Shown here piece by piece: positions 1 to 46,169 of a stretch of 46,169 nt of DNA; the stretch's first letter is position 1; each line of letters opens with the position of its first letter. The notes under the pieces are model-generated. The model searched no databases. It was not told the DNA's origin and saw only the letters and a program-made list of their open reading frames with translations. Source of the stretch: a virus; the IMG/VR virus record IMGVR_UViG_3300022744_000042, positions 1-46,169 of that record; one strand, 5' to 3'. The position numbers and the translations under genes were made by a program.

Positions 1-997
1 GCGCCCGGTACGATGCCACCGCAGCAGCCAGCCGCGCCTCCGCAGACCCCGCAACGAACGCCAGCGCCAGCGCATCGAACCGGCTCCAGTGCTCACGGGC
101 CATCGACTGCGACACGGCAGCCCGCGACTCAGCCGGCATCTGCCGCACCCGCTGCGCCAGCGTCTTGGCAACCTCCGGCACCGTCGCACCGGGCTTTATC
201 TTGTCGCGCTCGGATGCCTGCGCCACATCGGCGCCTGCGTTGCGGTCAAAGCCGGGGTCGATCCCGTTCGGCACATCGCGGGCACGGCCGGTGCGCGGGT
301 TGATCCATCGGTACGTGCCGTCCTCCGGTGGTTCGGATGCGCTCAAGCCCATGTCGGCGAGCTGGTCGGCGTCGAGTTGGATGGTTCCGCAGCGGCAATT
401 GTGTCCATTCGGCGGCATGTGCTGGCGCCACCACGGATGCACCACGGGCAGAACCTTCCCATCCCACGCACGGTGCAGCGGGCGCGTCCGGTGGTCGTCA
501 ACCGCGTCATACATCAGGTACGGCGCGATGTCGGCCTGGCTGACGATCTGCCCCCACTGCCCGACCGCGTAGGCGGTGAGCATGTTCGTGCGGAAGATCG
601 TCTCAAGCCGCCACGAGCTGCCCAGCTTCGCACCGTCAACCTCGCCCCACCATCCCGCCTGCTTGAGGATCGGCGTCAATGTCTCGGACCAGTCGCGGAA
701 CGTCACCCCGTTGGCAAGCGCCGACTGCAGCGAGTCGCGCACCTGTCCGAGCATGTCCACGTCCATCATCTTGGCGACGGTGAACGCCCGGTCGTGCTCC
801 TGCCCGAGCATGTCGGCGTAGCTCCACGTCGTGCGCAGCCCCTTGCGGCCGAAGTAGTCGCTGGCCTGATCGGGCGGCACGTCGAACCAGTCGCCCATCG
901 GCACGTCGAGGAAGTCGGCGATGCCGGTCAGGTCGTCCAGACCATCGGCAAACTGCGCCAGCGCGGCCAGCTCACGGGCAGCGGCAACGACACTCAC
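1..997 (-). CDS. MuF-like head morphogenesis protein, N-terminal 332 codons (gene continues at 46169-46033)
   Basis: Minus-strand reading frame starting at GTG 997 (overlapping the portal stop by ATGA-type spacing GTGA) and running open to base 1. The product is a SPP1 gp7/Mu gpF family protein, a minor head protein that sits next to the portal during procapsid assembly. Family hallmarks are visible about two thirds along: HRAWDGKVLPVVHPWW followed by PPNGHNCRCG, the conserved C-terminal signature of this family. The frame continues without interruption into the last 137 bases of the window, where it stops; joined, the protein is 370 or 377 residues, depending on whether the 21-base end overlap is real or an assembly artefact. 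It follows portal directly, the usual Mu-type order. Start codon choice is based on the overlap with the portal stop. Confidence 0.9.
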   Translation of the reverse strand, partial: MSVVAAARELAALAQFADGLDDLTGIADFLDVPMGDWFDVPPDQASDYFGRKGLRTTWSYADMLGQEHDRAFTVAKMMDVDMLGQVRDSLQSALANGVTFRDWSETLTPILKQAGWWGEVDGAKLGSSWRLETIFRTNMLTAYAVGQWGQIVSQADIAPYLMYDAVDDHRTRPLHRAWDGKVLPVVHPWWRQHMPPNGHNCRCGTIQLDADQLADMGLSASEPPEDGTYRWINPRTGRARDVPNGIDPGFDRNAGADVAQASERDKIKPGATVPEVAKTLAQRVRQMPAESRAAVSQSMAREHWSRFDALALAFVAGSAEARLAAAVASYRA

Positions 998-2535
998 GAC
1001 GCACGGCGCTGACCACGCAGCGCACCAAGCAGACGGGAGGCCATGCCGGCGCGGGTGAGCTTGTCCAGCGTCTCGCGTGGCGGCGCCTCTGCCAGCATCT
1101 CATCCAGCCGGCGCAAGAACAGGTCCGGGTCGCCCGCCACCTCGGCAGCCTGCAGCACTTGGCGCACCCGATGCCCGGTCACGGACTGGCTCTGTTCGGC
1201 GAACTGCGCGGCGGCCTGAGCGAGCGTGTCCTGATCCTGACGGCGCGCCGCACGCAGCAGCGACAGCCCGGCTGCCTCGGAGAACTGCGCCCCGTCTCCG
1301 GGCTGGCCCATGCCTGCGATCGCCGCCAGCGGGTCGGACTTGCGCACCCAGCCGTCGCCGTAGGTCTTGGTGATGTAATCCTCGGTCGGCTCGAACCCGA
1401 GCGCGGAGATCTTGGTATCACGGTCCGCCTGCGCGGCCTGATCGGCGGCCGGCTCGGTGTGGCGGTAGACTTTCGGCGGCACGGCGCCGGGGAAATTCCA
1501 TTCCGTCCACCACTTGACCGGCCCGGCGTTGAAGCTCCCGCACAGCATGTCGGCATCGGCCTCGACGATCTGGCGGCGCACCCCGTCGTGAACCTCGGCT
1601 TGCGACAGGCTGGAGCCGTTGTCGGTCGTCATGGTCTGCGACAGGATGATCTTGGCGATGGCCGCGTTCATCGTGTCGTGCATCCCCTGGTAGTCGGCGG
1701 CGCCACTGCGCGCAGCCTCAAGCAGTTCGATCGGCACATCCACCGGGGCGACGATGCCCGCATCGGTGGCGATCTGGCGCAACATGCGGATGGCCTTGGC
1801 GCGCTCGGCGGGGTCGTTGATCTGCCCGGCATTCAGGCGGGCAATGGCGGTCGGCTGGCCGAACTTCTCCAGAAACGTCAGCCAGAACTTGATGTCGTTC
1901 CGCTTGAAGAACACCGGCCAGAACAGCGCATGGGCCAGACCCAGCCCATAGGGTTCGTCGTGGTTGTCGGCGCCCGTCGATGCCGTCCAGAACTTCTGCT
2001 CTGGCATCTTGACGAACCCGGCTGTGCTTTTCCACAGGTGCAGGCTCCCGTCATACCCGAACCTGAACCGCCCCCGCTCCCGCACCCGGACGGCACTGAA
2101 TGCCACGCGCCCGCCATCAGGCCGCCACATGATCTCCGCCACGCCCCAGCCGTAGAACACGGCGTAGAGCGCCTTGTCCGTCACGTCGTCCCAGTTCATC
2201 GCGGCCAGTTCTTCGCGCAGCGCATCGGCGGCGGCCACGCTGGTGGCATCCTCCGCGCCAGGCTCCACCACCGTCTCGCAACTGGTCAGGGCGAGCCGGC
2301 GCTGTTGCCAGCAGCTCGCCACCTGATCGTCCCGCAGCAGCTCCCGGTACACCTTCAGGTGCTCGATGCCGCCCTTCGATCGAAGCACGCTGTCCTCGGT
2401 CGCCAGCAGGCTGATGTACGGCGTTGCGGCTTGGTACGCGCCCCCCGCCAGCGGGTTCAGCGGGTCTTCGATCGCGCTGATTTCCTCCGCCAGCACTGCG
2501 GTTTCTGGCTTGACGGTGTTGTTCGTCGGGGTCAT
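994..2535 (-). CDS. Portal protein, DUF935 (Mu gp29-like)
   Basis: 513 residues from ATG 2535, which has GAGGTGA five bases upstream; an in-frame GTG three codons earlier (2544) overlaps that Shine-Dalgarno and is less likely. The sequence fits the DUF935 portal family of Mu-like head modules: an N-terminal stretch with YRELLRDDQVASCWQQRR, the central VFYGWGVAEIMW segment, and FWLTFLEKFGQPTAIA. Portal forms the dodecameric DNA channel at one capsid vertex and docks terminase. It lies 15 bases after TerL and overlaps MuF, so the packaging and head-vertex genes form one operon. Length is normal for the family. Confidence 0.93.
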   Translation of the reverse strand: MTPTNNTVKPETAVLAEEISAIEDPLNPLAGGAYQAATPYISLLATEDSVLRSKGGIEHLKVYRELLRDDQVASCWQQRRLALTSCETVVEPGAEDATSVAAADALREELAAMNWDDVTDKALYAVFYGWGVAEIMWRPDGGRVAFSAVRVRERGRFRFGYDGSLHLWKSTAGFVKMPEQKFWTASTGADNHDEPYGLGLAHALFWPVFFKRNDIKFWLTFLEKFGQPTAIARLNAGQINDPAERAKAIRMLRQIATDAGIVAPVDVPIELLEAARSGAADYQGMHDTMNAAIAKIILSQTMTTDNGSSLSQAEVHDGVRRQIVEADADMLCGSFNAGPVKWWTEWNFPGAVPPKVYRHTEPAADQAAQADRDTKISALGFEPTEDYITKTYGDGWVRKSDPLAAIAGMGQPGDGAQFSEAAGLSLLRAARRQDQDTLAQAAAQFAEQSQSVTGHRVRQVLQAAEVAGDPDLFLRRLDEMLAEAPPRETLDKLTRAGMASRLLGALRGQRRAS

Positions 2536-2550
2536 TCTGGTCACCTCGGG

Positions 2551-5136
2551 TCAGTTGAAGCCATCCATGTCGGTGCAGCGTCCCACGGAGCCCCACCCAC
2601 CGGCCGCCTCTTCGAGGTCGCTGTCGGTCATATGGCTGGCAAGCGTGCGAGTCATGCCCGCGCCGTAGGATTCTACAGACCGCGCCCAGCCCAGAACCCA
2701 TTTCAAGAACTGCGTCACGCTGTCCACCTGGTCGTCATGCGTCGTGAGCGGGAACCCGAAGAACTCCCCCTCGAAGTCCACCAGCCACGGCGCCGACTCG
2801 GGGAGGATCAACAACCCGGACTCGACCATGCTGCTGACCTCGTTCGCCCGGAACAACTTCGACCCGTGCGGCTCGATGGCGATCACTGGCAGGGTCGTGG
2901 TGGTGCGCAGCTCCTGGATCAGGGACTGCCCGCTGCTCTTGTCCTCGATCAGCACGGCGGCGGGCCTGTCGCGCTCGGCATAGGCCATCACCTTGCGGCG
3001 CAACGTCGGGTAGTCCACGCGCTCCCGGTACAGGTCGGCGAGGTAGTAGCCCGGCGCCTTGCCGCCCATGCGCCACATCGTGCCCACCGAGGGGTCGTTG
3101 AGCTGGTCCGGCTTCTGCGCGGTGTCCCATGAGTGGACGCACAGGTCCGCCTCACGCGGGATTGTCGCCCAGCGGCGGACACACCAGCCATCCTTGAAGA
3201 TGCCGCCCTCATCCGGGCGCGGTCGCTGCTGGAACAGGGACGCCCAGGTGCGCGACTGCTTGCGGAATGGCGCCCAGTGCGAGGCGTCAAACCACTCCGG
3301 CCACAGCATCTCACCCACCTTGCGCCCGAGCGGGTCATCTGCGCGCTCGCACTCAGCCGGCAGGTTGATGATCTCCCACATCCGGCCATCACGGCATTCG
3401 ACCATGCCGGACTCGCCCGCGTAGTTCTTCGGCAGCAGGCGGCCCGATAGGTCGTCTTCGTGCCAGCGGGTACTCACCAGCACCAGAGAACCACCGGGGA
3501 TTAGCCGAGTCTGAAGGTCGTCCGTGTAGGCGTCCCACGTCTTGCCTCTGATGGTTGGACTGTCGGCTTGCTCTCTCCCTTTTATGGGATCGTCGATGAT
3601 CGCGCAGTTGTGGACAAGCAGCCCGTTTGCGAAAAAGCACTCGGTTCCATCCACTTGGATGTCATAGACCATGGCTGGCCCGCGTAGTCGCTCAACCATG
3701 GCCACAGGGTCGCCCGTGGTATCGAGCGATCCGCCCCATGAAGCCGCATGTGGCACCCGCCGCACAACGTCACCAGATTCCGCCATGCGTTGTTCATGGA
3801 GTTCATGTCGATGTGATGGACGTGCAGCGTCTTCGTTTCCGCGCACACGACGCACACCCCGCCGTCCCGCTTGATGATGCTCGGCTTCGCATCCCTGAAG
3901 CTCCTTGCGCTGTGCTCGTCCTGACGCGCCAGATTCGCGCCATTGCGCCAGCCCGGATTCCTCTCCCGCATCATCTGCGCCGAATGCCCGTGGTCCTTGC
4001 ATGCCCTGCCGCAGAACCGACCCGGCGCACTCATGGTCTTCGGCCTGAAGCTGATGTTGCACGTCTCGCACTGCCGCTCCGGCCTCTTCTGCGTCGTCGA
4101 GTCCTTTCTCGCCTTCGCGGCAGACTCTTTGCACGCACCCCCGCAGAATGGCGACCCGCTCCGCGCCCCCGGCGCGAACCGCTGAAGCTTGATGCCGCAC
4201 GCCTTGCACTTGGCGCCCAGCTTCCCGGCTGCTGCATTCACCGCCCGCTGCTGGCATGCGTGGCCGCAATAGACCGCGACCAGCCCCTTCTTGTCCGCCT
4301 TCTTCATCTGGAAGGCATTCCTCTTCAGGCTCAGCCTGCACCAGTCGCAAGAGCCGATCATCGGAGGAAAGAAGACGCGCCTCGACGAATCCTCTTTGGG
4401 TGTAGAAGCGATGATCTCCCGTACAGTCGACCACACCTCCATTGGCAGTTCGCACTCGATAGAGACCTGCCGCCTCACTCCGAGCCACGGCCTTGATGCG
4501 TCGATGAACCAGTCTTTGGGAATTGATGTCATAGGACAGAACATACCCCGGATCGCCTGATTCAACAAGAGAATCTATGCGCGATTCCCCGTCATCTGTC
4601 GCAACCATGGTGCCTCCAGACAGGCAGTTCGCCCGGTTGCCGGTAAGCCCCGCCAGCAGCCCCGCAGCCATGTACTCGCTGCCATTGGTCAGCGCCCACT
4701 CATTCGCAGCGCTACTGTCCTTGCTGATCGTGGCGCCGAAAAGTGATGAGAACCCGGACGACCGGACGATCTGCCTGGCTTTGCGCCCATGTTTTCGCGC
4801 CAGATCGCTGCCGTAGCTGGCGAGGATTATTTTGGTTCCGGGGTTCTTCCCCATGATGTACGTCGGCGCCACCACAGAGGCCATGGTTGACTTGGCGGAT
4901 CCTGGTGGCATGAAGACCATCAGCCGCCCGTACCGCCGCGATGCCGCCCGCTCGATCGTCTGCAGCAGCAGCAGATGGTGTGCAGCCAGCCCCGACTCCA
5001 CCGGCTTGAACAGCCACTCGTCCGGGTCGTCCGTCGCCGGCTTGCCGGGGATCTCGATCGCGTTCGCGTACCCGGCCAGCGATGCGCGCCCGCGTCGTCG
5101 GCGCAGCAGCTCCAGTGCGGCCTCCTGCGGGGTCAT
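2551..5136 (-). CDS. Terminase large subunit precursor containing an intein
   Basis: 861-residue open frame, of which residues 171-510 are an intein; the spliced terminase would be 521 residues, the usual size. Terminase packages DNA: an ATPase translocates and an RNase H-fold nuclease cuts the concatemer. Seen: Walker A-like PPGSAKST (residues 77-84), Walker B strand AIIDDP directly after the splice junction (from C511), and nuclease acidic residues in VHSWDTA (D671), VLIEDKS (E731, D732) and HDDQVDS (D801, D802, D805), in precursor numbering. ATG 5136 overlaps the TerS stop (ATGA). The intein interrupts the ATPase active-site motif, so terminase should be inactive until splicing. Confidence 0.95.
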   Translation of the reverse strand: MTPQEAALELLRRRRGRASLAGYANAIEIPGKPATDDPDEWLFKPVESGLAAHHLLLLQTIERAASRRYGRLMVFMPPGSAKSTMASVVAPTYIMGKNPGTKIILASYGSDLARKHGRKARQIVRSSGFSSLFGATISKDSSAANEWALTNGSEYMAAGLLAGLTGNRANCLSGGTMVATDDGESRIDSLVESGDPGYVLSYDINSQRLVHRRIKAVARSEAAGLYRVRTANGGVVDCTGDHRFYTQRGFVEARLLSSDDRLLRLVQAEPEEECLPDEEGGQEGAGRGLLRPRMPAAGGECSSREAGRQVQGVRHQASAVRAGGAERVAILRGCVQRVCREGEKGLDDAEEAGAAVRDVQHQLQAEDHECAGSVLRQGMQGPRAFGADDAGEESGLAQWRESGASGRAQRKELQGCEAEHHQAGRRGVRRVRGNEDAARPSHRHELHEQRMAESGDVVRRVPHAASWGGSLDTTGDPVAMVERLRGPAMVYDIQVDGTECFFANGLLVHNCAIIDDPIKGREQADSPTIRGKTWDAYTDDLQTRLIPGGSLVLVSTRWHEDDLSGRLLPKNYAGESGMVECRDGRMWEIINLPAECERADDPLGRKVGEMLWPEWFDASHWAPFRKQSRTWASLFQQRPRPDEGGIFKDGWCVRRWATIPREADLCVHSWDTAQKPDQLNDPSVGTMWRMGGKAPGYYLADLYRERVDYPTLRRKVMAYAERDRPAAVLIEDKSSGQSLIQELRTTTTLPVIAIEPHGSKLFRANEVSSMVESGLLILPESAPWLVDFEGEFFGFPLTTHDDQVDSVTQFLKWVLGWARSVESYGAGMTRTLASHMTDSDLEEAAGGWGSVGRCTDMDGFN
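3582..4361 (-). CDS. HNH homing endonuclease encoded out of frame inside the terminase intein
   Basis: Frame +1 to the terminase. The open frame reaches back to TTG 4568, but its N-terminal 69 codons merely shadow the intein splicing domain; recognisable endonuclease sequence begins at ATG 4361. It has three zinc-binding modules of C-x2-C ... C-x3-C type (CDWC/CGHAC, CKAC/CGGAC, CETC/CGRAC), then an HNH core at about 3854-3735 with CVVC, LHVHHID, WRNLVTL and CGGCHMRLH. The last 50 codons shadow the intein C-terminal blocks. HNH homing enzymes cut the empty allele of the insertion site, here presumably the terminase gene. No start has a good Shine-Dalgarno, so it may depend on reinitiation or frameshifting. 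The motifs are intact, so the enzyme may be active. Confidence 0.8.
   Translation of the reverse strand: MIGSCDWCRLSLKRNAFQMKKADKKGLVAVYCGHACQQRAVNAAAGKLGAKCKACGIKLQRFAPGARSGSPFCGGACKESAAKARKDSTTQKRPERQCETCNISFRPKTMSAPGRFCGRACKDHGHSAQMMRERNPGWRNGANLARQDEHSARSFRDAKPSIIKRDGGVCVVCAETKTLHVHHIDMNSMNNAWRNLVTLCGGCHMRLHGADRSIPRATLWPWLSDYAGQPWSMTSKWMEPSAFSQTGCLSTTARSSTIP
3607..4626 (-). other. Intein inside terminase large subunit
   Basis: 340 codons inserted between N170 and C511 of the terminase. Block A begins with Cys (CLSGGTMVATDDGE), block B has the TxxH motif as CTGDH (His242 of the precursor) followed by EARLLSSDDRLLRL, block F is VYDIQVDGTECFFANG and block G is LLVHN followed by Cys+1 (C511). 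These are the residues needed for standard Cys/His-Asn/Cys splicing. Recognisable splicing sequence covers about 92 residues at the N side and about 45 at the C side, the size of a mini-intein. The roughly 205 codons between are open in this frame but low in complexity (rich in E, G, R, A), because that DNA encodes an HNH endonuclease in the +1 frame. Confidence 0.93.
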
Positions 5137-5690
5137 CGGCCTGCCGCGATGCGCATCAGCTCATCGTCCGCCATGTCGTGCGCCGACACCTGAACCTGCA
5201 CCGGCCCGCCGTCCTTGCCCATCAGCTCCACCTTGTCGCGCCACGCCCCGACAGCAGTGTGCCGGCCCATCAGCTCAAGGTTCTTCATCCGGTCGGCCAG
5301 CTTCAGCTTCGTGATCTCGCCGAGCCCCTTCTCGGCATTGCCGAACGTCACCACCTCGATCCCGGCCACCAGACCGCGGCGCCACACGGCAGGCCACTGG
5401 CTGATCGGCTTGACCGTCCCATCGTCGGCGATGATGTCCGCCAGGTCGGCGGCATCCTGCTCGGCCAGCCGGCGCAGGACGTGATCGGCGTCGATCTGGG
5501 TGCGCTGGGTGCGTGCGGCCAGCGCGGCAGCAATGGCCGCCTGCACTGGAGGTTTCTGGAGTAGCTGGTACCCGAGGTGCTGAGCCATCTTCGCGCTGTA
5601 CCCGGCCCGGATCGCGGCCTGAGTCGCATTCAGATCCTTCAGGTACTCGGCCACGAATTCAGCCTGCTTCGGCGTCAGTTCTCGCGCCAC
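5133..5690 (-). CDS. Terminase small subunit
   Basis: 185 residues from GTG 5690, preceded by GAGGGGGTGAT. N-terminal LTPKQAEFVAEYLKDLNATQAAIRAGYS is the DNA-binding HTH signature of the Terminase_2 family, followed by a helical oligomerisation region and an ADRMKNLELMGRH stretch typical of these proteins. It recognises phage DNA and recruits the large subunit. Its stop overlaps the large-subunit start (ATGA), so the two are translationally coupled. Confidence 0.93.
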   Translation of the reverse strand: MARELTPKQAEFVAEYLKDLNATQAAIRAGYSAKMAQHLGYQLLQKPPVQAAIAAALAARTQRTQIDADHVLRRLAEQDAADLADIIADDGTVKPISQWPAVWRRGLVAGIEVVTFGNAEKGLGEITKLKLADRMKNLELMGRHTAVGAWRDKVELMGKDGGPVQVQVSAHDMADDELMRIAAGR

Positions 5691-5703
5691 ATCACCCCCT
5701 CAT

Positions 5704-5781
5704 TCACGGAGCCGCCAGCACGCCAGAGCGCACCAGATCGCCGCCCAGCTTGGCGACCGCTTGGAACGATGCCGGGTTCAT
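5704..5781 (-). CDS. Putative 25-residue protein
   Basis: A 25-codon frame whose ATG overlaps the endolysin stop (ATGA) and which ends 14 bases before TerS. The product begins MNPASFQAVAKLGG. It fits the tight overlap pattern of the operon and fills what would otherwise be an 87-base gap, but it is too short to recognise and could be chance. Confidence 0.35.
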   Translation of the reverse strand: MNPASFQAVAKLGGDLVRSGVLAAP

Positions 5782-6443
5782 GGCGTCACCCCCAGCGAAC
5801 GCCGCGCCAGCTTGTGCAGCCTGCGGCGATCTTCGGCCCCGTGCGCCTTTTCGATCTTGGTCACACCCTGGATCTTGCAAGTGATGTCGTCGAAGCGCCC
5901 GGCATCAGCCAGCGCACTCAGCCCGTTGGCATGCCAGAACAGCCCGGCCGACAGCGCGCCCCATCGCGGCGACTCCAGTTCATGCGGCGCAGCCTCGAAG
6001 TCCGGCACCCCAGCCAGCCCGAAGCGCGGCGATCGCAGCCCGTCCCGTGCGGCCACGTACCCTGCGCGGCCCGTCACCTGGATCGGCCCGCGCCCGCAGT
6101 ACCGCAGCCCGTCGCCCGGCTTGGTGTTGCCCATGCGCCCGCCGTACACCTTGTCCCCCAGCGCCTCCGGCTGGCCCACGAACGGCAAAGCGGATTCGAT
6201 CGTGGGGAAGCGCATCGACCACACGGCGCACAGCCGGGCGGCGGTCGAGTAGTGCAGCGACTCCCGGACGCGGGACAGTTGCCCCGACTCATGGCTCACC
6301 TGCGCCAGGAACGCGGCAGCGCGGCCCGGCGCGTCGATCCCGAACAGGTACAGTGCCTCGTTGACATGCGGCACCCACACGCGGGCAACGGACAGCGAGC
6401 ACTGCGTCGTGTCGCGCAACAGTTCAGCGGTCAGCGTGACCAT
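5778..6443 (-). CDS. Endolysin, GH19 chitinase-like lysozyme
   Basis: 221 residues from ATG 6443. The open frame extends to 6554, but the extra N-terminus overlaps the lipoprotein gene and looks non-coding. GH19 features: AAFLAQVSHESGQLSRVRESL with the putative catalytic glutamates E52 and E61, and the substrate-cleft signature YGGRMGNTKPGDGLRYCGRG followed by PIQVTGR. It would cleave peptidoglycan at lysis. No signal peptide is visible, so it needs the holin. It sits at the end of the lysis cassette, directly before the terminase genes. Confidence 0.92.
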   Translation of the reverse strand: MVTLTAELLRDTTQCSLSVARVWVPHVNEALYLFGIDAPGRAAAFLAQVSHESGQLSRVRESLHYSTAARLCAVWSMRFPTIESALPFVGQPEALGDKVYGGRMGNTKPGDGLRYCGRGPIQVTGRAGYVAARDGLRSPRFGLAGVPDFEAAPHELESPRWGALSAGLFWHANGLSALADAGRFDDITCKIQGVTKIEKAHGAEDRRRLHKLARRSLGVTP

Positions 6444-6645
6444 ATCGACTTTCAGCCGGCGATCGGCAGTTGATTGATGTGGATGCGGAGTCGTGCCAGC
6501 GCCCGCCCCGGAATTCGATCGAGCTTGCCTGCGCGCACTTGGCGAGCGCATCACGGGCCAGCTCGCCAGCGTAGATCGACGCGCACCCCTGCAGCGAACT
6601 GACGACCGCCGGCACGAACAGGATCAGGATGCATCTGGCGATCAT
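6424..6645 (-). CDS. Small lipoprotein in lysis cassette (possible o-spanin-like role)
   Basis: 73 residues from ATG 6645, which overlaps the stop of the preceding gene (ATGA). The N-terminus is a lipoprotein signal (MIARCILILFVPAVVSSLQGC) with a lipobox-like LQGC; the mature part is about 54 residues. It overlaps the endolysin start by 20 bases. A small outer-membrane lipoprotein beside endolysin suggests an Rz1/o-spanin-like role, but no sequence family is recognised and the mature protein is not proline-rich as Rz1 is. Confidence 0.75.
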   Translation of the reverse strand: MIARCILILFVPAVVSSLQGCASIYAGELARDALAKCAQASSIEFRGGRWHDSASTSINCRSPAESRYGHADR

Positions 6646-6947
6646 GCATGCTCCGCGTTGTCGGGCATCTGCCGGGACTCCCGAGCCGGCGCCCCTGCGC
6701 GCCACTCATCAGCGGTCCAGAGGATGTGGAGCCAGCACCCAGCCAGCGCAACCCCGCACAGCACCAGCTCGTGCGGCTCCACCAAGAACGCCTGCCCGAA
6801 GACGGCGCACGCGGCACCACCCCCGGCCAGTTGCGCCAGCACGCAGCGCGCCCGGTGCGTGCGGAATGACACCGCGTTGACGCGCTGTGCGTAGATCGCC
6901 AGCGTGACGAACGCCAGCGCGACCGTGGAAAACTGCACCCAGATCAT
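6642..6947 (-). CDS. Small membrane protein in lysis cassette
   Basis: 101 residues with an N-terminal hydrophobic segment (VQFSTVALAFVTLAIYAQ) and further hydrophobic stretches around residues 40-52 and 60-76, so two or three membrane passes are likely. Overlaps both neighbours by ATGA. Family not recognised; the position between the holin candidate and the lipoprotein suggests a lysis or membrane-modifying role. Confidence 0.75.
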   Translation of the reverse strand: MIWVQFSTVALAFVTLAIYAQRVNAVSFRTHRARCVLAQLAGGGAACAVFGQAFLVEPHELVLCGVALAGCWLHILWTADEWRAGAPARESRQMPDNAEHA

Positions 6948-7327
6948 TGCTTGCCCCCGTCGATGTCAAGCCCGGCTTTTTTCAGCCCGGCGTCCGCGAT
7001 CACCCCGAACCTGTTGCCCATGTACCCGATCAGCAGGTGCAGCGTCAGGCCGCACAGCACGATCAGGCCATTCGTCCCGACAGAACCCAGCCCCATGCGC
7101 TCGCCGATCGCTGCGCCCAGGCTGGCGGAACAGATGGCGGACGCTATGAAACGGGACGCCGCAAACCACGGGCTTGCGGGCTGGGCGTGCGCCAGACCCA
7201 GCAGTGAGGCCATGAAGCCCACTCCGAGCTGTGGAAGGGTCAAACCGAAGGCGGCCAGCACCAGCGCACTGGCGCCGGTTGCGATGGCGCCCGGCACCGA
7301 TGTCGGCGCGGATGCAGGATCAGCCAC
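6944..7327 (-). CDS. Holin candidate
   Basis: 127 residues from GTG 7327, overlapping the preceding stop; the longer open frame to 7417 runs through the upstream gene and is rejected. It has three hydrophobic segments (ATGASALVLAAFGLTL, ASRFIASAICSASLGAAIG, TNGLIVLCGLTLHLLIGYMG) and a charged tail ending KKAGLDIDGGKQ. Size, topology and position upstream of the GH19 endolysin match phage holins, which permeabilise the inner membrane. Which of the several membrane proteins here is the actual holin cannot be decided from sequence. Confidence 0.65.
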   Translation of the reverse strand: MADPASAPTSVPGAIATGASALVLAAFGLTLPQLGVGFMASLLGLAHAQPASPWFAASRFIASAICSASLGAAIGERMGLGSVGTNGLIVLCGLTLHLLIGYMGNRFGVIADAGLKKAGLDIDGGKQ

Positions 7328-7682
7328 GGTTGGCCTCCAGTCGATCGTAGAAACTGCCAGCGACGACGGCCAGCGCGCACCCGATAAACTCGGACATTGG
7401 GATGGCGAACACGTCATTGCAGACGCTGGCCGTACCCGTGACGGTAGGAATCCACATGACGCCGCAGACAGGCATCAGTACCCACAGGTACGCAGACCCG
7501 AGCGCAAGCCCCCGCATCGTCGAGTCCTTGGACTCATCGCGCCACAGCAGGCAGGCGACGGCCCCGAAGATGCCGTTGGCGAGGTACTGCGTGCGCCGCG
7601 TGTCGCCTCCCACCATCTGCGCAAGGTCGGCGCAGTAGTACCAGACCGCGACCAGCAGGAGCAACAGCGCGGCGCGGCGCAT
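7320..7682 (-). CDS. Membrane protein, lysis cassette
   Basis: 120 residues with an N-terminal hydrophobic helix (ALLLLLVAVWYYCADL), and hydrophobic segments near residues 35-47, 60-80 and 95-110, so about four membrane passes. It starts in the TAATG overlap with the preceding gene. Likely an accessory holin or antiholin-like protein by context only. Confidence 0.7.
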   Translation of the reverse strand: MRRAALLLLLVAVWYYCADLAQMVGGDTRRTQYLANGIFGAVACLLWRDESKDSTMRGLALGSAYLWVLMPVCGVMWIPTVTGTASVCNDVFAIPMSEFIGCALAVVAGSFYDRLEANRG

Positions 7683-7864
7683 TACCAGCCGCCCCCGCCT
7701 GCGCCCCGCGCGCCGACGGTCGGCGGCAGGGCGGCGCGGCGCACGTCAGCCAGCTCTTCGCGCAGGGTCTGCGCCTCGTCTTCGGCGTCGATCCGGCGCG
7801 AACGCTGAACCAGTGCGTAGATGCCGAACACGGCGGCACATGCAATTGCGATCATCATATCCAT
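7682..7864 (-). CDS. Single-pass membrane protein with short coiled coil
   Basis: 60 residues: an N-terminal membrane helix (MMIAIACAAVFGIYALVQ), then a charged heptad-like stretch (RRIDAEDEAQTLREELADVRR) and a Gly-rich end. This N-in membrane anchor plus periplasmic coil resembles a very small i-spanin, but that is inference. First gene of the lysis cassette. Confidence 0.65.
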   Translation of the reverse strand: MDMMIAIACAAVFGIYALVQRSRRIDAEDEAQTLREELADVRRAALPPTVGARGAGGGGW

Positions 7865-7918
7865 GGTGTCATCCTGTAAGCGGAAAGGCCCGCGCTGCTA
7901 TTGTCAACCGTCACGCGA

Positions 7919-8275
7919 TTATTTCTCACCACTCGCATGTGGGGCACACTTTTTCAGCACCGCCGCAACAGCTTGGCGTGTCAGGCCGTACCGCACGCCG
8001 ATCACCCCGTGCGAATCACCCGCGCCGCGATCGCGCACGATGGCGGCATTCCGCAGCGACAGCAGCGCGCTACGCTCGGTCGGCAGCTCAAGGCACTGCC
8101 CGGCGTAGTGCTCCACCAGCTTGGATGCAATCTCCATGCCGAGCGACAACGCCAGCGGGTCGCCTTCCGCGACCTTGACTGGCACACGCATCTTGCGCCC
8201 GCGCCACCGCTGACACACACGGATGGCGGGACCAAATCCCACGACCCCGGACAGACCGGCAAGCACCTTGTGCAT
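7919..8275 (-). CDS. HTH regulator, Mor-like
   Basis: 118 residues from ATG 8275, overlapping the preceding stop (TGATG). The C-terminal half contains RNAAIVRD ... GVIGVRYGLTRQAVAAVLKKC, a helix-turn-helix with the spacing seen in Mor/C proteins, the middle/late activators of Mu. Its place just upstream of lysis, terminase and head genes suits a late-gene activator. Family assignment is by pattern only. Confidence 0.6.
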   Translation of the reverse strand: MHKVLAGLSGVVGFGPAIRVCQRWRGRKMRVPVKVAEGDPLALSLGMEIASKLVEHYAGQCLELPTERSALLSLRNAAIVRDRGAGDSHGVIGVRYGLTRQAVAAVLKKCAPHASGEK

Positions 8276-8673
8276 CAATCCACCCCAGGGGCGCGGACGC
8301 CGATGTACCCGGCCAGCATCCCAGCCGCCTTCGTCCAGTCGTCTGCCCACTCGGCACAGTACCCAGCCAGCCTCATGCGCTCAAGCCATGCGCGCTGCTC
8401 GGCTGTCGGCTTCTTGCGCGGCGCCTTCATCTCCAGCCAGAGCCCTGCCCGACCATTGCGGCACAGCGGCAGCAGCAGGTCCGACACCCCTGGCTTGACG
8501 CCCTCCGCCTTGAGCCTCACGGCTTCCAGCATCCGGCGCCGGCCACCGTTCGGGATCGCAAGCAGGTAGTCCGCCAGCATCGCCCCCGCTTGCACGTCCA
8601 GCGCGGGCGGGATGGCCGTTCGTCGCGCCCATTCGATGAGTGCGACCTGGTGCTGGTGTTCGATGTGCTGCAT
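8275..8673 (-). CDS. VRR-NUC domain nuclease
   Basis: 132 residues from ATG 8673; the longer frame to 8868 is low-complexity shadow. PD-(D/E)xK nuclease of the VRR-NUC type: N-terminal EHQHQVALIEWAR, LLAIPNGGRR, the catalytic PGVSDLLLP and LWLEMKAP (D and ExK), then TAEQRAWLERMR. Phage stand-alone VRR-NUC proteins act as structure-selective or nicking nucleases in recombination or packaging. It sits between methyltransferases and the Mor-like regulator. Confidence 0.9.
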   Translation of the reverse strand: MQHIEHQHQVALIEWARRTAIPPALDVQAGAMLADYLLAIPNGGRRRMLEAVRLKAEGVKPGVSDLLLPLCRNGRAGLWLEMKAPRKKPTAEQRAWLERMRLAGYCAEWADDWTKAAGMLAGYIGVRAPGVD

Positions 8674-8731
8674 GTCGGCATTGTGGCGCACGGCGGCACG
8701 CGGTGCAACGATTTGCACCCATTCGAGCGGG

Positions 8732-8965
8732 TCAGGTCTTGACGGACACCTTGAAGTGGCACGGGTTGGCCCCGACGCGCGGCAGGCGCATCGCACCGCC
8801 CACCGGGTCACTGATCTGGCGCTGGTGGAGTGCGCACGTCTGGCGCTCGCCGCACGTCTTGCCGCCATGGTCTGCGCCGAAGCAGTGCGCCTTGCTGGGC
8901 GGGCAGGGCTTGCGCCCGAAGCTTGCGGCCATGCCCATGTGTGGGCTGGAAATCGTCTTGGTCAT
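8732..8965 (-). CDS. Small Cys/His-containing protein of unknown function
   Basis: 77 residues; ATG 8965 overlaps the methyltransferase stop (ATGA). It carries four cysteines within FGRKPCPPSKAHC and GKTCGERQTC and several histidines, so it may bind zinc. No family recognised. Confidence 0.65.
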   Translation of the reverse strand: MTKTISSPHMGMAASFGRKPCPPSKAHCFGADHGGKTCGERQTCALHQRQISDPVGGAMRLPRVGANPCHFKVSVKT

Positions 8966-10605
8966 GCTCGCTCCTTGTCAGCCGTGATCATCACCACCGA
9001 CACGCTTGCGCCGGGGAATGCGTCGTCATACTGCCCGTGAACCGCCACCGTCAACCCAGCAAGCAGGTCGGCGGCTCGCGTCTTCGCCCCGCTTGGCAGG
9101 ATCGCCGACAGCCGGCCGCCAGGTGCAAGCATCCCGGCTGCGTGCTGCAAGTGCGCCTGCCAGCGGCCATCGGAAAACGGCGGGTTCATCACGATGCGGT
9201 CGAACTTCTCGGTCTGGTCCATCTGCATGAAGTCCATGCACCTGACCGCGTGGCCCTTGGCCTCCAGCACCTTGGCATTCAGTGCGGCGACCTCCACACA
9301 GACCGTGCGGCCCATCGGCAGCAGATCGGCAAGCCCGCCCATCCCGGCCGATGGCTCAAGCACCCGATCGTCCGGCCCAATGTCCGCCAGCTCGACCAGC
9401 CGCGCCGCCAGCCGCTCAGGCGTCGGGTAATACTGGTGCGCCCACTGATCCGGGGTGCACCCACTCGTGACGATCTCGCGCAGCACGGCAGCCGGCTCGT
9501 AGTCGAACACCCAGCGTCCGCAATCCTCAACCGCGCCGATGGATTTCAGGATCTCGCCTGCCTCCTTGACCGACGGCCCGGCACCCTTGAACACCCGCGT
9601 CCTCGGCACGCGCCGGAACCCCTTGTCCCACATGCCGTTGCGCCCACAGACCGGCAGTTGCTCGAATGCCTCCTCCATGCCGGCCAGCGCATCCAGCACC
9701 CCGAACGGCAGCGGGCGCTTGATGAGGTCGAATTCCTTGAGGCGCTTCTTCGGCTTCTGCCGGAACGCCGCGGGGATGGCGCGGGGGTGGAGTTGCGCCA
9801 GGATGCAGTTCAGGCGCCATGCCATGTCGGGATGCACTTCGAGGTGTGCCGTGCCCTTCTTGTACAGCCGCACCCGCAGCGCGCCGCCGTCAACGTTCGC
9901 CCATTCGCCATGCATCTGCGTGAGGCCCTGGATGATGCGCTGCGATGAGTCATAGCGCGGCTCGCCCCGACCCATGAACTTCGCCACCACGGCGCGCAGG
10001 TCATTGATGACGCCGCAGACAGTGTGGTTCGTCGTCCCGTAGCTGGTCATCACCCCGGCCAGGATCATGCGGCGGCCGAAGCCCTCAGGCGCGTTCGTGA
10101 CATGCTCGCCGGACAGCGCCCGGAAGATGCCATCTACCCGCTCGGCCACGAACTGCGCCCGCTGTTGCAGCAGGGCCAGAATCGTGGCGCGGACGGTCTC
10201 CTCGGTGAAGTCCGGGCACTTCTTGCCACGGATCTGCTCGTGCCACTCCGTGCGGCGGGCCTGCGGCATGATGTCCAGCACGTCGGTCAGTGCCAGCGCC
10301 TTCGACCAGTACGCGGAGTTCAGCGCACCGATCGCGCCAGACTGCTCGAAGAGCTGGCGGGCGGACATCCCCATGCTGTGACGGCCCCGGTTTTCATCCT
10401 GGTTGCCGTCGAGGAAGTAGTCGATCGTGCCACCCTCTAGCCGCGAAGCCATGAACGCGGCGATCTCTTCGACCCCGGCCCGTGCGTGGCGGTACTGACC
10501 CAGCAGACCGTCCAGCATGTCGGTGTCGGCTGGCGCGAAGAATTCGGGCGCGTCGTCATCGACCAGCTCAACGGCGCCGAACTCGGCAGCGGTCATCCCG
10601 GTCAT
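8962..10605 (-). CDS. DUF4942 / adenine DNA methyltransferase
   Basis: 547 residues from ATG 10605 (overlapping the preceding stop); the frame further upstream to 10986 overlaps other genes and is rejected. The N-terminal about 230 residues match the DUF4942 type (WHEQIRGKKCPDFTEETVRATI, WRLNCILAQLHPRAIP). The C-terminal 133 residues are a class I methyltransferase: SAM motif VLEPSAGMGG (from residue 415) and catalytic NPPF (474-477), typical of N6-adenine enzymes. A likely role is protecting phage DNA from restriction; a specificity domain is not obvious. It forms a methyltransferase cluster with the C5 enzyme. Confidence 0.88.
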   Translation of the reverse strand: MTGMTAAEFGAVELVDDDAPEFFAPADTDMLDGLLGQYRHARAGVEEIAAFMASRLEGGTIDYFLDGNQDENRGRHSMGMSARQLFEQSGAIGALNSAYWSKALALTDVLDIMPQARRTEWHEQIRGKKCPDFTEETVRATILALLQQRAQFVAERVDGIFRALSGEHVTNAPEGFGRRMILAGVMTSYGTTNHTVCGVINDLRAVVAKFMGRGEPRYDSSQRIIQGLTQMHGEWANVDGGALRVRLYKKGTAHLEVHPDMAWRLNCILAQLHPRAIPAAFRQKPKKRLKEFDLIKRPLPFGVLDALAGMEEAFEQLPVCGRNGMWDKGFRRVPRTRVFKGAGPSVKEAGEILKSIGAVEDCGRWVFDYEPAAVLREIVTSGCTPDQWAHQYYPTPERLAARLVELADIGPDDRVLEPSAGMGGLADLLPMGRTVCVEVAALNAKVLEAKGHAVRCMDFMQMDQTEKFDRIVMNPPFSDGRWQAHLQHAAGMLAPGGRLSAILPSGAKTRAADLLAGLTVAVHGQYDDAFPGASVSVVMITADKERA

Positions 10606-10820
10606 GCCGCACCCCCGCATCCGCCGGCACAGCGCCGCTGGTGACGCACGCGCTTGTCCGCCACCAGTGCGGACAGTGGGCGCGGCTTGAGGCATCGGAT
10701 GCAGGTCATCTGGCTGCACGTCCCGGTGTCTGACGGGCGCGGCTTGTACGTCTCGCCGGTCGTGACCGTGGCGGATGATCGGCCGTGGCCTGAGGTGTGT
10801 TCGTGGTTGAGATGGATCAT
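10602..10820 (-). CDS. Small zinc-ribbon-like protein
   Basis: 72 residues between the two methyltransferase genes, overlapping both. The C-terminal half has CIRCLKPRP and RRCAGGCGG, a probable four-cysteine zinc site. Function unknown. Confidence 0.65.
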   Translation of the reverse strand: MIHLNHEHTSGHGRSSATVTTGETYKPRPSDTGTCSQMTCIRCLKPRPLSALVADKRVRHQRRCAGGCGGAA

Positions 10821-11734
10821 GCTTGCTCAAGAATTGCTTTGAGGATGTCGCGGGCCACGATCGGAACGACCGCATTGCCGAGCATGTGAATCGCGTCTTT
10901 GTGGCTTGACGGCAGCAGGTAGTCGGCTGGAAACCCCATCGCCTGCCTGCACTCCTGCACCGACAGCATCCGCATCCGGTCGCCATCGATCACCGCCCAC
11001 CGATCCCGCGTCGTGATGGTCCCGAGTGGCCTGGACAGCGCACGGCCGCCACGCTCGGACCCGTAGTACGCAGTGACGAAACGCGATCCATGCGCAGTAC
11101 GTCCGGCGCGCACGCGGGCCAGCGTCGAGGATGCCCGGCCCGGCTTGTCGATCTGGCTCCACTTGCCGGCGCCGAAGTCGATCAGCGATTCACTGCCCAC
11201 CAGCGCCAGCCGGGGAAGGTCCAACATCAGCGGGCGGGCGCCACGGGTGCAGACGATGAACAGCCGCGTCCGGTGCTGCGCCACGCCATGATCTGCAGCG
11301 TCAACGACATGAGGGGCAAGCGTGTAGCCCAGCGCCTCCATTGCCATGCACCACGCGGGGTAGAGCGACCACGCGCAGAACTCGGGGACGTTTTCCACCA
11401 CAACCACGGGCGGGCGGTGGTACTCAGCAGCCGACACGACAGCCCACGCAGTTGACCGGCTCGCGTCATGCTGCGGGTTGCCGCTGGCCTTGCCACGCGC
11501 CCGGCTGTGGCCTTGACAGCACGGGGACGCCAGCAGCACATCGTGTGCGGGGACTTGCGACCAGTCGGCCTGGTGAAGGTCTTGGCAGGCGTGTTGTGCG
11601 GTCGGGTGGTTGCGGGCGTGGACTGCGACAGCGGCGGGCCAGTGGTTTGCGGCGTAGACCGGGATCAGCCCGGCCATCTGGGCGCCCGTCGAGAACCCGC
11701 CAGCCCCGGCGAAAAGGTCGGCGCAGGTGGTCAT
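10817..11734 (-). CDS. C5-cytosine DNA methyltransferase
   Basis: 305 residues with the family motifs in order: I DLFAGAGGFSTG (SAM), IV SPCCQGHS with catalytic Cys72, VI VVVENVPEF with Glu114, VIII QHRTRLFIV, IX SVQECRQAMGFP and X HMLGNAVVP. The target-recognition region between VIII and IX is short (about 80 residues). Presumably modifies phage DNA against host restriction. No cognate restriction enzyme is nearby, so an orphan phage methyltransferase is likely. ATG overlaps the stop of the upstream HTH gene. Confidence 0.95.
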   Translation of the reverse strand: MTTCADLFAGAGGFSTGAQMAGLIPVYAANHWPAAVAVHARNHPTAQHACQDLHQADWSQVPAHDVLLASPCCQGHSRARGKASGNPQHDASRSTAWAVVSAAEYHRPPVVVVENVPEFCAWSLYPAWCMAMEALGYTLAPHVVDAADHGVAQHRTRLFIVCTRGARPLMLDLPRLALVGSESLIDFGAGKWSQIDKPGRASSTLARVRAGRTAHGSRFVTAYYGSERGGRALSRPLGTITTRDRWAVIDGDRMRMLSVQECRQAMGFPADYLLPSSHKDAIHMLGNAVVPIVARDILKAILEQA

Positions 11735-11880
11735 GCTTGCTCCCGTGTGCGCTTAAGCGCCTTGACGATCCCGGACAGCGACACGCCAGCCGCCTTTGCC
11801 GCTTTGCGCTGCGACATCCCTCCAGCAACCAGCGCCAGCGCGGAAAGCATCGCGGGGGATGGCGTGGGGCGGTTGTTCAT
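11731..11880 (-). CDS. 49-residue HTH protein
   Basis: A short frame with ATGA overlaps on both sides. Its core [19 protein letters not shown] reads as a helix-turn-helix and is nearly the same as the core of the protein at 17223-17417 ([19 protein letters not shown]), so the two are paralogues. Probably a small DNA-binding regulator; targets unknown. Confidence 0.75.
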
Positions 11881-12563
11881 GCCGGCGCCTCGCCAGCAGG
11901 CATGGCAGCAAACGGAGCTGCCAGCGCCATGATGACGGCCTTATGCTCGCGCCAGAACCGCAGCGCGTCACGTCCATCCATCGCGGCGATTGCCGCATCA
12001 TCAAACGCGCTCCATGCGCCGATCCCGTGGAATTGGCATCCAATCTTGATGTGCCCATTAATAATCGTCACGCCCCATCGCAGGCCATCGATGATGACGG
12101 GGGCGCGGGTGATCTTGACGCCGTAGATCGTGGCGCCGGTCAGGTAGGCGCCGGTCAGGTTGGCGCCGCGCAGGTTGGCGCCGGTCAGGTAGGCGTCGGT
12201 CAGGTTGGCGCCGGTCAGGTAGGCGCCGGTCAGGTTGGCGCCGCGCAGGTTGGCGCCGGTCAGGTAGGCGCCGGTCAGGTTGGCGCCGGTCAGGTAGGCG
12301 CCGGTCAGGTTGGCGTCGCGCAGGTAGGCGTCGGTCAGGTTGGCGCCGGTCAGGTAGGCGCCGGTCAGGTTGGCGTCGCGCAGGTAGGCGTCGGTCAGGT
12401 TGGCGCCGGTCAGGTAGGCGCCGGTCAGGTTGGCTCCGGTCACGGTCGCAGCCTCCAGCGCATGTCGCATTGTCATCTCACTCGAATCAACCGGCTGGTG
12501 CGTGTACAGCACCCGTCCGGCCCAATGCTTGATTTCGATCTGTGCGTTCATGTTCGTCTTCAT
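11877..12563 (-). CDS. Pentapeptide-repeat protein
   Basis: 228 residues. Residues about 40-150 are an almost perfect run of A(N/Y)L(T/R)(G/D) pentapeptides ([19 protein letters not shown] and so on), expected to fold as a right-handed quadrilateral beta-helix. The C-terminal 80 residues are non-repetitive ([20 protein letters not shown], then [20 protein letters not shown]). This end resembles phage pentapeptide proteins of unknown role; some relatives mimic DNA and bind gyrase, but nothing here proves that. RBS is GGAGAA eight bases before ATG 12563. Confidence 0.93.
12127..12446. repeat. 15/30-bp tandem repeats coding the pentapeptide helix
   Basis: On the plus strand GTCAGGTAGGCGCCG alternates with GTCAGGTTGGCGCCG, with variants GTCGCGCAGG and GGCGTCG, for about 21 copies of 15 bp. 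The identity at third codon positions means recent expansion by slippage or recombination rather than long protein-level selection. Confidence 0.95.
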
Positions 12564-12604
12564 GCCCGTTTCTCCGTTCGTTGGTGGTGGTAGTGATCAG
12601 CGGA

Positions 12605-12775
12605 TCATGGAACCATGCGCCGCTGCGCGGGCGTCAGCTCGGCCCAGCGGCGGAACTGACAACCGCTGGCATCACACCACGTAACGCCATCGTGGCTATC
12701 TTGCGTTGCGCCGCGCTTCACGGCTTCGATGACTGCCTCGCGCTGGGTGCGGGCTTGGGGTGCGTTTTTGAACAT
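12605..12775 (-). CDS. Small protein, 56 residues
   Basis: ATG 12775 follows the GGAGAA ribosome site of the 65-bp intergenic module. Product starts MFKNAPQARTQREAVIEAVK and has TWCDASGCQFRRWAELTPAQ. Not recognised; two cysteines and a helical N-terminus. Confidence 0.7.
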   Translation of the reverse strand: MFKNAPQARTQREAVIEAVKRGATQDSHDGVTWCDASGCQFRRWAELTPAQRRMVP

Positions 12776-12780
12776 GGTGT

Positions 12781-12845
12781 TTCTCCGTTCGTTGGTGGCT
12801 TGACGCTACGCCGATGCACGGCGCACTGGCAAGCCCTTGCGGGCT
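12781..12845 (-). promoter_or_regulatory. Hairpin/promoter/RBS intergenic module, copy 1
   Basis: Reads on the minus strand: hairpin AGCCC-GCAA-GGGCT, then TTGCCA-18 bases-TAGCGT (possible weak promoter), then CCACCAACGAACGGAGAA as ribosome site. Nearly identical to plus-strand 24592-24658. The hairpin begins four bases after the stop of the gene at 12850. Confidence 0.75.
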
Positions 12846-12849
12846 GGTG

Positions 12850-13077
12850 TCAGAGGAGCTTTGCGGCATTGATCGCATCCACTGCCATCAAGCCGGCTTC
12901 TTTGAGCTGGTCGCGAGTCCATTCGAGGTGCTCAATCGCCGCAGCAAGAGCGGCCCGGTCGCCGGATGCTTGGAAGCGCTCGAATGCAGCGCGGGCGGCG
13001 TCAGCATTGCCCAGCGCATCGCCTGCGCACAAGCTTTGCTCAACAACTGCACGGCGGGCAGTATCGGCGGCGCTCAT
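12850..13077 (-). CDS. Small helical protein, 75 residues
   Basis: ATGA overlap with the preceding gene. Sequence is largely helical and charged (ARAAFERFQASGDRAALAAAIEHLEWTRDQ in part). No family recognised. Confidence 0.7.
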   Translation of the reverse strand: MSAADTARRAVVEQSLCAGDALGNADAARAAFERFQASGDRAALAAAIEHLEWTRDQLKEAGLMAVDAINAAKLL

Positions 13078-13346
13078 GCGGCCACCTGCTGAGAAAGCTT
13101 TGCGAATGCTTCGCCGCGCTTCGCACTGCGGCCCATGCTGACGGCGGCGTCACGGCTGATCGGGGTGCGCTTTCCCATGTAGTCCTGGCGCAAGGTCCTA
13201 GCGGCGCAGTCAGACCCGTAATGCAGAAGTTCTCCGCCTTCAGACTCAATGATGATCGTCAGCTTGAGGTTGGTCTTTCCGCACACGTCGCACTCGCTCT
13301 TGTTGCTGATGCCTCTCACTGTGAATCGCTTGTAGCTTGCGTTCAT
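13074..13346 (-). CDS. Zinc-finger-like phage protein, 90 residues
   Basis: N-terminal ECDVCGKTNLKLT and LLHYGSDCAART form a probable C-x2-C ... H/C zinc site; the C-terminal half is basic. Similar small proteins occur in many phages without assigned function. ATG follows CAACGGAGAACGAC, the same ribosome-site type as its neighbours, and a candidate promoter lies 50-80 bases upstream. Confidence 0.75.
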   Translation of the reverse strand: MNASYKRFTVRGISNKSECDVCGKTNLKLTIIIESEGGELLHYGSDCAARTLRQDYMGKRTPISRDAAVSMGRSAKRGEAFAKLSQQVAA

Positions 13347-13397
13347 GTCGTTCTCCGTTGCGTCTCAGGTCTCGCCGTCTGCTCAACCCATGAACGT

Positions 13398-13427
13398 AGC
13401 GTATCACCGAAGTGGCACGACACGCAA
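13398..13427 (-). promoter_or_regulatory. Candidate sigma70-like promoter
   Basis: TTGCGT-18 bases-TACGCT on the minus strand, in the 133-base gap between the genes ending at 13480 and starting at 13346. Moderate match only. Confidence 0.4.
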
Positions 13428-13479
13428 GAGAAGACGTGAAAACCCGCACTCGGCTGGCCTGGTTGCGATGCGCGACGGC

Positions 13480-13806
13480 CTACCCGTGTTCGCCCCGGAT
13501 CACATCGCGCAGCGGGAAGCACGGGATGCCAAGCTCTCCCGCCAGCGCCGCCTCGGCACAGGCGCCCCGCGACAGCTCCCAGCCGGGCAGCAGCGCCAGC
13601 AGGCCAGCGGCGCGCACCTGGACAAGCGACACGGCCATCCAGTCGTCCCACGTCGGAGCGGCGTTCGGCGGCGGGTTCTCGGCAGGGTTGACGACCTCGA
13701 ATCCCCGGTAGCGCAGCTCTTCGGCGGCGGCATGGAACGCGGGGTAGTTGTACTCAGGCAGGCCCGTCATCGGCCCGCACAGGTACACGGCATGCGGTCC
13801 GGTCAT
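13480..13806 (-). CDS. DUF4406, nucleoside deoxyribosyltransferase-like protein
   Basis: 108 residues from ATG 13806, overlapping the preceding stop; the frame beyond is shadow. YLCGPMTGLPEYNYPAFH, FEVVNPAENPP and LPGWELSRGACAEAALA are the typical DUF4406 motifs. The family resembles nucleoside 2-deoxyribosyltransferases and may act in nucleotide metabolism or in handling nucleotide signals; activity is unproven. Confidence 0.88.
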   Translation of the reverse strand: MTGPHAVYLCGPMTGLPEYNYPAFHAAAEELRYRGFEVVNPAENPPPNAAPTWDDWMAVSLVQVRAAGLLALLPGWELSRGACAEAALAGELGIPCFPLRDVIRGEHG

Positions 13807-14219
13807 GCGGCGATCTCCGCCAGCACCTTGGCCCGATGGATCACAGCCTGCTCGATGTCGCGCATCGGCGAACCCAGCAGGATCTCGATCGCCAGCGACC
13901 CGGCCCATGCCAAGAACTCAGCGCACCCAGCTTCCAGCCGGCACCCGTTCGCGCACATGCGGTTGACCATGCCCATCGCCTCATCCAGCACCTTTGCCGG
14001 CTCGGGGTCGGCCAGCGTCTCGGCGATCGTGTGCGCGTCGGCGAGGTTGACCCAGTACCCACTGAACAGTGCGGTCATGTCCGCGCCATCCTGAAGAGCC
14101 AGCAGTTCAGCCTCTGCCTTGCGCCAGTTCGCCCTGACCAGTGCCCGCTCGATCGGGTTCAGGCGCTGGTTTGCACGGGCGGTGCGGCCCGGCTTTGCGC
14201 TCTTGCGATTTGAGCCCAT
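13803..14219 (-). CDS. Phage protein of unknown function, 138 residues
   Basis: Basic N-terminus (SNRKSAKPGRTARANQRL) then a helical body with three cysteines (MCANGCRLEAGC). Good Shine-Dalgarno GGAGG before ATG 14219, which directly follows the previous stop (TAAATG). No family recognised. Confidence 0.75.
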   Translation of the reverse strand: MGSNRKSAKPGRTARANQRLNPIERALVRANWRKAEAELLALQDGADMTALFSGYWVNLADAHTIAETLADPEPAKVLDEAMGMVNRMCANGCRLEAGCAEFLAWAGSLAIEILLGSPMRDIEQAVIHRAKVLAEIAA

Positions 14220-14555
14220 TTAAGCCTCCGTTTTCAGTTCTGGCACCGTGGGGTGCTTGATGGTTGCGTTTGCGTGCTGGCGGGTAGATCTGGCGGCTTC
14301 CCGCCCCATCGGCGATGTCATGAGACGCCATGCTGTGCACCCGGTGTGCCGATCGCCGGCGTGATCGACCCGGTCGACCGTGATCGTCTCGATCTCGATG
14401 CCAGTGGCACGCAGGCCGGAAATCAGCGCGGTGGGAGCGGGCACGCCGCCCAGGGACAGCCCGGCTTCGGTGACGGTGTGGCCGCAGGTCAGGCGGTGCC
14501 GCACCCACTCCAGCCGCTCGACGGCGGTGGTGCAGTCGTACAGGCGCCGGCTCAT
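14220..14555 (-). CDS. HTH-domain protein, 111 residues
   Basis: RLEWVRHRLTCGHTVT and APTALISGLRATGIEIETI resemble the phage HTH_39 helix-turn-helix type, in which the second helix is followed by a wing with an invariant G. Probable regulator in the early leftward operon; assignment by pattern. Confidence 0.6.
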   Translation of the reverse strand: MSRRLYDCTTAVERLEWVRHRLTCGHTVTEAGLSLGGVPAPTALISGLRATGIEIETITVDRVDHAGDRHTGCTAWRLMTSPMGREAARSTRQHANATIKHPTVPELKTEA

Positions 14556-14944
14556 GCCTCTTCCCCTGGGATCTCAAGCCAGCGCATGCACGGGCCTGGG
14601 TAGTCGCGCCAGCGCTTGACGCCATCGTGATGCGCGTTCTTGCGCCACTGCTGAGGCACCCGGCTTGACCCGATGGGGCGCGTCCAGACTGTCGCGGCTG
14701 TGCGCTTTACGATCACGACAGGCTCCGGCTTGCCACCCACATACGGGCGCACGATGTGGGCACGCGGACCGGCTAGGTCATCTTTCGCGCGCTCGTTCGC
14801 CATGATCGATTCAAGCCGCTGCTCTTCGCTCTTCGCCGCCTCCAGTGCGGCCAGCAGTTCGAGCTTGACCTTGCGCGCTTGCAGCCATGCCTGCTCTGCC
14901 CGCTGAACGTCGGTCGGGATCTGGATTTCCTTGGTCTTGGTCAT
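14552..14944 (-). CDS. Phage protein with coiled coil, 130 residues
   Basis: Start ATG 14944 overlaps the upstream stop; the frame to 15232 is shadow. An N-terminal helical segment (QAWLQARKVKLELLAALEA then AKSEEQRLESIMANERAK) is followed by a Trp/basic-rich C-terminal part. Function unknown. Confidence 0.72.
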   Translation of the reverse strand: MTKTKEIQIPTDVQRAEQAWLQARKVKLELLAALEAAKSEEQRLESIMANERAKDDLAGPRAHIVRPYVGGKPEPVVIVKRTAATVWTRPIGSSRVPQQWRKNAHHDGVKRWRDYPGPCMRWLEIPGEEA

Positions 14945-15225
14945 GTCGTGCTCCACGCCGCGGCGAACGCGGCCTTCAGTTGCTGGGCGGTGCGCTCGCA
15001 TTCTCGGCTGCGCACTGTGTCGATGTACTCGCGCCACGCGGCCCGGTCGCCACGGCGGGCGATGGCGGTCAGGTTGCTGACGTGCAGCGGGATGCTCTTG
15101 GCCTGGTGGTTGTCGCACTCGGCGATCGTCGAGCACCAGACCGTGGCGCCCGTCTCGGCCAGCAGGTAGCCGCAGGATCGGGCGACGGTCTGGTGGCTGC
15201 AGGTTGCGCAGTTGGGGCAGGTCAT
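14941..15225 (-). CDS. Cys-rich small protein, 94 residues
   Basis: N-terminal MTCPNCATCSHQ, then SCGYLL and VWCSTIAECDNH, suggest a zinc-binding domain of four or more cysteines. Located in the early leftward operon with ATGA overlaps. Function unknown. Confidence 0.72.
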   Translation of the reverse strand: MTCPNCATCSHQTVARSCGYLLAETGATVWCSTIAECDNHQAKSIPLHVSNLTAIARRGDRAAWREYIDTVRSRECERTAQQLKAAFAAAWSTT

Positions 15226-15503
15226 GCGGCACCTCGCATCTGCATGTGCCCGGCCTCGCGTTCAGGCGGGAAGAACTGCGCGCGCTCTTCCGGCGTCAGG
15301 TAGTGGCGGTCCCACGGCGCGAGATCCTGCGGGCATGTCCACGAGAACCGCGGCCGGTTGTAGGAGACGACGTATGCATACGGCTTCCCGCTGCCGTCGA
15401 TCGCACGGTCCCATGTGCGGATCTGGAGCCCATGCTTCTTGGTCGTGCGGCGGTCGCCCGGCCGCGGCTTGGGGCGCTGCGGCGCCATGATCGTGATCTT
15501 CAT
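15222..15503 (-). CDS. Phage protein, 93 residues
   Basis: Start ATG 15503 overlaps the stop of a 26-codon frame. Contains PRPGDRRTTKKHGLQIRTWD and YVVSYNRPRFSW. Not recognised. Confidence 0.7.
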   Translation of the reverse strand: MKITIMAPQRPKPRPGDRRTTKKHGLQIRTWDRAIDGSGKPYAYVVSYNRPRFSWTCPQDLAPWDRHYLTPEERAQFFPPEREAGHMQMRGAA

Positions 15504-15580
15504 GCTGCCACCTCGATCCCCTTCGCGGCGGCGTACTCGGCCACCTTCGCGGCGTGGGCCGCCTTCAGTTGCGTGCTCAT
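15500..15580 (-). CDS. Putative 26-residue protein
   Basis: A 26-codon frame with ATGA overlaps to both neighbours; product MSTQLKAAHAAKVAEYAAAK and a short tail, predicted helical. The overlaps favour a real gene, but its size makes this uncertain. Confidence 0.5.
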   Translation of the reverse strand: MSTQLKAAHAAKVAEYAAAKGIEVAA

Positions 15581-16434
15581 GCCTCACCTCGTGCTGCTGC
15601 CCTGGCTTGGGGGCGGAAGCTCTCCCAATCGAACGGCACCCACTTCGCAACTTCGCGCAGCCGGTCATAGACCCGATCCCCCACGCATGCCTTGAACTGC
15701 TCCCGTCCGGCATTGCTGATGAGGATCGTTGGCCGCATCTCGCGGTATCGGCGGTCCAACACATCGAACACGACGGTCTGCTCCCCCTCGGTCCCGTACT
15801 GCATGCCGATTTCGTCGATCACCAGCAGGTCCAGCGTCTCGCCAAGCTCGGTCAGCACGTCATCCTCGGTGCGCAGCGAGTCCTTGCGCCACGTCCCGCG
15901 AACAGCCCGGATCATGTCCATGCAGGTGACGTACTGCACAGAGTAGCCCCTCACCATCACCGACAGCATCACGGATGCCGCCAGGTGGCTCTTGCCGGTC
16001 CCTGGTGCCCCCGACAGCACCAGCGCGCCACCCGTGCGCATGGCATCGCTGAAATCCTCCGCATAAGCCCGGCAAGTGGCAAGCGCGGCGGCCTGTTGCT
16101 TGCCCATGGCCTCAAAGGTATCGAAGGTGCGGCCCGTGAACCGCTTCGGGATGTTCGCCAGCTTCAGGGCGCGCTCGATACTGGCGGCGCGGGCGGCGGC
16201 GGCAGTTCGCTCGGCTTCGGCCTTGACTGCCTGTTCGTCAGCTTCACGGCATGCCGGGCAGCGCGTCCAGATCGTGCGGTTGATGTTGGCCCGGTGCTCA
16301 CCTTGAGCGGTGTACTTGCCATGCTCGGGACAGTCGCGTTCTTCGGCTTGGGTCGGCGCAGTTACCGGCCGAAGCGAGTCTTGGCGAAGTCGCATTGATG
16401 CAAGTCGGGATGCTGCGTCAGAAAGATCCATCAT
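15577..16434 (-). CDS. DnaC-like helicase loader (AAA+ ATPase)
   Basis: 285 residues. N-terminal zinc-like CPEHG and CPACREADE, then an AAA+ core with Walker A GAPGTGKS (142-149), Walker B LLVIDE (203-208) and a sensor-like TILISNAG. This is the DnaC/IstB-like layout of phage loaders that place the host DnaB helicase on the origin. It directly follows the replication initiator and overlaps it by 17 bases, the lambda O/P or DnaT/DnaC arrangement. The phage has no helicase of its own in this window, so it likely recruits the host one. Confidence 0.92.
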   Translation of the reverse strand: MMDLSDAASRLASMRLRQDSLRPVTAPTQAEERDCPEHGKYTAQGEHRANINRTIWTRCPACREADEQAVKAEAERTAAAARAASIERALKLANIPKRFTGRTFDTFEAMGKQQAAALATCRAYAEDFSDAMRTGGALVLSGAPGTGKSHLAASVMLSVMVRGYSVQYVTCMDMIRAVRGTWRKDSLRTEDDVLTELGETLDLLVIDEIGMQYGTEGEQTVVFDVLDRRYREMRPTILISNAGREQFKACVGDRVYDRLREVAKWVPFDWESFRPQARAAARGEA

Positions 16435-17239
16435 CGTTCACTCCATCGCGGTAGTCAGTCTTGTCGAAGCCGGTGTGGCGGCTGGGCTTGGCGGGCTGGC
16501 GGGTCTGGATGCGCTGCTGCATGAACTCGTGAGCGCGGAGCATCCAAGCGCGCCAGGTCTTCGACCAGTCCGAGTGAGCGGTCTTGAAGGTGTGGGTCTT
16601 GAACTTCAGCGTCTCGCGGGTCCAGTCCACTCCGGGCGCGTTCAAGAGTGCCCAGGCGATCAGCTCGGAATCAGGCTCGAAGTCGTCAGGACAGGACTTG
16701 GATGCCTTGGGCTTGGGGGCTGCGCGCTTGCGCGGTGCCTCTACCTTGGTACTACTAGATGAGGTTGATTTATGTGTTTCGGTTTCGGTTTCGGTTTCGG
16801 TTTCGGGCGCATTTGTTTGCAGGTGCTGTGCAGATGCGGTGCATTTGCCTGCATTTGCTATGCAAGAACGCGCTAACTCGTTGATTTCATTGAATGCCGG
16901 CTGTTCGGGTGGGAGTGGCCACTTGGGCTTCTTGGCCCGTGGCGCGTTGCCGAACCTGGGGATGAAGCCGAACATGGAATCGCTGTCGGAGCGGTACAGG
17001 CGCACCAGATCGCGCTCCACAAGCTGTTCCACCATCTCGTTCACCTGCCTCTCCGACTTGCCGGCGCACGGGCTGGCGCGGCGACGGAGGAACGCGAAGT
17101 TCATCGGCACGAGGCCAAAGTCGTCCGCCATCAGGATCAGCTCCAGGAACAGCAGGCGCTCGGAATCGTGCGTCAGGCCGACGTATCGGTCGGAGTCGAG
17201 CACGGAGTCTCGGATCACGCGGTTAGGCATTGGCGGCAT
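16418..17239 (-). CDS. Replication initiation protein (O/DnaT-like)
   Basis: 273 residues. The N-terminal about 105 residues form a winged-helix-like region (LTHDSERLLFLELILMADDF, VNEMVEQLVERDLVRLY, FGFIPRFG). A low-complexity linker (TETETETETE, SSSS, basic KRAAPKPKASK) leads to a C-terminal domain with DDFEPDSELIAWA and DWSKTWRAWMLRA, typical of phage O/DnaT-like proteins. Encodes iteron-like DNA in the linker, as lambda O does. Partner of the DnaC-like loader. Confidence 0.85.
   Translation of the reverse strand: MPPMPNRVIRDSVLDSDRYVGLTHDSERLLFLELILMADDFGLVPMNFAFLRRRASPCAGKSERQVNEMVEQLVERDLVRLYRSDSDSMFGFIPRFGNAPRAKKPKWPLPPEQPAFNEINELARSCIANAGKCTASAQHLQTNAPETETETETETHKSTSSSSTKVEAPRKRAAPKPKASKSCPDDFEPDSELIAWALLNAPGVDWTRETLKFKTHTFKTAHSDWSKTWRAWMLRAHEFMQQRIQTRQPAKPSRHTGFDKTDYRDGVNDDGSF
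16777..16857. repeat. Candidate replication origin repeats inside the initiator gene
   Basis: Five tandem TTTCGG hexamers (16777-16806) are followed by three GCATTTG copies at 16809, 16841 and 16851 in a locally AT-richer stretch. Lambdoid phages carry origin iterons inside the O gene at a comparable place, so this is a candidate origin; the hexamers also encode the Thr-Glu linker and may be simple slippage. Confidence 0.45.
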
Positions 17240-17417
17240 CAGTCATGGATGCGGCGCGGAGTCGCTGGACGGCTCGCACGACAGTCGATAGGGCTACGCC
17301 GGCAGCTTGAGCTGCCTTGCGCTGCGACATGCCTTGCGCCACCAGGGCAAGGGCGTTGGTGGTCTTCTGGTCCTGCTGGCCGCGTCGGTAGTGCGGTCGT
17401 CCTCGTGGGATGTTCAT
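17223..17417 (-). CDS. 64-residue HTH protein, paralogue of the one at 11731
   Basis: From ATG 17417: a basic N-terminus (IPRGRPHYRRGQQDQK) then [19 protein letters not shown] and STVVRAVQRLRAA, a helix-turn-helix. First gene after the candidate leftward promoter at 17.48 kb, so it may regulate the replication operon. No clear Shine-Dalgarno; an earlier in-frame ATG at 17450 is possible. Confidence 0.75.
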   Translation of the reverse strand: MNIPRGRPHYRRGQQDQKTTNALALVAQGMSQRKAAQAAGVALSTVVRAVQRLRAASMTDAANA

Positions 17418-17468
17418 GGGCTTGGGGGTCTCGTGACGGCAGGCAGCCAATCCGCCTGCTTTGGCTAA

Positions 17469-17497
17469 AGTGTACGCGCGTATCCGTGTGCGCGCAA
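17469..17497 (-). promoter_or_regulatory. Strong sigma70-like promoter for the leftward replication operon
   Basis: TTGCGC-17 bases-TACACT on the minus strand (-35 at 17497-17492, -10 at 17474-17469), in the gap between a terminator and the first gene of the operon. The -10 matches the one at 19919-19924. Confidence 0.75.
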
Positions 17498-17509
17498 GTA
17501 CGGCATACG

Positions 17510-17533
17510 AAGAAAAGCCCGCTCTTGGCGGGC
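17510..17533 (-). terminator. Rho-independent terminator
   Basis: Minus strand GCCCGC-CAAGA-GCGGGC followed by TTTTCTT. Ends the antirepressor operon 22 bases after its stop codon, just before the next leftward promoter. Confidence 0.85.
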
Positions 17534-17554
17534 CTGTTGCTGGGTGGCGAGCGG

Positions 17555-18337
17555 TCAGGCGCTGCGGCCGATCGCCTCAGACCACAACCCCGTGACCCAT
17601 GCCACGCCCTTTGGCGTGAACCGCGCCGCGCTGAAGGCGTGCCCGTTGTCGGCACTGCCTGTCTTGACCACGAACCGCCCTGCGTCCAGGTGCTCGGCGT
17701 AGGGAGTCCACGTCCCGCCGATCTGGTAGAGGATGCGGCGGGCGGCCAGGAAGGCGCGGAACGCCGGTTCATTGGCGCCCAGCAGCTTGGCGACTTGCCG
17801 GAAGGTCTGAGTCCCGGTGGCGTCCATGTACTTGTCCACCATCTCGACCTTGGGCGCGGCCAGCGCCAGCGCGGCGGCTTGGCGCTCGGATTCCTCGGTC
17901 TTGTCGGCGAGTGCGCGCAGGGCCTGGGCGAAGGTCTGCGGCAGGGCGGGCGCGGTGGTGGTGTAGGCGCCAGTCTTGCGGATCGCGGGCAGCACCTCAG
18001 ACGTGACCCAGCGTTTGAACGGCTTCGCTTCAGGTTTGCGGCTACCGAGGATCAGGGAGTAGAGGCCGGACTCGTTGACCGTGGCGAGCTGCTGAAGCCC
18101 TCCAAGGGTGTCGATTGAACCGACACCCTTTTCATCGGCGTCGAGTCGGTCCAAGGCATCGCGGCTGTTGCCGATGGTCAGGGCTGCGCACACATCGGCG
18201 GCCACGAACCACGGCCCGTCATCGCGCATCAAGGCGCGCACGGCGAAGTCCGAGGATTCGCTCAGGTGGAAGGTGAATGTGCTCACGCGGTCATTGGTGC
18301 GTGAGGCAACGAGTTGAGAGTAGGTCGGGATGTTCAC
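17555..18337 (-). CDS. Antirepressor, BRO-N plus KilAC domains
   Basis: 260 residues from GTG 18337 (GAGGGCC upstream); ATG 18406 is an alternative and the frame beyond is shadow. N-terminal BRO domain: FAVRALMRDDGPWFVAADVC, NSRDALDRLDADEKGV, FKRWVTSEVLPAIRKTG. C-terminal phage antirepressor KilAC domain: YMDATGTQTFRQVAKLLGAN and a closing FTPKGVAWVTGLW. Such proteins counter repressors or modulate the early switch. It is the last gene of the leftward operon that starts with a ribbon-helix-helix protein. Confidence 0.9.
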   Translation of the reverse strand: MNIPTYSQLVASRTNDRVSTFTFHLSESSDFAVRALMRDDGPWFVAADVCAALTIGNSRDALDRLDADEKGVGSIDTLGGLQQLATVNESGLYSLILGSRKPEAKPFKRWVTSEVLPAIRKTGAYTTTAPALPQTFAQALRALADKTEESERQAAALALAAPKVEMVDKYMDATGTQTFRQVAKLLGANEPAFRAFLAARRILYQIGGTWTPYAEHLDAGRFVVKTGSADNGHAFSAARFTPKGVAWVTGLWSEAIGRSA

Positions 18338-18420
18338 TGAAGGCCCTCGGTTGTTGAGCCTCCAGTGTTGCCGGGTTGCGGCCATCCGCGAACTACATTT
18401 CGTCATGATCCGGCGCCGCG

Positions 18421-18645
18421 TTATGCGGGATCGACCTCGACCGGCGCGGCGTTGAGTTCGATCAGCCACGACGGCGGCACATCGCCGGCCAGCCGGAGGT
18501 GCTTGTGGACATCGCCGACAACGCGGATGCGCCCGAGGATCAGCGGGCGATGCGCTTCGGGGCGTGCGGCGATATGCCACGGGATCACCAGCGCGAAGCC
18601 GGCTGGGTGCTTGCACAGCACGCCCTTGGGGCTTGGGTTGGTCAT
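18421..18645 (-). CDS. Phage protein of unknown function, 74 residues
   Basis: ATGA overlap with the winged-helix gene. Contains GFALVIPWHIAARPEAHRP and VPPSWLIELNAAPVEVD. Not recognised. Confidence 0.68.
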   Translation of the reverse strand: MTNPSPKGVLCKHPAGFALVIPWHIAARPEAHRPLILGRIRVVGDVHKHLRLAGDVPPSWLIELNAAPVEVDPA

Positions 18646-19112
18646 GGCTCGCCCAGCATCGCCAGCCCGGCAGGCGTCGGGTGGAACCGCACAGAGGCCA
18701 GCCCCGGCACGGACTGGCGCTCCACCAGCCCATGTTCCTCCATGTGCGTCAGGCCCTTGCGCGCATTGCGCTCGGACCGGCCGGTGAGGTGCGCGACACG
18801 GGCCACGCTGGCCGGCGCCTTCGCCAGCAGCTCAAGCCGTTCCGGCGTCGGGCGTGGCGCGGCTGGGGCGTGTTCGTGTGCATCGAAAATCGCCGCGGCG
18901 TCTGGTGTGGCACGGAATGCCAGCACCACGCCGACGCCTGACGGCGACCGGACATTGCCAGCCACGCTGATGACGCGCAGGGCTTGCAGCTTGGCAACCT
19001 GGATCGAGATGGCGACAGCAGACAGGCCCATCAGCTCGGCGAGCTCGAGGCGCGTCATTGGGCGGGCGGCCAGCTCGCGCACGATGCGCGCAGAGGTGGA
19101 TTCCGTGGTCAT
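18642..19112 (-). CDS. Double winged-helix DNA-binding protein
   Basis: 156 residues from ATG 19112, overlapping the preceding stop; the very long frame upstream is antisense shadow of plus-strand genes. Two HTH units: ARPMTRLELAELMGLSAVA with following wing, and APASVARVAHLTGRSERNA with LTHMEEHGLVERQ. The wing residues and spacing are MarR/IclR-like. Probable transcription regulator near the switch region. Confidence 0.78.
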   Translation of the reverse strand: MTTESTSARIVRELAARPMTRLELAELMGLSAVAISIQVAKLQALRVISVAGNVRSPSGVGVVLAFRATPDAAAIFDAHEHAPAAPRPTPERLELLAKAPASVARVAHLTGRSERNARKGLTHMEEHGLVERQSVPGLASVRFHPTPAGLAMLGEP

Positions 19113-19648
19113 GCCGCCCCCGTCATCAGCGCAGCAAACGGACTGACCGCCGGGCGACGCTTGCCTGCCTTGATCGCGCCAGCGTAGGACAGCGACACAC
19201 CAAGCTCCGCAGCGAGTCCGGCGACCGACACGCCGGCCGGGTGAGCCCGCAGCAGCGCGATGGCCTCGGCTGTGATGTGCGAGCCGGCGCGGCGGGATGC
19301 CGTGATCCGCGCTTTGTGCGCCACGGCCAGGGGCTTGCCGGCGTGCGTCTTGCGTGTGGCCGCTGCTTGCGACAGCCACTGCCGGTGATCCGGGTTGCAG
19401 CAGTGCGAGGTGTCGCACATCGCCTGATAGACGCGGTTGGCGGGCGCTGCCGATCCGGTGGCGATGACGGCGGCCAGCGTCCCGACCGTGCCCACGCGTT
19501 GCAGCGGCGGTATCCAGATCGACGGACTGCCGCCAGCCCGTGAGGTGGCGCCACGCCACTCCCAGCACTCGCCTGGGTAGCGCTTGCTGGGTGATGGGGC
19601 CATCTTGCAGCGCAGGCGCAGATCCTCGAACGTGCGGATTCCGGTCAT
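19109..19648 (-). CDS. HNH-like protein with C-terminal HTH
   Basis: 179 residues. The N-terminal half resembles phage HNH proteins: ECWEWRGA near residue 27, and CDTSHCCNPDHRQW where family members have HxCdnxxCcNPdHl. The first conserved His before the Cys pair is not evident, so catalytic activity is doubtful. The C-terminal VSVAGLAAELGVSLSYAGAIK is a helix-turn-helix as found in HNH/NUMOD-type homing enzymes. Could be a nicking endonuclease or a degenerate one now acting as a DNA-binding protein. Confidence 0.7.
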   Translation of the reverse strand: MTGIRTFEDLRLRCKMAPSPSKRYPGECWEWRGATSRAGGSPSIWIPPLQRVGTVGTLAAVIATGSAAPANRVYQAMCDTSHCCNPDHRQWLSQAAATRKTHAGKPLAVAHKARITASRRAGSHITAEAIALLRAHPAGVSVAGLAAELGVSLSYAGAIKAGKRRPAVSPFAALMTGAA

Positions 19649-19815
19649 GCCGCCTCCCGCTTGTCTTCCGCTGCTTGGCGCTTGGCGATGACCCGGCAGT
19701 GCTGCGCCACGGCTTCGGTGAGCGACACGCGGCGCTCCTTGGCATCGCGCACCAGTGCGGCGCGCTCTTCGGGGTGCAGTAGTACATGCAGGGGGATCTT
19801 CTTCGGGGTGTCCAT
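19645..19815 (-). CDS. Ribbon-helix-helix protein, 56 residues
   Basis: Begins MDTPKKIPLHVLLHPEERAA, a beta-strand then helix as in Arc/MetJ-type repressors, with a second helix SLTEAVAQHCRVIAK. It is the first gene leftward from the divergent promoter region and is a good candidate for the factor that binds the palindrome at 19872-19886. Confidence 0.75.
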   Translation of the reverse strand: MDTPKKIPLHVLLHPEERAALVRDAKERRVSLTEAVAQHCRVIAKRQAAEDKREAA

Positions 19816-19844
19816 GTCAGTCTCGGGGGTGGTTTCGATGCGCC

Positions 19845-19924
19845 ATTGTGCGTCATGCGTGGCAGTCTGCGCAACATTTTATGTTGTGCGGCATGTTGTA
19901 TTTGTCGGCGGGATGCACTACACT
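19845..19924. promoter_or_regulatory. Divergent promoters with palindromic operator
   Basis: Rightward: TTGTAT (19896-19901)-17-TACACT (19919-19924). Leftward: TTGCGC (19874-19869)-18-CACAAT (19850-19845). Between them lies the 15-bp palindrome CAACATTTTATGTTG (19872-19886), overlapping the leftward -35, and a half site ATGTTG (19893-19898) overlapping the rightward -35. A repressor bound here would control both directions. Confidence 0.75.
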
Positions 19925-19967
19925 GGATGCACTGGCAGACGGCCAGCAACAACAGACGGAGAAGAGC

Positions 19968-20066
19968 ATGAACGAAGACGATCTGGCGCGTGAATATGCG
20001 GAAGCAGCGGCAATGGATGCCGCCGAGGTTGTCGATGTTGACGCCGAGTACGAACTGGCGAACTGA
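19968..20066 (+). CDS. Acidic 32-residue protein
   Basis: First gene of the rightward operon. ATG 19968 follows GACGGAGAAGAGC, and the product (MNEDDLAREYAEAAAMDAAE and 12 more residues) is strongly acidic and helical. Unknown; perhaps a small inhibitor or DNA mimic, but that is only a guess from charge. Confidence 0.65.
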   Translation: MNEDDLAREYAEAAAMDAAEVVDVDAEYELAN

Positions 20067-20093
20067 CCACAAACCACAGTTGGAGCGTTGACC

Positions 20094-20759
20094 ATGAGTA
20101 TCGTTACCATGATTTTGGGAGAGAGTGGGACGGGGAAAAGCGCCAGCATGCGCAACCTGTCTCCTGCCGACACCCTGCTGATTCAAGCTGTCCCGAAGCC
20201 GCTTCCGTTTCGTGCAGCAGGCTGGAGGCCTCTGACGAAAGAGACGCCGAACGGGAACGTTTTCGTCTCTGACCAAGCAGACCGCATCTGCATGGCGATG
20301 AAGAAGACGGCACGCGGCGTGATCGTGATTGACGATTTCCAGTACGTGCTGAGCAATGAATTCATGCGCCGCGTGACTGACAAGGAAGTCGGAAACGCCG
20401 CGTTCGCAAAGTACAACGAGATCGCCCGCAGCGCCTGGGACATCCTGACCTGTGCGGCATCGCTGGCGGACAACAAGCGGGTTTACCTGCTGTCGCACAC
20501 CACAACCGACGAGTTCGGAAATACCAAGATCAAGACCATCGGGAAACTGCTGGACGAGAAGATCGTTTTGGAGGGGATGGTTTCTATCGTCCTGCGCACC
20601 AAGACGACGAACGGGGAATATGTGTTCACTACCAGGAATAGTGGGTCCGACACCGTGAAATCTCCTATGCAGATGTTTGAAACTGCGACCGTTGAAAACG
20701 ACCTGAAAGCCGTTGACGCCGCAATCGTTGATTACTACCAGCCGGCGCAAGTCGCCTAA
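20094..20759 (+). CDS. Sak4-like ATPase (RecA-fold recombination protein)
   Basis: 221 residues from ATG 20094 (TTGGAG upstream). Walker A GESGTGKS (residues 9-16) and Walker B VIVIDD (76-81), then YLLSHTTTDEFGNTKIKT and IVLRTKTTNGEYVFTTRN, the layout of the phage Sak4 family of single-strand annealing/RecA-like ATPases. Together with the next gene (SSB-like) it forms the usual Sak4-SSB pair. Lower GC than the surroundings. Confidence 0.88.
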   Translation: MSIVTMILGESGTGKSASMRNLSPADTLLIQAVPKPLPFRAAGWRPLTKETPNGNVFVSDQADRICMAMKKTARGVIVIDDFQYVLSNEFMRRVTDKEVGNAAFAKYNEIARSAWDILTCAASLADNKRVYLLSHTTTDEFGNTKIKTIGKLLDEKIVLEGMVSIVLRTKTTNGEYVFTTRNSGSDTVKSPMQMFETATVENDLKAVDAAIVDYYQPAQVA

Positions 20760-20765
20760 ACCACC

Positions 20766-21407
20766 ATGTTGAAACTCGATACCACCCAAGCAGCCGCCGC
20801 CGACAACATCACCTCGCAAATCAGCGAGCCCGGCAAATACGTCGGCACCATCACCCGCGCTGAAAAGCTGGTGAGCCAGGCCAAGGGCACGCAGGGGCTT
20901 GGCCTGTCGTTCAGGGCGGACAACGGCCGGACCGCCGAATACCTCGACCTGTACCACACCAAGGGCACGGGCGAGGCACTGAGCGGCCTCAAGACCGTGA
21001 ACGCCGTGCTGTGCTGCACGAAGACCAAGCAGGCCGAAGAGGGCACCGTGCAGGTCGAGAAGTGGGACAAGGTGGCGGGCGCTCGCCGGAAGATGGGCGT
21101 CACTGGCTACCCGGCATTGATGAACAAGCGCATCGGCCTGCTGCTGCGCAAGACGCTGGAAACGGACACCAATGGCAAGGACCGCGAAAAGCTGGAGATT
21201 TTCGGCGTGTTCGACCCTGAAACCGAGATGACCTCCAGCGAGATCTTGGGCCGCGCCAGCGAGCCAAAGAAGCTGTCCGCGATGCTGGATGTGCTGATCG
21301 CCCGTGGCGTGATCGACAAGCGCACCAGCCTGGCGCCGGCTCGCCAGCAGTCGGCGGGCATGGATCGCTTCGACGACATGCCGTTCGACGACGATTTCCC
21401 GAGCTGA
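20766..21407 (+). CDS. Single-stranded DNA-binding protein, Sak4-associated
   Basis: 213 residues, six bases after Sak4. OB-fold-like first half (SEPGKYVGTITRAEKLVS, GLGLSFRADNGRTAEYLDLY) and an acidic tip DDMPFDDDFPS like the protein-interaction tail of SSBs. Family assignment rests on this tail and on the neighbour. Confidence 0.8.
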   Translation: MLKLDTTQAAAADNITSQISEPGKYVGTITRAEKLVSQAKGTQGLGLSFRADNGRTAEYLDLYHTKGTGEALSGLKTVNAVLCCTKTKQAEEGTVQVEKWDKVAGARRKMGVTGYPALMNKRIGLLLRKTLETDTNGKDREKLEIFGVFDPETEMTSSEILGRASEPKKLSAMLDVLIARGVIDKRTSLAPARQQSAGMDRFDDMPFDDDFPS

Positions 21408-21409
21408 TC

Positions 21410-21634
21410 ATGAAGCCGCTGCCGAATCTCAATGATGACGCGGCGATGGCTCGCCTGGGCCGCCTGTCGGCCCTGCGCAGCCACCGCGCCGACACACTGC
21501 ACGCCCTGCGCGACTGCGCCAGCAAGCTGCTGTCCGGCCAGCACGATGACGCGGCGCTGATCTCCGAGGCGCGCGGGCTGCTGGATCGCCTGGAAGACGT
21601 GGCGCGCGCAGAAGCTGGGGAGTACGGGCGATGA
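21410..21634 (+). CDS. Small helical protein, 74 residues
   Basis: Lies between SSB and NinB genes with ATGA-type spacing. RLGRLSALRSHRADTLHALR and EARGLLDRLEDVARAEA are helical. No family recognised. Confidence 0.68.
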   Translation: MKPLPNLNDDAAMARLGRLSALRSHRADTLHALRDCASKLLSGQHDDAALISEARGLLDRLEDVARAEAGEYGR

Positions 21635-22059
21635 CCGAGCGCCTGTCGATCAAGTGCATCAACCCCGTGCAGGCGCACGCCGCGCTGATGTCGCGTCTGT
21701 GGCCGTGGGTCAAGGCGATGACGATGGCCGGGCACGAACTGCGCATCGAAGCGAAGCCGGCCACTCGCAGCAGCGACCAGAACGCCAAGTTCCACGCCAT
21801 CGTTTCGGACATCGCCCGCAGCCCCGCGCAGTGGGCGGGCAAGCGGCGCACTGCCGATGAGTGGAAGGTGCTGCTGGTGTCAGGCCACGCAGTCGCCACC
21901 AAGCTCGGCGCCGACATGGTGCCGGGCATGGAGGGCGAGTTTGTCAACCTGCGCGAGAGCACGGCACGCATGGGCGTGGCGCGGGCATCGTCGCTGATCG
22001 AGTATTCACTGGCGTTTTGCGCCAGCAACAACGTGCGCTTGAGTGCGCCTGAGGAGTGA
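21631..22059 (+). CDS. ninB: NinB-like recombination protein
   Basis: 142 residues matching the NinB/Orf family: AGHELRIEAKPATRSSDQNA, KFHAIVSDIARSPAQWAGKR, TADEWKVLLVSGHAVAT and the closing SSLIEYSLAFCASNNVRL. Lambda Orf acts as a recombination mediator that loads annealing protein on ssDNA, which fits the Sak4-SSB context. Confidence 0.92.
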   Translation: MTERLSIKCINPVQAHAALMSRLWPWVKAMTMAGHELRIEAKPATRSSDQNAKFHAIVSDIARSPAQWAGKRRTADEWKVLLVSGHAVATKLGADMVPGMEGEFVNLRESTARMGVARASSLIEYSLAFCASNNVRLSAPEE

Positions 22060-22061
22060 GT

Positions 22062-22307
22062 ATGAGCAACAAATTCAACGGCGCTTATGAGATCAACGAC
22101 GGCTATGCCGGCAAATCTCGCCCGCAATCATTTTCCGTTTCGTCGGAAGAAATCGAAGACGACATGACAGAAGACGCAATTCGAGAGCTTTACGCAAACC
22201 TCGCGGAAGCAGATTTTCAAGAGCGGATCACTGTCAGTGTGAGCCGAGAAGATGCATTCGTTTCGTGGGCTCTTGAGCAAATTGAAGCGCGGCAGGAGCA
22301 AGCATGA
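22062..22307 (+). CDS. Acidic protein of unknown function, 81 residues
   Basis: ATG 22062 has GAGGAGTGAGT upstream. Acidic (SSEEIEDDMTEDAIRELYAN) and rather AT-rich in codon use compared with its neighbours, pointing to separate acquisition. Not recognised. Confidence 0.7.
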   Translation: MSNKFNGAYEINDGYAGKSRPQSFSVSSEEIEDDMTEDAIRELYANLAEADFQERITVSVSREDAFVSWALEQIEARQEQA

Positions 22308-23242
22308 CAAAGACCGCCCACGCGCCCCGAGCGCGCGCCCTGAACCTCTACACCGTCGAGAGCAACGGCCAGCCGGTCGCGCAAGCGATGGCGATCAGCC
22401 AGGCCGAAGCCGTGCGCCTGTACGTCGAGAGCGTGCGGCAGCCGACGATGACCGCCCGCCTGTCGTCGCCGATGGAGGCCCGCGCGCTGGCCGGGCTGCC
22501 GCTGTTGACGCGGGGCGAGCCGGTGCGCGACACGGCCACGCCGGACCTGTTCGACGGCGTTCCGGCCGCGCCAGTGTCGCCGGCCGTCGGGGCTGTCGTC
22601 GATCCGGTGTTGCTGGCGACGTACTGCCCGCCCGTGGAGCTGCCTGTCAAGACGTACCTGCCCGCAGTGCTGGCGCAGATCGTCGCCGAGCTTGCGCCGG
22701 ACCATGTGGAGGATGTGCGCGAGATGGTCCCGCCGCAACACGCCCCGATCGAGGCCGTGACCGAGGGTTTGGCGTCTGGTGCGGAGGATCAGCCGGGGGA
22801 GGCGGTGGCCGGCGACTGTGCAGAGCCTGCCAGCGCGCCGGTCGATGCATCCCCCGCATCTGCTGACGCGCCGACGCTGTCCGAGCGCATGGCCGGCGCC
22901 TACGCGGCAGGCGTGGAGGTTGCGCGCCAGGGCCACACGCGATGGAGTACGGCGTTTCTCGACGCCGAAGCTGCCGCGCTGAGCGGGCTGCGCGACGCAG
23001 CCGCAGATGCCGTGCATGCCGAGATGCTGCGCGGGTTTGATGACGGCAAGGCGCAAGCGGAGCCGGTGGGCACGCAAGAGCGCCGACGCCCGCCCGATGA
23101 GGCGCCGAAGGGTGCTGGCAAGGTGCCCGTCAAGTACCGCAACCCGGCCACGGGTGAATCGTGGTCGGGCCGTGGCCTGCGCCCGCGCTGGGTGTTGCTG
23201 GCGATGGACGAAGGCAAGGCGCTTGAGGATTTTGCGGTATAG
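22304..23242 (+). CDS. Protein with C-terminal H-NS-type DNA-binding domain
   Basis: 312 residues. The last 39 (274-312) match the H-NS C-terminal domain: KYRNPATGESWSGRGLRPRW and EGKALEDFAV. In H-NS the GRG loop inserts in the minor groove of AT-rich DNA. The first 270 residues are Ala/Pro/Val-rich and not recognisable; there is no typical H-NS oligomerisation helix, and the length is more than twice that of H-NS. It could compete with, or redirect, host xenogeneic silencing of the phage early genes. It ends the first rightward operon; a terminator follows 44 bases on. Confidence 0.82.
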   Translation: MTKTAHAPRARALNLYTVESNGQPVAQAMAISQAEAVRLYVESVRQPTMTARLSSPMEARALAGLPLLTRGEPVRDTATPDLFDGVPAAPVSPAVGAVVDPVLLATYCPPVELPVKTYLPAVLAQIVAELAPDHVEDVREMVPPQHAPIEAVTEGLASGAEDQPGEAVAGDCAEPASAPVDASPASADAPTLSERMAGAYAAGVEVARQGHTRWSTAFLDAEAAALSGLRDAAADAVHAEMLRGFDDGKAQAEPVGTQERRRPPDEAPKGAGKVPVKYRNPATGESWSGRGLRPRWVLLAMDEGKALEDFAV

Positions 23243-23285
23243 TCAGCACGTTCTCCGTTCATGCCGCAATCTCCGTTGCGACTTT

Positions 23286-23318
23286 GCCCCCACCGCCTCA
23301 CGGCCTGGGGGCTTTTTC
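23286..23318 (+). terminator. Rho-independent terminator
   Basis: GCCCCCA ... TGGGGGC stem with an inner CCGCC/GGC part, followed by TTTTTCTT. Downstream of the H-NS-domain gene. Confidence 0.85.
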
Positions 23319-23345
23319 TTGCCCGCGATTTCGTGATTTTGTACC

Positions 23346-23374
23346 TTGTCACCCCGCTGTGAAGGGTGCAAAAT
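23346..23374 (+). promoter_or_regulatory. Promoter, copy 1 of a duplicated module
   Basis: TTGTCA-17 bases-CAAAAT. The stretch just upstream, TTTCGTGATTT-(T)GTA-CTTGT, recurs before the promoter at 24299. Confidence 0.65.
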
Positions 23375-23404
23375 GCATTCACTGACAACGAAACGGAGAA
23401 CGGA

Positions 23405-23788
23405 ATGGGCAATGAAATCACCAGCGGCTGCAAGCGGATCACGGTCCTGCTGCAAGGGGAGTGGGCGGGCCACCGGATCGCTGAGACGGTCACGGCGGAT
23501 TACTGGCTGTCGTGCGCCGTGTCGCCAGACCTGTGCGCCGATGACGTGGCCGTGTGTGGCCTGTGGGATGCGAACGGGTCGGACCTGCTGTGCGGCGAGG
23601 GCGAGAACTACCCCGACCTGTCGCCGCGAATCGCATACCTGTACCGCATCGCGTGCTTTGCCGTAGCTGGCGCGGTCGTGATGGATGCCGATGACGGCGA
23701 CTGGCTGGGGTGGGATGCGTGGCCGATGCTGCACGATGACCCGGACGACCGGATCTCCATTGCCGCCAGTGCGGCACGGGGCTACTGA
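23405..23788 (+). CDS. Phage protein of unknown function, 127 residues
   Basis: ATG 23405 follows AACGGAGAACGGA; an earlier ATG at 23366 overlaps the promoter and is rejected. Contains ITVLLQGEWAGHRIAETVTAD and a Trp/Asp-rich end (DDGDWLGWDAWPMLHDDPDD). Not recognised. Confidence 0.72.
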   Translation: MGNEITSGCKRITVLLQGEWAGHRIAETVTADYWLSCAVSPDLCADDVAVCGLWDANGSDLLCGEGENYPDLSPRIAYLYRIACFAVAGAVVMDADDGDWLGWDAWPMLHDDPDDRISIAASAARGY

Positions 23789-23833
23789 TCAACACCAAGC
23801 GCCGGCACTGACCGGCGCACGCAAAGGAACGAC

Positions 23834-24289
23834 ATGAACACGAACACCATGATTTCCGCTGGGCGCATCGCCGCCAGCACCGCAGCCTGGACAGCCAGCC
23901 CCGCCGTGATGGCCCTGACCGAGAGCGAATGGGGTGTGCTGGCCGGCCTGCACTTCGCCGGGGATGATGTACTGCTGGCGGACTTGTCGCCGCGCGTGGT
24001 GGACGCCTACCTGAGTGACCCTGACGTGACGCAGCCGCCCGCCTACCTGAGTGACCCGGACGTGACGCGACCACCCGCCGAGATGCCGCGCCTGATGCTG
24101 CGTGTGACGCGCTGCACCGATCCGGCCGCGTGGCACGCCGGCAAGGTGGGCGAGCTGGTGAAGTTCGTCTGCGCTGGCGTCGGCTGCTGGATGGTCCGCG
24201 ACGATGCCGGCACGCTGCAGCGGATCGACCTCGAAGACGCTGATCTGGTCGAGGTACGCGGCGGAGTGGTGTCGTCCATCGTTTCGTGA
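23834..24289 (+). CDS. Phage protein with internal 12-residue duplication
   Basis: 151 residues. Two tandem copies of AYLSDPDVT(Q/R)PP are encoded by 36-bp units at 24005-24040 and 24041-24076, differing at four bases. The rest is not recognised. Its stop codon lies in the upstream part of the second duplicated promoter. Confidence 0.72.
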   Translation: MNTNTMISAGRIAASTAAWTASPAVMALTESEWGVLAGLHFAGDDVLLADLSPRVVDAYLSDPDVTQPPAYLSDPDVTRPPAEMPRLMLRVTRCTDPAAWHAGKVGELVKFVCAGVGCWMVRDDAGTLQRIDLEDADLVEVRGGVVSSIVS

Positions 24290-24298
24290 TTTCGTAAC

Positions 24299-24327
24299 TT
24301 GTGCAGTGCGTGCGCTGAATGCAAAAT
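24299..24327 (+). promoter_or_regulatory. Promoter, copy 2 of a duplicated module
   Basis: TTGTGC-17 bases-CAAAAT, with TTTCGTGATTTCGTAA upstream as in the copy at 23346. Confidence 0.6.
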
Positions 24328-24375
24328 ACGTCTATCGGATCTGCAAACGGCGGATCCGGCCACCAGGAGAACAGC

Positions 24376-24588
24376 ATGAACGCAGTCACAACCGTCACCA
24401 TCATCAACCCGTTCAGCGGCGCAGAGGTTGTCCGCGAGATCGCAGAGATCAACGCCCAATCCATCGCCGTCCTGCTGGATGACGACTTGATCGGCATGCT
24501 GGACGACGCGACTGACCCAGAGTGGATAGCTCACTATGTTGAGCTGGTTGGCCCCGTTGAGGCGGGCAGGGTAATCCTCGGAAGCTGA
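24376..24588 (+). CDS. Small protein, 70 residues
   Basis: ATG 24376 after CAGGAGAACAGC. Contains TTVTIINPFSGAEVVREIAE and an acidic IAVLLDDDLIGMLDD. Not recognised. Confidence 0.7.
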   Translation: MNAVTTVTIINPFSGAEVVREIAEINAQSIAVLLDDDLIGMLDDATDPEWIAHYVELVGPVEAGRVILGS

Positions 24589-24591
24589 CCC

Positions 24592-24658
24592 AGCCCCGCA
24601 AGGGGCTTGCCAGTGCGCCGCGCATCGGCGTAGCGTCAAGCCACCAACGAACGGAGAA
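24592..24658 (+). promoter_or_regulatory. Hairpin/promoter/RBS intergenic module, copy 2
   Basis: Hairpin AGCCCC-GCAA-GGGGCT four bases after a stop codon, then TTGCCA-18-TAGCGT and CCACCAACGAACGGAGAA before the HTH gene. Differs from the minus-strand copy at 12781-12845 by one substitution and by one extra C and one extra G that pair with each other in the stem. Confidence 0.75.
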
Positions 24659-24662
24659 CCAC

Positions 24663-25241
24663 ATGAGCAAAGCACATTTCAAGCACGATCCTAAGAACCC
24701 CATGCTGACTACCCGCGAGGCCGCCGCGCTGATGTCCGTGTCGCTGCGGACGATTCAGCTCTGGGTTGAGGGCGGGAAGCTGCTGGCAGGCAGGACGCCG
24801 GGCGGGCACCGCCGCATCCGGTACTCAGACGTGCAGGAGCTGGGCGCCCGGTGCGGGATCGTCGTCCCGGAACCGAGCGACGCACCGAAGCCCGCGAAGC
24901 CGTCGCCGCGACTGGCCGCCGTGGCTACGCTTCTGATCCCGGCCGGCGGGCGCGAAATGCAGGTAGAGATTCTGGCGGCCGGCGAGCGGCTGCAGCCGGG
25001 GAACTACGTGCTCCACGTCATCAGCACGCAGCAGGCGCTGAAGTCCGAGGAGTCAGCCGTCCTTGGCGCCGTGCAGGTGCGCGAGCTGCGCGACCGTGAG
25101 ATGCGGGCGTACCGGGACGGCATCTACGCCAGCGAAGAGGCGACGGCACACCGGCTGGCCGCGCTGATCCGCGAGGTCGAGAAGGCTGCCGTGTTTGCGG
25201 AGCGTTGCCGGGTTGCGGATGCTGGGATTGGTGCAGCCTAG
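24663..25241 (+). CDS. MerR/excisionase-type HTH protein
   Basis: 192 residues. MLTTREAAALMSVSLRTIQL-W plus the wing TPGGHRRIRYSDVQEL is the HTH_17/MerR-like DNA-binding domain at residues 14-60. A Pro/Ala linker follows, then a C-terminal helical region (ESAVLGAVQVRELRDREMRA). Most likely a transcription regulator; an excisionase role is less likely as no integrase is present. Confidence 0.82.
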   Translation: MSKAHFKHDPKNPMLTTREAAALMSVSLRTIQLWVEGGKLLAGRTPGGHRRIRYSDVQELGARCGIVVPEPSDAPKPAKPSPRLAAVATLLIPAGGREMQVEILAAGERLQPGNYVLHVISTQQALKSEESAVLGAVQVRELRDREMRAYRDGIYASEEATAHRLAALIREVEKAAVFAERCRVADAGIGAA

Positions 25242-25246
25242 AGCAG

Positions 25247-25294
25247 GGTGACCAGCGGGACGCCGAAGTGAATAACGGCATCCCGCTGGTCACC
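25247..25294. repeat. Large inverted repeat between convergent operons
   Basis: GGTGACCAGCGGGA (25247-25260) pairs perfectly with TCCCGCTGGTCACC (25281-25294); an inner GCCG/CGGC extends the stem to about 18 bp around AAGTGAATAA. Five bases after the HTH gene stop. No T-tract on the plus strand. A bidirectional transcription block, or a protein-binding palindrome, is possible. Confidence 0.8.
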
Positions 25295-25354
25295 ATCGGC
25301 CTGGCTTGCGGAGAATCGCGTCTGTGCCGGCTAGGTCTTGGGTGAATTTCATTG

Positions 25355-25942
25355 CTATCCCGTGAAGTATGTATAGCCAGATGGAGTGTTTGCAGATGAC
25401 TGCGCTATTTCCACTCCGCCATATAACGGGTGGCTTGACACTGCAAAGTACATATTTTGCGAGTTTGCAGGGAAAAGAGCCTCGGACTGTGTTTGCATTA
25501 CTCCAGCAGAGTACCACCTAATAATGCCAAGCCCGATATCAACAGCCACCCCAATTACACCGGCGCTCGTCATAACGTGACCGGCTAATGAAACAGACCA
25601 TCCTGCGCCATTGGCCCGCGTCGTGGATACCCCAACAGACGCGGATGGATTTGACGGAAGAGCCCCAATAAATGAGCCGGCAACAATTGCGCTGCCCTGC
25701 ATTACGCCAATCATTGGCCCGGATGACCCGGATGGTGGGTCGGTATAAAACTCAAGGTACACCTTTCCGGATGAAGGCATCTGGATTGATGTCGGTACAG
25801 TCTGCCATGTGCTGGTTGAGCGTATTTTTCGGTTGCTTGATGAATATGTTACGTTCGCAGCGCCAGTCAAGAATGTGACTGATGACGGTGGCGCCACAAA
25901 TTGTGCCCTGGAACATGCTGCCGACATAACCCCCCGGATCAC
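25355..25942 (-). CDS. Tail protein with SPRY-like lectin fold
   Basis: 195 residues, last gene of the tail operon. GKVYLEFYTDPP, IGVMQGSAIVAGSF, VIGVAVDIGLGIIRWY and the terminal region NMYFAVSSHPLYGG follow the B30.2/SPRY-like pattern seen in phage receptor-binding proteins. Lower GC than neighbours. Probably binds a surface ligand at the tail tip. Confidence 0.72.
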   Translation of the reverse strand: MIRGVMSAACSRAQFVAPPSSVTFLTGAANVTYSSSNRKIRSTSTWQTVPTSIQMPSSGKVYLEFYTDPPSGSSGPMIGVMQGSAIVAGSFIGALPSNPSASVGVSTTRANGAGWSVSLAGHVMTSAGVIGVAVDIGLGIIRWYSAGVMQTQSEALFPANSQNMYFAVSSHPLYGGVEIAQSSANTPSGYTYFTG

Positions 25943-26736
25943 ACCAGATCCCCCGACACGTCCCAGGTGTCAACCCCGACGTAGTGCAGAGACATCACGG
26001 ACCCCTGAGTGCGCGTCTTGGCTGTCACGCCTGTCGGGATGTTGAGCGTGCCGCCGCTGGCCGTCACCTGCCCGGCGCCGACTTGGCGGACCATCACCAC
26101 GTCGCCGACCGTGAAAACGCCGCCTGTCGGCAGGGTGAGCGCGACGGCTGCGGCGTTGTTGCAGCGGACCACCTTGCCTGCGTCCGTGGCGACCGCCGTG
26201 TACGCCGTGCCGGTCTGGTTGTTGATGCCGATCCGCTGCGCCTCCGGGTGCGAGTGACCGGGCAGGTCCGTCGATGCAAGAGCGCGGAACGACGGCGCAC
26301 CAGCGCCACCAGCCGGCGCAGCAAACACCAGCCCGGCACCCTGATTCGCCAGCGTCAGCGCCAGCGTCCCGCCCCCGGTGATCGGCGAGCCGGTCACGGA
26401 CAGGAACGATGGCGCAGACAGGGCTACGCTGGTGACAGTCCCGCCGCCCGCCACTGCTGCCCATGCCGGATTGGCGCCAGCCCCTGCGGTGGTCAGCACC
26501 TGCCCAGCAGTACCGGCGGGCAGATGCACCCAACCGGCCGCCGCACGGTAGAGGATGGCACCCTGTGCGGCCCCGGTGACGGCCACATCGGACAGTCCAT
26601 CCAGCGACTGCGCGCCAAGGATCTCCTCGACCGTGGCCGCCTTCGTGGCGCCGGACTGCGTGACCTCGATCAGCTCGGTCCCAGTGATCGCTGCGGCCGG
26701 GCTGGATGCCCGGATCTCGGAAAGTTTGCCGGCCAT
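25939..26736 (-). CDS. Tail fibre protein
   Basis: 265 residues. The N-terminus (MAGKLSEIRASSPAAAITGT) and repeats such as GQVLTTAGAGANPAWAAV and FLSVTGSPITGGGTLALTL are characteristic of phage fibre shafts; the C-terminal part (VRCNNAAAVALTLPTGGVFT) resembles fibre heads. ATGA overlaps with both neighbours. Confidence 0.82.
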   Translation of the reverse strand: MAGKLSEIRASSPAAAITGTELIEVTQSGATKAATVEEILGAQSLDGLSDVAVTGAAQGAILYRAAAGWVHLPAGTAGQVLTTAGAGANPAWAAVAGGGTVTSVALSAPSFLSVTGSPITGGGTLALTLANQGAGLVFAAPAGGAGAPSFRALASTDLPGHSHPEAQRIGINNQTGTAYTAVATDAGKVVRCNNAAAVALTLPTGGVFTVGDVVMVRQVGAGQVTASGGTLNIPTGVTAKTRTQGSVMSLHYVGVDTWDVSGDLV

Positions 26737-27707
26737 TACGCCTCCTGTGTGCGGATTGTCGCGCCGTCTTCTTGGTAGCGGAAGAGGCCAGATTCGTCAG
26801 TGCGCTCGGTTGCCGTTGCCGGTGGAGGCGTTGTCGGCTCGCCGGGCAAGATCTGCAGGTTGTTGAGCGCCAGTGACTCGATCGTGATGGAGTAGACGCT
26901 GTGCGTCGGTCCCTCAATCGTGAGCTGCCAGTCGGCATAGTAGCCGTACACCGTCCCGCTGCGCAGCCCATCGATTGCAGTCCACAGGGCTGGCGTCTGG
27001 CGCACCGATGCCAGCGCCTTGAACACGCGATCCACGTCGAGATAGTCCACCGCCACGGATGCGACGATGCGGCGCGAGTAACCCAGTTTCGTCACGCGGA
27101 TCGTCCCGTAGGCGTCCGCGACCTTCTTCGAGTAGTCCACGATCTCGATCTTGGCGCCGGCCAAGGTCTGCCCAAGGTCCGTGTCCGTGCCGACCGACAC
27201 CGATGCACACGCCACCGCACCCGGCCCGTCGATCGACACCGTGACCTGCCCGCCTGCGTAGTCGAAGCCGGTGAGCGTGAGCGAGGACGTGAGCGCGGGG
27301 GCGGCCGGCGCGGGGATCAGGGCCTGCAGCGTCGATCCGCCTGCGCCGCCTGACGTGACCGTCACAGAGTACCCAGCCAGACCCAGCAGTGCGACAGAAT
27401 CGAACGCGCCGACGTTGAGCGTGACGACGATCTGACCCGCGGCCGTGGTGGCCGTGGCCGCATCGCCGTCGAGCATCGCCCAGCGGTTCGTCGGCCCGGT
27501 GTCGAGCCAGACCGCTGGCGCTGTTCCCGGCACCTCCTGCGGGTTGCCTGTGATCAGCGCCTCCCACACGCGGCTGCTGTAGATCCGCTTGTCGCCGATC
27601 GTGACGGACTGGCCCTGAACCCATGCCGGGTGCTCGTTTTCCGGGATGTTGGACGACGCGAGGCCGATCTGGTTCGCGGCAAAAGTCAGGGGCTTGATGA
27701 TGCGCAT
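26736..27707 (-). CDS. Tail-tip protein, paralogue of the next gene
   Basis: 323 residues. Shares the N-terminal pattern MR-I--P-T, a GD----VYE-like strand and PTNRWAMLDGD with the protein at 27708-29282, as well as IYGYYADWQL-like GYYADWQLTIEG and an IESLAL strand. Because it follows the tape measure where tail-tip and hub genes sit, it is probably part of the distal tail. No lambda K, L, I or J homologue is recognisable. Confidence 0.7.
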   Translation of the reverse strand: MRIIKPLTFAANQIGLASSNIPENEHPAWVQGQSVTIGDKRIYSSRVWEALITGNPQEVPGTAPAVWLDTGPTNRWAMLDGDAATATTAAGQIVVTLNVGAFDSVALLGLAGYSVTVTSGGAGGSTLQALIPAPAAPALTSSLTLTGFDYAGGQVTVSIDGPGAVACASVSVGTDTDLGQTLAGAKIEIVDYSKKVADAYGTIRVTKLGYSRRIVASVAVDYLDVDRVFKALASVRQTPALWTAIDGLRSGTVYGYYADWQLTIEGPTHSVYSITIESLALNNLQILPGEPTTPPPATATERTDESGLFRYQEDGATIRTQEA

Positions 27708-29282
27708 TCAATACCCTGATGTTAGTGACGGGAACGATGTGCCGGTGTAGACAGAATCATTCACGGTTATTCTAGCGTACTTGAAATAGCACGCTACAGA
27801 TTCTGGCAGGAAAGAGAACGCCCTGAATATTGATGCGCTTGTCATATCAATTGCGTCTGCATAGCTATACTGCAGAACGCGCGATCCATTTACATAAATG
27901 CTTATCACTCCGGCATTTCTTGATATTGCAACGTGGTACCAATTACCAAGTGAAATAACGCCGTCAACGTTTGCAAGTGCGGTATTTCCCGAGTAAATCG
28001 ATACGCTGCCGGCGGCGTCCCTGAGCCTGAAGTTTAGCGAGCCGAACGTAAACAGCAGAACGGATCCCGCCCCAGTGCTGGCAGTAGGGATGTTGGCAAA
28101 GCACTCCGCGCAGAAGTCGCCAGCAGCCGTGATCGTCGTTGAGGCTGTGGCCGTGGCGAATGGCACAGGCGGGAACATCAGCGCCTGCACGCTGGTCGTG
28201 CTGCCGAACAGCGCAGGGGACGCGCCGGCCGATGCATTCATCACGCCGGTAATGGCGATGGATCGGGCCAGCATGGAGGCATCGGAAAGCGGCCAAGACT
28301 CACCGCGCACCAGCAGCACCACATCACCGGCCGGCGTCGGCGGAGTTGGTTGCTCCCACCCCGTCCAATCACCCCACCATCCGCCAGCGCCGCCCCCGCC
28401 ACCGCCGCCACCCGAGACAGTGCCGGTGAGGGTGTCAACGGCTAGCGACTCGATCCGCATCGTGCATGCTGCGTGGTTCTCGCGGATCTCCATGCCGGCC
28501 TCACGGTAGTACCCGTAGATGACGGCGCACTGGTAGTGCAGCGACCCAATCCAGACGCATGGCACAGCGCGCAGGGCGGTGATCGTGTCCAGCACCAGAT
28601 CGGCGTCATCCAGATCAAGAATGAACTGCGCCTGCAGAAACCCGCTGTACCCACGCCGCACGAAGCTGGCATTGCCGTATTCGTCGATCGTTCGCGTGGA
28701 GTAGTCGGAAATGCCGACCCCGGCGCCAAGCTGCGTCTCCCCGAGATCAATAACGGTTCCGACCAGGATCTCAGCGACCCTGAGAATCAGGGACGAGACC
28801 CCGGCTGATATTTCAGTCAAGACTGGCTGAATCGTGATCGTTAGATTCCCGCCAGCTGACCCTAGGCCCGTGATGTAGACGGACTGTTCCGCGCCGCTGG
28901 CGAGCGTGACCGTGCGCGTCACATCGGGCAGCGTGACCGTGACGGACGCCGCCACCACGCCCAGCAGCATGACATCCCCGACAGCAGGCACAGCCAGTGT
29001 GATCGTGAGCGCAGCCGACTGCTGGTGCGACGTGCTCGGGAGTTGGTCGAACATGGCCCATCGGTTCGTCGGGCGCACGATGACCCACTCGGCATCGGAC
29101 AGCGGGAGTGTGCCGACCACGCCAACCGACAGGCATTCGTAGACCGCTTGGCCGTCTAGGATGACACGATCCCCTGTGGTGTACGTCGTCCCGGCCGCGA
29201 AAGCGGGGTAGGTCGTCTCATCGGGGATAGACGACGACACCAGCACGGCAGGCGTCACGGTGATTGGGTAGATGACTCTCAC
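27708..29282 (-). CDS. Tail-tip protein with C-terminal LamG/concanavalin-like domain
   Basis: 524 residues. The N-terminal about 285 residues are homologous to the gene at 26736 (PTNRWAMFDQ, RRGYSGFLQAQF, IYGYYREAGMEI). A linker with a run of glycines and WGDWTGWEQPTPPTP leads to a C-terminal LamG-like domain of about 200 residues (FCAECFANIPT, GNWYHVAISRNAGVISIYVN, YFKYARIT), expected to bind carbohydrate. The C-terminal domain has lower GC than the rest, so it was probably acquired separately. Confidence 0.78.
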   Translation of the reverse strand: MRVIYPITVTPAVLVSSSIPDETTYPAFAAGTTYTTGDRVILDGQAVYECLSVGVVGTLPLSDAEWVIVRPTNRWAMFDQLPSTSHQQSAALTITLAVPAVGDVMLLGVVAASVTVTLPDVTRTVTLASGAEQSVYITGLGSAGGNLTITIQPVLTEISAGVSSLILRVAEILVGTVIDLGETQLGAGVGISDYSTRTIDEYGNASFVRRGYSGFLQAQFILDLDDADLVLDTITALRAVPCVWIGSLHYQCAVIYGYYREAGMEIRENHAACTMRIESLAVDTLTGTVSGGGGGGGGAGGWWGDWTGWEQPTPPTPAGDVVLLVRGESWPLSDASMLARSIAITGVMNASAGASPALFGSTTSVQALMFPPVPFATATASTTITAAGDFCAECFANIPTASTGAGSVLLFTFGSLNFRLRDAAGSVSIYSGNTALANVDGVISLGNWYHVAISRNAGVISIYVNGSRVLQYSYADAIDMTSASIFRAFSFLPESVACYFKYARITVNDSVYTGTSFPSLTSGY

Positions 29283-32200
29283 GCGACTGCCTCGGTTTGG
29301 ATCGTGTCGCCGCCAGCCGTCACCCGGTCGAGGATGCGAGCCGAGCGGCCGGTGTTGGTGGCGATGGTCGTCAGGCCGGACGCGGACTCGGCGCGCATGG
29401 CCTGCAGCTCGGCGCGCATGGCCGCCGACTCGGTGCGCAGTGCCTGCAGTTCGATCAGCAGCGCGGAGTTCCCGCCGCCTGCAGGTGTTGCCGGGGCTGC
29501 TGGCGCTGCCGTGGCGCCGGTCTGCGCCGCTGGCGCGATCACGCCCGGCACTCCGGTCACGGGGGCGGCAATGACGGAAACGGGGGTGTCGCGCACGGTG
29601 TCAAGCGTGGTCTGCAGACTGGCCGCCGTCTGCGCCTGGAGCCGCACCAAGTCGGCGCGGGTCGTGGCCTGCTCTTCGGCGGACTTCAGCAGCGCCTGCG
29701 ACAGGCCCGGCAGGGACTCAAGCGCTTTGGTGTCGCCCGCCCGCGCTTGCGCCGTGGCGACCGTGAACGCCGCCTGCGCGCCAGCCATGCTCTGCCCGTC
29801 GCGCTGGCCGATCACGCCACGGATGCGGGCAATCTCGTCCTCCACGCTCTTGCCAAGCTCGCCGGTCACGCCGCCAAGCTCGTCCATCTGGTCCATGAGG
29901 CCGCCGAACTGTGACGACAGCGGAAGCAGTGAGCCTAGAAGCTGCTGGCCCGCCTCGGTGCTGGTGTCGATCCCGGCGACCAGCGCACGGAACCCGGCCC
30001 GGCTACTTGGCATCGCCACGCCCAGGCGCTTGAACTCGCCCGCCATGCGCGCCGTTGCCATCTGCGTGCGCTCGGACTCGGAGAAAAACCCCTCCTCGAA
30101 TGCCGTGACGCCAGACGCGAGCTGTTCGAGGCCGCCGGCCCCGGTGAGCATCGCCCGCGACACTGCTGCGCCGGACACGCCCATCATCACCAGCGAATCC
30201 CGCACGTCGCGCAGCGCGCTGTACGTGTCCGCCAGTTCCTGTGCCGATCCGGCCATCAGGTTGACGATGGCGCCGATGCCGCCCGCCACACCCTCAAGCG
30301 CCGTGATCGACTGGCGCACGATCTCCGCGCCGATGTCTTCCGCGCCCTTGCTGACCACCTGGCCGAGACTGACCGATGCCACACCCAGCCGGCGCAGCGT
30401 CTCGCCTGCCGACTCGGTGGCGCCGGCAACGCGGGTGACGGTCTCGAAGTAGCCTTCGCCGATGCGCTGGAAGTCCACCAGCCCAGGCGCCACCAGCCGG
30501 GCCATCTCATCGGCCTTGGCACCGACCGCCGTGGAGATGGCCTCCTGCAGGTCGTCGCCCTTGAGTCCCTGAAGAGACAGGCGCGGGATGTCGATCACGT
30601 AGCCGGCCAGCCGCTGCGCCACTGCCGCGGCATCCTGCCCCATGGCGCCGGCCGCAGACTGCAGCGAGTCACTGACGCCACCGAAGATCAGGCCGAACTG
30701 CCGCGCCACATCGTCGCCCGCGCTCTGCAGGATAGTGCTGGTCTTGGTAGATGACCCGAACCAGCTCTTTTTCGTGGTCGTCTTGTCGGCGTACTGGTTG
30801 ACGCCCTGGCCCTGCTGCATCTGCGCTGCGGTGCCGCTGATCGAAAGTCCGGCGTCGGTGATCGTAGACGACGACTTGCCGAAGATGCCGCTGATGATGC
30901 CGCCGACGACGCCGCCAAGCACGCCGCCGATGAGCGGGATCTTTGACAGCAGCGAGCCGACCGCATCGCCTGCGCCGCTCTTGCCTGTCTCGATGCCGAG
31001 GTTCTTGCCCGTCGTCACGCCGCCAGCGCGCAGGATCTGCGTTGACACGCCAGCCATTGCCGCTTCGATCCCGCGCAAGCTGGCGAGCATCTGCGCGCTG
31101 TACTGCATCGTCATCGTGTTGACGTCGCGCAGCCTGTCGAGGCTCTTGGTGACGCTCTGCGACTTTGCCGAGTCGTCGCCCAGCACGGTGCCGGCGCCCT
31201 GCGACTCCTGACGATCTGCCGATGTCGGCGCCGCGCTACCATTGGAGCCGAACGCGCCGCCCAGCACAGCAGCGATTGCGACACCGGCCGCCGCCATGCC
31301 AAAAGGGCCGAGCATCGACATGTACGACATGAAGACGCCTGGGACTTTTGCGGTATTGCGGGCGGCCTCTCCGGCCACGACTGCGCCAGTTTCGACGCCC
31401 TGGCCGGCAATGACTGCTCCGGTCTCGGTTGCAACTGCGGCAACCTTTGCCGCCGCAGTGCTCCCGAATAACCCCATCTTGACGGCGGCCGACTTGATGG
31501 CCATCGCCAGTTCGTAGGCGCGGAATGCCTTTTCAGCCCCGGCCATGATCTTGAAGCCGGCCGTGTGCGACTTGAACATGCCCTTGGCGGCACCCGCCAG
31601 CGCCCCGTAGGCGTTGACCTGCTGCGCGCTGTGCTTGGCCTCGATGTCCGCGATCTGCTGCGACGTGAGGCCGCGGGCGGAGATGGCCTTGCCGTAGTCC
31701 GCCTCCACCTTGAACAGCGCCTGGAAGCCGGTGACGAATGCCGACAGGGATTGGCTTGCGGCATCGAACCCTTCGGCGATCTTCATGCCGACCGTCTCGC
31801 CACCCAGGTAGTCCTTGACCATCGCCATGTCAGGGGCAGCGATCGTGCGCTCCTGCTCTGCCTTGATGCCTGCGCGGATCTGGTCGAGCTTGGCGCGCAG
31901 TGCATCGGCCTGAGCCGACAGCCCGGCACCCGAAAGCGTGTCGATCTGGTTGCCGAGGTCAAGCATCATCTGCGCGCCGTCGTCCGCGATCTGCTGCGCG
32001 GCGATGCGAGCTTCGGCGCGGGCACGCTCCAGCGGGTCCGTGATCGTCGCGGCCTGCGCGAGTGCTGCGGCGTTGGCGTACTGCTGCGCCTGCTTGTTTG
32101 CGGCTTGCCACGACTGCGCCCACTGCTGCGCGATGTCGCGGGATTCGTCGAGTGCTTGGCGCTCTGCTTGCGCGCCGATGTCTGCGGCACGCTGCTTCGC

Positions 32201-34462
32201 TTCGGCGACCTCGTGGGCACGCTTCGCGGCGATGTCCACCAGCCGGGCCTCGGACTGCTTCGCGCTGGCCGGGTCTTTCGTGGTGCGGGCCTTCTCCGCC
32301 GCCGCTTCGGCGTCGATCGCTGCGAGCTTGGCCTTCGACTCGCGTTCCACCAGTGCGGCGAGCTGCTGGTAGTAGTCGCCGGACGCATCCAGCCCCATCG
32401 AATGCCGGCGCTCCAGTTCCTTGCGGATGGCGTTCGTTGCGTCAATCTCGGCTGTCAGCGCAGCCTGTGCCTGAGCTTTCGCCAGCGCAACCTCTGCGCC
32501 CTCTTGGCGGTTGAATGCGCCGATGTTCGACTTCGGTTTCTTCGTCGTCTCCTTGTACTTTTCGTCGATCCCGGCGAGCAACTTGGCGCGCTTCTCCGCA
32601 GAGATGCCGGCCGCGTCCGCTTCGTTGTTGGCCTTCTTGATCGCTGCGGCGCGCTGCTCTTCCTTGCTTGCCATGGATGCGAGCTGCCTGTCAATCCTGA
32701 CGTTCGCTTCGAGGCGCTTGGCGTCCGCCGCCCGGTTGCCGGCGCGCTTCGCCGCATCGCTGACCTCAATCTGCAGGTCACGCTGTCGGCGCTTCTCTGC
32801 TTCGATCGCGCCCGCGCTGGCACCGAGCCTGGCACTCTTGCCGGCGTTGGCCTCCATGCGAGCCAGCTTTTCGCCGCTCTCTGCGAGCATCCCCTCGATC
32901 GTCTGCTTGCGCCCGATGCCGAGCATTGCATCCCATGCCGATGCGGCCCCGTCCTTGACCGCCTTCCACGCGGATTCGATCGCGCCAAGCCGGGCCGTTA
33001 TCTGGCCGGCGCGCTGTTCCATGGCACCCGCATATGCCTCTTGAGCCACGCGGGCGGCCTCGGTGGTGCGCCCCTCTTCCTCAAGCGCACGGATCTGGCT
33101 GTACGTGGCCTGCGTCAGGTAGCGCAGGGACTCGTTCAGCTTGAGCGATGCGTCCAGCGGTGCCTTGCCGAGTTCCGCGAACTGCTTCGCCACCTCGCTG
33201 GCCGCCTGCCCGGTGGCGCGCTCCCACAGCACCGTCACCAGCGTCAGGCGCTCAAGATCCGCCGCCGCGATGCGCCCGGTGCCCGCCAGTGCAGCGACTG
33301 CTTCGGCTGCCGCTGCTTGCGTGCCCACCACGTCCGAGACGCGCACGGCGACTTGCTGAAGTTGGCCGATCGTGGAGCCGGCCGCGTTGCCGGTCATGAT
33401 GAGGGCCTTGGCGTAGGCGTCCGCCTCGCCGCTGCCCTGGTAGTACGCCGCCCCCAGCGTGGCGACCGCGACAGCCCCGAGCGTCAGGCCGGCGACCATG
33501 GGCGTGATTGCGCCGCCGATGGCCTTGAACGTCTCCTTGACGCCACCGAACGAGCTGGTGATCTGCGGCCCTTGTTGCGTCAGCACCATCAGCGGGTTCA
33601 TGCCGCCAGCCAAGCTGACAAACACGTCTTGAAGCTGCATCGGCAGTTGACGGAATGCCGCGGCCGTCTGCCCGGCGCTCGCCTGTCCCGCGTGCCCAAG
33701 CCTGCCCATCTCCGCATTCAGGCGCGCAATGGCCGCCTGCTGCGCCGCCGCCGCGTGCTGCAGCTCTGCAGATGACACCTTGCCGGAGTCCGCCAGCCGC
33801 TTGTAGGCGGCGTTCACCTGGTCGATCTCGCGCTGAATCGCCGTGAAGCTGCGGATGTCAAGAACGTCACGAGCCGCCGCCAGCGACTTGGCAGGATTGG
33901 CACGGGCCATGGCCTGCGCAGCCTGCTCGCTCGCAGCCTCAAGCCCACCCATCTCCTTGCGTGCATCCGCTGCTGCGGCGCCAGACCGGCGCAGCGCGTT
34001 GGCAAGCTCTTCGGCTGATCGCGCCGCGCCGCTGGTCTTCGCCGCTTCGCCGGCCATGCTGCCCATTGACCGTTTTGCAGCCCCCGCTGCTTCCGCCGCG
34101 CTGCGCATGGCCCGCGCCGACTCTTCGGCCGATGCCGCCGAAGCTCCTGCCGCGCCCTGCATCTCGCGCCGTGCGTCAGCAGCCGCGCCACCCGATCGCC
34201 GCAGCGCATCCGCCAGCGCATCGGCGGCCTTTGCCGCCTCCCGCGCCCGCGCCGCCTCGGTCATCGCGCCGTCAAGCGCCCGCTGCGCGTTGGCCGCCGC
34301 CGCCGCCGCATCGCGCAGGGACTTGGTGATCTGGTCAGCAGACGCCGCCGAACTGGCGCCCGCCCCCTGCATCTGCTGGCGGATCATGTCCGCCAGCCGG
34401 CGCAGGTCTTCCGCCGCTTTCTGGGTGTCGATCGCCAGTCCAAACGCCAGATCGCGGCTCAT
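29279..34462 (-). CDS. Tail tape measure protein
   Basis: 1727 residues, the longest gene. N-terminal helical repeats rich in Ala (AAADARREMQGA), then FRQLPMQLQDVFVSLAGGMN and LTQQGPQITSSFGG, hallmarks of the lambda gpH/TMP_2 family, hydrophobic segments near the middle (AAAGVAIAAVLGGAFGS) and a coiled-coil C-terminus. By the rule of about 1.5 angstrom per residue the tail would be near 250 nm. Comes after the tail chaperone pair, as in lambda. Confidence 0.95.
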   Translation of the reverse strand: MSRDLAFGLAIDTQKAAEDLRRLADMIRQQMQGAGASSAASADQITKSLRDAAAAAANAQRALDGAMTEAARAREAAKAADALADALRRSGGAAADARREMQGAAGASAASAEESARAMRSAAEAAGAAKRSMGSMAGEAAKTSGAARSAEELANALRRSGAAAADARKEMGGLEAASEQAAQAMARANPAKSLAAARDVLDIRSFTAIQREIDQVNAAYKRLADSGKVSSAELQHAAAAQQAAIARLNAEMGRLGHAGQASAGQTAAAFRQLPMQLQDVFVSLAGGMNPLMVLTQQGPQITSSFGGVKETFKAIGGAITPMVAGLTLGAVAVATLGAAYYQGSGEADAYAKALIMTGNAAGSTIGQLQQVAVRVSDVVGTQAAAAEAVAALAGTGRIAAADLERLTLVTVLWERATGQAASEVAKQFAELGKAPLDASLKLNESLRYLTQATYSQIRALEEEGRTTEAARVAQEAYAGAMEQRAGQITARLGAIESAWKAVKDGAASAWDAMLGIGRKQTIEGMLAESGEKLARMEANAGKSARLGASAGAIEAEKRRQRDLQIEVSDAAKRAGNRAADAKRLEANVRIDRQLASMASKEEQRAAAIKKANNEADAAGISAEKRAKLLAGIDEKYKETTKKPKSNIGAFNRQEGAEVALAKAQAQAALTAEIDATNAIRKELERRHSMGLDASGDYYQQLAALVERESKAKLAAIDAEAAAEKARTTKDPASAKQSEARLVDIAAKRAHEVAEAKQRAADIGAQAERQALDESRDIAQQWAQSWQAANKQAQQYANAAALAQAATITDPLERARAEARIAAQQIADDGAQMMLDLGNQIDTLSGAGLSAQADALRAKLDQIRAGIKAEQERTIAAPDMAMVKDYLGGETVGMKIAEGFDAASQSLSAFVTGFQALFKVEADYGKAISARGLTSQQIADIEAKHSAQQVNAYGALAGAAKGMFKSHTAGFKIMAGAEKAFRAYELAMAIKSAAVKMGLFGSTAAAKVAAVATETGAVIAGQGVETGAVVAGEAARNTAKVPGVFMSYMSMLGPFGMAAAGVAIAAVLGGAFGSNGSAAPTSADRQESQGAGTVLGDDSAKSQSVTKSLDRLRDVNTMTMQYSAQMLASLRGIEAAMAGVSTQILRAGGVTTGKNLGIETGKSGAGDAVGSLLSKIPLIGGVLGGVVGGIISGIFGKSSSTITDAGLSISGTAAQMQQGQGVNQYADKTTTKKSWFGSSTKTSTILQSAGDDVARQFGLIFGGVSDSLQSAAGAMGQDAAAVAQRLAGYVIDIPRLSLQGLKGDDLQEAISTAVGAKADEMARLVAPGLVDFQRIGEGYFETVTRVAGATESAGETLRRLGVASVSLGQVVSKGAEDIGAEIVRQSITALEGVAGGIGAIVNLMAGSAQELADTYSALRDVRDSLVMMGVSGAAVSRAMLTGAGGLEQLASGVTAFEEGFFSESERTQMATARMAGEFKRLGVAMPSSRAGFRALVAGIDTSTEAGQQLLGSLLPLSSQFGGLMDQMDELGGVTGELGKSVEDEIARIRGVIGQRDGQSMAGAQAAFTVATAQARAGDTKALESLPGLSQALLKSAEEQATTRADLVRLQAQTAASLQTTLDTVRDTPVSVIAAPVTGVPGVIAPAAQTGATAAPAAPATPAGGGNSALLIELQALRTESAAMRAELQAMRAESASGLTTIATNTGRSARILDRVTAGGDTIQTEAVA

Positions 34463-34465
34463 GCT

Positions 34466-35325
34466 CTACCTTTTCTGTTTGCGGGCCATGCCGCCCAAGA
34501 CCGATCGCAGGTCAGCCGCAACCCGTGCGCGCTGGTCAGCAGTGGGGGCCGTCATGTACGGCGGTGGCATGCCGGGATCTTCGGCCGCCTGCTGTGTCGT
34601 GACGTACTCCGCACTGAGTCGGCGCACGGTCTGCGCCTCCCACGGCGTCAGCTCGATTCCGGTGACGGTCTGCCATGTCGCCAACTCGGACCACGACAGC
34701 GGAACAGGCCCCATGCCGGTGTGCAGCACAGGGCCAGCATCGAAGAGGTGGCCGATGACGTGCTCGCCCGCCAGCAGCGGTGGCAGGGCCGGCGTTTGCC
34801 CGGCTGCGCGCATCTGCTCGTCCCGCGAACGATCGCCCGGCTTGTTCGTCTTGCCGGACTTGATGCGCGGGCGAGCGTGCAGCCATGCGACGTGCTTGAC
34901 GTAGAGGGTCAGGCCGTCGCCGACTCGGGCAAAAAACTTGCCCAGTCGTTCAGGGCGCGGGACACCTGATCGGCCAGCCACGACATCGAGGCGTCGGCGT
35001 AGGCGGCCTTGATCGCGTCGGCGTCGGTCTTGCCCTTGTAGTCCCAGCCGCCGATGGATGCCGTGCAGGCAGCCAGATCGGCGGCGGTGTCGGCGCGGTC
35101 CTTGTCGGCGTCAGGCTCGGACTTCGCGCCCGGCTTGTTCGCGGCCATCGCGGCGGCCATGATGCGGCGGTCCCGTGCGGTGCGCATCTGCTGGTGCTGA
35201 CGCGAGCCGGGGCCGTAGATCGTGACGGTCAGCGGTTCGCCGTTGTCGGTCAGGGGTTCGCCCGTGGCCGGGTGCGTCAGCTTGATGACGGCGGTTTCGG
35301 ATGCGGAGAGGGTGGACAGGTCCAT
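34466..35325 (-). CDS. Tail assembly chaperone GT, made by -1 frameshift
   Basis: Translation starts at 35325 as for the G protein, slips -1 at 34936-34930, and continues in the other frame to 34466, giving a product of about 286 residues. The T part reads FARVGDGLTLYVKHVAWLH and ends GGMARKQKR. Its own ATG at 34981 gives an N-terminus (MAGRSGVPRPERL) that shadows the G coding sequence and is probably not used. Arrangement, sizes and location before the tape measure match the lambda G/GT pair. Confidence 0.85.
34909..35325 (-). CDS. Tail assembly chaperone G-like
   Basis: 138 residues. Begins MDLSTLSASETAVIKLTHPA with TGEPLTDNGEPLTVTIYGPG, a domain found in siphophage tail chaperones, and ends ALNDWASFLPESATA after the slippery site. 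Lies between tail tube and tape measure. It would shape the tape measure before tube polymerisation. Confidence 0.85.
   Translation of the reverse strand: MDLSTLSASETAVIKLTHPATGEPLTDNGEPLTVTIYGPGSRQHQQMRTARDRRIMAAAMAANKPGAKSEPDADKDRADTAADLAACTASIGGWDYKGKTDADAIKAAYADASMSWLADQVSRALNDWASFLPESATA
34930..34936 (-). promoter_or_regulatory. Programmed -1 frameshift site T TTT TTG
   Basis: On the minus strand the G frame reads GCA AGT TTT TTG CCC; the heptamer T TTT TTG fits the X XXY YYZ rule and moves ribosomes into the frame that encodes the T domain. It sits 21 bases before the G stop codon. Confidence 0.85.
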
Positions 35326-35432
35326 GATGTGCGCTCGCAGGCAGTGGGGGATGGTGCCCGTGCCAAGTGAGCCGCCGCCTGCGAAGCAGCGAACTCACCC
35401 GGCCGGCGCCGGGTTGGCCGTCAGGCCGGAAT

Positions 35433-35894
35433 TCAGGGGGTCAGGTCTTCGACCACGCCGACACCGCCGGTCGCGCTGGTGATCTCCAGCGAGATGGCCG
35501 CGCTGACCACGTTGTCCACGGAGCCAACCGAACGCTTGAAGCTCATGACCTTGGCGGGGAAGTAGTACGCCGCCCCGTTCTGCATCGTGATCTTGAAGTA
35601 GTAGTCGGCGTCCGACTGGCTGGCCGTCTTGGCGAGGTTCTGGCCCGCGTCGGCGGTGTCCAAGCCCACGGTCATGCTGATCTGGCCCTCGTTGTAGGAG
35701 CCCTTCAGCTTCTTCGTGGCGCGGGTGTCGATCGGGTTGTGCGTGATGAGGTTGTACTCACGACCGAACTCGCCCAGGTCGGTGACTTCGCCGATGGTGG
35801 TGAACGTCAGCGCGCCGTAGCCGGCCTCGTTGAACGTGGCCGGGGCAGTGGCGGTGATGCCGATGCTTGCGCCGGCTGCGGACTGAATGCTCAT
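35433..35894 (-). CDS. Major tail tube protein
   Basis: 153 residues. GASIGITATAPATFNEAGYG, FTTIGEVTDLGEFGREY and GSYNEGQISMTVGLD match siphophage tail tube proteins. Located directly before the tail chaperones, as expected. The 107-base gap downstream holds a GC-rich palindrome (CCCGGC-CGGC-GCCGGG near 35398-35412) with no T-tract. Confidence 0.88.
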   Translation of the reverse strand: MSIQSAAGASIGITATAPATFNEAGYGALTFTTIGEVTDLGEFGREYNLITHNPIDTRATKKLKGSYNEGQISMTVGLDTADAGQNLAKTASQSDADYYFKITMQNGAAYYFPAKVMSFKRSVGSVDNVVSAAISLEITSATGGVGVVEDLTP

Positions 35895-35906
35895 GATGAT
35901 CTCCGA

Positions 35907-36335
35907 TCAGGTGGCGCCGGAGAAGATCGCGGCGCAGGTGAAGGCAATAGGCACGATGCAGTAGCCGGCATCGTATTCGGGGCCGGGAGACTCGCCTAGC
36001 CGCAAATATTTGCCGCTACCGAGGTGGTGCCCAATCAGGGAAACAATGACCTGCTCGCACAGCGCAGAGGCTGCATCGCGGGCAGTCGAGTTGGAGCCAT
36101 TGCCCTTGGCGGATCGCGTGGTCACGACGGCGTACCACTCTTGAATGACCTGCTGTGACTTGGAGTTGTTCGCGCTCTCGCCGGGGCGGATGCCGTCATA
36201 GATCACCCAGACGGCCGGGGCGCGCTGGCGCATCTCGCTCACGGCGTTGGTGTCGTCCATCGACCCCACATGCACGTCAGCAGGCAGGCGCGCACGCAGG
36301 CGGGCGATGATGGCGGCTTCGGATGATGCCCACAT
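35907..36335 (-). CDS. Tail terminator/gp37-like protein
   Basis: 142 residues. AAIIARLRARLPADVHVG, RAPAVWVIYDGIRPGES and IQEWYAVVTTR are seen in the Mu gp37-like tail terminator group. The product would cap the tail tube and help joining to the head. Confidence 0.8.
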   Translation of the reverse strand: MWASSEAAIIARLRARLPADVHVGSMDDTNAVSEMRQRAPAVWVIYDGIRPGESANNSKSQQVIQEWYAVVTTRSAKGNGSNSTARDAASALCEQVIVSLIGHHLGSGKYLRLGESPGPEYDAGYCIVPIAFTCAAIFSGAT

Positions 36336-36338
36336 TGG

Positions 36339-36854
36339 TCAGCCCTTCATGGCGTTGGTGAGGTGGCGGCGCAGTGCGTTTTCAACGTCTCGCTCCCATC
36401 CCTCGGGCAGCGCCACGCCGTCCTTGCGCAGCGGGAGGAATGGGCGGGCCGGGATCGTGACCTTCTTGGCGAGGATCACCGTCCCGTTCGGCCCGGCGAA
36501 TGCGAGGCGCTTGCCGGGCTTGGCTTCGATCACGGCGCCGAACTGGTGGACTGCCGGGTATCGAGCGCCGGACTTGGAGCGCAAGTTTGTCCCGATGCTC
36601 AAGCCGGTGTCGCTGACTTGCGACGTGATCGAAGACCGTAGGCGCCCGGTGTCAACCAGCGGCTGTCCCTTGCGGATCTTGAGCGCAGCCCATGCAGTCC
36701 CCCACGGGTCGATCCCGAGCTTGAAGCACAGCCTGATCCGCGTGATCAGCGTCCGCCCGATCACCTCGAACGCGGGCCGCATGTCGCTGGCGGCGCGCTC
36801 CAGTGCGGCGAGCTTGCGCTGAAGTTCGTCGTCGTTGCCGCTTAGTTCAAGCAT
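36339..36854 (-). CDS. Virion morphogenesis protein (Mu gpG / phage_tail_S-like)
   Basis: 171 residues. AFEVIGRTLITRIRLCFKLG, PLVDTGRLRSSI and the terminal RPFLPLRKDGVALP are typical of the phage virion morphogenesis family, thought to act in head-tail joining. Confidence 0.85.
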   Translation of the reverse strand: MLELSGNDDELQRKLAALERAASDMRPAFEVIGRTLITRIRLCFKLGIDPWGTAWAALKIRKGQPLVDTGRLRSSITSQVSDTGLSIGTNLRSKSGARYPAVHQFGAVIEAKPGKRLAFAGPNGTVILAKKVTIPARPFLPLRKDGVALPEGWERDVENALRRHLTNAMKG

Positions 36855-36856
36855 GG

Positions 36857-37261
36857 TCAGTACCCGGCGAGCGTGTCAGCGGTGAAGACGCGCTCGTTGC
36901 CGTAGCCGTCGAAGTCGAAGCCGGCCGCGCTCGGCGGTGTCCCGGTCGTGCTCGGTGGCAGGCTCATCAGCCCCCGAGCAAGGTCACGGAGCTGGCCGAT
37001 GGCGTCATCGTACCTGCGCCGCACCTCGTCCGGGGCGCGCTCGTCCCACAGTCGGTAACGGGTGATGTCAAGCGCCCAGCCAGTGACGATGGCCGGCACA
37101 GATGCGAGCGGCAGGGCGTACCGACTGGCGAGGTAGCCGTCGATCATGCCGGCCGCGTCCGCCTCGGATTGCTCGAACGTGTGCGAGTCCTCGCCGGTCA
37201 GATCGGCGAGTTCAGAGGCGCCGAAAGCTTCGGAGAACTTGGCGGTGGTGCAGTAGGGCAT
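36857..37261 (-). CDS. Head-tail connector, DUF1320 (Mu gp36-like)
   Basis: 134 residues from ATG 37261 (GGTGAG upstream). DAAGMIDGYLASRYALPL and ALDITRYRLWDERAPDEVRRR are the DUF1320 signature. It starts 19 bases after a run of ten C residues (minus strand). Confidence 0.9.
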   Translation of the reverse strand: MPYCTTAKFSEAFGASELADLTGEDSHTFEQSEADAAGMIDGYLASRYALPLASVPAIVTGWALDITRYRLWDERAPDEVRRRYDDAIGQLRDLARGLMSLPPSTTGTPPSAAGFDFDGYGNERVFTADTLAGY

Positions 37262-37279
37262 TTTCAATACTCACCGGCA

Positions 37280-37289
37280 GGGGGGGGGG
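37280..37289 (-). repeat. C10 homopolymer tract
   Basis: Ten consecutive G on the plus strand (C on the minus), between the beta-helix gene stop (37299) and the DUF1320 start (37261). By far the longest homopolymer noticed in the window. Confidence 0.9.
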
Positions 37290-37298
37290 CTTAGTTTG

Positions 37299-38690
37299 TT
37301 ATCGAATTTGATACCATTTGCTTGTATCTCGTATAAACTCATACCATGTTCCGGACGTAAGCAACGTGTCGGCGCCGGACAGCGTTTGGATGTTGGTATT
37401 GTTGGCTATTGTGGTGAAGCCGTCTCCGCGCATTAGTAGTCGTTGCCCATCGACAGAGTTGTCAATACCTGTGACTGATGTCGCGGTGGTATTAGCCCAT
37501 TTCAAATTGGTGTGCCCGGCGCCAAAATTAACGGCCCCGCCTCCTGTTACAGCCAGCGGGGGTCGAGATGCAAAAATGAACGAGGCGCCGCCGTGCGCCA
37601 CAAACCCATTGTTGGTGCTTTGGGTCCGCGGGTGTATATACACGTTGTATTGTGATTGATTGAAAGACTGGTCGCTAATTCCATAATTAGGCTTTGCGCC
37701 GCTGGCCTGCCCCTCACTGAAGAAATTAACCACGGTGTACTGGCACGAGTTCACGCCAATAACTTTCCAGGAGTCGTACAGAGCATTACCCGCGAGTGAG
37801 TTACGCAAACTGGATGCGTCAGTTATGCGGCCTCCGCCTCCGGCGAGTAGCCATCCGTTGCCATAACATAGTTCGCCGCGACATCCATTACTCTTAAACT
37901 GCGTGCACCCGACGCCTAAGTAGATCCCGTGATCGCTGGTTTCCGCAATTACGTTGTCAACTTGGTAGTTTGCGCCGTTCACTTTTAGTGCGCAGGAGTA
38001 CCCACCTGCGCTAAGGCCCAGTGCGCCCCTTGTTGAGGTTTCTACTCTATCGACCCATCCGTCGTTCCCCTCCAATACGATCCCTGCATCGTAGTCGGTC
38101 AAAACACTCGTATTCTGTAAGGCATTGATAGATAGCACGTCTAGGATTGTGCTTGCCAATCCCTGATCGTAAATGGCACGTCCGGCGACACCATCGAAGT
38201 TACAGCTCAAAACTTTTGCGTGGAAGCCGTCTGTTGCAATGTTCACCCCTCCAGTCGTGCTGCTCGCCTGCGGGTTGGCATTGATTTTTACATTTTCTAT
38301 CGTTGCGTTGCCGTGCAGCGTCAAGAGGTACCCGCTGGTTGGTGTGCCTACCAGTTCCGTTGAGTTTCCGTGTAGCCGCACTCCGCTTGGGATGGAAACT
38401 GCGCCAATTTTTGCGGTGCCGGGTGGGAGTTCCACGGTAACCGTTGTTAGGCTACTTCTGGCACTATTTTTCAATACTACAGCTCGCGCTATCGCAGCGA
38501 CTAAGGGGGCCGTATTGTCCGTAGCGTTGTCCATAATCAGAGCCGCAAATACCGCGAACCCCCCTGACACCGAGGATTGAAACGCGGCCTTCTCCGCAGC
38601 GGATCCCTTGTTATAGCCGGCAGTTTGCTCCGCGAGAGTGACAGCGCCATCTCGCATCTGGCCGAGGATCGGATCAAATTGTGCGCTCAT
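37299..38690 (-). CDS. Beta-helix spike/appendage protein
   Basis: 463 residues. After an N-terminal anchor (MSAQFDPILGQMRDGAVTLA), residues about 85-400 have the short beta-strand repeats of a right-handed parallel beta-helix (VRLHGNSTEL, IENVKINANPQ, AKVLSCNFDG, GIYLGVGCTQFKSNGC), as in pectate-lyase-like phage spikes. A small end domain (LTSGTWYEFIRDTSKWYQIR) resembles trimeric fibre tips. GC is clearly lower than in surrounding genes, a sign of transfer. Catalytic residues cannot be assigned. Its place between capsid and connector genes is unusual for a spike. Confidence 0.8.
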   Translation of the reverse strand: MSAQFDPILGQMRDGAVTLAEQTAGYNKGSAAEKAAFQSSVSGGFAVFAALIMDNATDNTAPLVAAIARAVVLKNSARSSLTTVTVELPPGTAKIGAVSIPSGVRLHGNSTELVGTPTSGYLLTLHGNATIENVKINANPQASSTTGGVNIATDGFHAKVLSCNFDGVAGRAIYDQGLASTILDVLSINALQNTSVLTDYDAGIVLEGNDGWVDRVETSTRGALGLSAGGYSCALKVNGANYQVDNVIAETSDHGIYLGVGCTQFKSNGCRGELCYGNGWLLAGGGGRITDASSLRNSLAGNALYDSWKVIGVNSCQYTVVNFFSEGQASGAKPNYGISDQSFNQSQYNVYIHPRTQSTNNGFVAHGGASFIFASRPPLAVTGGGAVNFGAGHTNLKWANTTATSVTGIDNSVDGQRLLMRGDGFTTIANNTNIQTLSGADTLLTSGTWYEFIRDTSKWYQIR

Positions 38691-39226
38691 GCGTACACCA
38701 CTGAAGTTGCGCGGTTGTCCGCGATTTGGTCAAAAGCACCAGTGCCGCCCCACTGGATCGTGGTGATGTTGCCAGATACCGTGATGCGCTTGATGCGCCA
38801 TGCGGCTGCCGAGGTAGCGGTGCTGACAGTGGCTGCCTCACACACGTAGGTGACAGTGGCGCTGGCGTTGTCAATGAGCTGCTTGGTTACCCTATCCGTG
38901 TCTACCGGGGTGCGTGTGTTGACTAGGGCAGGGGTTTTAGCGTCAATGGCCTCTAGCTCCGCCAGGGCGGTCGCCGCAGTAGCCTGCGTAGCAAGTCCTG
39001 CCGGCAGTACCACTGGCACCCGCCCAGATTCCAGCGTGGGTGTCTTGGTGTCCAGGCTCTGCACAGCGGCCTTGACCAGCAGTTGCGTGGCTTCCGTGGT
39101 ATCAGACGATCCGCCACCGCCGCCGCCACCGCCACCGGGCGCCACAGGATCGCCGGACAGGTCAACCAGCACAACCCGATTGGCGACACCGTTGGCGCCC
39201 TCCCACATCACACGCTTTTCAGTCAT
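38687..39226 (-). CDS. Glycine-linker fibre-like protein
   Basis: 179 residues from ATG 39226. After the N-terminal REK-like region (EKRVMWEGANGVANRVVLVD) come a nine-glycine linker, a repeat-like helical part (LESGRVPVVLPAGLATQ) and a beta-rich end (RIKRITVSGNITTIQWGG). Overlaps the spike gene by ATGA, so both form a cassette, perhaps a neck or capsid fibre and its tip. Confidence 0.68.
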   Translation of the reverse strand: MTEKRVMWEGANGVANRVVLVDLSGDPVAPGGGGGGGGGSSDTTEATQLLVKAAVQSLDTKTPTLESGRVPVVLPAGLATQATAATALAELEAIDAKTPALVNTRTPVDTDRVTKQLIDNASATVTYVCEAATVSTATSAAAWRIKRITVSGNITTIQWGGTGAFDQIADNRATSVVYA

Positions 39227-39247
39227 CACGAACAACCCCAGAAGTCA

Positions 39248-39279
39248 AAAAAGGGCGCCATCCATCGGACAGCGCCCCG
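39248..39279 (-). terminator. Rho-independent terminator after the capsid gene
   Basis: Minus strand GGGCGC ... GCGCCC with TTTTTT, 16 bases past the capsid stop. Would limit read-through from the highly expressed head genes into the fibre cassette. Confidence 0.85.
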
Positions 39280-39294
39280 TTGCAGTCCTACCGA

Positions 39295-40263
39295 TCAAGC
39301 CTTGGCGATCGGGATGATGACCTTCGGGCGACCGCACAGCATGCGCACATGGCTGGCGATGCTGATCTCGTAGCCCTTGGTGCCCTGGCTGTCGGTGATC
39401 GGCTTGCTGCCGAGGTAGTACGGCTGACCCAGCGCAGCATTCCCCACCGACTCGATCGTGTCGTTCGGCGCGAAGGCTTGCCAGAACACATCCTGCACGC
39501 CGGTCGGGATGGCGACAGCCTGGTTGTCGGGGATCTTGCAGGTGCTGGTGCCGCGATACCGCTCCCACGTCACGCCGCCGAAGACGAACGACATCGGCAC
39601 CGCACCACGCAGCTCGGCGGCGGCCTGGTAGTTCAGGAACGTCTCCCGGATCGACTTCGCTTCGATCAGGTCGGACCAGTAGCCGTCCGAGCACAGCACA
39701 TGCAGGCCGGAGTGCGACAGCCCGTCGAGTTCGGCTTCGATGGGCAGCGTCAGCTTGTTGAAGATCTCCTGGCGCAGCTTGGTGGCATCGCTCTGGACGG
39801 CGATCGTGACGCCAGCGGCGGCCGCACCAAATTCGGTCGTTGCCGGCGACAGCAGGCAGCCCATGCGCCGCGTCTCGTGTGTCAGGTCCATCGACCGGCG
39901 CAGCTTGGCGACCACGCGGGCGCGACGGTTTTCGATGACCTCCTTCGCGCCAGACGGGCCAGCAGCACGGGCGTTCAGCACCTCGTCGGCCATCACCGCA
40001 CCTTCGTCTCCGTACTGGTTACTGACCACGAACGAGTGGACCTTGCGCTTGTCCAGCCGGGTCTGCTGACGCGGGGCGCCGCGCGGCATGGCGGTCAGCA
40101 CGCGCCCGCCATCCTTGACGGCCTCCTCGACCGAGAAGATCGTGCCTGACAGCGGCATCGACTCGAAGATGCCAAGCTCGCCCAGGCGGCCGGGGGTGTA
40201 CGGCGCTTTCGCCAGTTCGCGCACCAGCTCTTCGCGGGTGAAGTAGTCGCGGTAGTTGTCCAT
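39295..40263 (-). CDS. Major capsid protein (lambda gpE-like)
   Basis: 322 residues. LGIFESMPLSGTIFSVEEA, ENRRARVVAKLRRSMDLTHE and DGYWSDLIEA fit the lambda gpE (HK97-fold) family, and the C-terminal KGYEISIASHVRMLCGRPK is also typical. Follows the decoration gene by 17 bases. A terminator follows it. Confidence 0.95.
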   Translation of the reverse strand: MDNYRDYFTREELVRELAKAPYTPGRLGELGIFESMPLSGTIFSVEEAVKDGGRVLTAMPRGAPRQQTRLDKRKVHSFVVSNQYGDEGAVMADEVLNARAAGPSGAKEVIENRRARVVAKLRRSMDLTHETRRMGCLLSPATTEFGAAAAGVTIAVQSDATKLRQEIFNKLTLPIEAELDGLSHSGLHVLCSDGYWSDLIEAKSIRETFLNYQAAAELRGAVPMSFVFGGVTWERYRGTSTCKIPDNQAVAIPTGVQDVFWQAFAPNDTIESVGNAALGQPYYLGSKPITDSQGTKGYEISIASHVRMLCGRPKVIIPIAKA

Positions 40264-40280
40264 GATTCGTGTCCCTCGGG

Positions 40281-40655
40281 TCAGCTTGCGCGGGCGATGA
40301 TGTCCATCGCGGCCAGATCGGTGATGCCTGCGGCGATGCCGGTCGAGTCGTTGGCGCCCCAGCCCAGGTCATCAGCGGTGACGATCGCCGGGCCACGGAA
40401 CAGAACCACAGCATCGACATCGGCGGCAGATGCATCAACGTCGTACAGCAGCACGCCAGATGCAACGCCCGTGCCATCGGTGGCGGCGTTGTTGTAGTGC
40501 GCGAACTTGCCCGATGCGGTGATCTTGCCGACCACGCGGCCGGCCTTCATGGCCGGGGTGCCGGACGCGATCGTGACGCGCTCACGGTTGTAGTTGGGAT
40601 GCAGCTCGAAAAACAGGAATTCGAGCGGCAGCGGGCCTTCGGTGTAGGTTGCCAT
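40281..40655 (-). CDS. Head decoration protein (lambda gpD-like)
   Basis: 124 residues. VTIASGTPAMKAGRVVGKI and ASGVLLYDVDASAADVDAVV are the gpD-family signature. It would stabilise the expanded capsid as trimers. Confidence 0.92.
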   Translation of the reverse strand: MATYTEGPLPLEFLFFELHPNYNRERVTIASGTPAMKAGRVVGKITASGKFAHYNNAATDGTGVASGVLLYDVDASAADVDAVVLFRGPAIVTADDLGWGANDSTGIAAGITDLAAMDIIARAS

Positions 40656-40688
40656 GGTGGCTCCAGTGGTGGTGTGGGCGTTGCCCGG

Positions 40689-41153
40689 TTACTTGGCGCC
40701 GCCAGTGGCGACCTGCTTGAAAATGTTGGCCTGCAGCTCACTGAAGCTGGGGGCATCGTCGGTGACGGGGCCATCGTTGCCGGCGATCTCGCCGTACTCG
40801 ACGACCTTGGGGCCGGTTTCGATCTGCTTGAGGTAGGCATCGCGCAGCGTCAGCTTCGCGGCCTTGTCGCCCTCGCTGAAGTCGATCGTCGCTTCGCCGT
40901 CCTGCAGCGACATGGCGAAGTCAACGGCCTGCTTGCGCTGGGCGGGCAGCAGGCGACCAGCCTTGACGGCGGTGTCCACGCGGGATTCGATCGTGGCGCG
41001 GGTCGCGGCGGCCAGCACCTTCTCGGCGGCGGCTTCGCGGGCGGCCAGCGTGGTCTCGCGCTCGGAGAAGTCGGCGGGCTTGGCGTTGGCGACGGCGGCA
41101 TCCCGCTCGGCGGTCAGCTTGGCGACTTGTGCCTGCAGCTCGGCAATGGTCAT
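40689..41153 (-). CDS. Nested scaffold protein (same frame as protease)
   Basis: An in-frame ATG at 41153 (MTIAELQAQVAKLTAERDA) has GAGGAAGACCCC directly before it, a good Shine-Dalgarno. It would give a 154-residue free scaffold, like lambda Nu3 within C or Mu Z within I. The start coincides with the protease-scaffold boundary. Confidence 0.7.
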   Translation of the reverse strand: MTIAELQAQVAKLTAERDAAVANAKPADFSERETTLAAREAAAEKVLAAATRATIESRVDTAVKAGRLLPAQRKQAVDFAMSLQDGEATIDFSEGDKAAKLTLRDAYLKQIETGPKVVEYGEIAGNDGPVTDDAPSFSELQANIFKQVATGGAK

Positions 41154-41780
41154 GGGGTCTTCCTCGGCAAAGGCTGGCGCGCTGGCCGGCATGGTTTCGG
41201 GTTCGCGGGCGGCATCGGCCACCGCGCTGAGGAGGTAGTTCGGCAGCACGCGATCGGCCTCTTCCTGGCTGGCCTTGCCGATCATCCACTCACGGACGTT
41301 CCGCAGCATCTCGGCGACATGGCCGAATGCCCAGCGTTCGCGGGAGTCGCTGAACTCGACGGTGGCATCCGCTTCCGAGAACGACACCTCCTTGAGGCCT
41401 TTCACCGCTGGCGGCTGGGCACCGAGGAATCCGACGTGACGCAGGTACAGCGTCCCCGGCGTGGGGTTGTTTGGGCTGTCTGGCAGGTACCAAGAGGCAG
41501 AACGCTTCTTAAACCTCCCGGCCTCAACCATCTCGGAGAACGCGGCGTCAACCTGCGTGGGCGTGGCGACGATCTCGCCAGTGGTCTCGTCGAACGACAG
41601 GCTCGCCACCCAGCCGTAAGCAGGGCCGTTGTCCTTCGGGTGCCCGACCACGATCGGTGACTCATGCACGGCCGGGCTGTACGCGGCCACTGCAGCACGA
41701 AGCTGCGCCTCGCTGAAATCGAGCGTGGCGCCACTGCTTGCCGTGTGACGACCGGATCGGAAGATCGGGATTTTCTTCAT
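40689..41780 (-). CDS. Prohead protease/scaffold (Mu gpI-like)
   Basis: 363 residues from ATG 41780; the upstream extension is out of the promoter region and rejected. N-terminal protease half: IPIFRSGRHTASSG, SPAVHESPIVVGHPKDNGPA, SASWYLPDSP and LRHVGFLGAQPPAVKGL are typical of the Mu-like I protein. C-terminal half is a helical scaffold ending EIAGNDGPVTDDAPSFSE. First gene of the late leftward head-tail operon. Confidence 0.92.
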   Translation of the reverse strand: MKKIPIFRSGRHTASSGATLDFSEAQLRAAVAAYSPAVHESPIVVGHPKDNGPAYGWVASLSFDETTGEIVATPTQVDAAFSEMVEAGRFKKRSASWYLPDSPNNPTPGTLYLRHVGFLGAQPPAVKGLKEVSFSEADATVEFSDSRERWAFGHVAEMLRNVREWMIGKASQEEADRVLPNYLLSAVADAAREPETMPASAPAFAEEDPMTIAELQAQVAKLTAERDAAVANAKPADFSERETTLAAREAAAEKVLAAATRATIESRVDTAVKAGRLLPAQRKQAVDFAMSLQDGEATIDFSEGDKAAKLTLRDAYLKQIETGPKVVEYGEIAGNDGPVTDDAPSFSELQANIFKQVATGGAK

Positions 41781-41874
41781 GGCCGGGATGCTGGTGCATC
41801 GCCTACGCCCCGTCAATCCGCAACCATTTGCCCACAAACGCGCACTCGTTCACGCATCGCGCGGCGTGGGCGCA

Positions 41875-41903
41875 TTGCCACCCTGCACCGTAGGGCATAT
41901 GAT
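41875..41903 (+). promoter_or_regulatory. Strong sigma70-like promoter for the small-gene operon
   Basis: TTGCCA (41875-41880)-17 bases-TATGAT (41898-41903), 30 bases before the first gene of the rightward operon. Best promoter match in the window. A weaker minus-strand candidate (TTGACG-17-CAGCAT) for the late operon lies in the same 150-base gap. Confidence 0.85.
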
Positions 41904-41933
41904 TCATTCACCGCAACACACCGGAGTAATACC

Positions 41934-42011
41934 ATGGTCCTCGTCTTCATTGCCTGCTGCATCACCGGCTGGTACATCAGCCGCCCCATCGTCCGCCTGC
42001 TGGGACTGTGA
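41934..42011 (+). CDS. 25-residue membrane peptide
   Basis: ATG 41934 after CCGGAGTAATACC. MVLVFIACCITGWYISRPIV plus five residues: one short membrane segment. Very good RBS and promoter support a real gene. Confidence 0.65.
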   Translation: MVLVFIACCITGWYISRPIVRLLGL

Positions 42012-42301
42012 TGTCCTGCATCAAGCTCACCGGCTCACCGGCCCGCCTGTCGCACAAGATGCACGCCTATGCCGTGGCCTCGCTGTGCGGCGCCTCCCGC
42101 GCCATCCAGTCCGGCGACGCATGGCGCTGGGCGGCCCTGATGAACGACGCTGCACGCTTCTTCGGCACCGCCGCAAGCTGCGAGCGCATGGAAGCGCGCT
42201 TCGGCCTACCTGCTGATCCGTCCGCAATCGAGGTGGACATCAGCGCCCTGACCGACGCCGAGCTGACCGAACTCACCCGACAGCAGGGGGCGCACCAATG
42301 A
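42011..42301 (+). CDS. Phage protein of unknown function, 96 residues
   Basis: GTG 42008 or ATG 42011 start, overlapping the previous stop. ARLSHKMHAYAVASLCGASR and GDAWRWAALMNDAARFFG are helical. Not recognised. Confidence 0.7.
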   Translation: MSCIKLTGSPARLSHKMHAYAVASLCGASRAIQSGDAWRWAALMNDAARFFGTAASCERMEARFGLPADPSAIEVDISALTDAELTELTRQQGAHQ

Positions 42302-42411
42302 ACCCCATCGTCACCCACATCGTCCACGCGCTGGCGTGCTTCGGCGCTGTCGGCCTGATCGCAACCGGCGCCGTCTTCTTCGCCGTGTGGCGCGCCATCG
42401 TGAAAGCCTGA
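42298..42411 (+). CDS. 37-residue membrane protein
   Basis: ATGA overlap. One membrane helix (ALACFGAVGLIATGAVFFAV) with a short basic end. Unknown. Confidence 0.6.
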   Translation: MNPIVTHIVHALACFGAVGLIATGAVFFAVWRAIVKA

Positions 42412-42412
42412 C

Positions 42413-42592
42413 ATGCACGCCCTGACCGACTACATCCGCACCCCGCAAGACGACGCCAACGACGCAGCGGAGGCCGCGTGGAAGCAGCGCCGCAACGCCG
42501 ACAGCCTGCGCGCACTGCAAAGCCGGCTTGCCCGCGAAGCACGCCAGCGCGCCATGAACTACCTGACGGCCACCGAACCCGCCACCAACTGA
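42413..42592 (+). CDS. Small helical protein, 59 residues
   Basis: Starts one base after the previous stop. Charged helix (AAWKQRRNADSLRALQSRLA). Unknown. Confidence 0.62.
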   Translation: MHALTDYIRTPQDDANDAAEAAWKQRRNADSLRALQSRLAREARQRAMNYLTATEPATN

Positions 42593-42600
42593 GCCACGAC

Positions 42601-42801
42601 ATGAACCTCATCAAGACCGTCGCCACCCTGACCAGCCGCCGCATGTTCGGCCTGCGCTCTCCGCTGGTCATCAACAGCGAGCCGTGCGCCACCGCACAGG
42701 GCGCGCTGATCGACCCGTGCGCCAAGTACACGCACCGCTTCGGTGGGATGCTGCACACGCGCCAGAGTGACTGCCTCGAAGTCGTGGGGAGCGCGGAATG
42801 A
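42601..42801 (+). CDS. Small protein, 66 residues
   Basis: Basic N-terminus (MNLIKTVATLTSRRMFGLRS) and three cysteines. Unknown. Confidence 0.62.
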   Translation: MNLIKTVATLTSRRMFGLRSPLVINSEPCATAQGALIDPCAKYTHRFGGMLHTRQSDCLEVVGSAE

Positions 42802-43016
42802 TGTCGGAAGAAATCAGCGGCCGGCGACCGCCAGTGATAGGGTCTGCGCTGCCATCGTGGCCGGCGACCGGGCTTCGCTATCCGCGCACAGTGGCCGAAG
42901 CATTCCCGGATGTGCGGGCATCCGCAGTATCCGGCCCGTATCGCAGCCGCGACCGCGTCAGGTACGCCGTCGCAGTTGCGGTGCTGGCGGTGATCGCCCG
43001 GTGGTGGCTGGCATGA
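42798..43016 (+). CDS. Tail-anchored small membrane protein, 72 residues
   Basis: ATGA overlap. A soluble part then a C-terminal membrane helix (YAVAVAVLAVIARWWLA). Unknown. Confidence 0.65.
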   Translation: MMSEEISGRRPPVIGSALPSWPATGLRYPRTVAEAFPDVRASAVSGPYRSRDRVRYAVAVAVLAVIARWWLA

Positions 43017-43261
43017 CCGACCATACCAAGGCCCTGCGCGGCATCGTCACCACGCACGGCCTTCGGTACCGCGATGTGGCCGATCTGGCGATGGTGTCGA
43101 TCAAGTGCGTGGAGGGCTGGCTGGCGTCACCAGCAGCGGCATCGCATCGACTGGTGCGCGAGCGTGACGTTTTGCTCATCACGCACCGTCTGCCGGAGTG
43201 GCTGTCAGGTCGCGGTCAGGCGGCGGCGGTGAAATGCAACAAGGCCAAAACGGCCGAATGA
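43013..43261 (+). CDS. HTH-like protein, 82 residues
   Basis: YRDVADLAMVSIKCVEGWLA reads as an XRE-like helix-turn-helix, followed by HRLVRERDVLLI. Probable DNA-binding regulator of the small-gene operon or host genes. Confidence 0.6.
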   Translation: MTDHTKALRGIVTTHGLRYRDVADLAMVSIKCVEGWLASPAAASHRLVRERDVLLITHRLPEWLSGRGQAAAVKCNKAKTAE

Positions 43262-43271
43262 ATGGAGAAGC

Positions 43272-43400
43272 ATGAGCAAACTCGACAACCCCAGCGGATG
43301 CATGGACCTCGGCAAGCGCCGGAAGTCCAGAGTCCTCAAGCCGCTTATCGCGGTGTACCTGGTCGCGCTGTGTGCGGCAGTTTTCCTGATTTGGAGTTGA
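43272..43400 (+). CDS. 42-residue membrane protein
   Basis: ATG 43272 after ATGGAGAAGC. Basic N-terminus then one membrane helix (PLIAVYLVALCAAVFLIW). Unknown. Confidence 0.65.
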   Translation: MSKLDNPSGCMDLGKRRKSRVLKPLIAVYLVALCAAVFLIWS

Positions 43401-43402
43401 GC

Positions 43403-43948
43403 ATGAACGAAGAAGTGAATCTACCCGAGGGGCTGCAACTGGCTGTGAAGCTCCTCGCCCAGATCGGCGACGACGAAAGCGACCGCGCGATTGCGGCTGT
43501 GCATGCCGCTGCTGATGAGCGCGACGAGCTGCGCGCGAAATACGACGAGCTGCTGGTAGCCCTGCACGGCATCGGCGCTGCATTGGGAATCCAAGAGGGC
43601 GACCGCTCGCCGTACTCCGTGACGTGCGGTGTGCTGGAGCGGGTCAACAGGCTGGCCGAGATCGAGGCGCAGGAGCCGGTGGCAGTAATAAGGACGTGGC
43701 ACAAATCAGGTGAGCAGCACGCTGGCATGGCCGACTGGTGTGATCTGGTGGATGCCCTACCCGACGGCGAGCACAAGCTCTACGCCCGCCCCGTCACCGC
43801 GATCCAGGATGGCGAGCAGCTCACATGCGACGTCTGCGGAGTAGTGTGCCGCGATCCGTGGCACTACTCGGCTGGCGATCGGCGACACATGCACGCATGT
43901 GATTCGTGCTGGCCGGGCGTCAATACTGCACCGGAGGCCGCACGATGA
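43403..43948 (+). CDS. Phage protein with C-terminal zinc finger, 181 residues
   Basis: From ATG 43403. A helical N-terminal part (AIAAVHAAADERDELRAKYD), a middle of the EPVAV ... KLYARPV type common in phage early proteins, and CDVCGVVCRD ... HACDSC as a zinc site. Function unknown. Confidence 0.75.
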   Translation: MNEEVNLPEGLQLAVKLLAQIGDDESDRAIAAVHAAADERDELRAKYDELLVALHGIGAALGIQEGDRSPYSVTCGVLERVNRLAEIEAQEPVAVIRTWHKSGEQHAGMADWCDLVDALPDGEHKLYARPVTAIQDGEQLTCDVCGVVCRDPWHYSAGDRRHMHACDSCWPGVNTAPEAAR

Positions 43949-44292
43949 GACCAGATCTGAAAGACCCCGCCAGCCGAGCGGCCTGGGTGTACGGCCAGCC
44001 GATGCGGCCGTGCCCGAAGTGTGGCAGCTACAACATGAGGCCGCAGATGCCGATCAGGATCGATTTGACTGGCGAGGAGTCCCTGCCTCAGGTCTTCGGC
44101 AAGTGGGCGCGGGCCACGAAGGCTGGAGCCACTCCGCTGCAAGGCCCAGCTTACTACCGCTGCTGGGACTGCCAACACAAGGGCCCGGCAGTGGACTGCT
44201 CCGGGCGGACCAGCGAGGACTGCCGCGCCGACCGAGGGCTGAACACCGAGATGAAGCGGCTATGGAACATGCAGCAGGAGGACGCACGATGA
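43945..44292 (+). CDS. Zinc-ribbon protein, Lar-like
   Basis: 115 residues from ATG 43945. CPKCGSYNM ... YRCWDCQHKGP is a four-cysteine ribbon of the kind in Lar restriction-alleviation proteins. Function by pattern only; would fit with the phage methyltransferases as anti-restriction. Confidence 0.65.
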   Translation: MRPDLKDPASRAAWVYGQPMRPCPKCGSYNMRPQMPIRIDLTGEESLPQVFGKWARATKAGATPLQGPAYYRCWDCQHKGPAVDCSGRTSEDCRADRGLNTEMKRLWNMQQEDAR

Positions 44293-44738
44293 GCGCGATG
44301 CACAAACCAGATGCGCCGACGCCGAAACTTGACCAGATCATGACAGCAATCGTCGGACTTGGGGCATCTCCGGATGAGTTGCGCGAGATGATCGCCGCAG
44401 CCATCGCCGACGCCCGGCGCGAGGGGGCAGAGCAGATGCGCGCCGAGGCCGCCAAGATCGCCCGCGCGCTGCCGCTGTACTACGGGTCCGGCGACGATGG
44501 GGCGGATGAGAGTCTCGCTCAGGCGATCGAGGATCTGCCTCCGCCGACCGGCCCGCGCCAGGCGGTGCGGCTGACAGATGCAGAAATCGCAGAGGCATTC
44601 CTGAGCCGATGCCCCGCGCAGATGCGCGGCGGTCATGACGCGCGAGACATGCAGGCACGGCCGGATGTGATGGAGCTCGGTCGCGTCATCGAAACCGCCG
44701 TGCTCGCGGCAAACTGGATGGGGAACGGCAATGGCTGA
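44289..44738 (+). CDS. Phage protein of unknown function, 149 residues
   Basis: ATGA overlap. Helical N-terminal part (DELREMIAAAIADARREGAE) and LTDAEIAEAFLSRCP. Not recognised. Confidence 0.7.
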   Translation: MSAMHKPDAPTPKLDQIMTAIVGLGASPDELREMIAAAIADARREGAEQMRAEAAKIARALPLYYGSGDDGADESLAQAIEDLPPPTGPRQAVRLTDAEIAEAFLSRCPAQMRGGHDARDMQARPDVMELGRVIETAVLAANWMGNGNG

Positions 44739-45090
44739 AATCACACGCGAAACGCTGGAGCTGGCCGCGCTGGCGGCTGGGCACAAAATCTACGGTTGGT
44801 GCGTGCTTTGCGATGATCGAATCGCATACGCAGATATCGGACCGGAAGAATCAGTTGCGTGGCGCCCGCATCTCGACGGCGGCGACGCGGCACGGCTGGC
44901 GGTGCGGCTGAACTTCTGGGCTGCTGTCGATGGCCGCGCTGCGTTTGTGGCGCAGGACGAAGACGAGCCGAACGCTGTGCGAGTCGTTGTCAAGCACGAC
45001 GGCACCGAGCCCGACAAGCTGATGGCATGGCGTGAGGCTGTGGTGTTGTGCGCTGCGGCTGTCGGCGAGTGGATGAAAGGCGGTGCGTGA
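44731..45090 (+). CDS. Phage protein of unknown function, 119 residues
   Basis: LELAALAAGHKIYGWCVLCD and PHLDGGDAARLAVRLNFW; similar short proteins occur in phage early regions with no assigned role. Overlaps the preceding gene by 8 bases. Confidence 0.7.
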   Translation: MAEITRETLELAALAAGHKIYGWCVLCDDRIAYADIGPEESVAWRPHLDGGDAARLAVRLNFWAAVDGRAAFVAQDEDEPNAVRVVVKHDGTEPDKLMAWREAVVLCAAAVGEWMKGGA

Positions 45091-45311
45091 TGACACCCGA
45101 GCAGATGACGAAAGAGGCGGCAGAGGCTGCAAACGGCGGGACGCAGATGACGCTGGTTCGGCCGAAAGGCGCCAGGATGCCCAAGGGATTCCAGCTCGGG
45201 GAACTGCTATGCGAGCAGTTTGACGGGTCGCGGGCGTACAGCTATGACCCGTACAAGGTGCTGGCGTGGCTGGTGGTGAATGGTCTGGCGGAAGTGCGAG
45301 GTGAGCGATGA
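45090..45311 (+). CDS. Small protein, 73 residues
   Basis: ATG 45090 shares its A with the preceding stop. Contains LVRPKGARMPKGFQLGELLC. Not recognised. Confidence 0.68.
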   Translation: MTPEQMTKEAAEAANGGTQMTLVRPKGARMPKGFQLGELLCEQFDGSRAYSYDPYKVLAWLVVNGLAEVRGER

Positions 45312-45655
45312 GCAAGACCGCAAGACAGGCCGAGCACGCATGCTGCGGCGCGCTGGCAAGCGGGCCGCACAAGACGGGGTGCGACCACAAGCTGAACGCG
45401 GCACCAACGGACCATGTGGAGGATCTGCTCCAAATGGTTCCGGAGATCGGTAGCCCGGAGGCATTCGCTGCCAGTGATGACCCGGACTGCCGGCAGGGTG
45501 GTAAAGCCTGCGAAGGGTGCCTCATGGTCGGATGGTGCCTCGGAGACTTCCAGCCGGACCATTCTGGTGACGCCGACAAGATGGTCAGGCCATGCCTGAC
45601 ATGCGGCCAGGACGGCTGCGCTGACAGCGTGTCATGCCCGCACTTGTCACCATGA
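45308..45655 (+). CDS. Cys-rich protein, 115 residues
   Basis: Ten or more cysteines (ACCGALASGPHKTGCDH, CRQGGKACEGCLMVGWC, CLTCGQDGC), so metal binding is likely. ATGA overlap. Function unknown. Confidence 0.7.
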   Translation: MSKTARQAEHACCGALASGPHKTGCDHKLNAAPTDHVEDLLQMVPEIGSPEAFAASDDPDCRQGGKACEGCLMVGWCLGDFQPDHSGDADKMVRPCLTCGQDGCADSVSCPHLSP

Positions 45656-45963
45656 CCGACGCGACAATCGCATTCTTCGGCGGCCCACGCGCCGTGCGAA
45701 CGCCCGAGCAGATCGACGCTGAGAAGCAGGCCATCATCGACCAGTTCGCGGCCGAGCACGGCCCGTGCTGCGCCGGGTGCGACTACTGGCGGCGGCACAA
45801 CACCGTGGTGGGCGAGTGCCTGCGAACTGCGCCGGTTTCAGGCGGAGATCGGGTTGCGCTGCTTGGCATGACTGGCTGCTCTGCGCAGATTGGGGCAGGC
45901 CACATCATGACATCGCGTGAACACTGGTGCGGCGAGTTCAGCACGCTGCATAATCCCGCCTGA
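45652..45963 (+). CDS. Cys-containing protein, 103 residues
   Basis: From ATG 45652, overlapping the previous stop. FGGPRAVRTPEQIDAEKQA then CCAGCDYWRRHN and CSAQIG. Last gene of the plus-strand operon; terminator follows 50 bases later. Confidence 0.7.
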   Translation: MTDATIAFFGGPRAVRTPEQIDAEKQAIIDQFAAEHGPCCAGCDYWRRHNTVVGECLRTAPVSGGDRVALLGMTGCSAQIGAGHIMTSREHWCGEFSTLHNPA

Positions 45964-46012
45964 CGGTCAAGCGTTCGCGCAGGGCTGGGGGCTCCCGGTC
46001 GCCGTCACCAAG

Positions 46013-46033
46013 GCCCGCTTCGGCGGGCTTTTT
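46013..46033 (+). terminator. Rho-independent terminator
   Basis: GCCCGC-TTCG-GCGGGC followed by TTTTT. Ends the plus-strand operon and abuts the stop codon of the convergent MuF gene. Confidence 0.9.
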
Positions 46034-46169
46034 CACGACCAGTCGAACTCAGGCGGCAGCGCAACACCCCGCGCCACGGCGGCCTTGAACAGCTCCACCA
46101 GCTCCAGCACTGACAGCCCTGGCACCAGCGGCGGCGCATCGCCGAACCGCGCCCGGTACGAGGCCACCG
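46033..46169 (-). CDS. MuF-like head morphogenesis protein, C-terminal part
   Basis: 45 codons ending in TGA at 46033-46035: VASYRARFGDAPPLVPGLSV and a closing GVALPPEFDWS. It continues in frame the protein that is cut at base 1 (last residues AVASYRA). See the entry at 1-997. Confidence 0.85.
   Translation of the reverse strand, partial: VASYRARFGDAPPLVPGLSVLELVELFKAAVARGVALPPEFDWS
46149..46169. repeat. 21-base near-identity between window ends
   Basis: The last 21 bases equal bases 1-21 except for one position (GATGCC at the start, GAGGCC at the end). The mismatch is synonymous (Ala). Consistent with a terminal overlap of a circular map, or with a real 7-codon tandem duplication. Confidence 0.85.

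Follow-up and report, generated by a model that had tools for sequence, protein, structure and literature searches.

The window, 46,169 nt long, is the entire IMG/VR virus record IMGVR_UViG_3300022744_000042. On its minus strand a single ORF of 861 codons matches the terminase models PF17289 and TIGR01630 and contains an insert immediately before the Walker B segment (AIIDDPIK) of the terminase large subunit, TerL (Table 1). In the terminase frame, called the host frame below, this insert matches the intein splicing models PF14890 (E 7e-13), TIGR01445 (E 3e-10) and TIGR01443 (E 1e-6). The elements that define a class 1 intein are all found in this frame: C1 at position 4626, T-x-x-H in block B, blocks F/G ending in H-N and, from the permitted Cys, Ser or Thr, a Cys as the +1 residue. 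T69 and H72 of block B are invariant across 22 inteins, and the predicted extein join after removal of the insert reads ...GNRAN|CAIIDDPIK....

The AF2 model of the host-frame intein adopts the Hint fold at pLDDT 91-98 over residues 1-98 and 301-340, while the linker between them is disordered (pLDDT about 40), and Foldseek matches this Hint model to mini-inteins in the PDB. From motifs and model together, the insert is thus a predicted class 1 intein with intact splicing blocks and Hint fold, which would splice. The mini-intein proposed in an earlier sequence-only reading of this DNA is thereby borne out, as is its remark that the stretch between the splicing blocks carries no recognisable protein in the host frame: neither a protein nor a fold was recognised in this linker. 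As a control, the host-frame linkers of the phages Clown and S-EIV1 (see below) returned self-matches only in alignment and phage searches, indicating that the linker is not a known protein. A self-splicing intron was considered as well, and an Rfam search of positions 3300-4900 gave no match to an intron RNA family.

Table 1. Features of the terL locus in the window
Feature	Positions	Strand	Evidence
terL ORF (terminase large subunit) including the intein, 861 aa	2551..5136	-	PF17289, TIGR01630, PF14890
N-extein of TerL, C-terminal end ...GLTGNRAN	4627..5136	-	
Predicted intein, 340 codons	3607..4626	-	splicing-domain matches; AF2 Hint fold; Foldseek to mini-inteins
Splicing block A start (C1: CLSGGT)	4609..4626	-	
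Splicing block B (CTGDHRF, T-x-x-H)	4405..4425	-	
Splicing blocks F and G (VYDIQVDGTECFFANGLLVHN)	3607..3669	-	
C-extein of TerL, starts CAIIDDPIKGRE, including stop	2551..3606	-	
Host-frame linker between splicing halves, ~200 codons, HNH gene on the same bases in +1	3727..4332	-	
Overlapping predicted HNH endonuclease ORF, +1 frame, probable start ATG 4532 to TAA (3582-3584), 316 aa	3582..4532	-	
HNH zinc module 1 (CDWC...YCGHAC)	4254..4349	-	
HNH zinc module 2 (CKAC...FCGGAC)	4131..4208	-	
HNH zinc module 3 (CETC...FCGRAC)	3999..4070	-	
HNH catalytic core (CVVC...VHHID...NLVTLCGGCHMRLH)	3738..3854	-	
Predicted dual-coding stretch: intein N-terminal splicing half (host) and HNH N-terminus (+1)	4338..4532	-	

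Read one base on, the same DNA encodes a product that matches HNH proteins (phrog_1271, E 1e-19; PF01844, E 5e-4). It contains three CxxC...CxxxC (Cys4-like) modules and all key HNH residues, so that the intact three-module enzyme proposed from the letters alone stands, and the zinc cysteines and the catalytic VHHI...N...C..CH are invariant in an alignment of 23 HNH proteins. In its AF2 model the HNH core exceeds pLDDT 90, the zinc modules are confident and the tail over blocks F/G is disordered; Foldseek matches HNH cores weakly. The frame stays open past the end of the intein and stops within the C-extein, its last ~27 codons having a low-confidence fold and showing the constraint of the host frame only. 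With its motif and structural zinc cysteines intact, the product is a predicted HNH homing endonuclease that would cleave DNA.

Distribution of out-of-frame endonucleases in terL inteins

A tblastn search with the HNH protein found matches inside terL of Gordonia phage Clown and Synechococcus phage S-EIV1, in both cases one base off the annotated terminase CDS, which stays open throughout. A single-protein scan of IMG/VR gave no match and an alignment scan of genome contigs one weak match; profile scans of IMG/VR yielded many further contigs, and where their HNH lies inside a terL ORF the same +1 offset is seen in nearly all of them. About 80 IMG/VR contigs share the +1 layout, and the zinc-HNH TerL inteins found with an open host frame are all +1 except the distant, in-frame L216. 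An intein domain was present in each of 26 sampled host ORFs and in 49 of 49 in a further sample that included both this class and the one described at the end of this section. L084 and L085 were also considered as intein cases and rejected.

Close relatives with an in-frame HNH, as envisaged in the sequence-only reading, were sought, and the nearest relatives found (L175, 51 % identity; L176, 49 %; L011, 36 %) are all out of frame. The +1 arrangement is common to dozens of lineages at 20-40 % identity and must therefore be old, which does not fit the recent invasion first supposed. Some members have as little as 34-37 % G+C (L012, L014, L028, L038), so that a stop-free second frame of 150-250 codons is not luck. 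The HNH tree is weakly resolved and compatible with one or several origins. At the insertion site itself, 73 TerL relatives are uninterrupted (GNRAH|GALVDDPIK), the nearest being 78 % identical; the element is thus present sporadically, with empty target sites in close relatives, as homing endonucleases are.

A further class was found in L104 and L165, in which a TerL intein at the coupling-motif site contains, in the +2 frame, an HNH of the endonuclease VII type. The same +2 endonuclease occurs in Phlyer, Angelicage, Vincenzo, phi1_186018, Nordenberg and Chandler. Of 80 IMG/VR contigs, 78 have it as well, and the remaining two are truncated at a contig end (loci of the class: L104, L165, L169-L174, L246-L325). 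The mycobacteriophage TerL6-f inteins, Chandler's among them, thus resemble that of the window in lying in TerL and containing an out-of-frame endonuclease, but differ in insertion site, nuclease family and frame. In its accessible part, Kelley et al. 2016 (PMC5050341) reports that the Chandler gp6 intein (TerL6-f) splices in a reporter, and mentions a HEN domain solely for the LAGLIDADG inteins TerL1-b and TerL1-c. Chandler thereby provides the experimental precedent for an intein that splices around a linker with no meaning of its own.

Stop avoidance and selection in the two frames

To count host-frame stops against expectation, the synonymous codons of the HNH gene were shuffled, with the protein and the codon counts kept. 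Between 3 and 19 stops are expected per zinc-HNH TerL intein, and none occurs in any of the first representatives. Taken together, 52 distinct members have 0 host-frame stops against about 558 expected, a zero that is conditional and partly built in because the members were chosen for a spanning host ORF, while the third frame has 733 against 631 expected. The argument for stop avoidance is therefore carried by the controls and by the low-G+C members: in 37 relatives without a spanning host ORF, which include a few fractured or in-frame intein cases, both frames are at expectation, and in single AT-rich members the openness of the host frame reaches P<1/2000. In the window alone, which is G+C-rich, the same shuffling gives P = 0.01-0.03, which is only suggestive and could nearly be chance. 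Across the family, the open host frame is certainly not due to chance. In the +2 class each member contributes less to the stop test (0 against 65 expected in 58 members).

How selection is divided between the frames could be followed in 12 representatives of the S-EIV1 group, whose inteins have identical length and no indels. In the exteins, host position 3 is the codon position that varies most; from intein codon ~40 this role passes to host position 1, which is HNH position 3, and from codon ~310 host position 3 takes it up again. In the core, dN/dS is 0.14 in the HNH frame, indicating purifying selection, and 1.42 in the host frame, with no sign of protein-level constraint, so that in the HNH core of these 12 relatives the host frame is selected only to stay open. 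The comparison of dN/dS by frame had been proposed in the sequence-only reading, and its outcome in these relatives, with the pooled stop counts, upholds the suggestion made there that the host frame is kept open only to allow splicing.

From codon 40 onwards, synonymous host positions are also frozen (GTG, ACA and CGT in 12/12), which, together with the switch in variability, places the beginning of the HNH gene inside the first splicing half. In the S-EIV1 group about 55 codons, block B included, accordingly code for two proteins. HNH-frame stops between codons 17 and 317 are absent from 27 of 28 distinct sequences of the group. When all lineages are taken together, the HNH frame has 49 stops across the first splicing half against 75 expected, an excess openness not clearly beyond that of the N-extein control (71 against 94); for the S-EIV1 group it was the aligned-codon test that settled the question. 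In one member of this group, L058, a single stop at intein codon 150 breaks the HNH frame while the host frame is unbroken, which places this copy in the homing cycle's decay phase.

Proposed mechanism and alternative explanations

The locus is very probably a homing intein made of two overlapping genes, one for the splicing element and one for the homing endonuclease, which are read in different frames. Translation of terL would give a full-length precursor in which the two splicing halves, separated by a long linker without meaning, stand between TerL-N and TerL-C, and from which the Hint domain, to judge by its intact blocks, would excise itself together with the linker to leave an intact terminase. 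The same DNA one base on would give a separate zinc-rich HNH endonuclease. This enzyme may cut intein-less terL near ...GNRA|GAxxDDPIK, and repair would then copy the whole element. In the host frame selection would preserve the splicing blocks and keep stops out, and in the +1 frame it would preserve the endonuclease.

An ordinary intein with an in-frame HEN that had suffered two compensating indels, real or introduced by sequencing, would look alike in a single genome, and the marginal P value of the window alone leaves room for it. This alternative, raised in the sequence-only reading, has nevertheless next to no probability, as the identical +1 offset recurs in two phage isolates and dozens of contigs at wide divergence, with stop avoidance and dual-coding selection. 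Another alternative, that a mini-intein carries the HNH as a passenger in decay whose frame is open because of G+C content, is also very improbable. The HNH-frame stop of L058 is what the homing cycle predicts for losses, but the purifying selection on the core, the invariant zinc and catalytic residues and the presence of the arrangement in genomes of 34-45 % G+C all speak against a passenger. HNH proteins adjoining terminase genes take part in DNA packaging in some phages, and the location of the HNH in terL could suggest that it works with the terminase in packaging, like the HNH proteins of HK97 type, and not in homing. However, related HNHs are also nested in DNA methylases, others are free-standing and close TerL relatives are without the element; this is the distribution of a mobile element, and a role in packaging is improbable.

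The homing intein with overlapping genes has also to be weighed against programmed +1 ribosomal frameshifting within the first splicing half or close to it, which would produce a TerL-N/IntN/HNH fusion. The sequence-only reading had offered such a shift, near 4350, as an alternative to a separate polypeptide. In the window lineage, L175 and L177 share the conserved HNH N-terminus, which begins at an ATG, that at 4532 in the window, and since the nearest relatives keep residues from there on (MTSIPKDWFIDASRPWLGV / MSTIPNGWFIDPLKPWLGV), this ATG, and not a site near 4350, is most likely the start, with a later ATG at 4361 as an alternative. The first splicing half would therefore be overlapped too. 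In L175 an HNH-frame stop stands two codons before the conserved ATG and the frame opens one codon ahead of it, which favours internal initiation. In the S-EIV1 group, HNH-frame constraint begins at a codon kept as TTG in 27 of 28 sequences, and a slip site conserved across the family was not found. What frameshifting has in its favour is that many members, the window ATG included, are without a strong Shine-Dalgarno sequence; a survey across members found no common ribosome site, so that the start mechanism is one we infer. HNH starts differ among lineages, and in L014 and L021 there is no ATG, GTG or TTG from block B to the first CxxC. Several S-EIV1-group members also contain CTT-AGT, a sequence similar to +1 shift sites of yeast. 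On balance, frameshifting is unlikely.

Relation to other inteins and nested genes

In canonical HEN-containing inteins, an HNH domain is fused in frame between blocks B and F. The HNH of the window lies between the same blocks, but no endonuclease is encoded there in the host frame. In-frame HNH inteins do exist (L215, L216), and count against the preferred interpretation; in those found, the HNH is more distant. Fractured genes with split inteins, reportedly described by Dassa et al. in 2009, have a free-standing HEN between the halves. They share with the window an independent HNH/HEN ORF between the splicing halves, and differ in that the host ORF is broken there, whereas it is kept open in the window. 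The link to fractured genes drawn in the sequence-only reading is strengthened by L033, L207 and L219, which have the order TerL-IntN / HNH / IntC-TerL and a host frame full of stops, with IntN and IntC still in one frame and the HNH at +1. This is the organisation that fractured genes would show if their split inteins had arisen from the overprinted form. L188 shows IntN and HNH in a broken form with the HNH at +2, in the part seen around the first splicing half (broken loci: L033:1-2900, L207:2400-5300, L219:1-2700, L188:10-1300). The HNH of L033 was at one time taken as free-standing, a candidate rejected because L033 is a fractured TerL intein. L022, overprinted at a slightly different insertion site, groups with L033 in the HNH tree with modest support.

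The zinc-HNH and endonuclease VII inteins with an open host frame probably, if less surely than the reading of the window itself, form a general class of overprinted inteins: splicing element and endonuclease as separate genes on shared DNA, with the frame fixed by nuclease family (+1 for zinc-HNH, +2 for endonuclease VII), a dual-coded first splicing half and an open host frame, intermediate between HNH-invaded mini-inteins and fractured split inteins. Canonical, overprinted and fractured forms would thus mark out a testable route from mini-intein to split intein. Intein homing endonucleases are taught as in-frame domains, and dozens of TerL inteins, those of well-studied phages included, carry an intact one in another frame; for annotation this means that inteins are called endonuclease-free or that the enzyme is missed. 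The dual-coding stretch offers a natural case in which one DNA serves a self-splicing fold and a nuclease, both with a clear readout.

Nested phage genes are familiar from Rz/Rz1 of lambda, where, as is proposed for the window, one gene is contained entirely within another and is read in the +1 frame from a start of its own; those are lysis genes and not a mobile element. The ShiLan domain, an out-of-frame HNH in phage DNA methylases with an open host frame, is nearer (Arsenault, Gosselin and Gogarten 2025, PMC11855218). As described in the accessible part of that paper, it likewise interrupts a phage gene whose host frame stays open, has a zinc-finger HNH in the other frame and is distributed sporadically. 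It differs in that the methylase is without splicing motifs and the insert is thought to be retained, whereas the host frame of the window matches all three splicing models and its insert should splice out. The same part of the paper contains no stop-avoidance or dual-coding tests such as those made here. Among the accessible papers, none was found that describes an out-of-frame endonuclease in a true intein; a preprint of the ShiLan group on non-canonical actinobacteriophage intein architecture (bioRxiv 10.1101/2025.01.02.630785) may have priority and may cover the Clown and TerL6-f inteins.

ShiLan-like out-of-frame HNHs were also seen in DNA methylase ORFs (L199:3690-5801, L208:3723-6230, L231:2775-4565 and L082:2854-4521), three of them with AT-rich inserts, and the methylase loci L004, L005 and L082 have no intein splicing motifs. 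The methylase loci extend the ShiLan-like class to C5 methylases and to low G+C phages. Among the terL loci, L012, L014 and L040 contain two inteins per gene, one at the P-loop site and an overprinted HNH intein at Walker B, the P-loop inteins of L014 and L040 apparently with in-frame LAGLIDADG-like sequence. Finally, a terminase-like ORF of 1202 aa (L216:2858-6463) combines an in-frame HNH intein with a separate LAGLIDADG match near residue 1007.
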